Shown here one piece after another: positions 1-35,960 of a stretch of DNA of 35,960 nucleotides. The stretch is from Oscillatoriales cyanobacterium (GTDB lineage: Bacteria; Cyanobacteriota; Cyanobacteriia; CACIAM-69d), in NCBI GenBank assembly GCA_004292515.1, contig RDXB01000076.1:1-35960 (forward strand). Reading direction: 5' to 3'. Position numbers and translations under genes: made by a program. Within the stretch, counting starts at the first letter, position 1. Every line of letters starts with the position of its first letter. The notes beneath the pieces are model-generated. The model did not search any database, had not been told where the DNA came from, and worked only from the letters and a program-made list of their open reading frames with translations.

Positions 1-2
1 GA

Positions 3-47
3 GCGGATGAAGCCGACTTCGCCGCGATGAAGCAGGAAGTTTCCTGA
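3..47 (+). CDS. C-terminal tail of an unidentified protein (partial)
   Basis: One forward frame is open from the window edge and ends in TGA. It reads ADEADFAAMKQEVS before the stop. The tail is acidic and alanine-rich, with no motif I recognise. It does not look like the end of PsaD, which neighbours trpE in some cyanobacteria. The two other forward frames stop within the first 30 bases, so if a gene enters from the left on this strand, this is its frame. The call rests only on an open frame of 14 codons and is weak. Confidence 0.3.
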   Translation, partial: ADEADFAAMKQEVS

Positions 48-303
48 TTGCTGCATTTGCTAGTCAATTGCAGCAATTGTTAGTGAATTAGTGACGGTTA
101 ATCAGTTAATCGCTGTTGATTAACTCACTGGCATTTACCAACAACGTCTTCCCAAAGACGCCGGTTAATTCTAGGAACTGGCGATCATCGAGCCTAGGTA
201 GCTCCTCGTAGGTAGCTCCCCGATCGTGAGTCCCTCGGTTCTGAAACCCCACCCCGGTCGTTCTCGGGTAGTATTTTGAGACTCGCTCATCTGCTGTCTC
301 GCC

Positions 304-1839
304 ATGCTGCCTGACCTTTCCCAATTTGCCGAACTCGCTCGCCAAGGAAACTTCGTGCCGGTCTATCGCGAGTGGGTCGCCGACCTGGACACCCCCGTGT
401 CGGCTTGGTTGCGGACTTGCCGGGGCCAGCGCCACAGCTTTTTGTTGGAATCCGTTGAAGGTGGCGAAAACATTGGCCGCTATAGCTTTCTCGGCGGTGA
501 CCCCCTGTGGGTGCTGGAAGCTCGGGGCGATCGCGCCGTACAGACCTTCCGCGACGGCCCCGTGGTGGAACATCGGGGCAACCCCTTCGAGATTTTGAAC
601 GGCTGCTTGGAGTCGGTGAAACCCGTCAAGCTGCCCCAGTTGCCGCCGGGAATTGGCGGACTGTTTGGGATTTGGGGCTATGAGCTGATCCAGTGGATTG
701 AGCCGCGCGTGCCGATCCATGCAGCCACCGAGGACGACTTGCCCGACGGCCTGTGGATGCAGGTCGATCGCCTGATGATTTTTGACCAAGTAAAACGCAA
801 AGTGTTTGTGGTGGCCTATGCGGACTTGCGCGACCCGGCCGTGGATTTGGCGACGGCCTATGGCTTGGCTTGCGATCACGTCAATGGGCTGATCGATCGC
901 CTGCAATCCAGCATTGATCGCGACCAACTCTTGCTGCGGTGGACACCCCCCAGCCAACCCGATCGCCCAGCCCTCACCCCCACCAGCAACACCACCCGCG
1001 AAGCCTTCTACCAAAACGTCCTCGTCGCCAAGGAACACATCAAAGCGGGCGACATTTTTCAGGTGGTGATTTCCCAGCGCCTCAGCACCTCGTTCACGGG
1101 CGATCCCTTTGATATTTATCGATCGCTGCGGTTGGTGAATCCCTCGCCCTACATGGCCTATTTCCAGTTCGGGAATTGGCAGCTAATCGGCTCCAGCCCC
1201 GAAATCATGGTCAAAACCGATCGCCAGGCCGATGGCACGGTGCAAGCCACCCTCCGCCCGATCGCCGGGACGCGCCCCCGAGGAGCCACCACCGCCGAGG
1301 ATCTGGCCTATGAGCAAGATTTGCTGGCCGACCCAAAGGAAATTGCCGAGCACGTGATGTTAGTGGACTTGGGCCGCAATGATTTAGGGCGGGTTTGCAG
1401 CAGTGGCACGGTCATGATCGATCGCTTGATGACGATCGAGCGCTACAGCCATGTGATGCACATTGTCAGTAATGCGGTCGGGCAAGTGGCGGGCGATCGC
1501 AGCGCCTGGGACGTGTTGGCGGCCACCTTCCCCGCCGGAACCGTCAGCGGCGCACCCAAAATTCGGGCAATGGAAATCATCCACAAGCTGGAAGGCTGTC
1601 GGCGCGGCCCCTATTCCGGGGCCTATGGCTACTACGACTTTGAGGGACAACTAAACACGGCGATTACGCTGCGAACGGCGATCGTGCGCGATCAACCAGA
1701 TGGCAGCCATCGGGTGTCGGTGCAGGCGGGGGCCGGATTGGTGGCCGACTCCGACCCCGAAAAGGAGTACCAGGAAACCCTGAACAAGGCCCGAGGCGTG
1801 TTAGAGGCCCTGCGTTGCCTAGCGCCCGCCGATTCATGA
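304..1839 (+). CDS. trpE: Anthranilate synthase component I (TrpE)
   Basis: TrpE converts chorismate to anthranilate, using ammonia from the TrpG glutaminase, in the first committed step of tryptophan synthesis. The 511 residues match the usual length. The N-terminal domain carries the LLES and GRYSFLG segments. The C-terminal chorismate-binding domain has the family signatures: PSPYMAYF near 283, the IAGTRPRG turn near 318, LADPKEIAEHVMLVDLGRND at about 340-360, and GTVSGAPKIRAMEI near 415. The ATG at 304 gives the family N-terminus (LPDLSQFAELARQGNFVPVY), although no clear Shine-Dalgarno precedes it. The gene stands alone and faces a DUF1499 gene downstream. The 250 bp before it hold a short direct repeat (AGGTAGCTCC twice, at about 198-221) but no attenuator that I can recognise. 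The alternative, aminodeoxychorismate synthase PabB, is less likely given the close match to cyanobacterial TrpE. Confidence 0.96.
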   Translation: MLPDLSQFAELARQGNFVPVYREWVADLDTPVSAWLRTCRGQRHSFLLESVEGGENIGRYSFLGGDPLWVLEARGDRAVQTFRDGPVVEHRGNPFEILNGCLESVKPVKLPQLPPGIGGLFGIWGYELIQWIEPRVPIHAATEDDLPDGLWMQVDRLMIFDQVKRKVFVVAYADLRDPAVDLATAYGLACDHVNGLIDRLQSSIDRDQLLLRWTPPSQPDRPALTPTSNTTREAFYQNVLVAKEHIKAGDIFQVVISQRLSTSFTGDPFDIYRSLRLVNPSPYMAYFQFGNWQLIGSSPEIMVKTDRQADGTVQATLRPIAGTRPRGATTAEDLAYEQDLLADPKEIAEHVMLVDLGRNDLGRVCSSGTVMIDRLMTIERYSHVMHIVSNAVGQVAGDRSAWDVLAATFPAGTVSGAPKIRAMEIIHKLEGCRRGPYSGAYGYYDFEGQLNTAITLRTAIVRDQPDGSHRVSVQAGAGLVADSDPEKEYQETLNKARGVLEALRCLAPADS

Positions 1840-1954
1840 TTCATAAAATCCCAGGGTGTGATCGCTGGGCGGGGCATGGCAGGAGACGCGATCGCAATCG
1901 TTGCATTGAAAGCGTGCTCCCAGGCCCCTGCCTGCCCCGATCGCTGTCGGTGAA

Positions 1955-2572
1955 TTACGGGGCGATCGCCAGGGATTGGGTGAGCTGGGCGCGCAAGGTT
2001 TCGACCCGTTGGCGGTTCAGCCCCAAATCCGACTCGCCCAACCGCGAAGCCGATCGCACCTGGATCTGATTAGCTGGCGCATCCAACACAAATTCCACAT
2101 CATCCACAAAGCCCATCAGCGGCGTGGCAAACTCCGCATAGAGATAGGTCGGCTCGGCCGTCACCACCTGGGCGCGTTCTGAGGATTGCACCAACTCCGT
2201 CAGCTTGGCGAAGGCTTGCTCGGCCTCGCCCGTGAAGGCAATGGGGTCGATCGCGTGTTGCAAGTCCGTCACCAGGGCTTGGCTGTTGACGCAGTTGGGG
2301 CTGCCAGGACAGGGCTTGAGCTGGCCAGCCGTGGCTCCCAGGTTGCCCGGTCGGCTGCCCGCAAACCAACTGCCAAACACCGACCCCAGCAAAGGTGCAG
2401 ACCCCAGCAAAGGTGCAGACACAGGGGGTGCAGGCACAGGGGCCGCCCCCGCACCCGCGATCGGCAACCACCCCCACAGGGCGATCGTCACCGCCGCTAA
2501 AGTTGCCAGCCAACGGCCCGATCGCCCGCGCCGATGGTCTTTTACTCGATCGCGCATCATTCCCCGAAACAT
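1955..2572 (-). CDS. DUF1499 family exported protein
   Basis: DUF1499 proteins are of unknown function, and cyanobacteria usually carry at least one. The protein begins with a basic stretch (RDRVKDHRRGRSGRW) and a hydrophobic segment ending in alanines near residues 25-45, which is a signal peptide or membrane anchor. A proline/alanine-rich linker follows. The DUF1499 core is recognisable: LKPCPGSPNCVNSQ, then YLYAEFATPLMGFVDDVEFVLD, then IQVRSASRLGESDLGLNRQRVE. The linker contains an exact 18-bp in-frame duplication (about 2384-2419) that encodes APLLGS twice. I place the start at the ATG at 2572, because AGGAGA lies seven to eight bases upstream. A TTG two codons earlier would overlap that site. 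The gene converges on trpE. Confidence 0.85.
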   Translation of the reverse strand: MFRGMMRDRVKDHRRGRSGRWLATLAAVTIALWGWLPIAGAGAAPVPAPPVSAPLLGSAPLLGSVFGSWFAGSRPGNLGATAGQLKPCPGSPNCVNSQALVTDLQHAIDPIAFTGEAEQAFAKLTELVQSSERAQVVTAEPTYLYAEFATPLMGFVDDVEFVLDAPANQIQVRSASRLGESDLGLNRQRVETLRAQLTQSLAIAP

Positions 2573-2768
2573 CGCCAATCTCCTGTCGTTTTTTCAATGA
2601 TCCTGATGATCCGGTGTTGATGATCCGGTGGCGAATAACCCCTGGCCTCGCCATGCTCCAAGGTGGGCGATCGCCCCTACCTGCTTTAGGGTAGCGATTT
2701 TCTAAGCGATCGCCCCGATTCGCCAATAGCAGCTCTCCAAGCAAACCCAAAGAACCAAACCTCGCAAC

Positions 2769-2793
2769 AAAAAAGACGCGGCATGACCGCGCC
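2769..2793 (-). terminator. Rho-independent terminator candidate
   Basis: On the minus strand a 7-bp stem (GGCGCGG with CCGCGTC, one G-T pair) and a 5-base loop are followed directly by six T residues. It lies about 300 bp downstream of rpsF on the same strand, beyond a repeat array, and upstream of the DUF1499 gene. It is the likely end of the rpsF transcript. Confidence 0.6.
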
Positions 2794-2807
2794 TTCAAAG
2801 TGGTTTA

Positions 2808-2828
2808 GATAACGACTTTATCGTTATC
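2808..2828. other. Small perfect hairpin next to the terminator
   Basis: GATAACGA and TCGTTATC form a perfect 8-bp stem around a 5-base loop. Neither strand has a T-tract after it, so it is not a classical terminator. It may help halt or protect the 3' end of the rpsF transcript, or be an operator-like palindrome. Confidence 0.35.
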
Positions 2829-2865
2829 GCTTTAGACAAGAAAATGGCTGATGTCGTTTGCCCCA

Positions 2866-3072
2866 GTCGTCATAACAAGGGGCTTAAGCCCCTTGCTGCT
2901 CCACGATTCGCTAACGGTGGAATCAGGGTTTCAGGCGATTTGACGATCCCCCTGAGTATCTGGCTGCTCTACGATTCGCTCACGGTGGAATCAGGGTTTC
3001 GGGCGATTTGACGACTCCCCCTGAGCATCTGGCTGCCCCACGAGTTCGTAATGGTGGAGTCGGGGTTTCAAG
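2866..3072 (+). repeat. Dispersed palindromic repeat, copy 1 (tandemly expanded)
   Basis: This copy starts with GTCGTCATAACA and the perfect 18-bp palindrome AAGGGGCTTAAGCCCCTT at 2877-2894. The conserved flank (ACGATTCGCTAACGGTGGAA, then TCAGGGTTTCAGGCGATTTG) follows. Unlike the other copies, the flank is repeated three times with a period of about 68 bp (starting near 2901, 2969 and 3038), the last unit being the most diverged. The array fills the spacer downstream of rpsF. Confidence 0.85.
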
Positions 3073-3096
3073 CTAAACGGTCAGCAGCGATCGCGT

Positions 3097-3429
3097 CTAG
3101 GCTTCGACTTCTTCGGCGGCCTTCACCTTGCGCGGGTCGAGCTTGATCGTCAAATAGCGAATCACATCTTCGCTCAGGCGCATCGCCTTTTCCATCGGGG
3201 CAATGTGGCTGCCGGTGTTGTGCTCGTAGTTCATTTGGATGTAGACACCCTCGCGGCAGCGGTTGATCTCATAGGACAACCGGCGCTTGCCACGGTGCTG
3301 AATTTCCAAGTTGGTCGCGCCCTGTTCGTTCAACATCGTGCGGTATTTCTCGATGTTGTTGTCCACGGTCTCTTCGTTGAGATCGGGACGCAGGATGTAC
3401 ATCGTTTCGTACAGGCGATTCGCAGACAT
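3097..3429 (-). CDS. rpsF: 30S ribosomal protein S6
   Basis: S6 sits on the platform of the small ribosomal subunit next to S18. The 110-residue product shows the family pattern: an N-terminal [14 protein letters not shown] strand, the [17 protein letters not shown] segment, and IRYLTIKLD near the end. The short acidic tail (AAEEVEA) is usual. The ATG at 3429 is preceded by AAGGAACT at good spacing. The longer open frame upstream is not expected to be translated, since it reads into non-conserved sequence. The gene stands alone, without rpsR or ssb, between two copies of the dispersed palindromic repeat. Confidence 0.95.
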
Positions 3430-3648
3430 GGGGTAGTTCCTTACGGACAATAGAATGGCCGACTTGACTCGCGAGGAGGGCAAAATTGCCGTCTCGATCG
3501 CAGCAAATTGGCAAGGATTCACGGGCTGTATATCATACCCCACCCAGGGCCGGCGCGATCGCCCCAATTTGGACGGGGGCGCGCGAGCCTCGGCCTAATC
3601 GGCCCGATGTTCAGTACAGGTTGAAACAGGTGATTGGCCGCCCCAACT

Positions 3649-3737
3649 GTCGTAACAAGGGGCTTAAGCCCCTTGTCCCCTACGATCTTCTAGTCACGGT
3701 GAAATCAGGGGTTCAGATGATTGGACGACAGCCCCTA
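3649..3737 (+). repeat. Dispersed palindromic repeat, copy 2
   Basis: GTCGTAAC is followed by the perfect palindrome at 3657-3674 and a diverged flank (CACGGTGAAATCAGGGGTTC, then GGACGACAGCCCCTA). Its right edge supplies the stop codon of the tic20-like gene on the opposite strand (CTA at 3735-3737), so the element abuts coding sequence exactly. Confidence 0.8.
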
Positions 3738-4205
3738 GCGCACCTGCATATGCACAGCTTCCGACAGGCTGGGGATTTCTGCGTAGCGACCCATGGCCGA
3801 CTGAATAATCGAATACAACGCCGCCACCAGAACACCCAAAAACACGGTGCTACCCAGCGTTTGCACGGTGAACCCACCGATCGGGGCAAAGATGTACTGA
3901 ATAATCAGTTGGCAGAGCGATACCAAAATCGAAATCAAAATCGCCTGCATGGTGTTGAAGCGGATGAAGTGGCTGATGTTGCTGTTACGCACCACCAGCA
4001 TGAACAACACCAGGAAAATGATGAAGCTCATGAATGGAATTTGATAGAGCTGTAGCAGCGGGATCAGCGGCAAGTACAGCCATTGCAGAAAGGGTAGATC
4101 GCGAAAGAGTGGCATCCCAAAGCCCACCACGTCAACCATCGGCAGGGCATAGACCAAGGCCCCAAACAGGCGATCTTGCCAAGTTGTTGTTCCACGCCAG
4201 TTCAC
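3735..4205 (-). CDS. Tic20-like integral membrane protein
   Basis: This is a cyanobacterial homologue of the chloroplast inner-envelope protein Tic20. Its role in bacteria is not settled; transport or membrane assembly has been proposed. The 156-residue protein has about four hydrophobic segments (roughly residues 12-30, 40-75, 85-110 and 115-140). It has the family pattern RLFGALVYALPMVD near the start and VRNSNISHFIRFNTMQAIL in the middle. I chose the GTG at 4205 because GGGAGA lies upstream at normal spacing. It is on the same strand as rpsF and tgt, but repeat copy 2 and about 300 bp separate it from rpsF. The family call is confident; the function is not. Confidence 0.85.
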   Translation of the reverse strand: MNWRGTTTWQDRLFGALVYALPMVDVVGFGMPLFRDLPFLQWLYLPLIPLLQLYQIPFMSFIIFLVLFMLVVRNSNISHFIRFNTMQAILISILVSLCQLIIQYIFAPIGGFTVQTLGSTVFLGVLVAALYSIIQSAMGRYAEIPSLSEAVHMQVR

Positions 4206-4305
4206 GATCGGTATCTCCCGCGAGCGAATAATCTATCCATTCTAGACGCTGGCTTTTGGCGGGGGATGGCGCGATCGCCCCACTCGATCGATCCCTCACC
4301 CAGGC

Positions 4306-5484
<1,179 letters not shown>

Positions 5485-5522
5485 TCAAATGCAAACCCAC
5501 AATGACTCACCACAGCCAGCCC

Positions 5523-5609
5523 AGTAGGTTGGGTTGAGGCACAAAACCCAACACCCGTAATGCCTTGCATTGATCGAGTTGGGTTTCGCAAAGCTCAACC
5601 CAACCTACT
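5523..5609. repeat. Nested inverted repeat (MITE-like)
   Basis: AGTAGGTTGGGTTGAG at 5523-5538 and its exact reverse complement at 5594-5609 form a 16-bp outer stem. Inside, ACCCAAC and GTTGGGT form a second stem. AGTAGGTTGGGTTGAGG-type repeats are a familiar dispersed element in many cyanobacterial genomes. It fills most of the spacer between the TerC-family gene and tgt and could fold in the transcript. Confidence 0.85.
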
Positions 5610-5627
5610 CACTAGCTGGTAATTGCC

Positions 5628-6392
5628 CTAGCGGCGATCGGCGGGTTCCGGTTGCGGTTCGTCTTGGGATTCGTCAGAGGACTGATCCGGGGCGATCGCT
5701 TCCTCGGGTTTCCGCACCGAAAAACCCCAGGTAAAGCTGACCGCAATAATCGCGATCGTCAGCCAATCGGGCGGAACCCACAGATCAATCCCGATCGCCC
5801 CCTCGATCGCCTTCAGCAGCAACCGCACTCCCACAAAGCCGACGGTCAGGTAGCCCGCCGCCGCCAGGTTTTCGTACTCTTCCAGCCAGCGGATAAACAG
5901 GCCCGCCATGAAGCGCAGGGTGATGATCCCCAACGTGCCGCCGGTCAGCACCAACCAAGTGCGATCGGAAATGGCGATCGCCGTAGTCACGCTATCTAGC
6001 GAAAAGGCCAAATCCGTCAGGGCGATCGTGGGGACTGCCTGCCAGAGGGTTTGGAACCGAAAGCCGCTGTGGTTCCCCTCCGCATCATCTTCGCCCGCAA
6101 AAAACTTGAAGGTGAGCCACAGCAGATACAGCGCCCCAACCAGCTCGATTTGCCAATAGCGAATCACCCAGGTGGCCAACAAAATCAACGCAATCCGCAG
6201 CACAAAGGCCGCCACCAACCCAAAGTTGAGGGCGCGCGATCGCAGATCTTTATCTTCGAGGCCTTGGGCAATCGCAGCCAGGGCGATCGCGTTGTCGGCG
6301 GATAGCACCGCTTCTAGGGCCACCAACACCAACAGCAGCAGCGCCGTATCAGCGCCAAAACTGGGGGAAAAGTCAAGGAACTGATCGAGCAT
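5628..6392 (-). CDS. TerC-family membrane protein
   Basis: TerC/Alx-family proteins are integral membrane proteins linked to metal-ion homeostasis (manganese or calcium export) and, in plants, to thylakoid biogenesis. The 254-residue protein has about seven hydrophobic segments. It carries the two signature motifs with acidic membrane residues, LEAVLSADNAIAL near residues 27-39 and LAFSLDSVTTAIA near 128-140. The C-terminus is a soluble acidic, proline-rich tail. The ATG at 6392 starts the usual MLDQFLD N-terminus. It is divergent from psaM. The specific substrate cannot be told from sequence. Confidence 0.9.
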   Translation of the reverse strand: MLDQFLDFSPSFGADTALLLLVLVALEAVLSADNAIALAAIAQGLEDKDLRSRALNFGLVAAFVLRIALILLATWVIRYWQIELVGALYLLWLTFKFFAGEDDAEGNHSGFRFQTLWQAVPTIALTDLAFSLDSVTTAIAISDRTWLVLTGGTLGIITLRFMAGLFIRWLEEYENLAAAGYLTVGFVGVRLLLKAIEGAIGIDLWVPPDWLTIAIIAVSFTWGFSVRKPEEAIAPDQSSDESQDEPQPEPADRR

Positions 6393-6578
6393 TAGTGGAC
6401 GAGGGCTGGAATGGCAAATAAACGGCAGGAAGTTGCCAGCAATATTTCAGGCGAAACTTTGCAAGCTCTACTAGCCTAACGCTGTTAGTTACGCCTTGTA
6501 ACAAACCTATTCCTGATTTGAGCTTGGTAGCCGAAAGTAGTGAAGTCAGTCCTTTTAACATTTGGAGTCTTTAGAGCG

Positions 6579-6671
6579 ATGCTTTCGGATACGCAAGTTT
6601 ACGTCGCCCTAGTCATTGCCATCATCCCCGGCATTCTGGCTTTCCGTCTCTCGACCGAGCTTTACAAATAA
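6579..6671 (+). CDS. psaM: Photosystem I subunit XII (PsaM)
   Basis: PsaM is a single-helix subunit at the monomer interface of trimeric photosystem I. The 30-residue product (MLSDTQVYVALVIA, then GILAFRLSTELYK) matches the family along its whole length, including the conserved C-terminal LSTELYK. GGAG lies about ten bases before the ATG. A strong terminator about 100 bp downstream suggests a short monocistronic transcript. The gene is divergent from the TerC-family gene. Confidence 0.96.
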   Translation: MLSDTQVYVALVIAIIPGILAFRLSTELYK

Positions 6672-6775
6672 GTCTTGTAGGTCTTGGCTCGACAGCTTGG
6701 ATCATGACCAACTAACTCGTTGTGCGGCTTCGGTGCGTGGCAATGGGGCTGAGTTGTCTGTTGATTCGGTGAGTG

Positions 6776-6811
6776 AACCCCCGTGGCGATCGCGACTGGG
6801 GGTTTGTTTTT
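6776..6811 (+). terminator. Rho-independent terminator after psaM
   Basis: AACCCCC and GGGGGTT form a 7-bp GC-rich stem around a 15-base loop, followed by TGTTTTT. It sits about 105 bp after the psaM stop and 70 bp before the next gene on the same strand. Confidence 0.8.
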
Positions 6812-6882
6812 GGCGATTTTTTGGGGTAAGAAACGTTAAGAACTATTAAGATCTCCCATCACCCCTGCCGGAAACTTGCCCC

Positions 6883-7482
6883 ATGTCTTTGCTCACCCCC
6901 GACTCGATCGCCCCAACATCCCCATCTGCCCCGCCCCTGCCCGCCCAGTATCGGATCGCAATCACGATTCGCGTCACGCTGGTGTTGCTCTACTGCGCCC
7001 TGACCTTGCCCCTGCCATTTTTGACCCAAGTTAGCCAGTCGCCGGTATCCCCATCGGCGCTGTGGGTGGGCCTGGCGATCGGGCTGGTGGTGTTGTGGGG
7101 GGCGCTGTCGGAGCAAGTGGAGCTAACGGAAGAGGGCATCCGCGTGGCCTATCCCGTGTGGTTTCGCTGGCTGATTCGCAAGGGCTGGTCGCTGCCCTGG
7201 AGTGAGGTGCAGGCTCTGAAACCGAAAACCACGGGCCAGGGCGGTTTGGTCTACTACTTCCTGAGTCGATCGGGTGAGGGCTATTTGTTGCCGATGCGGG
7301 TGGCAGGTTTTTCGCGGCTAGTGAAGCAGGTGGCGGCCAAAACCGGCATTGATACGCGGGATGTGAAACCCCTAGCGCAACCTTGGATGTATTTGGCCTT
7401 GCTGGTCTGCAGTTTGCTGTTGTTGTTCTGTGATGCTTGGGTGATTGCGACCGCCGCTCAATTGGGTCAAGGGGCTGGTTAG
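6883..7482 (+). CDS. Membrane protein of unknown function (PH-like core)
   Basis: I do not recognise a named family. The 199-residue protein has hydrophobic segments near residues 27-50 and 60-75 and near 168-190. Between them is a soluble stretch with the look of a bacterial PH-like domain: VELTEEGIRVAYP, then GWSLPWSEVQALKP, then YLLPMRVAGFSRLV. That layout (two membrane segments, a small beta-rich domain, one membrane segment) is common among cyanobacterial conserved hypotheticals. The ATG at 6883 has no strong Shine-Dalgarno. HIP1-type codon patterns agree with its neighbours, so it looks native. Confidence 0.75.
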   Translation: MSLLTPDSIAPTSPSAPPLPAQYRIAITIRVTLVLLYCALTLPLPFLTQVSQSPVSPSALWVGLAIGLVVLWGALSEQVELTEEGIRVAYPVWFRWLIRKGWSLPWSEVQALKPKTTGQGGLVYYFLSRSGEGYLLPMRVAGFSRLVKQVAAKTGIDTRDVKPLAQPWMYLALLVCSLLLLFCDAWVIATAAQLGQGAG

Positions 7483-7552
7483 GAGTCGTTGTGCGTGGGA
7501 TCGCGAATCAGGGTTGCAGGCAATGGAGCGATCGCCCCTGATACTCAAGAAT

Positions 7553-7870
7553 TCATTCAAAGGCGGGCGACGGAGTTGGATTTAGGTACTCGACTTCCTG
7601 GCTCCAATCGGGGCAGCGATCGCCCCCTTCCCAGCCAAAGGGGTGCATTCCACAAACCAATCGGGATCGGCGATCGCGGCTGTAGCCATAGGCGATCCCG
7701 TGATAGTGGGCGCAACCCCGGCAGGCTGCCGGCCGTTGGGGGCTGCTGGTCTGGCTGAATCCCAACTGCGATCGCAACAAATAGCGCTGGTTTTGGGCCC
7801 GATGCCACCCTTCACAAACCCGCTTCATCCCCTGGGCGTTGGCCCGCTGAAACAGATGGCGATCGGCCAT
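7553..7870 (-). CDS. Small Cys-rich protein, possible metal site
   Basis: The 105-residue product resembles a small conserved cyanobacterial protein of unknown function. After a basic N-terminal helix (FQRANAQGMKRVCEGWHRAQ) it carries ACRGCAHYHG, then LVCGMHPFGW, then RCPDW. This arranges four cysteines (50, 53, 73 and 86) with His55, His57 and His76 nearby, suggesting a zinc or iron site; that is inference. I chose the ATG at 7870, which starts the conserved part. A TTG at 7897 would add nine residues. It lies just downstream of cysS on the same strand and converges on the membrane-protein gene. Confidence 0.75.
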   Translation of the reverse strand: MADRHLFQRANAQGMKRVCEGWHRAQNQRYLLRSQLGFSQTSSPQRPAACRGCAHYHGIAYGYSRDRRSRLVCGMHPFGWEGGDRCPDWSQEVEYLNPTPSPAFE

Positions 7871-7946
7871 GGCCTTGCCCCCCAAGCAGCTAATCAAAAC
7901 TCCATAGCTCTACGGTAGCTTGCCTGATCGAGGGATTGGGGATGAC

Positions 7947-9374
7947 CTATTCCCGATGCCAGGCCGTTTCGCCGGGGCGATCGATCAACACAACTCCCTG
8001 GGCCTTGAGTTCGTCACGGATGCGATCGGATTCGGCAAAGTTCTTGGCCTTGCGGGCCGCCATCCGTTGCTCAATCAGGGCAGTAATTTCGGCATCGCTC
8101 GGCCCTTGGCTGGCGGGGGCGCTGGTTTCTGCTGTGGCCACCAAACCCAGCACGCCGGCCAAATGCACCAGGGTGCGCCATTGCTGGGCGATCGCGGCGA
8201 CACTTTGGGAAAATTGCCCCTCATGCACCCGCAAGTTCTTTTCCCGGCGCAGGTCTTTGGCTAGCTCAAACAAAATTGCCAGGGCTTCCGGGGTGTTTAG
8301 GTCGTCGTCCATTGCTTGCCGGAAGCGATCGAGTGCCGTCGGGTCGTAGGTTTCCGTGCCGTTTAGATCTCCGAGACCCTCAAACAGCAACCCATCCTTG
8401 AGGGTGTTCCAGGCGTTTTTGGCCGCCTCGATCGCCTCGTCGGTAAAGTCCATCGGTTTGCGGTAGTGACCTTGCAGCACAAACAACCGCAGGGCCATCG
8501 GGTGCGGCCCCTCAGGCGCATCCAGCAGCGATCGAATCGTGGTGAAGTTGCCCAGAGACTTGGACATCTTTTCGCCCCCCACGTTCACCATCCCGTTATG
8601 CAACCAAAAGCGGGCGAGGGGATGGCCCGTGGCGGCTTCCGATTGGGCAATTTCGTTTTCGTGGTGGGGAAATACCAAGTCGCCGCCGCCCACATGGATA
8701 TCGATGCTGTCGCCCAGTTCTTGGCGCACCATGGCCGAGCATTCAATGTGCCAGCCGGGGCGACCGGGCCCCCAAGGCGATTCCCAGGCGGGTTCGTCGG
8801 GCTTGGCTGCTTTCCAGAGGGCAAAGTCGAAGGGATCTTGTTTTTTGGTGGCTTCTTCGTCGGTGCGGCCGCTGGCCCCGGCTTGCAGATCGTCGAGCTT
8901 GCGGCCCGACAGCTTGCCATAGTCCGCGAACTTCCGTACCGCGAAATACACATCGCCGCCGGAAGCGTAGGCCATGCCTTTGGCTTCTAAGTCGGCGATT
9001 AGGCGTTGGATGCCGTTGAGGGTGTGGGTGGCGCGGGGATAAACATCGGCTTCTAGGATGTTTAGCCGGGCCATGTCCTCGAAGTAGGTGGTGGTGTAGC
9101 GATCGGCGATCGCCTCCATGGTGGTTTCTTCTCTGCGGGCGCGGTTGAGGATTTTGTCATCAATATCGGTGAAGTTCTGCACATAGCGCACGTCGTAGCC
9201 GCGCCATTGCAGGAACCGCCGCAGCGTATCCCAGGCAATATATGATCGCGCGTGGCCCAGGTGGCAATAGTCATAGACCGTCACGCCGCAGCAATACATC
9301 CGCACCCGACCCGGCTCGATCGGCTCAAAGGGTTCTTTGCGACGGGTGAGGGTGTTGTAAAGCTGCAACGACAT
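7947..9374 (-). CDS. cysS: Cysteinyl-tRNA synthetase
   Basis: This class I synthetase charges tRNA-Cys. The 475 residues match the family. HLGH (38-41) is the HIGH motif and KMSKS is at 269-273. The active-site zinc ligands that select cysteine are complete: Cys29, Cys212, His237 and Glu241 (in FPHHENEIAQSE). The DALR-like helical domain and the C-terminal FAESDRIRDELKAQGV segment follow. The ATG at 9374 gives the usual MSLQLYNTLTRRKEPF start. It runs in the same direction as the HAD hydrolase upstream, with a dispersed repeat copy between them. Confidence 0.97.
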   Translation of the reverse strand: MSLQLYNTLTRRKEPFEPIEPGRVRMYCCGVTVYDYCHLGHARSYIAWDTLRRFLQWRGYDVRYVQNFTDIDDKILNRARREETTMEAIADRYTTTYFEDMARLNILEADVYPRATHTLNGIQRLIADLEAKGMAYASGGDVYFAVRKFADYGKLSGRKLDDLQAGASGRTDEEATKKQDPFDFALWKAAKPDEPAWESPWGPGRPGWHIECSAMVRQELGDSIDIHVGGGDLVFPHHENEIAQSEAATGHPLARFWLHNGMVNVGGEKMSKSLGNFTTIRSLLDAPEGPHPMALRLFVLQGHYRKPMDFTDEAIEAAKNAWNTLKDGLLFEGLGDLNGTETYDPTALDRFRQAMDDDLNTPEALAILFELAKDLRREKNLRVHEGQFSQSVAAIAQQWRTLVHLAGVLGLVATAETSAPASQGPSDAEITALIEQRMAARKAKNFAESDRIRDELKAQGVVLIDRPGETAWHRE

Positions 9375-9483
9375 GGTGGAAGAACATAGCTAACGGGCGA
9401 TCGCGCTTATCCTATCCCAATCCTGACCGTTCTAGGAGCGGTTGTGGAAGGCTAAAACGGCTGATCTTTCATCCGTCAGCCAT

Positions 9484-9557
9484 CCTAGACAAGAGGCTTA
9501 AGCCCCTTGCCCCCTACGATCCGCTAACGGAGGAATCAGGACTTGGGGCGATTTGAC
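9484..9557 (+). repeat. Dispersed palindromic repeat, copy 3
   Basis: The palindrome at 9491-9508 has one mismatch (AAGAGGCTTAAGCCCCTT). It is followed by CCTACGATCCGCTAACGGAG, GAATCAGGACTTGGGGCG and ATTTGACCAC, the same flank as the other copies. It lies between cysS and the HAD hydrolase gene. Confidence 0.8.
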
Positions 9558-9565
9558 CACAGGCT

Positions 9566-10339
9566 TCAGGACTGGGCTAACCAATCTCCAAAGGGCTGGG
9601 CAAACCGATCGAGCGACAACAACCGAATCCGATCGCTGGCAACAATCGAGGCGCGATCGCTGGCGGTGTTGTAGCCCCAATCAGCTAGGAATAATTGCAC
9701 CTGATCGAGCATCGGTTCCCGCGCCACCTTGTGCAGCGTGGGCAGCATATCTTCCACAAACCAAATGTGGGCTTTTTGGCCGAGCCATTGCTTGAGGGTT
9801 TCGGCCTTGGGGCGTTGGGTGGCTTTCCCAAAGATGGCGATCGCCTGATGGTCTACGCCTGCGCGATCGAGCAATTGCCGCACGAAGCGTTCTTCTTTGG
9901 TGGTGATGATCACCAGCTCCGTTTCGGCACTGGCTAAGATTGCTTGTAGTCGGTTGATCGTGCCGGGAAAAAAGCGATGGAGATCGAGCCAACCGTCGAG
10001 ATCTCCGGCAATCCAGCGATCGCGGTTGCCATCCAGTTGTTGAGACAATTGAGCCGGTTCTAGGCGATCGCGCTGGATAATTTCGGTGGCAATCGATCGC
10101 CAGTTTTGCAAGATCTCAGTGGGCGATCGATCTTCCACCAAAGCTTGGATCAAAACCGGCATTTCCCAACCCGTTTCGATCGCCGGTCGGAGGGGATAGA
10201 AGCGATCGGCAATCTCCGGGGCGATCGGCTCAGTTCGTTGCCACAGTTGTTGATGGGTTTGCCGTGCCACCGCGAAATATTCCAACAACCCATCGCACAA
10301 CACCCCATCAAAATCCAAGGCGAGTAGATCTGGATTCAT
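9566..10339 (-). CDS. HAD-superfamily hydrolase
   Basis: The 257-residue protein has the haloacid dehalogenase fold motifs in order. Motif I is LLALDFDGVLCDG with nucleophile Asp9 and acid/base Asp11. Motif II is ELVIITTKEE. A lysine follows in IFGKATQRPKAETL, and the acidic motif is IWFVEDMLPTL. A long helical cap sits between motifs I and II (about residues 17-150). These enzymes are usually phosphatases; the substrate cannot be predicted here. I place the start at the ATG at 10339, directly before motif I. An upstream in-frame start would add 21 residues of no recognisable similarity. Confidence 0.85.
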   Translation of the reverse strand: MNPDLLALDFDGVLCDGLLEYFAVARQTHQQLWQRTEPIAPEIADRFYPLRPAIETGWEMPVLIQALVEDRSPTEILQNWRSIATEIIQRDRLEPAQLSQQLDGNRDRWIAGDLDGWLDLHRFFPGTINRLQAILASAETELVIITTKEERFVRQLLDRAGVDHQAIAIFGKATQRPKAETLKQWLGQKAHIWFVEDMLPTLHKVAREPMLDQVQLFLADWGYNTASDRASIVASDRIRLLSLDRFAQPFGDWLAQS

Positions 10340-10421
10340 GGTTTTGGGCGCTGAAATGGGAGCCAATGGTGGTGATTGGAAACTTGGGAAACGGGCGAGC
10401 AAGCTAGCAGCGCAACCAAAC

Positions 10422-10553
10422 CTACTTTTGGGGGCCTTTTTGGCGGCGGCGATCGCGCCATTCAGCGGCGGTCAAATAGACCACACCGCCCGTGACCACC
10501 ACCATCAACCCCATAGCCACGATCGACAGAACCGTGAGAGCTGAGTTTTCCAT
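10422..10553 (-). CDS. 43-residue single-helix membrane peptide, possibly photosynthetic
   Basis: The peptide has a short N-terminus (MENSA), one hydrophobic helix (residues 6-28) and a charged C-terminus (AAEWRDRRRQKGPQK). This is the typical build of small thylakoid proteins. AAAGGCGG precedes the ATG at workable spacing. Its length and WRDRRR tail recall the small photosystem II assembly protein Psb35 (Ssl2148 family), but I cannot confirm this by alignment and give no symbol. It lies about 290 bp downstream of petN on the same strand, with a repeat copy between them. Confidence 0.65.
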   Translation of the reverse strand: MENSALTVLSIVAMGLMVVVTGGVVYLTAAEWRDRRRQKGPQK

Positions 10554-10663
10554 GAGCCGCCTTTAAACAGGATTGAACAGGGTTGAAAAAGTGGAATTTC
10601 AAAAACTAAAAAACTTGATCGAAATCTAGGAACAACGCTCCTATCGTAATGCTCCATTGGCCG

Positions 10664-10762
10664 CAACAAGGGGCTTAGGGGGTGTCGTCGTTTCGCCTAA
10701 AACCCTGACTCTGCCGTTAGCGGATCGCTGGGCAGCAAGGGGCTTAAGCCCCTTGTTACGAC
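10664..10762 (-). repeat. Dispersed palindromic repeat, copy 4 (inverted)
   Basis: This copy is in the opposite orientation to copies 1-3. CAAGGGGCTTAGGGGGTGTC leads into GTCGTTTCGCCTAAAACCCT, then GCCGTTAGCGGATCG, the palindrome at 10737-10754 and GTTACGAC. It also shows an extra half-palindrome (AAGGGGCTTAGGG) at the outer end, which copies 6 and 7 share. It lies between petN and the 43-residue peptide gene. Confidence 0.82.
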
Positions 10763-10839
10763 GGCTGGAGCATGGAAAATCAACCGTTTCAGCTTGATCC
10801 CAGGCGATTCTGTGGGTTTGGCTAATGTGGCAACCAGCC

Positions 10840-10929
10840 TTAGAAGCCGTTGCGGCCCCAAATCACCATTGAGATCGAAAACGAAAAAACCGTTAACAAG
10901 CCAACCCAGCCCAAGGTGATGATATCCAT
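10840..10929 (-). CDS. petN: Cytochrome b6f complex subunit VIII (PetN)
   Basis: PetN is a single-helix subunit needed for assembly and stability of the cytochrome b6f complex. The 29-residue product ([19 protein letters not shown], then [10 protein letters not shown]) matches the family along its full length, including the C-terminal WGRNG. It starts 36 bp after the stop of the pentapeptide-repeat gene on the same strand, so the two may share a transcript. Confidence 0.96.
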
Positions 10930-10965
10930 AACGTCCGTCCAGTGCGCGGTATCGGTTAAATCAGG

Positions 10966-11811
10966 TTAAAATTTCCCGCCTTTGATGGTATCACCTGCGG
11001 GCAATGGCGGGCAGCCTTGATTGTTGACTTCGCCACTAGTCAGTCGCGTCCCACAGAAGATCGCATCCTTGAAGATGGCTCCCTCGATCGCCGCGCCGGT
11101 CAGGTTGGCTTCGGTTAGATCTGCGCCGGTCAAGTCCGCTCCCGTCAAATCTGTGGTGCGCAAATCTGCTCGCCGCAAGATCGCCCCTCGCAAGTTGGAC
11201 TGGGGCAAGCGGGCATAGGTCAGGGCCGCGCGGGTTAGATTGGCCTTGACCAACGTGCCCCGCGCCAAGTTGCTATCGCGCAGGTCGGCTTCGGTCATCT
11301 CTGCTTCGGCCAAATCCACCGATGCAAGGGTGGCACTGACGATCGTGGCCCGGTTCAGCAGGGCCGCCGTCAGAATGGCGTTGCTGAGATCCGCTCCACT
11401 CAGGTCGGCACTGGTGAGATTGGTGCGATCGCCCCGGACGCGCTGAAAATTAGCCCCAATCGATCGAATCCGACTCAGATCCGTGCGATCGAGCGTTGCG
11501 CCCTGCAAATTCGTCCCCACCAAATCCGCATCACCCAAATAGGCATCGGTCAAATTCACCCCGGATAAGTTGGCATAGCTCAAATCGCATTGCCGACAAA
11601 CCGCATTTCGAAACAGCCGCTGCAAGTCACCCAAGCTCTCGGCCCGGGCGGCAGGCTGATCCCAGCTCCAACCCAGCACCCCAATCCACAGGGCCAACAG
11701 ACCAGCCCACACCCAGCGAGGCGATCGGCCGGCTTGGCAAATCGCTAAATTTCTCCAGCTTCGCCGCTGCCCACCATTGGGTCGGCGCTGCATCCATGCT
11801 CGATGTCTCAT
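10966..11811 (-). CDS. Pentapeptide-repeat protein with signal anchor
   Basis: After a basic N-terminus and one hydrophobic segment (about residues 33-48, ending PAARAES), the protein carries roughly 30 A(D/N)LXX pentapeptides from about residue 72 to 255. Examples are ANLSGVNLTDAYLGDADL and TDLTGADLTGADLTEANL. They predict a right-handed quadrilateral beta-helix. Pairs of cysteines lie near both ends of the helix (CRQCDLS and FCGT...GC), as in exported members of the group. The signal segment suggests the thylakoid lumen or periplasm. Cyanobacteria have many such proteins, mostly without known function. It lies directly upstream of petN. Confidence 0.88.
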   Translation of the reverse strand: MRHRAWMQRRPNGGQRRSWRNLAICQAGRSPRWVWAGLLALWIGVLGWSWDQPAARAESLGDLQRLFRNAVCRQCDLSYANLSGVNLTDAYLGDADLVGTNLQGATLDRTDLSRIRSIGANFQRVRGDRTNLTSADLSGADLSNAILTAALLNRATIVSATLASVDLAEAEMTEADLRDSNLARGTLVKANLTRAALTYARLPQSNLRGAILRRADLRTTDLTGADLTGADLTEANLTGAAIEGAIFKDAIFCGTRLTSGEVNNQGCPPLPAGDTIKGGKF

Positions 11812-11906
11812 ACTTGCCTACAATGTCCTAACCCAATCGCACCCACAATCTGGGCAAGCACTGCCCCCTTGAGGCGCGATCGCAATTATCGCGATTGGGG
11901 CACGCC

Positions 11907-12966
11907 CTATTGCATGAGTCCACGATAACGCTGGGTTCGGCTCTGCGTCCTGCCCAACACCGAGGTGGGCATATCGTCGCTGTGCCCCATCACAATCAGC
12001 GTATCGCCCACGCCGAGCACCGTAGACTGAGGCGGATGCACCAGCGTCATCCCCCCGCCCTGCAACAACGCCACTACTATAAATGTCCCTTTTCCCCGCA
12101 CTTCCACATCCCCGATCGTTCGATTGGCTAAAGGTGAGTTGGATGTAGTCTAGGCGCAGCAACATTTCGCTTAAGGCCGCGCGACCGGCATCCTCTTCCA
12201 AAAAGTAAAGCGTTGACGGGTGATTTAGAATTTGGGCAATCCGCTCGGCTCCAATACTGGCAGGCAACACAACGCGATCGGCTCCGGCCAGTTTCAGCTT
12301 GTTTTCGGTGCTCGCCGTTTCGCCCCGCGCCACGATCGTCATCCGGGGGTTCATGCCCCGCGCCGTCAGGGTAATAAACACATTTTCCGCATCGTCGGGC
12401 AACACCGTCGCCAGGGCCTTGGCCCGCTCAATGCCCGCCGCCCGCAATACGGCTTCGTCGGTGGCGTTGCCCTCATAGACCAAATAGCCCAAATTGATCC
12501 CACGCTCCACGCGATCGGGGTTGGAATCAATCACCACAAAGGCTTGCTCAGAATCGGCCAGCTTGCGCGCCAACAGCCGGCCAATGCGACCCAATCCACA
12601 GATAATGACGTGATTCTGTAAGCGATCGATTTCCCGACTCATCCGTCTAGCCCCCAATAGCCGGTTCATTTCCCCTTCGGCAAGGGCTTGGAAAAAACCT
12701 CCAACAGTGTAGACCGCTGAAGAAGTGCCCGCGACAATCACAAAAATCGTGAAGGCCCGTAGCTCGGGGGTCATGGGGCCAATTTCCCCATAGCCAACTC
12801 CAAAGACGGTGATGATGGTCATGTAAGCGGCATCGATAAACGACCAGCCCGCCAACATGTACCCGGCGATCGAAATACTCAGCGTAAAGGCAAAGAACAG
12901 CGCCCCAATCAGAATCCGCTGAAGTGGACTTTGCTCAAGCTGCGGGAGCCGACGACGTTGTGTCAC
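11907..12966 (-). pseudogene. Two-helix K+ channel with RCK domain, frameshifted
   Basis: The first 278 codons encode an MthK-like channel: two membrane helices (about 16-38 and 70-90) around the pore, with the selectivity filter TVFGVGYG at residues 53-60. A TrkA-N/RCK domain with the nucleotide-binding turn GLGRIG (124-129) and VVIDSNP follows. After LRLDYIQLTF, near 12132-12140, this frame turns into low-complexity nonsense that runs to 11818. The family sequence resumes in another frame: PLANRTIGDVEVRGKGTFIV, then VGDTLIVMGH, ending RYRGLMQ at 11907. One lost base near 12135 would explain this. Without the shift the protein would be about 353 residues with a normal TrkA-C domain. The start is GTG at 12966. 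It may be a real inactivation or a sequence error. Confidence 0.85.
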
Positions 12967-13061
12967 CCAACCTGCTAGAAAAACGACGAGAACTGGCGAT
13001 CGCCGTCAGTCTAACAGGAGTTTGAGATTTGGCTAGGGGCTAGGTTGTGAGGCGATCGCAT

Positions 13062-13240
13062 CTATCGCATCCCTTTCTTGTTCATATTGAATCCATAGAC
13101 ATAAAGATCAGCAAAGCGATATCGCTCATCCTTGGGCCGCCATTCCGCCAGCCCGATCGACTTCAAAAGTTGCACAAATCGCTCAAAATTCGGCTCAACT
13201 TCACATCTGAAGACCCAAGATATACAAAATGCAGTTCTAC
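13062..13240 (-). pseudogene. Possible gene remnant beside the Septu-like pair
   Basis: An open minus-strand frame here gives a protein-like stretch of about 45 residues with balanced composition: EVEPNFERFVQLLKSIGLAE, then RFADLYVYGFNMNKKGMR and a stop. It has no separate start of its own. The frame only extends upstream by overlapping the end of the HNH gene. I do not recognise the family. It may be the C-terminal end of a gene cut when the AT-rich islet arrived, or chance. Confidence 0.3.
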
Positions 13241-13935
13241 CGGGCTTTTGACAGCAGCTTCTGGAGAATAAAAATAACAGCTTGACAATACGGTTCAAAA
13301 TATCCATCTTCATTTCGAGAAGCAAACTTCTCTATTCTGTCTTTTATGAATAGCTTTGTAACTGTAGATCCTTTAAATCTTCTACCTATTGCATTAAGAG
13401 TGGCTTCAATCGCTTTCTTCCTTTCTTTTTTGAGTGCATCAGAGTTTAGATTCAGCAAATCTATATCCTGCTCTACATCAGCTCTGTCAGACTTTATACG
13501 TCCTTCATTCGTGTATTGTAGAACCTGTTCGCAATTTTCATTCAGTGGATTTAAGAATCTCAGGAGTCCATTGGCCTTTCTATGATCACAATGCCAATCT
13601 TTATTGCCTGATTTATCGCTATATTCACCTTGGCAAACTGCTAGCAAATTTTTATAGTCTAAAGCAAGTTCAGGATGCGATGACTGAGGGAGATAATGCT
13701 CAATATGAGGTAGCTGCTTGGAGCTTTTTGAAATTCTACGCATACAGTAGCAACAAATTGATCCTTGTTCCTCTATTAATGTTTCTAGTAGTTGAGCTTT
13801 TGGCATATCGCTAGCTTCATAACCCTGCTTTGGGGTCATTCTGATTTTTTGGGACTTATCCACCCAAGAATTGCATACCTTATTTCGGTATTGTTTCAAA
13901 TAATTGGGTTCCTTCCCTTTACGGATGTACTTCAT
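13237..13935 (-). CDS. HNH endonuclease, PtuB-like (Septu)
   Basis: This resembles the HNH nuclease family used as the effector of Septu and of Septu-type retrons (TIGR02646-type). In Septu it forms a complex with the ATPase PtuA and cuts nucleic acid during phage infection. From the ATG at 13935 the protein has 232 residues. It starts with the typical MKYIRKGKEP. CCYCMRRI supplies a zinc knuckle, HIEHYLPQS holds the catalytic histidines, and LDYKNLLAVCQG the asparagine. WHCDHRK adds a further Cys/His pair. The rest is helical. It follows the ATPase gene on the same strand after 55 bp. The AT-rich codon use differs from neighbouring genes, which suggests recent arrival. An extended start three codons upstream is possible. 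Confidence 0.85.
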   Translation of the reverse strand: MKYIRKGKEPNYLKQYRNKVCNSWVDKSQKIRMTPKQGYEASDMPKAQLLETLIEEQGSICCYCMRRISKSSKQLPHIEHYLPQSSHPELALDYKNLLAVCQGEYSDKSGNKDWHCDHRKANGLLRFLNPLNENCEQVLQYTNEGRIKSDRADVEQDIDLLNLNSDALKKERKKAIEATLNAIGRRFKGSTVTKLFIKDRIEKFASRNEDGYFEPYCQAVIFILQKLLSKAR

Positions 13936-13990
13936 GGCTATCAAAGCTAGTCAGCAAACTCGAAATTGTGGACAAAAATCAAGAATAAGT

Positions 13991-15403
13991 CTACTCAAAC
14001 ATTGCGATCGTGGTTGAAAGGTAGATGATATCTGGATCAGTATCTCCCAAAACATCTCTCAAGGATTTGAGTTTTTCCTTAGCTTCTGCAAATTTCTCGT
14101 CATTGATAAGATTAGAGCATTCATCAAGCTTTTCCTGGATCTTGGGAATTCGCTCAGAAACACCCATTAATTCTTGAAGGATGGAATTTGCTTCTCTACC
14201 ATAGGTATAGCCAGGATTATGAATGGCTGAGCCGCTATCTAAGACAAAGATTGACTCGCTCGGTACTGAGCTAATGACCTGAGGCGAATGAGTCGTCACA
14301 ATAAACTGGCAATTAGGAAAAGTCGCTATCAACGCAGGCAAAATAGTCCGTTGCCAACTAGGGTGCAGATGCAAATCAACCTCATCGATCAAAACTACGC
14401 CCTCTCCTTCTAACAACTCTGCCACACTTTTACCTTTTCCTCTGTTGAGGATAGTAAATCTTCTGGCAATATCAAGTACTAGCATCAACAGATTTTTCTC
14501 GCCATCAGAGAGTTGATCTATCCTCAGCTTAGTTTCATTTTTTTTGATTGTTAAGGAGGGCAGAGTTAAGACTCTACCCAGCGATGTCTCTTGGATAGTC
14601 CGCTCAACTCTTAAATCCTGAAACTTGGAGCAAGGAAATCCGTCTAGAAATTTGGTAATTGCTAGCCTGACAACCTCTAGCTCAGCAAGCCTATAATTAG
14701 GGTCTTCTCGAAGTCGTTTTTCATTTTCGACATCTTCTTGATCTTTAAACCAATTGAAAAAATCCCTGAAGCTGTTTATTTCTTTAGTAGATAGTGCGTC
14801 GCGATAGGCACTGTATGAGCGCCCCGATGAATATCTATCATAAGCAGAAGAATCAACAATAATTCGATGAGTTTTGTAGTAAACCAGGAGAGGGGAAGGC
14901 ACAAAAGTATCTTCCCTTACCATGACATCACTGAGAAATTTTGATACTTCATCAGTGTCCACTTTGAAATCAAAGGATGGTGGGTTTACATTTTTCTGTA
15001 AAGTAGCAGTCTCTGAACTGGATTCTTCTACATCTAATCCTTCATCAATTTCTGCTTCAGGTTCATAATCACTTCTCGTCAACGATAATTGCCAGGGAAT
15101 AATTGCACAGCTACTGTCTAGAACTGTCTCAATTTTCAAATTCAGACTATTCGAGCTGATGTTGATATCACTTTCACTAATTCCTTGAATGCGTGCTGTT
15201 CTGAAAGCTGGTGAACGTCGGTTCACTGAGAGTAGTTCTCGGACTAATTGATCAAGAAGGGTTGCTAGTGCATCTAGAACAGATGACTTACCTGAGCCAT
15301 TAACACCAACGAGAACTGCTAAATTCTTAGAGGAATTAGAAAAATCAATAACTAAGTTTTTAAATCCTCGATAATTCTCTAGCTCTAGACGCTTGATATA
15401 CAT
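13991..15403 (-). CDS. AAA/ABC-type ATPase, PtuA-like (Septu)
   Basis: The 470-residue protein has the SMC/OLD-like ATPase motifs in order: Walker A GVNGSGKS (33-40), signature LSDGEKNLL (298-306), Walker B VVLIDE (336-341) and the switch histidine His372 in TTHSP. Between Walker A and the signature lies a long insert with an acidic stretch (about 112-132). The C-terminus (REANSILQELMGVSERIP, then a helical hairpin ending near 470) is the tail typical of PtuA and Septu-retron ATPases; no TOPRIM domain is present, so it is not OLD. With the adjacent HNH gene this makes a complete type I Septu-like pair. No reverse transcriptase is encoded nearby. Codon use is AT-rich. The start is ATG at 15403. 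Confidence 0.85.
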   Translation of the reverse strand: MYIKRLELENYRGFKNLVIDFSNSSKNLAVLVGVNGSGKSSVLDALATLLDQLVRELLSVNRRSPAFRTARIQGISESDINISSNSLNLKIETVLDSSCAIIPWQLSLTRSDYEPEAEIDEGLDVEESSSETATLQKNVNPPSFDFKVDTDEVSKFLSDVMVREDTFVPSPLLVYYKTHRIIVDSSAYDRYSSGRSYSAYRDALSTKEINSFRDFFNWFKDQEDVENEKRLREDPNYRLAELEVVRLAITKFLDGFPCSKFQDLRVERTIQETSLGRVLTLPSLTIKKNETKLRIDQLSDGEKNLLMLVLDIARRFTILNRGKGKSVAELLEGEGVVLIDEVDLHLHPSWQRTILPALIATFPNCQFIVTTHSPQVISSVPSESIFVLDSGSAIHNPGYTYGREANSILQELMGVSERIPKIQEKLDECSNLINDEKFAEAKEKLKSLRDVLGDTDPDIIYLSTTIAMFE

Positions 15404-15431
15404 TTCAGACTAAGCCCTCTTAAACATAGAA

Positions 15432-15463
15432 AGCATGGAGATAGAAAAGCCTATCTCCATGCT
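15432..15463 (-). terminator. Strong hairpin between chlH and the ATPase gene
   Basis: AGCATGGAGATAG and CTATCTCCATGCT form a perfect 13-bp stem with a 6-base loop. It lies about 40 bp after the chlH stop and 30 bp before the ATPase start, both on the minus strand. There is only a short T-rich run (TTTCTATG) after it, so it is a terminator candidate that would insulate the islet from chlH transcription. Confidence 0.65.
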
Positions 15464-15505
15464 AGCAATTAGTGCTGGGTATGCCAGCAGAAGATACCGA
15501 AGATG

Positions 15506-18500
15506 CTACTCGATGCCTTCGATGCGGTCTTCCACTTCTTGGTAGAGGTCGCGCAGGCGATCGAGGTTTTCATCGCTCGTGTCCCAATAGCCGCGGCCGT
15601 TGGCTTCTAGGAGCGTGCCCAGCATCCGGCGGAAGGAGTGAGGATTCAGATCCATCAGCCGCTTGCACATTTCAGGGTCGGCGATAAAGGTGTCGTTTGT
15701 ATCTTCGTAGACCCAGTTATCCACCGCATCTGCCGTGGCGCTCCAGCCCAGGGTGTTATTCAGACGCTTGGCTAGCTCGCGCACCCCTTCGTAGCCGTGG
15801 GAAAGCATCCCTTCATACCACTTGGGATTCAACATCTTGGTGCGAGCATCCAGCCGGACGGTTTCCGACAGGGTGCGTACTTGGGCGTTGGCGGTGCTGG
15901 TGTCGGCCATGTAGGCGGCGGGCTTTTTGCCGTCGGCGCGGAGGCTGGCCACCACCTTGGTCGGGTCGGAGTCGTAGTAGTGTGACACGTCGGTCATGGA
16001 AATTTCCGACGAATCCAGGTTCTGGAAGGTCACGTCCACAGTTTTGAGGGCGCGCTCCAACACGTCACGCGACTGCTCCATTTCGCCGGGGTTGTCGGCG
16101 GAGAAGGCAAAGGACTTGCGCGATAGGTACATGTCTTGCAGGTCTTTTTCCTGTTCCCAAGTGCCGTTTTCCACCGCTAGACCGACGTTGGTGGAGTAGG
16201 AGCCGGAGGAGTTGGTGAACACACGGGTGGCGGCTTGACGCAGGTTGATGCCTAGCTCTTCGGCTTGACTGAGGGCGTGTTTGCGGACAAAGTTCATTTC
16301 CAACGGCTCGTCGGCTTCGGCGGCCATCTTGACGGCGCGATCGAGCAGGGCCATTTGGTTCACAAACAGATCTCGGAACACGCCGGAGCAGGTGATCACC
16401 GTGTCGATTCGGGGGCGGCCCAGCTCTGACAGGGGCACGAGTTCCAGCTTGTTGACGCGGCCCAGGGCATCGGGCACGGGTTTCACGCCCACCAGCCAGA
16501 GGATTTGGGCCAGGGATTCGCCGTAGGTTTTGATGTTGTCGGTTCCCCAGAGGACGCAGGCGATCGTCTCGGGGTATGCGCCGTCGTTTTCGGCCCGTTG
16601 CCGATCGAGTAGTCGATCAACCACCACCTTGGCAGACTGCACCGCCGCCGTGGTCGGAATCGACTGGGGATCGAGGGCGTGCATGTTCTTGCCGGTGGGC
16701 AGCACATCCGGGTTGCGTACGGGGTCGCCGCCGGGGCCGGGCAGGATGTATTCCCCTTCCAAAGCTCGCAGCAAGGAGGCCATTTCGTTGTCGGCCACAA
16801 TTTGCTGGAGGCAGAATTCCAGGTATTCAAACAGGGGCTTGAGACCTTCGCGATCGACGTTGTCAAACCCAGCCTCACTCAGAGCTTCGACCCAAGGTTG
16901 CTTTTGGGTACCAAAGCCGAAGAAGTTGAACTTCGCCAGTTTCGAGAGGCGACCATCCGTATCGATTTGGGCATCAACCATTGCCTTCACTGCCACACGG
17001 GTAGCTAAGGTGATTTGCTGCAACAGCTCCACATCGGCCAGCACGCCCTTGTCGCTGTTGCGGTAGATCTCTTCGATGTCGCGATAGATGCTGTTGGCGA
17101 TGATCCGAGGCAGGGCGATGATCCCGTCTTCGGGGCGATCGAGGGCGGCAATGTTCACCAGGGTGGCCACCGCTTCTTCGGCCGTGGGTGGTTTGCCAAT
17201 CACGTGCAATCCACAGGGCAGCAAGCGCGACTCGATTTCCATCAGCTTGCGGTAGACGGAACCGACCACGGTGTCCCGCTGCTCGGAGCTGAGATCCTTG
17301 CCGGCCGTTGCCGGCAGTTCCACATCCTTATCCAAGTTGACGGCGCGGGCTTGCTCGATGATCGCATCGACGATCGAGGGGCCGCGGCCTGTGTCCTTCA
17401 GGGTTTGGTAGGAACCAATCAGATCGCTCAGTTCCTTCAGACCCTTATAGAGGCCGGCATTTTCCGCAGGCGGGGTCAGGTAGGAAATGGTTTCCGCATA
17501 GCCCCGACGCTTGGCGATCGTCGCTTCGCTGGGGTTGTTGGCCGCGTAGTAGTAAAGGTTGGGGATCGAACCGATCAGGCTGTCGGGATAGCAATCGTTG
17601 GACATACCGATTTGCTTGCCGGGCATGAACTCCAGTGATCCGTGGGTTCCGAAGTGCAGCACCGCATCCGCACCCCAAACCTTTTCCAGATAGGTGTAGT
17701 AGGCGGCGAACCCGTGGTGGGGGCTGGCCGATCGCGAGAACAGCAGCAACATCGGGTCGCCTTCATAGCCAAAGGTGGGCTGCACACCGATAAACACATT
17801 GCCGAAATGCTTGCCAAACACCAACAGGTTTTGGCCATCGCTGTTCAGGTTCCCCGGTGGCTTGCCCCAGTTTTCTTCCAGCTTTTGGGAGTAGGGGGTC
17901 AGCTTTTCGTATTCCGCCACGCTCATCCGGTAGGCCACGTTCAGCTCAGGGCTGGCGTATTGGGCCTGGGCATCCTTCAGGACGGATTCCATCAGCTCCT
18001 TTGCCGACTCGGGCACATCTTGCACGTCGTAGCCTTCGCGCTTCAGGCCCTGGAGCACCTCATGGATCGAGCCAAACACATCCAGATAAGCCGCTGTGCC
18101 CACGTTGCCCTTGTCCGGCGGGAAGCTGAAGACGGTGATCGCCACTTTCTTGTGCAGCTTCGGCTTGCGGCGCAGGTTGGCCCACTTGAGGGCGCGCTCG
18201 GCGATCGCCTGAATCCGATCTTGCAGTGCGATCGCCTTGCCCGTGTTGCCATCGCGACCGGAAACAATAATCGGTTCGATCGCCCCATCCAACTCAGGAA
18301 TCGCAATTTGCAGCGCCACTTGGATCGGGTGCAAGCCCAGCTCGCTTTCTTCCCACTCCTCGGTGGTTTGGAACACCAATGGCAGCGCCACCATGTAGGG
18401 TCGGTTCAGCCGCTTCAGGGACTCGATCGCCTTTGGGTGATCCTGCCGCGCCGGGCCCCCCACCAGGGCAAACCCGGTCAGCGACACCACCGCATCCACG

Positions 18501-19522
18501 ATCGTCGTCGGTTCGCCGCCATTTTTGCTCGGCAAATAGAAATATTTATCCACCGGCTTCGAGAAGTCCAAGCCCCCCGCAAACACCGGGATCACCTTTG
18601 CGCCTTGGGCTTCAAACTCCTGCACCATGCCCACATAGTGCGCATCGTCGCCCGTCACCAAGTGCGTCCGCTGCAACACCAAACCCACGCAGGGCGCATC
18701 GGGATCGCGCACCGCATCGGGCACCACTTCCGAGCTACGGTACCAAGCCAAATACTCGTTCGTATCCTCAAACATCTTTGGCGCGAGCGGATGCCAAATC
18801 CCCATGTCGGGATAGGTCACCGGTTCGGCATAGTCCAAATCAATTTTTTCAACGGACTGATCACGGCCCGATTTGTCGGTCTTGAAGACATATTTATCGG
18901 CCAGCATCAGCAGGAAGTTTTCTAGGTTCTCCGGCGAGCCACCCAGCCAATATTGGAAACTGAGCATGAAGCTACGGGCATCCTGCGCCTTTTCCACGGG
19001 CAGGAATTTCAACACGTTCGGCAGCGTCCGCAACAGTTTCAGCATCGCGTCTTCAAAGCCGCTGCCGTTTTGCTGTTTGCGCTTCTTCATAAATTCGCCG
19101 ATCACGCTCTTGGACTGGCCCAACTGCGCCATCGAGAAGGTGCCCAGCTTGTTTAGCCGCATCACCGGGGGCATGGAGGGAAACACCACGGCCGCATCAA
19201 GGCGATCGCGGTGGGGCTGCACGGCGGCGACTACCTTCTCGGCCAGGTCTTCGATAAAGATCAAGGAAGCAATGAAGATGTTGGCGCGGGCCACATCCTC
19301 ACAAAAGGCTTCGTAATTTTCAGGGCTGCGCAATTCCTCGATCAAATAGCCGCTGATTTCCACGGCTACGTTCGGATTGTTGGCATTAATCGACTTGACC
19401 GCTGCCGTCAAGGCGCTCTGGTACTGTGCTTCCAGAACGACGTAGACCACCTTGACTAAAGACCGCCCCCGAAGCTCTTCGGGTTGGACGTGGCGCACGG
19501 CGGGCTTGACGTAGGTGAACAT
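15506..19522 (-). CDS. chlH: Magnesium chelatase subunit H
   Basis: ChlH is the large porphyrin-binding subunit of Mg-chelatase. With ChlI and ChlD it inserts Mg2+ into protoporphyrin IX, the branch point towards chlorophyll. The 1338 residues match the cyanobacterial length. Recognisable segments are [20 protein letters not shown] near the start, the [20 protein letters not shown] region, the [19 protein letters not shown] metal/porphyrin site, and [20 protein letters not shown] near the C-terminal third. The ATG at 19522 has a good AGGAGAG ten bases upstream. ChlI and ChlD are not in the window. The gene shows no frameshift. The related CobN of cobalamin synthesis is excluded by the close match to ChlH. 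Confidence 0.98.
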
Positions 19523-20190
19523 CCGGTACTCTCTCCTGCGGCTGGGTTGGGATGAGGATGGGGAACGCGAAACGCTTGCTATCTAGGCACTTGTACCAGA
19601 TCGCCGATTGGCGCTGATACGCAAATCGAGGATCTGACACAATTCGATAAAATCAATTGTCGGTTTTGTTGCGGTTTGTTGCAATTTTTATGATTCAAAT
19701 CCGTTATGTTTCTCGGGGATTTATATGGCTAGCCCAATCGATCTGACGCTTCTGAGTGCTGGGTTTGACCGGTCTAGGCGGCCATCGGGGCGATCGGGCT
19801 TTGTCGGGTTGTCCAGACAACTAAATTAGAACAAAAACCAAACAAAGGGCTCGGTAACTGTCACAAGCCCGATCGCGAGTGCAGCCCGACTTGACTAGCT
19901 TGGCAAGCTTAAAGTGCGAGGCCAAACACCAGAGTCCAGTCCGCCAGCGTTAATGCCGGTCATTATCATTCTGGGATCAAACTGAAATCGTTGATTTTCC
20001 ATGCCCCAATTGTCGTAACAAGGGGCTTAAGCCCCTTGCCGCCCCACGATCTCGTACCGGTGGAATCGGGGTTTGGGGCGAAATGACGACAGGCCCTAGC
20101 CCCTAAACATTGCCGATCAACCGTTGCTCCTAGCAATCTCCAATCCCTGAGCGGCTGGGGACTGAGGGGGTGTCGTTCCAGGGATCGCCA
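19523..20190. other. 668-bp spacer upstream of chlH
   Basis: No convincing gene lies here. The left part, next to chlH, is AT-rich (about 19635-19700) and probably contains the chlH promoter, but I cannot single out -35/-10 boxes. The right part holds dispersed repeat copy 5. Confidence 0.6.
20012..20099 (+). repeat. Dispersed palindromic repeat, copy 5
   Basis: GTCGTAAC, the perfect palindrome at 20020-20037, CCCCACGATCTCGTACCGG, TGGAATCGGGGTTTGGGGCG and AAATGACGACAGGCCCTAG follow in the same order and orientation as copies 1-3. It lies between sasA and chlH. Confidence 0.85.
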
Positions 20191-21369
20191 CTAGGGGAAC
20201 GATCGGGCATAGACCGGCAACGTGAAGTGAAAACAACTGCCACCCCCCGGTCGCTCGTCCACCCAAATTTGGCCATAGTGGGCGCGAATGGTGCGCTGAC
20301 AGGCAGCCAAGCCAATGCCATAGCCCTCGGCCTGTTGATCGCGCTGGAGCCGAAAGCGCTCTTTAAAAATCGAGTCCCGTTGATTGTCGGGAATGCCGGG
20401 GCCGCTGTCACAGATGCTGACTTGCACTTTCTGGCTGGTGCGGTGCAGGGTGGCGATGTTGATGGAGCCGCCATCGGGGGTGTATTTGATCGCGTTGTCG
20501 ATCAGGTTGGCGATCACTTGGTAAATCCGATCGCGATCGGCATAGACCGTCGGCAAATCTTGAGGAATATCGGTTTCCAGGGTTTGTTTCTTGACCGTCA
20601 TCCGATCGCTAAAGGTATCGATCGCCCCAAAACAAAGGGCCTTGAGATCCACCGGCTGGGGCTGGATATCCGCTTCTGAGCCTTCGCTTTGGGCCACCTC
20701 TAGCAGGTTGGCAATCAGCCGGTCGATCGCCCGAATTTGGTTGCGCGCCTGAATCAACAACCGTTCGCGCAAGCTATCGGTCATTTGGGCCGACTGGATC
20801 GTGTTGGGACGATAGCTATATTCCAGGGTCTCTATGGCCATCGAAGCGGCCGCCAAAGGGTTTCGCAGGTCATGGGCCAAAATCTCGATCGCCCGATCTT
20901 TAAATTGCAATAGCTCTTGTAGCTCCACCTTTTCGCGGCCCAGCCGAAACACCTCATCGGACAGCCGAATCACTTCTGAAGAAGTGGCCAACGATGACTG
21001 CATCGCCTCTTGGCTAAAGCCAGCCACCGCTATTTCGGGATTTTGCTCGATCGCCGCCTGCACAGCCTCTTGCCAGCGATCCCACCAAAGCTCAAGCTGT
21101 TGCGCCAAGTCCATACCCGTCATGATTTGGCGGGGCAGGGGATGCACCTTGACCAGGGCTGGCGTGGCAATTAACCGGAAATGTTCAGCCACATAGGGCT
21201 GGGCAGCCACATCCACAATGTCGAAGGAGAAGGGGTAATCCGTTTGGAGGGATCGCAACCGATCCTGAATTGAACTGGCTTGCTCCCAGGACACCGCTCG
21301 GTGATCCACAAACAGCAAGAGTTGGAGGGGGGCTTTAGAGGCAGGAAAGGGATCGGGCGAAACCGGCAT
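20191..21369 (-). CDS. sasA: Circadian-clock histidine kinase SasA
   Basis: SasA binds KaiC through its KaiB-like domain and passes the clock signal to RpaA by phosphotransfer. The 392-residue protein has the SasA layout. A thioredoxin-like KaiB domain spans residues 15-105 (LQLLLFVDHRAVSWEQA, then LIATPALVKVHPLPRQIMTG). A linker coil follows. The H-box is ILAHDLRNPLAAA with His166. The ATPase domain has the N-box NLIDNAIKYTPDG (Asn292), the G1 box DSGPGI (321-326) and the G2 box GYGIGL (349-354). The ATG at 21369 has no clear Shine-Dalgarno. kaiABC and rpaA are not in the window. Confidence 0.95.
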   Translation of the reverse strand: MPVSPDPFPASKAPLQLLLFVDHRAVSWEQASSIQDRLRSLQTDYPFSFDIVDVAAQPYVAEHFRLIATPALVKVHPLPRQIMTGMDLAQQLELWWDRWQEAVQAAIEQNPEIAVAGFSQEAMQSSLATSSEVIRLSDEVFRLGREKVELQELLQFKDRAIEILAHDLRNPLAAASMAIETLEYSYRPNTIQSAQMTDSLRERLLIQARNQIRAIDRLIANLLEVAQSEGSEADIQPQPVDLKALCFGAIDTFSDRMTVKKQTLETDIPQDLPTVYADRDRIYQVIANLIDNAIKYTPDGGSINIATLHRTSQKVQVSICDSGPGIPDNQRDSIFKERFRLQRDQQAEGYGIGLAACQRTIRAHYGQIWVDERPGGGSCFHFTLPVYARSFP

Positions 21370-22073
21370 AAGTAGTAAAGTCTGCGATCGAGTAAAAAAT
21401 CACCGCCCAAAATTGATGCCCATCGGTGCGATCGAGAACCCCAGGTTTACGCAACCACAGGTCTACGCTGGCTGGGCTGTGCCGCAATCAGCATTCAACA
21501 ACCACTCGGAAGCAGAGAGCAAACAGGCCAGTCCTTGAGCTTGACCTCGATCGGGCCATATCCTCCCAATCGAGCTGGCGGCGATCGACCGGTGAAGACT
21601 GCACAAACGACCACAAATCAATCACTTCATCACGCTCATCCCCGTGGGGAGAGGTGATTAAACACATCACTAAAAAATGCATCTTGGATCAGACATTCAG
21701 CGTTTCGTGATGCAGCCGATCGCCAGCAAGGGATCAACACCAAGATTGGATTGATTGATCGATGCCAGCAATCTCGGTCAGTTGGGGGCTCCAGCCACAC
21801 CCAGAAATGCAGTGAATGCAGTTGTGCGGATCAGTGCCGCAGCTGGTGATAGCAATTTCTACTCAAGCAAAGACCAGTGATTGCTGTCGCAAGGGCGGAG
21901 CGATCGTCTGAACTCTCTCCAGACTATCGCTTTCACAGGGGCTTTCGATTGCTTGTAACGTTCTGATTCAGAGTTATCTCGGGGGTAGAGGCTGCCACAT
22001 CACCCGAAATTCTGACTCCACCATGGGGAGTCAAGGTTTTGCGTAAGTTCTAACTAAGTCCTAACTCTGTATG
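21370..22073. other. Long spacer upstream of sasA without a clear gene
   Basis: This 700-bp stretch has several short open frames in both directions but none with protein-like composition or a ribosome site. It contains a hairpin-forming CTCATCCCCGTGGGGAGAG near 21636-21654, discussed in the findings. The tandem array at 22074 follows. Confidence 0.5.
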
Positions 22074-22192
22074 CCCGAGCGAGCAATATACCCGAGCAAG
22101 CAATATACCCGAACGAGCAATATACCCGAACGAGCAATATACCCGAACGAGCAATATACCCGAATGAGCAATATGCCCGAGCGAGCAACGTA
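22074..22192 (+). repeat. 17-bp tandem array, seven units
   Basis: Seven head-to-tail 17-bp units of CCCGAACGAGCAATATA fill 119 bp with no gaps. Units 3-5 are identical; the outer units differ by one to four bases. The unit length is not a multiple of three, so the array is not coding. It runs directly into a degenerate piece of the dispersed palindromic repeat. Confidence 0.95.
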
Positions 22193-22226
22193 GGCAAGGG
22201 GCTTGAGGGGCTTGCCCCCCACACCT
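22193..22226 (+). repeat. Degenerate piece of the dispersed repeat
   Basis: GCAAGGGGCTTGAGGGGCTT, then GCCCCCCAC, resembles the palindromic core with one arm altered. The conserved GATTTGACGAC flank is missing. It adjoins the 17-bp array. Confidence 0.5.
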
Positions 22227-22282
22227 ATCGATGCTTGGCCCGGGCCAAAAGATGCCTTCCAGACATCCTCTAAGCCGTTTCT

Positions 22283-22801
22283 CTAAGCCGTTTCGCCTGC
22301 GAATTCTGGTAGGTCGAGGCTGCCGGGGCGACGGCTGCTGACGGCGAGGCGATAGCTGACGCTTTGCAATTCCGCTTGCAGGTTGCGGTTTTCCTGTTGC
22401 AGTTGCTGCACGCGATCTTTAATTGCACCGAGGCGGTCTTCAAACTTCGATCGGTAAACGTTGGGCAACTCTTGGATCGTTTGCTCCAACATCCGGCTGC
22501 GATCGCCCAGTTCTTGCACCGATTGCCGAAGCTGATAGATTTCCGAATCGCGATCGGCCAGTTGGTCTTGATAAAAGGCCACCTGTTCTTCCACTTCCCG
22601 CACCCGATCGCGCAGGGCTTGCATTTCCGTTTGATGCCGCTCGGAGGTGTCGGAGGTCGGCACCAAGCCGGCATTTCCCTTCACCAGGCGGAACAACTCC
22701 TGGGAAAGCTGCTGCACCAACCGATCGCGCATTTGCAACTCGTCGCGCAACCGAACAACTTCTGCTTGGGCCGATTGACCGCTAAATCCGTCAGCTTGCA
22801 T
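22283..22801 (-). CDS. Coiled-coil protein conserved in cyanobacteria
   Basis: The protein is almost entirely a heptad-rich coiled coil: VVRLRDELQMRDRLVQQLSQ, then MQALRDRVREVEEQVAFYQD, then IYQLRQSVQELGDRSRMLEQ. It ends with LQSVSYRLAVSSRRPGSLDL and a short tail. I know such proteins only as conserved hypotheticals of cyanobacteria. The start is uncertain: ATG at 22801 (172 residues) is my choice, and a TTG at 22837 would add twelve residues. Neither has a clear Shine-Dalgarno. A structural or scaffold role is only inference. It is divergent from the S4-domain gene. Confidence 0.8.
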   Translation of the reverse strand: MQADGFSGQSAQAEVVRLRDELQMRDRLVQQLSQELFRLVKGNAGLVPTSDTSERHQTEMQALRDRVREVEEQVAFYQDQLADRDSEIYQLRQSVQELGDRSRMLEQTIQELPNVYRSKFEDRLGAIKDRVQQLQQENRNLQAELQSVSYRLAVSSRRPGSLDLPEFAGETA

Positions 22802-22984
22802 CACGGCAATGGGTGGGGTTGGTATTCTTATGGACAACGCTACCGTATTTTCTAACCCATATTTCGGTCAGCAGCTAGCGGCTGGGATGGGTTGCGCCAA
22901 TTCCCAAGGGCTAGGAACGATCAATCTCTGGGCCGCTGCCCGTTTCCTCGCATTTTCCTACTGTTTCTCTAGTGTTTTCCTGCC

Positions 22985-23764
22985 GTGCTACCTCGCGAAA
23001 CCCTGCTCAAGCGTGCCACTAATCGAGATTTGATTGCACGGGCGATCGACCTGGCCGACCAAGCGATCAAAACCTGGGAGCCGGCCGTGAGCGATTTTCT
23101 GGCCCCGCCGGATGTGGCTGAAATTCAAACCCTGTTTGGCACCTTGTCGGAAGTTGTGTTTTTGCCCTGGGGTGGCTATCCCCAGGCGGAACGGCAGCGG
23201 GTGGCCTTCACACGAGCCGAGTTGCCGCTGATCACGGAATCGATCGAGGTGGCGGCGATCGAAATTGCCGGGAACTTCTTGTTTGACTCAGCCACCCATC
23301 GCGACTTTTTGGGGGCGCTGTTGGGCACGGGGCTGGTGCGCGACAAGGTGGGCGATCTGTTGGTGCAAGGCGAGCGCGGGGCCCAGGCGATCGTCTCGCC
23401 CGAGGTGGTGGAATATTTAGAATTTCATCTAACCCAAGTGCGATCGGTACCGGTCAAAACCCGCGTCATTTCCTTTGAGGAACTGAAAGTCCGTGAACCC
23501 AAAAAGAAGGAAATGACCACAGTGGAAGCCTCCTTGCGGTTGGATGCGATCGCCTCGGCAGGTTTTGGTATGTCCCGCAGCAAAATGGCAGAAGCGATTT
23601 CGGGCGGCGATGTGCGGGTGAACTGGAAGGACATCACCAGCACCAGCCACCTGCTGAAGTCCGGTGATTTGGTGGTGTTGGCGGGCAAGGGGCGCTTGTC
23701 GATCGGGGAGATCGCCATCACCAAAAAAGAACGCTATCGGGTACAGCTCACCCGCTTTATCTAG
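22985..23764 (+). CDS. S4 RNA-binding domain protein, photosystem II-linked family
   Basis: The 259-residue protein belongs to the YlmH-like family that is annotated in cyanobacteria as photosystem II S4-domain protein (TIGR03069). Its N-terminal half contains FLPWGGYPQAERQRVAFTRA and ATHRDFLGALLGTGLVRDKVGD. The C-terminal S4 domain (about residues 180-245) has LRLDAIASAGFGMSRSKMAE and GDVRVNWKDI, and would bind structured RNA. The actual role is not established; ribosome rescue is proposed for YlmH relatives. The start is GTG at 22985. It is followed 105 bp later by pgsA. Confidence 0.9.
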   Translation: MLPRETLLKRATNRDLIARAIDLADQAIKTWEPAVSDFLAPPDVAEIQTLFGTLSEVVFLPWGGYPQAERQRVAFTRAELPLITESIEVAAIEIAGNFLFDSATHRDFLGALLGTGLVRDKVGDLLVQGERGAQAIVSPEVVEYLEFHLTQVRSVPVKTRVISFEELKVREPKKKEMTTVEASLRLDAIASAGFGMSRSKMAEAISGGDVRVNWKDITSTSHLLKSGDLVVLAGKGRLSIGEIAITKKERYRVQLTRFI

Positions 23765-23869
23765 GAACAACGGCTTTATTTAGGGACAACATTTAGGGAC
23801 AACGACCAACGATCACCCAATCGCCGCGATCGCCGCGATCGCCCCACCCGTCATTGAGGACTTTGGCTT

Positions 23870-24397
23870 GTGAATTTACCCACTTGGATTACGGTGTCGC
23901 GCTTGGCCGGTGTGCCGCTGCTGTTGTGGTGGTTAAGCGGTGAGCCGACCGATGGCGATCGCTGGTGGTCGTTGGGTGTGTTTTTGCTGGCGGCAGGCAC
24001 CGATTGGCTCGATGGCTACCTGGCCCGCAAGCTCAATCAGGTGACGGATTTGGGCAAGTTTCTCGATCCACTGGTCGATAAGCTGCTGGTGTTGGCTCCC
24101 CTGTTGCTGTTGGTGGAGCTGGGGCGAATTCCGGCCTGGAGTGTATTTGTGATTTTGGCGCGGGAGCTGACGATCGCCGGGTGGCGGGTCAACCAAACCA
24201 GTATCTCTGGGGCAAACCTCTGGGGCAAACTCAAAACCGTCAGCCAAATTGCGGCGATCGCCCTGTTGTTGGCCCCGGCGATGGATGCCTATGGGATTTG
24301 GGCGATCGGGGTGTTTTGGGTTTCGGTGGCCCTGACGGTGATTTCAGGGGCGATCTATTTGCTGCCGTCGGGCAATCGCGCTCAGTCAGCCTCCTAG
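23870..24397 (+). CDS. pgsA: CDP-diacylglycerol--glycerol-3-phosphate phosphatidyltransferase
   Basis: PgsA makes phosphatidylglycerol phosphate, the precursor of the only phospholipid of cyanobacterial thylakoids. The CDP-alcohol phosphotransferase signature is complete: Asp45, Asp48, Gly49, Ala52, Arg53, Gly62, Asp66 and Asp70 in DWLDGYLARKLNQ followed by VTDLGKFLDPLVD. The 175 residues form about five membrane helices, with the catalytic site between helices 2 and 3. The start is GTG at 23870, giving the usual MNLPTWITVSRL. It lies in the same direction as the S4-domain gene. Confidence 0.95.
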   Translation: MNLPTWITVSRLAGVPLLLWWLSGEPTDGDRWWSLGVFLLAAGTDWLDGYLARKLNQVTDLGKFLDPLVDKLLVLAPLLLLVELGRIPAWSVFVILARELTIAGWRVNQTSISGANLWGKLKTVSQIAAIALLLAPAMDAYGIWAIGVFWVSVALTVISGAIYLLPSGNRAQSAS

Positions 24398-24530
24398 GGG
24401 CGATCGTCCCCCTTCCAGAACCCTAGAGCGATCGCTCATCTGCCCCCAAAACTTGTCTCAAAACCATACCGTCGCACCGCGAGAGCGATAGAATTCAACC
24501 TGTTGAACCCTTCACATGAGTTTTTGACCC

Positions 24531-24923
24531 ATGAAAGCTTGGATGAAATCGATCGCCCGTCGCGCCAGCCTGTTGGTTGCCGCCGTCGTGTTGTTTGCCG
24601 GTGCGCTGTTGGCCGTTGCACCCAACGCCCTTGCCGAAAGCCACTCGGTGGAAATGAACACCATGCTGAAGTTTTCGCCCGAAACCGTGACTGCCAAAGC
24701 TGGCGACACGATCGTTTGGTCAAACCCCGCCGGCTTGCCCCACAACGTGGTGTTCGAGGATGCCTCAAAGTTTGACGTTGCTCAGGTAAAGCAATTGGGC
24801 CAACTGCAGGGCAAAGGCGAAGCAGGATTTACTCTGCCGAGCGACCTGCCCGCTGGCACTTACACCTACTACTGCGCTCCTCACCGTGGCGCTGGTATGG
24901 CTGGCAAGATTGTGGTGCAGTAA
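24531..24923 (+). CDS. petE: Plastocyanin precursor
   Basis: Plastocyanin is the lumenal copper protein that carries electrons from cytochrome b6f to photosystem I. The 130-residue precursor has a signal peptide with a twin-basic start and a hydrophobic core, probably cleaved after ALA at residue 35. The type I copper ligands are His71 (in LPHNVVF), Cys115, His118 and Met123 (in YYCAPHRGAGM). The mature part of about 95 residues is slightly shorter than most plastocyanins, and the N-terminal strand (SVEMNTMLKFSPETVTAKAG) is less typical, but the C-terminal copper loop is a perfect match. No copper-responsive site is recognisable upstream. Confidence 0.94.
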   Translation: MKAWMKSIARRASLLVAAVVLFAGALLAVAPNALAESHSVEMNTMLKFSPETVTAKAGDTIVWSNPAGLPHNVVFEDASKFDVAQVKQLGQLQGKGEAGFTLPSDLPAGTYTYYCAPHRGAGMAGKIVVQ

Positions 24924-25277
24924 TTGCACTCACGGCAGCAGTAATTGCGCTCACGGCAATTGTGCTAACTGCAATCCGGTTCTGGACTGTTAACTTCCAG
25001 AGTTGTAAACCTCCAGAATTTCGGCTTGATCTCTGATTGATCTCTGATTGGTCACCGAACGATAACATCGCTCCAAACGCGATTCCAGTGTCACCAACAC
25101 TTGATGGATTGCAAGGGCAGATGACTGACAGGATGCTTGGGATCTAGGGCTGTTGACTGTTCACTGACGCTGATTGGAAAAGTTAGGTAAGGTCGTGAAG
25201 ATGGAGGCTTGATTACATTCTTAAAACTCTTTCTGGCTAGACATCATTAGATTCTAGACCTCATCAGATTATTCACT
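24924..25277. other. 354-bp spacer after petE
   Basis: No gene is seen. Short imperfect repeats occur just after the stop (GTAATTGCACTCACGGCA and GTAATTGCGCTCACGGCA, about 24921-24956) and at TGATCTCTGATTGATC (about 25027-25047). No convincing terminator is visible. Confidence 0.5.
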
Positions 25278-25493
25278 ATGACCTCCGATCATCCTCCGAA
25301 ATCTAAAAATACAGCCGCAATTTTGTGTTTTTTGCTAGGTGGATTGGGGATACATCGGTTTTATTTAGGCCACACCTGGATTGGTGTAGTTCAGTTGCTG
25401 ACCTGTGGCGGCTGCTTAATTTGGTCGTTGATTGACTCCATCGCCATTCTGACTGGCGATCTCAAAGACAGCCACGGACAGGATCTGGTCTAG
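25278..25493 (+). CDS. TM2-domain protein, copy A
   Basis: The 71-residue protein is a TM2 domain: a polar N-terminus, a first helix ILCFLLGGLGIHRFYLG (with the signature GIHRFYLG), a glycine/cysteine turn (LLTCGGC) and a second helix with LIDSIAILTG. Such proteins are widespread and of unknown function. A second copy lies at 25887. The two share roughly 60% of residues, with the differences concentrated in the N-terminus and second helix. Its stop overlaps the stop of a minus-strand DUF2358 fragment. Confidence 0.88.
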   Translation: MTSDHPPKSKNTAAILCFLLGGLGIHRFYLGHTWIGVVQLLTCGGCLIWSLIDSIAILTGDLKDSHGQDLV

Positions 25494-25745
25494 GGTTGAC
25501 TGCCCGATTTCGCAATGCCGAAATGCTGCTGAACTACATTCCAGGTGGAGCAGTGCCAATAATCAATGTGCGAATTAATTAAGCCCCGATCGCTCAGGCC
25601 CAGTTCGCTCCAACCGGCGATCGCAATCCGGGGTTGCCAGGGCAATGGTGTAGTCCAAGTCAGCATCCAATCGGTGCAAATGAGGCGATCGCCCGGGGCT
25701 TGAATTTGTTGAAGCTGGAGGACGGGATCACGAAACCAGCGATCA
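25490..25745 (-). pseudogene. Truncated DUF2358 copy
   Basis: This fragment reads DRWFRDPVLQLQQIQAPGDR, TDWMLTWTTPLPWQPRIAIA and HIDYWHCSTWNVVQQHFG, the C-terminal half of the DUF2358 protein encoded intact at 26151-26555. The N-terminal half is missing. A possible ATG at 25765 arises from unrelated sequence (MKSLALP). The C-terminal residues after HFG also differ from the intact copy. Of 229 bases in the shared block (25516-25744), 227 are identical to 26165-26393. It is probably non-functional. Confidence 0.75.
25516..25744. repeat. Duplicated block, copy A (pairs with 26165-26393)
   Basis: A 229-bp block identical to 26165-26393 except for two transitions and with no gaps. Both copies have the same orientation, making a direct repeat with a 649-bp offset. 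Similarity ends abruptly on both sides. Confidence 0.95.
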
Positions 25746-25793
25746 GGTAAAGCCAGCGATTTCAATGAAGGGGATTGTTATCAGGAATACTCC

Positions 25794-25821
25794 TTGACAA
25801 TTATACGTGAGAAAGCATAAT
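25794..25821 (+). promoter_or_regulatory. Sigma-70-type promoter for TM2 copy B
   Basis: TTGACA at 25794-25799 and CATAAT at 25816-25821 are 16 bp apart, close to the consensus. It lies about 65 bp before the start codon of TM2 copy B and just outside the end of the duplicated block. Confidence 0.6.
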
Positions 25822-25886
25822 GGCTTTAGGTTCGTAAGAATCACTTGTTTTCAGTACTGGTGTAAGTATCCAAATCGAGATTCCTG

Positions 25887-26114
25887 ATGACTTCTTCACC
25901 CCCTCCCTCTCCAGCTCCCAAATCCAAGGTTGCAGCGGCTCTGTTGTGCTTTTTCTTGGGTGGGCTTGGGATCCATCGGTTCTACTTGGGCTACACCACA
26001 GTAGGGCTTGTCCAGTTGTTTACTTGTGGGGGATGTTTTATGTGGATGTTGGTTGACTTGATTGTTATCTTGACCGGCGGACTCAAAGATAGTGAAGGGC
26101 GTGAATTAACCTAA
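25887..26114 (+). CDS. TM2-domain protein, copy B
   Basis: The 75-residue protein has the same build as copy A: a Pro/Ser-rich N-terminus, LLCFFLGGLGIHRFYLGYTT, LFTCGGC and a second helix. It has its own near-consensus promoter. As with copy A, a DUF2358 sequence follows on the opposite strand, so the TM2/DUF2358 pair is duplicated as a unit. The function is unknown. Confidence 0.9.
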   Translation: MTSSPPPSPAPKSKVAAALLCFFLGGLGIHRFYLGYTTVGLVQLFTCGGCFMWMLVDLIVILTGGLKDSEGRELT

Positions 26115-26150
26115 ACCCACATTGAGTCCAGTCGTTATGGAGATAGGGAT

Positions 26151-26555
26151 CTAGAAGTTAGCGCTGCCGAAATGCTGCTGAACTACATTCCAGGTGGAGC
26201 AGTGCCAATAATCAATGTGCGAATTAATTAAGCCCCGACCGCTCAGGCCCAGTTCGCTCCAACCGGCGATCGCAATCCGGGGTTGCCAGGGCAATGGTGT
26301 AGTCCAAGTCAGCATCCAATCGGTGCGAATGAGGCGATCGCCCGGGGCTTGAATTTGTTGAAGCTGGAGGACGGGATCACGAAACCAGCGATCGATAAAC
26401 GAGATTGTTTTGCGGTAGCGATCGAGTCCCCGAAATTCACTGGTCGGATCTTTGAAGTACACATCGGGTTCGTAAATTGCAAAGGTCTGATCTTTGGGAA
26501 AACGACCATAATCGGCTTTCAGAATTTCGATAATCTCTGCAATTGATTGCGACAT
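26151..26555 (-). CDS. DUF2358 protein (SnoaL-like fold)
   Basis: DUF2358 proteins occur in cyanobacteria and plants and are predicted to have an NTF2/SnoaL-like fold; their role is unknown. From the ATG at 26555 the protein has 134 residues: IIEILKADYGRFPKDQTFAI, VYFKDPTSEFRGLDRYRKTI, TPLPWQPRIAIAGWSELGLS and SSHIDYW-type SHIDYWHCSTWNVV. That covers the full family length. The open frame continues 38 codons upstream, but this is translated tandem repeat, so I use the ATG at the edge of the repeats. No clear Shine-Dalgarno is present. Confidence 0.85.
   Translation of the reverse strand: MSQSIAEIIEILKADYGRFPKDQTFAIYEPDVYFKDPTSEFRGLDRYRKTISFIDRWFRDPVLQLQQIQAPGDRLIRTDWMLTWTTPLPWQPRIAIAGWSELGLSGRGLINSHIDYWHCSTWNVVQQHFGSANF
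26165..26393. repeat. Duplicated block, copy B (pairs with 25516-25744)
   Basis: This is the intact-gene copy of the 229-bp direct repeat. It covers the C-terminal part of the full DUF2358 gene, up to the codons just downstream of FIDRWF. It differs from copy A at two positions only. Confidence 0.95.
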
Positions 26556-26610
26556 TGAATCTTTGAAGTTGAATCTTTGAAGTTGAATCTTTGAAGTTGA
26601 ATCTTTGAAA
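26555..26610 (+). repeat. 14-bp tandem array, four units, at the DUF2358 start
   Basis: Four head-to-tail units of TTGAATCTTTGAAG lie immediately upstream of the DUF2358 start codon (on the minus strand). The last unit ends in A instead of G. The array replaces the position where a Shine-Dalgarno would be expected. Confidence 0.93.
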
Positions 26611-26687
26611 TAGTTGCTGACTATTTTGGCACTGGCAGAGCGTTTGACTCTGAAATTTGAAGCCGACAATTTGAATTGGCTGCGCTG

Positions 26688-27407
26688 CTAGGCTTCACGT
26701 AAAACGTAGCCAACACCGCGCACCGTTTGGATTAGGCGTTTTTGACCTTCATCTTCGATTTTGAGCCGCAGATAGCGCACATAAACTTCGATGATGTTTG
26801 ATTCGCCCATGAAGTCGTAGCCCCAAACGTTTTCGAGGATTTGTTCGCGGGTTAGCACTTCCCGGGGATTTTCCATCAGGTAGCGCAGCAGCTCGAACTC
26901 TTTCATGGTTAGCGGAATGGTGTGTCCGCTGCGAATGGCGACGCGGCGATCGAGATCCAAAGCTAAATCGGCAAAGTGCAGCAGCGGACTGCCGGTTTCC
27001 ATGGGGCGCAGGTACAGCCGCACGAGTTCCAATAATTTTTCGCTGCGGTAGGGCTTGAGCAAGTAATCATCGGCTCCCGCTTCCAAACAGGCGGCGCGAT
27101 CTTCAACTTCGTCGCGAGCCATGATCAGCAACACGGGGGCCACGTTGCCGGCCGATCGCAGTTGGTTGCACAGCCACAAACCCGATTCACCAGGGGCTAG
27201 CAGCCGATCGACCACCACCAGCGACACAGGCAAATCGCGGGCATAGGCTAGCCCTGCGCGGGCATCGGGCACGGTGACAACGGCGTAACCGGCATTTTTG
27301 AGATCGGCGGAGGCGCGATCGAGAATCAAGTCGTCGCTCTCAACCAACAAAATGGGGGCATTGAGGGTGCTACTGGGAGGGGCGATCGCAGGCTCTGACG
27401 CGGCCAT
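26688..27407 (-). CDS. nblR: OmpR-type response regulator, NblR-like
   Basis: The protein has a receiver domain (about residues 17-130) and a winged-helix DNA-binding domain (about 140-238). The phosphate acceptor is Asp67 in LVVVDRLLAPGESG and the conserved lysine is Lys118 in LLKPYRSE. The usual Thr/Ser after the fourth strand is Ala97 (LLIMARDEVED). The C-terminal half (LTMKEFELLRYLMENPREVL, then FMGESNIIEVYVRYLRLKIE) matches NblR, which controls phycobilisome breakdown and survival under nutrient or high-light stress. NblR-type activity without phosphorylation has been reported, which fits the altered receiver. I chose the ATG at 27407 over a TTG three codons upstream. The name is by family resemblance. 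Confidence 0.8.
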   Translation of the reverse strand: MAASEPAIAPPSSTLNAPILLVESDDLILDRASADLKNAGYAVVTVPDARAGLAYARDLPVSLVVVDRLLAPGESGLWLCNQLRSAGNVAPVLLIMARDEVEDRAACLEAGADDYLLKPYRSEKLLELVRLYLRPMETGSPLLHFADLALDLDRRVAIRSGHTIPLTMKEFELLRYLMENPREVLTREQILENVWGYDFMGESNIIEVYVRYLRLKIEDEGQKRLIQTVRGVGYVLREA

Positions 27408-27540
27408 AGAGTGCAAGACAAGGGCAAAATCGGACAGTTGGCTTCGATCCTACCCCCTGAACTGACGCGATCGACTCGGTTGATGCGATCGCGCCAGGGT
27501 TAACCACCGATCGGGATAGGTCACTTCAGCCTTCCCGTCA

Positions 27541-27595
27541 AACTCTAGTTGAACTCCGGTCAAACTCCAGTTGAACTCCAGTTGAACTCCAGTTA
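27541..27595. repeat. 11-bp tandem array, five units
   Basis: Five consecutive 11-bp units of AACTCCAGTTG, the second being the most diverged (AACTCCGGTCA), lie in the spacer between the divergent nblR-like and TIGR03943 genes. The period is close to one DNA helical turn, so equal positions fall on the same face. Confidence 0.92.
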
Positions 27596-27727
27596 AGCCA
27601 TAAACCTATTGAGTCGCAGCCGCGATCGGTGGGTTGCTCGATCTCCCCCAGCCACAATCGGCCGCAGCCGACCTCGTACAATTGGAACCATTCCTTTACG
27701 CCAAGCCTGGATTGGGCTGACTGGATC

Positions 27728-28522
27728 GTGTTGTCACAACCAAGTCGATCGAACTGGCTGCCTTGGACAGACATGGCGGCGATCGCGGCCTGGGGAGCGT
27801 TGCTCTTGCACTATTGGCGCAGTGGTCGTCTGTCCCTGCTGATTCACCCGGCCTATCACTGGTTGGCGGTAGTCGCGGGATTGGTGTTACTAATGGCGGC
27901 GGCCAGTTTGGCGATCGACTTAGTTCGCTCCAAATCAACCCGCCGCCGGGCCTGGAATAGCGCCCCCAACAATCCCGAGAGTGAAGCCACAGAACAGCAT
28001 GTCAACCTGTTACCCCAGGGCTGGGCCACCCTGTTGCTCCTGCTGGCAGCGATCGGGGGATTTTTGATTACACCGCAACCCCTGTCGAGCCAAAAAGCGA
28101 TCCAGCGCGGCATTGGTGACACCACCACCACGATCGCCCGCGCTCCCAAGGCCTTTCGCAGCAACAAGCGCCCCGAGCAGCGATCGCTCATTGAGTGGGT
28201 GCGCACCTTGGAGGTCTATCCCGAGCCGGAAGCCTACCGCAACCAGCCCGTCAACGTCAGCGGCTTCGTGACCAAACTGGATGGCTATCCGTCAGAAATT
28301 TTTTGGATTTCCCGCTTCACCATCACCTGTTGTGCGGCCGATGCCTATCCCTTGGGACTGCCGGTGCGCCGCCCCGCCACCATGCCAGACTATCCGGCTG
28401 ACACTTGGCTCGATATTCGCGGACGAATGGCGGTGGATACGATCAAGGGCGATCGCCTGTTGATCATTGAGCCACAATCGATGCAAAAGATTCCCGTACC
28501 CGAAAACCCCTATGAGTTTTAG
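27728..28522 (+). CDS. TIGR03943-family membrane protein
   Basis: TIGR03943 (DUF1980) proteins are usually encoded beside a DUF318-type permease and are thought to work with it; the cargo is unknown. This one has two N-terminal hydrophobic stretches (AAIAAWGALLLHYWRSGRLS, then HWLAVVAGLVLLMAAASLAI) and a third near GWATLLLLLAAIGGFL. The soluble C-terminal domain has the signature RFTITCCAADAYP and WLDIRGRM. The start is uncertain: family members begin just before the first hydrophobic segment, so I take the GTG at 27728 (264 residues). A TTG at 27731 and an ATG at 27773 are alternatives. No permease partner is in the window. Confidence 0.82.
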   Translation: MLSQPSRSNWLPWTDMAAIAAWGALLLHYWRSGRLSLLIHPAYHWLAVVAGLVLLMAAASLAIDLVRSKSTRRRAWNSAPNNPESEATEQHVNLLPQGWATLLLLLAAIGGFLITPQPLSSQKAIQRGIGDTTTTIARAPKAFRSNKRPEQRSLIEWVRTLEVYPEPEAYRNQPVNVSGFVTKLDGYPSEIFWISRFTITCCAADAYPLGLPVRRPATMPDYPADTWLDIRGRMAVDTIKGDRLLIIEPQSMQKIPVPENPYEF

Positions 28523-28603
28523 GGTTAATCAACAGCCAGCCATGATCGCTTTATGGCCTTGGGCAACGCGCCGACAGGGTTGCTGGCTAATCCTCCAGCC
28601 ATC

Positions 28604-28725
28604 GTGACAAAGGGCTTAGGGCCTGTCATCAATTACCCTGAAACCCTGAAATTACCCTGAAACCCTGATTCCACCGTTAACGGATCGGATCGTGGGGGCA
28701 AGGGGCTTAAGCCCCTTGTTACGAC
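28604..28725 (-). repeat. Dispersed palindromic repeat, copy 6 (inverted)
   Basis: GACAAAGGGCTTAGGGCCTG starts this inverted copy. CCCTGAAACCCTGAAATTA is then duplicated in part, followed by GATTCCACCGTTAACGGATC, the perfect palindrome at 28700-28717 and GTTACGAC. It has the same outer half-palindrome as copies 4 and 7. It lies in the spacer before the Ig-like/propeller gene. Confidence 0.85.
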
Positions 28726-28984
28726 CATTGAGGCGCGGGAAATCGACGATTTCAGACTCAGTTATGGAAAATGATGACACCCCTAAGCTTCTTGCTTTCT
28801 GCGATCCCGTTTCCTGCGATCTCGCTGCGATGGCATCTAGGCTGCGGCCCCCGTCATGACAGGTTCTCAGGCAGGCCGTGTCAATCCAGTTGGCGACTGC
28901 AATGGGCGTTTTAGTTCGCTTTCTGCATTCGCTTTCTTTATTTGCTTTCCTCGTTCGCTTTTTTGTTGGTCTTCTTGAGCTGTT

Positions 28985-30544
28985 ATGTGGCGAAACGCAC
29001 GCAACCCCTTTCAACCCAAGCCCGAAGCATCGAGCCAGTGGCAACCGATCGATCGGGTTGCTTGGCTGGTGATCGGCGGGCTAGCGATCGCCATTTTGGG
29101 GATTTTTGTGCTGGGCGATCGATCGGCCGCTCGGGTGCGGGAATTTTCCTGGGATGGGCAAACCATTGGGGCCAACGATCGCGCCTTTGTGTTGATGTTT
29201 AACCGGCCCATGGATCGCAAAAGCGTCGAAACCAGCCTGAAGCTCGACCCACCCCTAGAGGGCAAAATTAGCTGGGCCGGCACGCGGATGGCCTTCACAC
29301 TGGAACGCCCCGTACCCTATGGCACCTCATTTCGCCTGTCCCTAGGCCCGGAAGCCCACGACACCCGCAAACAAAACAAGCCGATCGAACCCTTCTCCTC
29401 GGAGTTTCGATCGCGCGATCGGGCCTTTGCCTATATTGGCACTGAAGGCGCAGAGGCTGGCCGGCTGATTGTGTATGAACTGACACAGCAGCGCAAAATG
29501 CTGCTGACCCCACCCAGCTTGGTGGTGAACGACTTCAAGCTGTTTCCCGATCGCGATCGAATCCTGTTTTCGGCCACAGAAACCAGCACCCTGCAAACCA
29601 AAGACACCCCCAGCATTGCCGAGCAGCAGCTCTACACGGTGACCACAGGCTTGATTTTGAATGCCACCACCGATCCGCCCAAAGCTGCCCAACTCACCAA
29701 GATTTTGGACAATCGCGACTATCAAAACCTGAAGTTTGACCTCGCGCCGGATGGCTCCGCGATCGTTGCACAACGGGCAGACCGCAAAAATGCCAGCAAC
29801 GTCAGTCTATGGCTGATTCGCAACGGCCAAGCACCCCAACCGCTCAAGACTGCGGCCGGCGGCGAGTTTATCTTTACCCCCGATAGCCAGTCGATCGCCA
29901 TTACCCAGGGGCAGGGGGTGGCCATCTTGCCCTTTCCCACAGACAAGCAAGCCAATAGCCGCTACTCAGATAATCGCTACCAACCGGAAATTCAACCCCT
30001 CGACTTTTTGCCTAAATTTGGCACAGTGTTGAGCTTTGCCAGTGATGGGTCGATCGCCGCCCTGGTGAAATTTAACAGCGACTTCACGCGATCGCTCTTT
30101 GTGGTTGATCCCAGCGGTGAACGCGAGTTAGCCCGCATCCAAGGCTCAATTTTGCGGGCAGAATTTTCCCCCGACAGCAAAGCGCTTTACGCCCTCTTAA
30201 CCCAGCGCGTGGAAGAAAAAACCTACCGCGAACAGCCCTACATCGGTGCGTTTGATTTGCAAACCAAAACCCTCTCGCCCCTGCTGCTGTTGCCAGAGCA
30301 GTTGGATATTGCCTTGGATTTGTCGCCCGATGGGTCAGCCTTGCTGTTTGACCAAATCAACACCCGCACCGACAATCGCAAATCCAGCGATGGCAGTCGC
30401 CAACCGGAGGCCAGCGATGGCAACAAAATCGATCGCAGCGAACTGTGGTTGTTGCCCGTGGCCCACAACCCCGACAACACCTTTGCCAAGCTCGTCCCTC
30501 AGGAATTGCCCCTGGCCGGTGCGCGGCCCCGGTGGTTACCCTAG
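28985..30544 (+). CDS. Membrane-anchored Ig-like and beta-propeller protein
   Basis: The 519-residue protein has one membrane helix near residues 26-44 (AWLVIGGLAIAILGIFVLG). Next comes a bacterial Ig-like (SbsA-type) domain at about 50-145: FNRPMDRKSVETSLKLDPPL, then PVPYGTSFRLSLG. The rest looks like a WD40/TolB-type propeller with blade motifs such as FDLAPDGSAIVAQ, FIFTPDSQSIAIT, AEFSPDSKALYAL and LDLSPDGSALLFD. Such proteins are conserved in cyanobacteria without known function; the topology suggests the periplasmic or lumenal side. The ATG at 28985 has no strong Shine-Dalgarno. A low-complexity run of (T)TCGCTTT-like units lies directly upstream (about 28914-28965). Confidence 0.85.
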   Translation: MWRNARNPFQPKPEASSQWQPIDRVAWLVIGGLAIAILGIFVLGDRSAARVREFSWDGQTIGANDRAFVLMFNRPMDRKSVETSLKLDPPLEGKISWAGTRMAFTLERPVPYGTSFRLSLGPEAHDTRKQNKPIEPFSSEFRSRDRAFAYIGTEGAEAGRLIVYELTQQRKMLLTPPSLVVNDFKLFPDRDRILFSATETSTLQTKDTPSIAEQQLYTVTTGLILNATTDPPKAAQLTKILDNRDYQNLKFDLAPDGSAIVAQRADRKNASNVSLWLIRNGQAPQPLKTAAGGEFIFTPDSQSIAITQGQGVAILPFPTDKQANSRYSDNRYQPEIQPLDFLPKFGTVLSFASDGSIAALVKFNSDFTRSLFVVDPSGERELARIQGSILRAEFSPDSKALYALLTQRVEEKTYREQPYIGAFDLQTKTLSPLLLLPEQLDIALDLSPDGSALLFDQINTRTDNRKSSDGSRQPEASDGNKIDRSELWLLPVAHNPDNTFAKLVPQELPLAGARPRWLP

Positions 30545-30668
30545 CGATCGCTTCCACTGGTGGGCCATTGGGTGATTGATTGGTTATCAATTAGGTAGCG
30601 TTTGCGGAACGGGTGGCGATCAGGCGATCGCCGGTTCCGAGCAACAAGCTATTAGTTCTGAGCGAGTT

Positions 30669-31781
30669 ATGAGTAAAAAAGATCTGTTTTTTTTGATTCT
30701 GTTGGGCTTTATTCCGGTCTCGATCGCCGCAGAGTGGCTGCACTGGAACCCGCTTTTGGTCTTCGTTACAGCTTGTTTGGCGATCGTGCCACTCGCAGCC
30801 TGGATGGGGCAAGCCACGGAAGAATTGGCAGGTCTGGTCGGCCCTTCGGTCGGCGGCTTGCTGAACGCCACCTTTGGCAACGCCACAGAACTGATCGTGG
30901 CCCTCGTGGCCCTCAAGGAAGGCTATGTGGGCGTGGTGAAAGCCAGCTTGACCGGCTCAATTATTGGCAACCTATTGCTGGTGATGGGGCTATCGATGCT
31001 GCTGGGTGGGCTGCGGTTTAAAGAACAGACCTTTCAGCCGGTGGCCGCTCGGATGAACGCCTCATCCATGAACCTAGCAGTGATTGCAATGCTGCTGCCC
31101 ACGGCGGTGAATTTCACCTCGGTAGGCATTGCCGAAAGCGTCCTCCAGAAACTTTCGACGGCCGTGGCGATCGTCTTGATTGTGGTCTATTTGATGACGC
31201 TGCTGTTTTCGATGAAAACCCACAGCTACCTCTATGACGTAGCCGTGGCCGAAGGGGAAGTGCCCAATGAAGCCGGCGAAATTGTCGAAGCCAGCGGTGA
31301 GACCCACAAGCCCAACTTGCCCCTGTGGGTGGGAGTGTTGCTGGCCGCGACGGTGTTCGTAGCGATCGAGTCAGAACTGCTGGTCAATTCCCTGGAAACC
31401 GCCACAGATCAACTGGGTTTGACGGAACTGTTCACGGGGGTGATTCTGCTGCCGATTATTGGCAACGCCGCCGAACATGCCACCGCCGTCACCGTCGCCA
31501 TGAAAAACAAAATGGATTTGTCGGTGTCGGTGGCTATGGGGTCGAGCCTGCAAATTGCCCTGTTTGTGGCTCCGGTGTTGGTGTTGGCCGGTTGGTTCTT
31601 TGGGCAACCGATGGATCTGAACTTTCAGCCCTTTGAGCTGGTGGCGGTGGCCGTTTCGGTGTTGATTGCCAACTCAATCAGCTCCGATGGTCAGTCCAAC
31701 TGGCTGGAGGGGCTGTTGCTGTTGGCTGCCTACTTGGTGTTGGGTCTAGCCTTCTTCTTCCATCCGAATGTGGCAGTTTAG
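30669..31781 (+). CDS. cax: Ca2+/H+ antiporter (CAX family)
   Basis: CAX proteins export Ca2+ in exchange for protons across the cytoplasmic or thylakoid membrane. The 370-residue protein has about eleven helices in two homologous halves. Each half carries its cation-binding motif: GNATELI at 70-76 and GNAAEHAT at 265-272, with the pore glutamates in place. An acidic loop at 195-212 lies between the halves. I chose the ATG at 30669 (MSKKDLFF) rather than the open extension upstream, because AGCGAG precedes it and the extension has no family similarity. It follows the Ig-like/propeller gene on the same strand. Confidence 0.93.
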   Translation: MSKKDLFFLILLGFIPVSIAAEWLHWNPLLVFVTACLAIVPLAAWMGQATEELAGLVGPSVGGLLNATFGNATELIVALVALKEGYVGVVKASLTGSIIGNLLLVMGLSMLLGGLRFKEQTFQPVAARMNASSMNLAVIAMLLPTAVNFTSVGIAESVLQKLSTAVAIVLIVVYLMTLLFSMKTHSYLYDVAVAEGEVPNEAGEIVEASGETHKPNLPLWVGVLLAATVFVAIESELLVNSLETATDQLGLTELFTGVILLPIIGNAAEHATAVTVAMKNKMDLSVSVAMGSSLQIALFVAPVLVLAGWFFGQPMDLNFQPFELVAVAVSVLIANSISSDGQSNWLEGLLLLAAYLVLGLAFFFHPNVAV

Positions 31782-31813
31782 AGGGCAGTTTAGAGGGCAG
31801 TTTACGAGGATGG

Positions 31814-32206
31814 TTAGGGTGCTGGATATATTGGGGTTTCCTCGGCGATCGGCTCCTCCTGCCCTGTGGCGATCGCGTCCGGCTCCTCGGGGTTTGATAC
31901 TTCGGCCGCTGCCCTCTCCTGCCAATGCATGTATTGCTCGATATCCTCGATCGCCGCTTCTAGATCCTCGAAGGTGATATTGGCGCTGATATTGGCGCTG
32001 CTCTGAGGCGGAAGGGTCGAAGCGGGCGATCGAATCGTGGCAGGAGTAGGGGGTGGCGGATTGGGTGCAGGGGCCAAGGGGGCTGCGGAGGTCACCAACG
32101 CTGCTTCCTCGGACTCTGCCCCGCTAATCAAATCCTCACGTAGCTGCTCTAGGGCTTCGAGGAAGGCCTGTTGGGCTGCCTGTCTGGCTTCGTGATGCCG
32201 CTCCAT
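31814..32206 (-). CDS. Small acidic protein of unknown function
   Basis: The 130-residue protein has a helical start (HHEARQAAQQAFLEALEQLR), a proline/alanine-rich middle (APAPNPPPPTPATIRSPAST) and a second predicted helix (ITFEDLEAAIEDIEQYMHWQ). It ends in an acidic tail. I do not recognise the family, though similar two-helix proteins occur in cyanobacteria. The ATG has GGAGATC upstream at good spacing, which supports expression. It converges on the CAX gene. The spacer between the two has AGAGGGCAGTTT repeated nearly twice. Confidence 0.65.
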   Translation of the reverse strand: MERHHEARQAAQQAFLEALEQLREDLISGAESEEAALVTSAAPLAPAPNPPPPTPATIRSPASTLPPQSSANISANITFEDLEAAIEDIEQYMHWQERAAAEVSNPEEPDAIATGQEEPIAEETPIYPAP

Positions 32207-32295
32207 GCTTGTTGATCTCCGTAGTAACCGTGCTGCCGATGCACCCTGGAAGCGCGATCGCCCGAACTAGCTGACCGATCGACCTAACTCATACT

Positions 32296-32787
32296 TCAAT
32301 ACTTCGTCTGACCGCCTTGGTCTGCATCGGCACAACGATCGACGGGATCGGCCGAGTCGATCGAGTCCGGTAGCGGTTCAGCAGCTCCGTCAGCCCCTGT
32401 TCGATCAGCCGCTTCAGTCGTTGTGGAGGGTTGTTTATTCCCCTCCGTCCGTTCTAACTCATGTTCTGGGATGACCAACAGGGGATGGGGGCGGCCAGCC
32501 AAAGCGCCCGTATCGAGACTTGATCGGCCCATGACAGCTTGCCATGACCAAGCCGCTGGTACCGGATCGTAGCCCCCCGGATGGAAGGGATGGCAACGCA
32601 AAATCCGCGCCACTCCCAACAAACTCCCCCGCACCACCCCAAACTGCTGCATAGACCCGATCGCATAGTGCGAGCAGGTGGGATAGTAGCGGCAGTTTGG
32701 CCCCAACAACGGTGACAGCCAGCGCTGATAGGCTCGCACCAGGGCGATCGCCAGTTGAGCAGACCAAGTTTGCCAGCGATTCAGCAT
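32296..32787 (-). CDS. yidD: Membrane protein insertion efficiency factor YidD
   Basis: YidD is a small membrane-associated protein that aids YidC-dependent insertion. The family core occupies residues about 12-80: [36 protein letters not shown] and [14 protein letters not shown], with the conserved cysteines in place. From the ATG at 32787 the protein has 163 residues, about twice the usual length. The additional C-terminal half is polar and low in complexity ([13 protein letters not shown]). The longer open frame upstream is probably not used. It is divergent from the VTE5-like gene, 100 bp away. Confidence 0.9.
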
Positions 32788-32889
32788 CGAACCATCCCGG
32801 AAACGCAATCCAGTACACTCAAGGGTGGCCTGGGTCAGCATCCCGACTCAGCAACACCACGGGTCATAGCCTACAACGACTTCATATCC

Positions 32890-33588
32890 ATGCTGGAAAA
32901 CAGCTTAACCATAACGCTGCCCCAGTGGGGGGCGATCGCCCTCGTCGCACTTTGGCTGGCGATCGCCGTCGGCTTGGCCGAGTGGCTGCACCGACGCAAG
33001 ATTGGTGGGCCAGAAGTGGGGCGCAAAATCGTCCACATCAGCACGGGCCATGTGCTGCTCTTGGCCTGGTGGCTGCACATTCCGGCTTGGATTGGTTTGT
33101 TGGCCTCGGTGGCCGCCGCCATTTTTACCCTAATCTCCTATCGCTTGACCCTGTTGCCCAGTGTGAATGGCATTGGTCGCAAAAGCTGGGGCACGTTTTT
33201 TTATGCGGTCAGTATTGGAGGGGCGATCGCCCTTTGTTGGCCCGTCGATCGCCCCCAATACGCGGCCTTAGGCATTTTGGTAATGGCTTGGGGAGATGGC
33301 ATGGCGGCGCTAGTGGGCCAGCGGTTTGGTCGGCATCCTTACCAGTTGGCCGGCATTACCAAAAGCTGGGAAGGCACGGCCACCATGGCAGTGATCAGCT
33401 TTGTGGTGGCCGCCGCGATCCTGTTTGGCACCCAGGGCTGGAGTTGGGAAACCGGGGCGATCGCCCTGTCGATCGCCCTGACAGCAGCGGGGTTGGAGGT
33501 TTTTTCCAAGTGGGGGATCGATAACCTCACGGTTCCCCTAGCTAGTAGCGCGATCGCCTTGTTGGGCGATCGGTTGTGGTTGCCCTAG
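32890..33588 (+). CDS. Phytol/polyprenol kinase family protein (VTE5-like)
   Basis: The 232-residue protein is an integral membrane kinase of the dolichol/phytol kinase (CTP-dependent) type. It has about seven helices. The family motifs GRKIVHISTGH near the N-terminus, SWGTFFYAVSIG, AWGDGMAALVGQRFGRHPY and TKSWEGTATM are all visible. In cyanobacteria the nearest characterised role is phytol phosphorylation for tocopherol synthesis and chlorophyll salvage (VTE5 group). Function by family resemblance only. I took the ATG at 32890; the longer open frame upstream overlaps the yidD region. Confidence 0.85.
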   Translation: MLENSLTITLPQWGAIALVALWLAIAVGLAEWLHRRKIGGPEVGRKIVHISTGHVLLLAWWLHIPAWIGLLASVAAAIFTLISYRLTLLPSVNGIGRKSWGTFFYAVSIGGAIALCWPVDRPQYAALGILVMAWGDGMAALVGQRFGRHPYQLAGITKSWEGTATMAVISFVVAAAILFGTQGWSWETGAIALSIALTAAGLEVFSKWGIDNLTVPLASSAIALLGDRLWLP

Positions 33589-33634
33589 GCCCGCCCAAAC
33601 CCCTGATTCTCCTGATGCGAGTCTAATGTGAGTC

Positions 33635-33729
33635 GCAGGGGCTGAGGGCTTGTCGTCAAATCACCCACAACCCTGATTCCACCGTTAGCAAATCGTTGGG
33701 GGGCAAGGGGCTTAAGCCCCTTGTCTACG
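33635..33729 (-). repeat. Dispersed palindromic repeat, copy 7 (inverted)
   Basis: CAGGGGCTGAGGGCTTGTCG, TCAAATCACCCACAACCCTG and ATTCCACCGTTAGCAAATCG lead to the perfect palindrome at 33705-33722 and TGTCTACGA. The order matches copies 4 and 6. It lies between the convergent VTE5-like and pheS genes. Confidence 0.85.
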
Positions 33730-33773
33730 AGGATTGGGTGTCTACGACGATTGGATGTCTAAGACGATTGGGG
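33723..33773. repeat. 17-bp tandem array, three units, at the edge of repeat copy 7
   Basis: Three 17-bp units of GTCTACGACGATTGGAT (with small differences) start inside the terminal GTTACGAC-like edge of copy 7. They seem to be a local expansion of the element's end. Confidence 0.8.
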
Positions 33774-33788
33774 CGAGAACAAACGGCC

Positions 33789-34793
33789 TTAGAACTGGCG
33801 CAGGAAACGTAGATCGCTGGCATAGACCCGACGAATATCATCGATTTGGTGCAACACCATGGCAAAGCGCTCCACGCCGAACCCCGCCGCAAAACCGGAA
33901 TAAACTTCCGGATCGAGACCCGCCGCCTTCAGCACGTTGGGATCGACCATGCCGCAGCCCAGCACTTCCAGCCAGCGGCCTTTCCACTTCACATCCACTT
34001 CCGCTGAGGGTTCCGTGAAGGGAAAATAGCTGGCCCGGAACCGCACTTCCGCTTCCCCAAAAATTTCGCCGAGGAAGGTTTCGATTGTCCCTTTCAGATC
34101 CGTGAAGGTTAGCCCTTCATCGATCGCCAGCAGTTCAATTTGGTGGAACACAGCCGCATGGGTAGCATCTACTTGGTCGCGCCGATAGACCCGGCCGGGA
34201 GCCACCACGCGGATGGGCGGTTCGCGCTCTTCCATGTAGCGGATTTGGACGGCGGAGGTGTGGGTGCGCAGCAGGTTGCCATCGGGCAAATAAAACGTGT
34301 CGGCCATATCCCGCGCGGGGTGGTCGGCGGGCGTGTTCAGGGCCTCGAAGTTGTAGTAGTCGGTTTCCATTTCGGGGCCGTCGGCGACGGTGTAGCCCAA
34401 CCCCACGAAGATATCGAGGGCCTTGTCGATTGTGCTGGCCAAAGGATGCTTGCGACCGAGGGGGCGATAGGTTCCCGGGGCAGTCACGTCGAGGGTTTCG
34501 GCCTCCAAGCGGGCCTGGATCGCAGCTCCTTGCAAGTCTGATCGACGGCGATCGAGCAGGGTTTGCACTATGTCTTTGACTTCATTGGCTTTGGCACCAA
34601 TGCGGGGGCGATCGTCGGCAGGCAGCTTGCCCATGCCGCCCAGCACGGCCGAGATTTTGCCTTTTTTGCCCAGGAAGGCCACGCGCAACTGCTCGATCGC
34701 GTCGAGGTCGGGCGCTTGGCCGATGGCGCTTTGGGCTTCGGCTTGCAGTTGGCTCAGTTGGGCTTCGAGGTCGCTGACCTGGGTGGCAGTCAT
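33789..34793 (-). CDS. pheS: Phenylalanyl-tRNA synthetase alpha subunit
   Basis: PheS is the catalytic subunit of the heterotetrameric class II PheRS. The 334 residues fit the family. The N-terminal coiled coil is [20 protein letters not shown]. The catalytic core has [20 protein letters not shown], the [13 protein letters not shown] motif, [12 protein letters not shown], a [17 protein letters not shown] motif 2 region and [16 protein letters not shown] for motif 3. I chose the ATG at 34793; an upstream TTG would add 27 residues without family similarity. pheT is not in the window, which is usual for cyanobacteria, where the two genes are often apart. Confidence 0.96.
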
Positions 34794-35090
34794 GGCTGAA
34801 AACAGTTGAAGGAGTCCGACGGTCTGCAGCGATGAAAACTCGGGCAAGGCGGACACGTCAGGGGGCTGTTGCAATCAGCCGTCTCAATCCATCCTTGGCC
34901 GTGAAACTTTCACCGATGAAGACTTCTACGGTTAAGACTTTCACAGTTTAGAGCATGGGGCCAAGCATGGAGCGATCGAGGGCGGAAGTTGTGTGCTCGA
35001 TCGCCCGCAGACTGGGGCGTTTGATCGAACATCGCTGGCCCAGTGCTGACTCAGTAGACCTCTTGCGCGAATTAGCTAACAGTCCTCATC

Positions 35091-35212
35091 CCCCAACCCC
35101 TTCTCCCCAGGAGGGCGAAGGGGAGCCAGAAATAGGGAGTGACGGCGATTGCGTTGTTAGTTGTCAAGTCTCTCTCCCGACTTGGGAGAGGGATTTAGGG
35201 TGAGGGTTTTGA
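35091..35212. repeat. Imperfect inverted repeat of the CCTCATCCCCCAACCCC type
   Basis: CCTCATCCCCCAACCCC on the left and GGATTTAGGGTGAGG on the right are imperfect reverse complements. Two inner hairpins are CCCCTTCTCCCC...AAGGGG near 35097-35122 and CTCTCCCGACTTGGGAGAG at 35172-35190. This type of short dispersed repeat is common in bacterial genomes. The sequence right of it (35212-35242) matches the TTTCAGGCGATTTGACGAC edge of the palindromic repeat family, without the palindrome. Confidence 0.7.
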
Positions 35213-35321
35213 GGGTTTCAGGCGATTTGACGACCGGCCCTGAACCCCTTTCCTCCACGATCGCCAATCGATCGCCAATCGATCACCTCTCGCTAATCCT
35301 GTTGATTAGCCTTGATTAGCC

Positions 35322-35960
35322 TCAACCCTTGCCGCCACCGATCAGATACAACAGCGCCATCCGCACCGCAATGCCGCTGGTGACTTGATCGGGCACCAAG
35401 CTGATCGCCGGATCATCCATCACGTCCGAATCCAGTTCTACTCCGCGATTGGTCGGGCCCGGATGCAACACCTGCACCTCCGGCTTGCACAACCGCAGGC
35501 GATCGCGCGTGATGCCGTAGCGCTGGTGATATTCCCGCAAGCTGGGCAACAGGTGCTGGCTCATGCGCTCCTGTTGCAACCGCAGGGTCATCACAAAATC
35601 TGCATCCTCTAGGGCCGGTTCCAATTCCCAATGCAGACACAGGGTCGATCGCCCCAGCTCTCCGGGTAAAAACTCCGCAAACTCGCGCGGCAACAGGGTC
35701 GGCGGCCCGGCCAAATGCACCTCCGCCCCCGCCGCCGTCAGGCTCCAAAGGTTCGATCGCGCCACCCGCGAGTGCAAAATATCCCCCACGATCGCCACCT
35801 TTTTGCCGGCCAAGTCTTGGGTGCTGGGCTTTCCGGGGTTCAACACCTGGCAAATCGAAAACAAATCCAACAGGCCTTGGGAGGGGTGCTCGTGCTGACC
35901 ATCCCCCGCATTCAGCACGCTCACGCCCGACTTGAGCCGATCCATTTCCGCCGCGATCGA
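35322..35960 (-). CDS. pyrB: Aspartate carbamoyltransferase catalytic subunit (partial)
   Basis: PyrB condenses carbamoyl phosphate with aspartate in pyrimidine synthesis. The 212 residues in the window are the C-terminal two thirds; the start lies beyond the right edge. Visible motifs are HPSQGLLDL, the hinge [18 protein letters not shown] for the aspartate loop and [10 protein letters not shown]. The C-terminal helices [16 protein letters not shown] end the protein. The frame stays open to the last base of the window. The amino acid motifs separate it from ornithine carbamoyltransferase. Confidence 0.96.

Follow-up and report, generated by a model that had tools for sequence, protein, structure and literature searches.

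A near-identical partial copy of a DUF2358 gene between diverged TM2 paralogs in an Oscillatoriales cyanobacterium

Results

Organization of the TM2–DUF2358 locus

The window analyzed here is a stretch of 35,960 nucleotides (contig RDXB01000076.1, C26 in our numbering) from the draft genome of an Oscillatoriales cyanobacterium (assembly GCA_004292515.1; 3.98 Mb, 111 contigs). Two genes for TM2-domain proteins and two stretches of DUF2358 sequence alternate within it, as follows.

25278–25493, + strand: TM2a, encoding a 71-residue TM2-domain protein (PF05154) of a short kind rare in cyanobacteria; profile search
25516–25744, − strand: copy of the 3′ part of DUF2358, a probable pseudogene fragment; 229 bp with 2 mismatches relative to 26165–26393
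25745–25886, + strand: spacer upstream of TM2b, without detectable homology to the DUF2358 5′ half
25887–26114, + strand: TM2b, encoding a 75-residue TM2-domain protein; 49 of 71 aligned residues are those of TM2a
26151–26555, − strand: full-length DUF2358 gene (PF10184), native; profile search and grouping with congeners
26165–26393, − strand: source of the duplicated block, within the full-length DUF2358 gene; repeat comparison

Both TM2 proteins scored far above the PF05154 cut-off over the whole domain (TM2a, 80 bits; TM2b, 76.3 bits; cut-off, 27.9; profile positions 2–51 of 51). Two hydrophobic stretches are visible on inspection of the sequences, and TM2a and TM2b would be small two-helix membrane proteins. 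A third TM2 gene, of a different kind, lies on contig C103 of the same genome. The full-length DUF2358 gene, whose reading frame is open to 26669, matched PF10184 with 106.3 bits (cut-off, 24.3; profile positions 2–113 of 113). Its weak second match in the profile search, to SnoaL_2 and below the cut-off of that family, fits a predicted NTF2-like fold, which would make the product a SnoaL/NTF2-like protein. The DUF2358 family also occurs in plants and algae: one member is in the list of Chlamydomonas photosynthesis candidates in PMC8448359, and rice and Arabidopsis members figure in a study of salt tolerance and light energy (PMC9105198).

As the initial annotation had described, both TM2 genes converge on DUF2358 sequence of the opposite strand, half-length after the first gene and the full gene after the second. 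The TM2 genes stand between petE and DUF2358, and the right-hand neighbor of DUF2358 is a regulator gene. The spacer upstream of TM2b contains a promoter-like TTGACA-16-CATAAT at 25794–25821 (11 of 12 positions); finding one such site in a scan of 1.9 kb does not exceed chance expectation. Immediately upstream of the start codon of DUF2358, at 26555–26611, a 14-bp unit (ttgaatctttgaag) is repeated in tandem about four times. The window also carries a dispersed repeat family of approximately 50 to 120 bp whose palindromic core reads AAGGGGCTTAAGCCCCTT in L187, with copies at 2860–2935, 3639–3716, 9489–9540, 10696–10792, 19982–20074, 28641–28760, and 33669–33736; more copies are present on contig C84, and shorter matches in a congener (G002).

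The repeated block and the DUF2358 fragment

Alignment of 25516–25744 with 26165–26393 confirmed the reported 229 bp of DUF2358 with two differing bases, located at 25590/26239 and 25678/26327. The exact runs common to both copies are 74, 87, and 66 bp long. This block tops the repeat families in the 6.5 kb examined, and a 229-bp repeat is far beyond chance. A search for further copies of the block found DUF2358 at two places only in this genome, and plasmid records searched for a copy of the locus gave no match. The two block copies are direct repeats that flank TM2b, and homologous recombination between them should be able to delete 649 bp together with that gene, a loss that we predict to be likely.

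The frame of the fragment (25493–25765, − strand) scored 47.6 bits, above the PF10184 cut-off, over profile positions 55–113 of 113 only; positions 1–54 are missing, and the fragment fails a full-length domain match. As listed, the frame opens with TTG, and an in-frame ATG occurs only inside the domain stretch, none being present ahead of the domain. Counted by the NG86 method, both differences between the block copies are nonsynonymous, and the 51.3 synonymous sites show none. At the first, the fragment reads TGC (Cys) and the full copy CGC (Arg), the codon of both congeners; this Arg is kept in 15 of the 29 DUF2358 homologs and is therefore not invariant. At the second, the fragment reads GAT (Asp), the full copy GGT (Gly), and the congeners TCC, which leaves the polarity undecided, so that one of the two base differences is polarizable through the congeners. 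With the full-copy bases taken as ancestral at the two sites, the changes would be C to T and G to A, kinds that are common in unselected sequence. Because it retains half of the domain, has no ATG ahead of the domain stretch, and carries a changed Arg, the fragment is most likely dead, judging from its sequence. As a truncated, near-identical copy with two nonsynonymous and no synonymous differences, it resembles other partial gene duplications that leave a pseudogene fragment; unlike the usual case, it sits between two old paralogs of another family, in a position that imitates a duplicated pair.

Origins of the DUF2358 and TM2 genes

In a DUF2358 tree, the full copy groups with its congeners (94/82) inside the family clade (98/98), and for this reason we regard it as an ordinary native member of the family. 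A DNA search of the genus (three genomes, this one included) gave congener matches limited to the DUF2358 part, at 74 to 75% identity. Identity to the congeners is only 69 to 71% for DUF2358, against 88 to 89% for petE and 90% for the response regulator. A single DUF2358 copy was seen in relatives at genus distance only, in both congeners.

The TM2b protein had no match in either congener, and a search for the TM2 family there returned only another TM2, of 148 residues and encoded elsewhere in the genome. TM2b matched 231 of 388 cyanobacterial genomes (own included) at an E value of 0.001 or better; the only close relative besides its own genome is in G066 (61% identity, E = 1e-28; next best, 2.4e-10). 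When relatives of the short TM2 were sought in a genome collection, a search that may leave out records very near the window, the best 80 of 103 confirmed places were kept. Counted by titles, 54 of these 80 are from Bacteroidota, and the remainder are from Planctomycetota, SAR324, Actinomycetota, Bacillota, and others; no title names a cyanobacterium. Compared with the common cyanobacterial TM2, the genes in the window are thus of a short kind whose relatives, among the matches listed, are mainly from Bacteroidota. Transfer of a short TM2 into this lineage is likely; alternatively, an old cyanobacterial TM2 may have been lost in other lineages.

In a large TM2 tree, built from 122 rows and 69 columns, TM2a fell with long-branched cyanobacterial rows. 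In a smaller tree of 62 columns and 55 of the 122 rows (TM2a, TM2b, L060–L114 minus those with long branches, plus L141, the sole additional cyanobacterial row), sisterhood of TM2a and TM2b was not rejected (p-AU 0.43). The two genes may have arrived separately. Their G+C content is 0.47 to 0.50, against 0.57 to 0.59 in three neighboring genes, but this is weak evidence of transfer, because congener DUF2358 is low as well, at 0.45 to 0.46; we dropped it as a proof.

Recurrent neighbors of TM2 and DUF2358

DUF2358 lies directly upstream of a gene for an ArsA/Get3-type ATPase, on the same strand, at 9 of 29 loci (L004, L005, L008, L010, L011, L014, L017, L018, and L030), representing 7 of 21 families, with 81 to 202 bp between aligned ends; both congeners have this arrangement. 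The ArsA/Get3-type proteins tested, those of this genome and of G002, combine the domains ArsA_ATPase and ArsA_HSP20. Identification of this neighbor with plant Get3d was considered and dropped: Nostoc All4481 (3igf, 8egk), which we take to be the Get3d of PMC10248533, matched it more weakly than three other Get3/ArsA proteins did, and its best matching stretch covers residues 3 to 175 only.

TM2 has a recurrent neighbor of its own. It stands beside DUF2752 (PF10825) at 14 of 25 cyanobacterial DUF2752 loci and at 33 of 80 TM2 loci of other phyla, examples being L186:9057–9762 (G066), L061, L073, L139, and, in cyanobacteria, L192, L201, and L204. The listed pairs are same-strand; DUF2752 is the downstream gene in most of them and the upstream gene in L112 and L152. 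No TM2 was found within approximately 1.5 kb at 11 of the 25 DUF2752 loci, which include those of this genome and of both congeners. As a control, neither the TM2 nor the DUF2752 profile matched any of the 29 DUF2358 loci. The family name "DUF2752" had no match in the literature searched.

The genome under study has both members of the TM2–DUF2752 pair, as others do, but on separate contigs, with DUF2752 adjoining the ArsA/Get3-type gene; DUF2358 in turn is apart from its recurrent neighbor, with a half-length copy alongside. The ArsA/Get3-type gene, whose protein is 97% identical to that of G002, lies on C84, away from DUF2358. Upstream of its start codon, 78 bp align with G002, as far as C84:14804; the match then ends, within 28 bp of the DUF2358 gene in G002. 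The place upstream of the ArsA/Get3-type gene that DUF2358 has in both congeners (C84:14700–15644; L188:6701–7645) is occupied by a divergent DUF2752 gene, and a copy of the dispersed palindromic repeat (C84 15032–15106) lies in the ArsA–DUF2752 junction. Partners have therefore been exchanged, such that TM2 stands with DUF2358 in the window and DUF2752 with the ArsA/Get3-type gene on C84. A conserved stretch beside DUF2752 (C84 15887–16341) was examined as an RNA candidate and contains a short reading frame, presumably that of ribosomal protein S21, which follows DUF2752 in G002 too.

A single inversion might account for this exchange, having broken a TM2–DUF2752 and a DUF2358–ArsA pair and created both new junctions, with the fragment as a by-product or a later event. 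Both pairs are recurrent, the ArsA upstream sequence follows G002 almost to DUF2358 before giving way to DUF2752, a dispersed repeat marks the junction, and the orientations at both junctions fit one inversion. Against it, the neighbor of DUF2752 in G002 is a gene that we take to be murF-like, the DNA retrieved from the two congeners yielded no TM2, and petE is only 13.6 to 13.7 kb from DUF2358 in both congeners; these three observations call for more than one rearrangement step. The regulator gene to the right of DUF2358 is on another contig in the congeners, and gene order in this genome is generally scrambled. We consider the inversion less likely than not. It concerns adjacency and is compatible with the explanation of the locus that we favor below.

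The DUF2358–ArsA pair provides a lead to the function of DUF2358, and, if functional, suggests a candidate role in the targeting of tail-anchored or thylakoid membrane proteins. A bolder proposal, which we offer as speculation with the odds against it, is that two conserved but little-studied gene pairs were split and re-sorted here: TM2–DUF2752, encoding small membrane proteins and present in several phyla, and DUF2358–ArsA/Get3 (with an HSP20-like tail). DUF2358 would then take part in handling membrane proteins destined for the photosynthetic membrane, and this genome, in which both pairs are broken, would naturally test the importance of adjacency.

Unequal ages within the locus

The TM2a and TM2b proteins share 69% of aligned residues (65% of 75 columns), somewhat more than the "about 60%" first given, and by NG86 their genes differ with pS 0.76 (saturated) and pN 0.19. 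At the TM2 rate, the probability of no synonymous difference in the DUF2358 block would be approximately 7e-33, a rough figure that assumes independent sites. With pS 0.76 on one side and no difference in 51.3 synonymous sites on the other, the TM2 pair and the block are of unequal age, unless one of them was converted, and near-identity marks the second DUF2358 copy as recent.

Duplication of a TM2–DUF2358 unit, as initially annotated, predicts equal age of all parts and homology running through the spacers. The ages are unequal, and the flank scores lie within those of shuffled sequence: of 1000 shuffles, 417 scored at least as high as the right flank of the fragment compared with the DUF2358 5′ half and beyond; the count was 148 for the first 49 bases of that flank, 841 for the left flank, and 833 for the TM2 upstream regions. 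For the TM2 coding regions, which served as control, none of 1000 shuffles did as well. Homology was detected only in the 229 bp and in the coding parts of the TM2 genes, and TM2 and DUF2358 were probably never duplicated as a pair. The N-terminal half that the first DUF2358 copy was thought to have lost is indeed absent, but these comparisons detected no trace of its former presence.

We consider it reasonably probable that the locus was assembled by genome reshuffling, with the 3′ part of DUF2358 recently copied on its own to a place between older TM2 paralogs. Two short, anciently diverged TM2 genes would have come to stand between petE and the native DUF2358, and the 229-bp 3′ part of the latter would then have been copied between them over approximately 0.65 kb, in a stand-alone, nonhomologous event linked to replication or repair. 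Duplication of a TM2–DUF2358 unit would have had no part in this. The fragment would make no useful protein and would be decaying, and TM2a, TM2b, and full-length DUF2358 would remain as functional genes without a special link. So read, the locus looks like ordinary genome evolution. The closest strain available has approximately 75% DNA identity over DUF2358, and the order of events is inferred at that distance.

The initial annotation had offered gene conversion or a second, later duplication for the contrast in age. That contrast is real, and later, separate copying fits it better. Under conversion, an old tandem duplication of TM2–DUF2358 would have been followed by degradation of one DUF2358 to its 3′ half and by recent conversion of the DUF2358 part only. 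Such a history explains both the contrast and the convergence of each TM2 gene on DUF2358 sequence, and conversion reaching only as far as homology did would leave sharp ends. No diverged homology was detected beside the identical tract, but the original homology may have extended no further than this tract. Just beyond the C-terminal end of the block, a few codons appear faintly alike by eye, a resemblance that the flank test did not support. We prefer the recent stand-alone copy because neither block flank nor the TM2 upstream regions retain homology; moreover, DUF2358 adjoins ArsA rather than TM2 in both congeners, and an old unit finds no support elsewhere. We regard conversion of an old unit as rather unlikely, slightly more so than the single inversion considered above.

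TM2 is not a recurrent partner of DUF2358 in the loci surveyed

From the constant pairing in the window, a functional link between TM2 and DUF2358 had been suggested, with a survey of other cyanobacteria as the check. DUF2358 is present in 349 of 388 cyanobacterial genomes. Among 29 other cyanobacterial DUF2358 loci, fetched with approximately 1.5 kb per side (two with less), none had a TM2a or TM2b protein match in that range, and a TM2 profile built here found none. Conversely, DUF2358 was beside none of 49 other cyanobacterial TM2 loci (48 with flanks of approximately 1.5 kb and one of 19 kb; some were fetched twice, leaving about 45 distinct places) and none of the 80 TM2 loci from other phyla, taken with flanks of up to 4 kb. 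In 32 other genomes with both families, the closest TM2 and DUF2358 on one contig are 24 kb apart, a figure that covers same-contig pairs, the distance between contigs being undefined. More than one TM2 match was seen in 8 of 124 other TM2-matching loci (L096, L098, L109, L116, L129, L136, L145, and L152), with three in L136.

In this sample the two families thus do not co-occur as neighbors outside the window, and TM2–DUF2752 and DUF2358–ArsA are the better supported neighbor pairs. That TM2 and DUF2358 work together, with selection keeping them paired, would fit their adjoining twice in the window; given the surveys, and a fragment that lacks half of the domain, we find this very improbable. 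A false functional lead is thereby removed, and the case illustrates that a stray fragment copy can pass for a duplicated gene pair.

Remaining alternatives and minor observations

Just as improbable is retention of the fragment as a source of antisense RNA, in which read-through from TM2a would yield a transcript complementary to the DUF2358 mRNA in its 3′ part. Its orientation and the identity of 227 of 229 bp allow such pairing, and a scan for terminator-like sites found none separating TM2a from the fragment, though it did find one within TM2a itself, at 25392–25414. The arrangement shows no conservation, however; a search of the window and L188 against Rfam at gathering thresholds gave no match; and read-through from TM2b would act in cis without any fragment. 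An assembly artefact, a collapsed or chimeric repeat in a draft of many contigs, is the least probable reading of all, because the copies differ at two bases and share exact runs of at most 87 bp, which makes short-read misassembly unlikely, and their flanks are unique.

Elsewhere in the window, at 22054–22224, short tandem repeats fall in overlapping frames on both strands and encode GILLxRxYCSFGYI-like and ERAIYPxxQYTR-like peptides.
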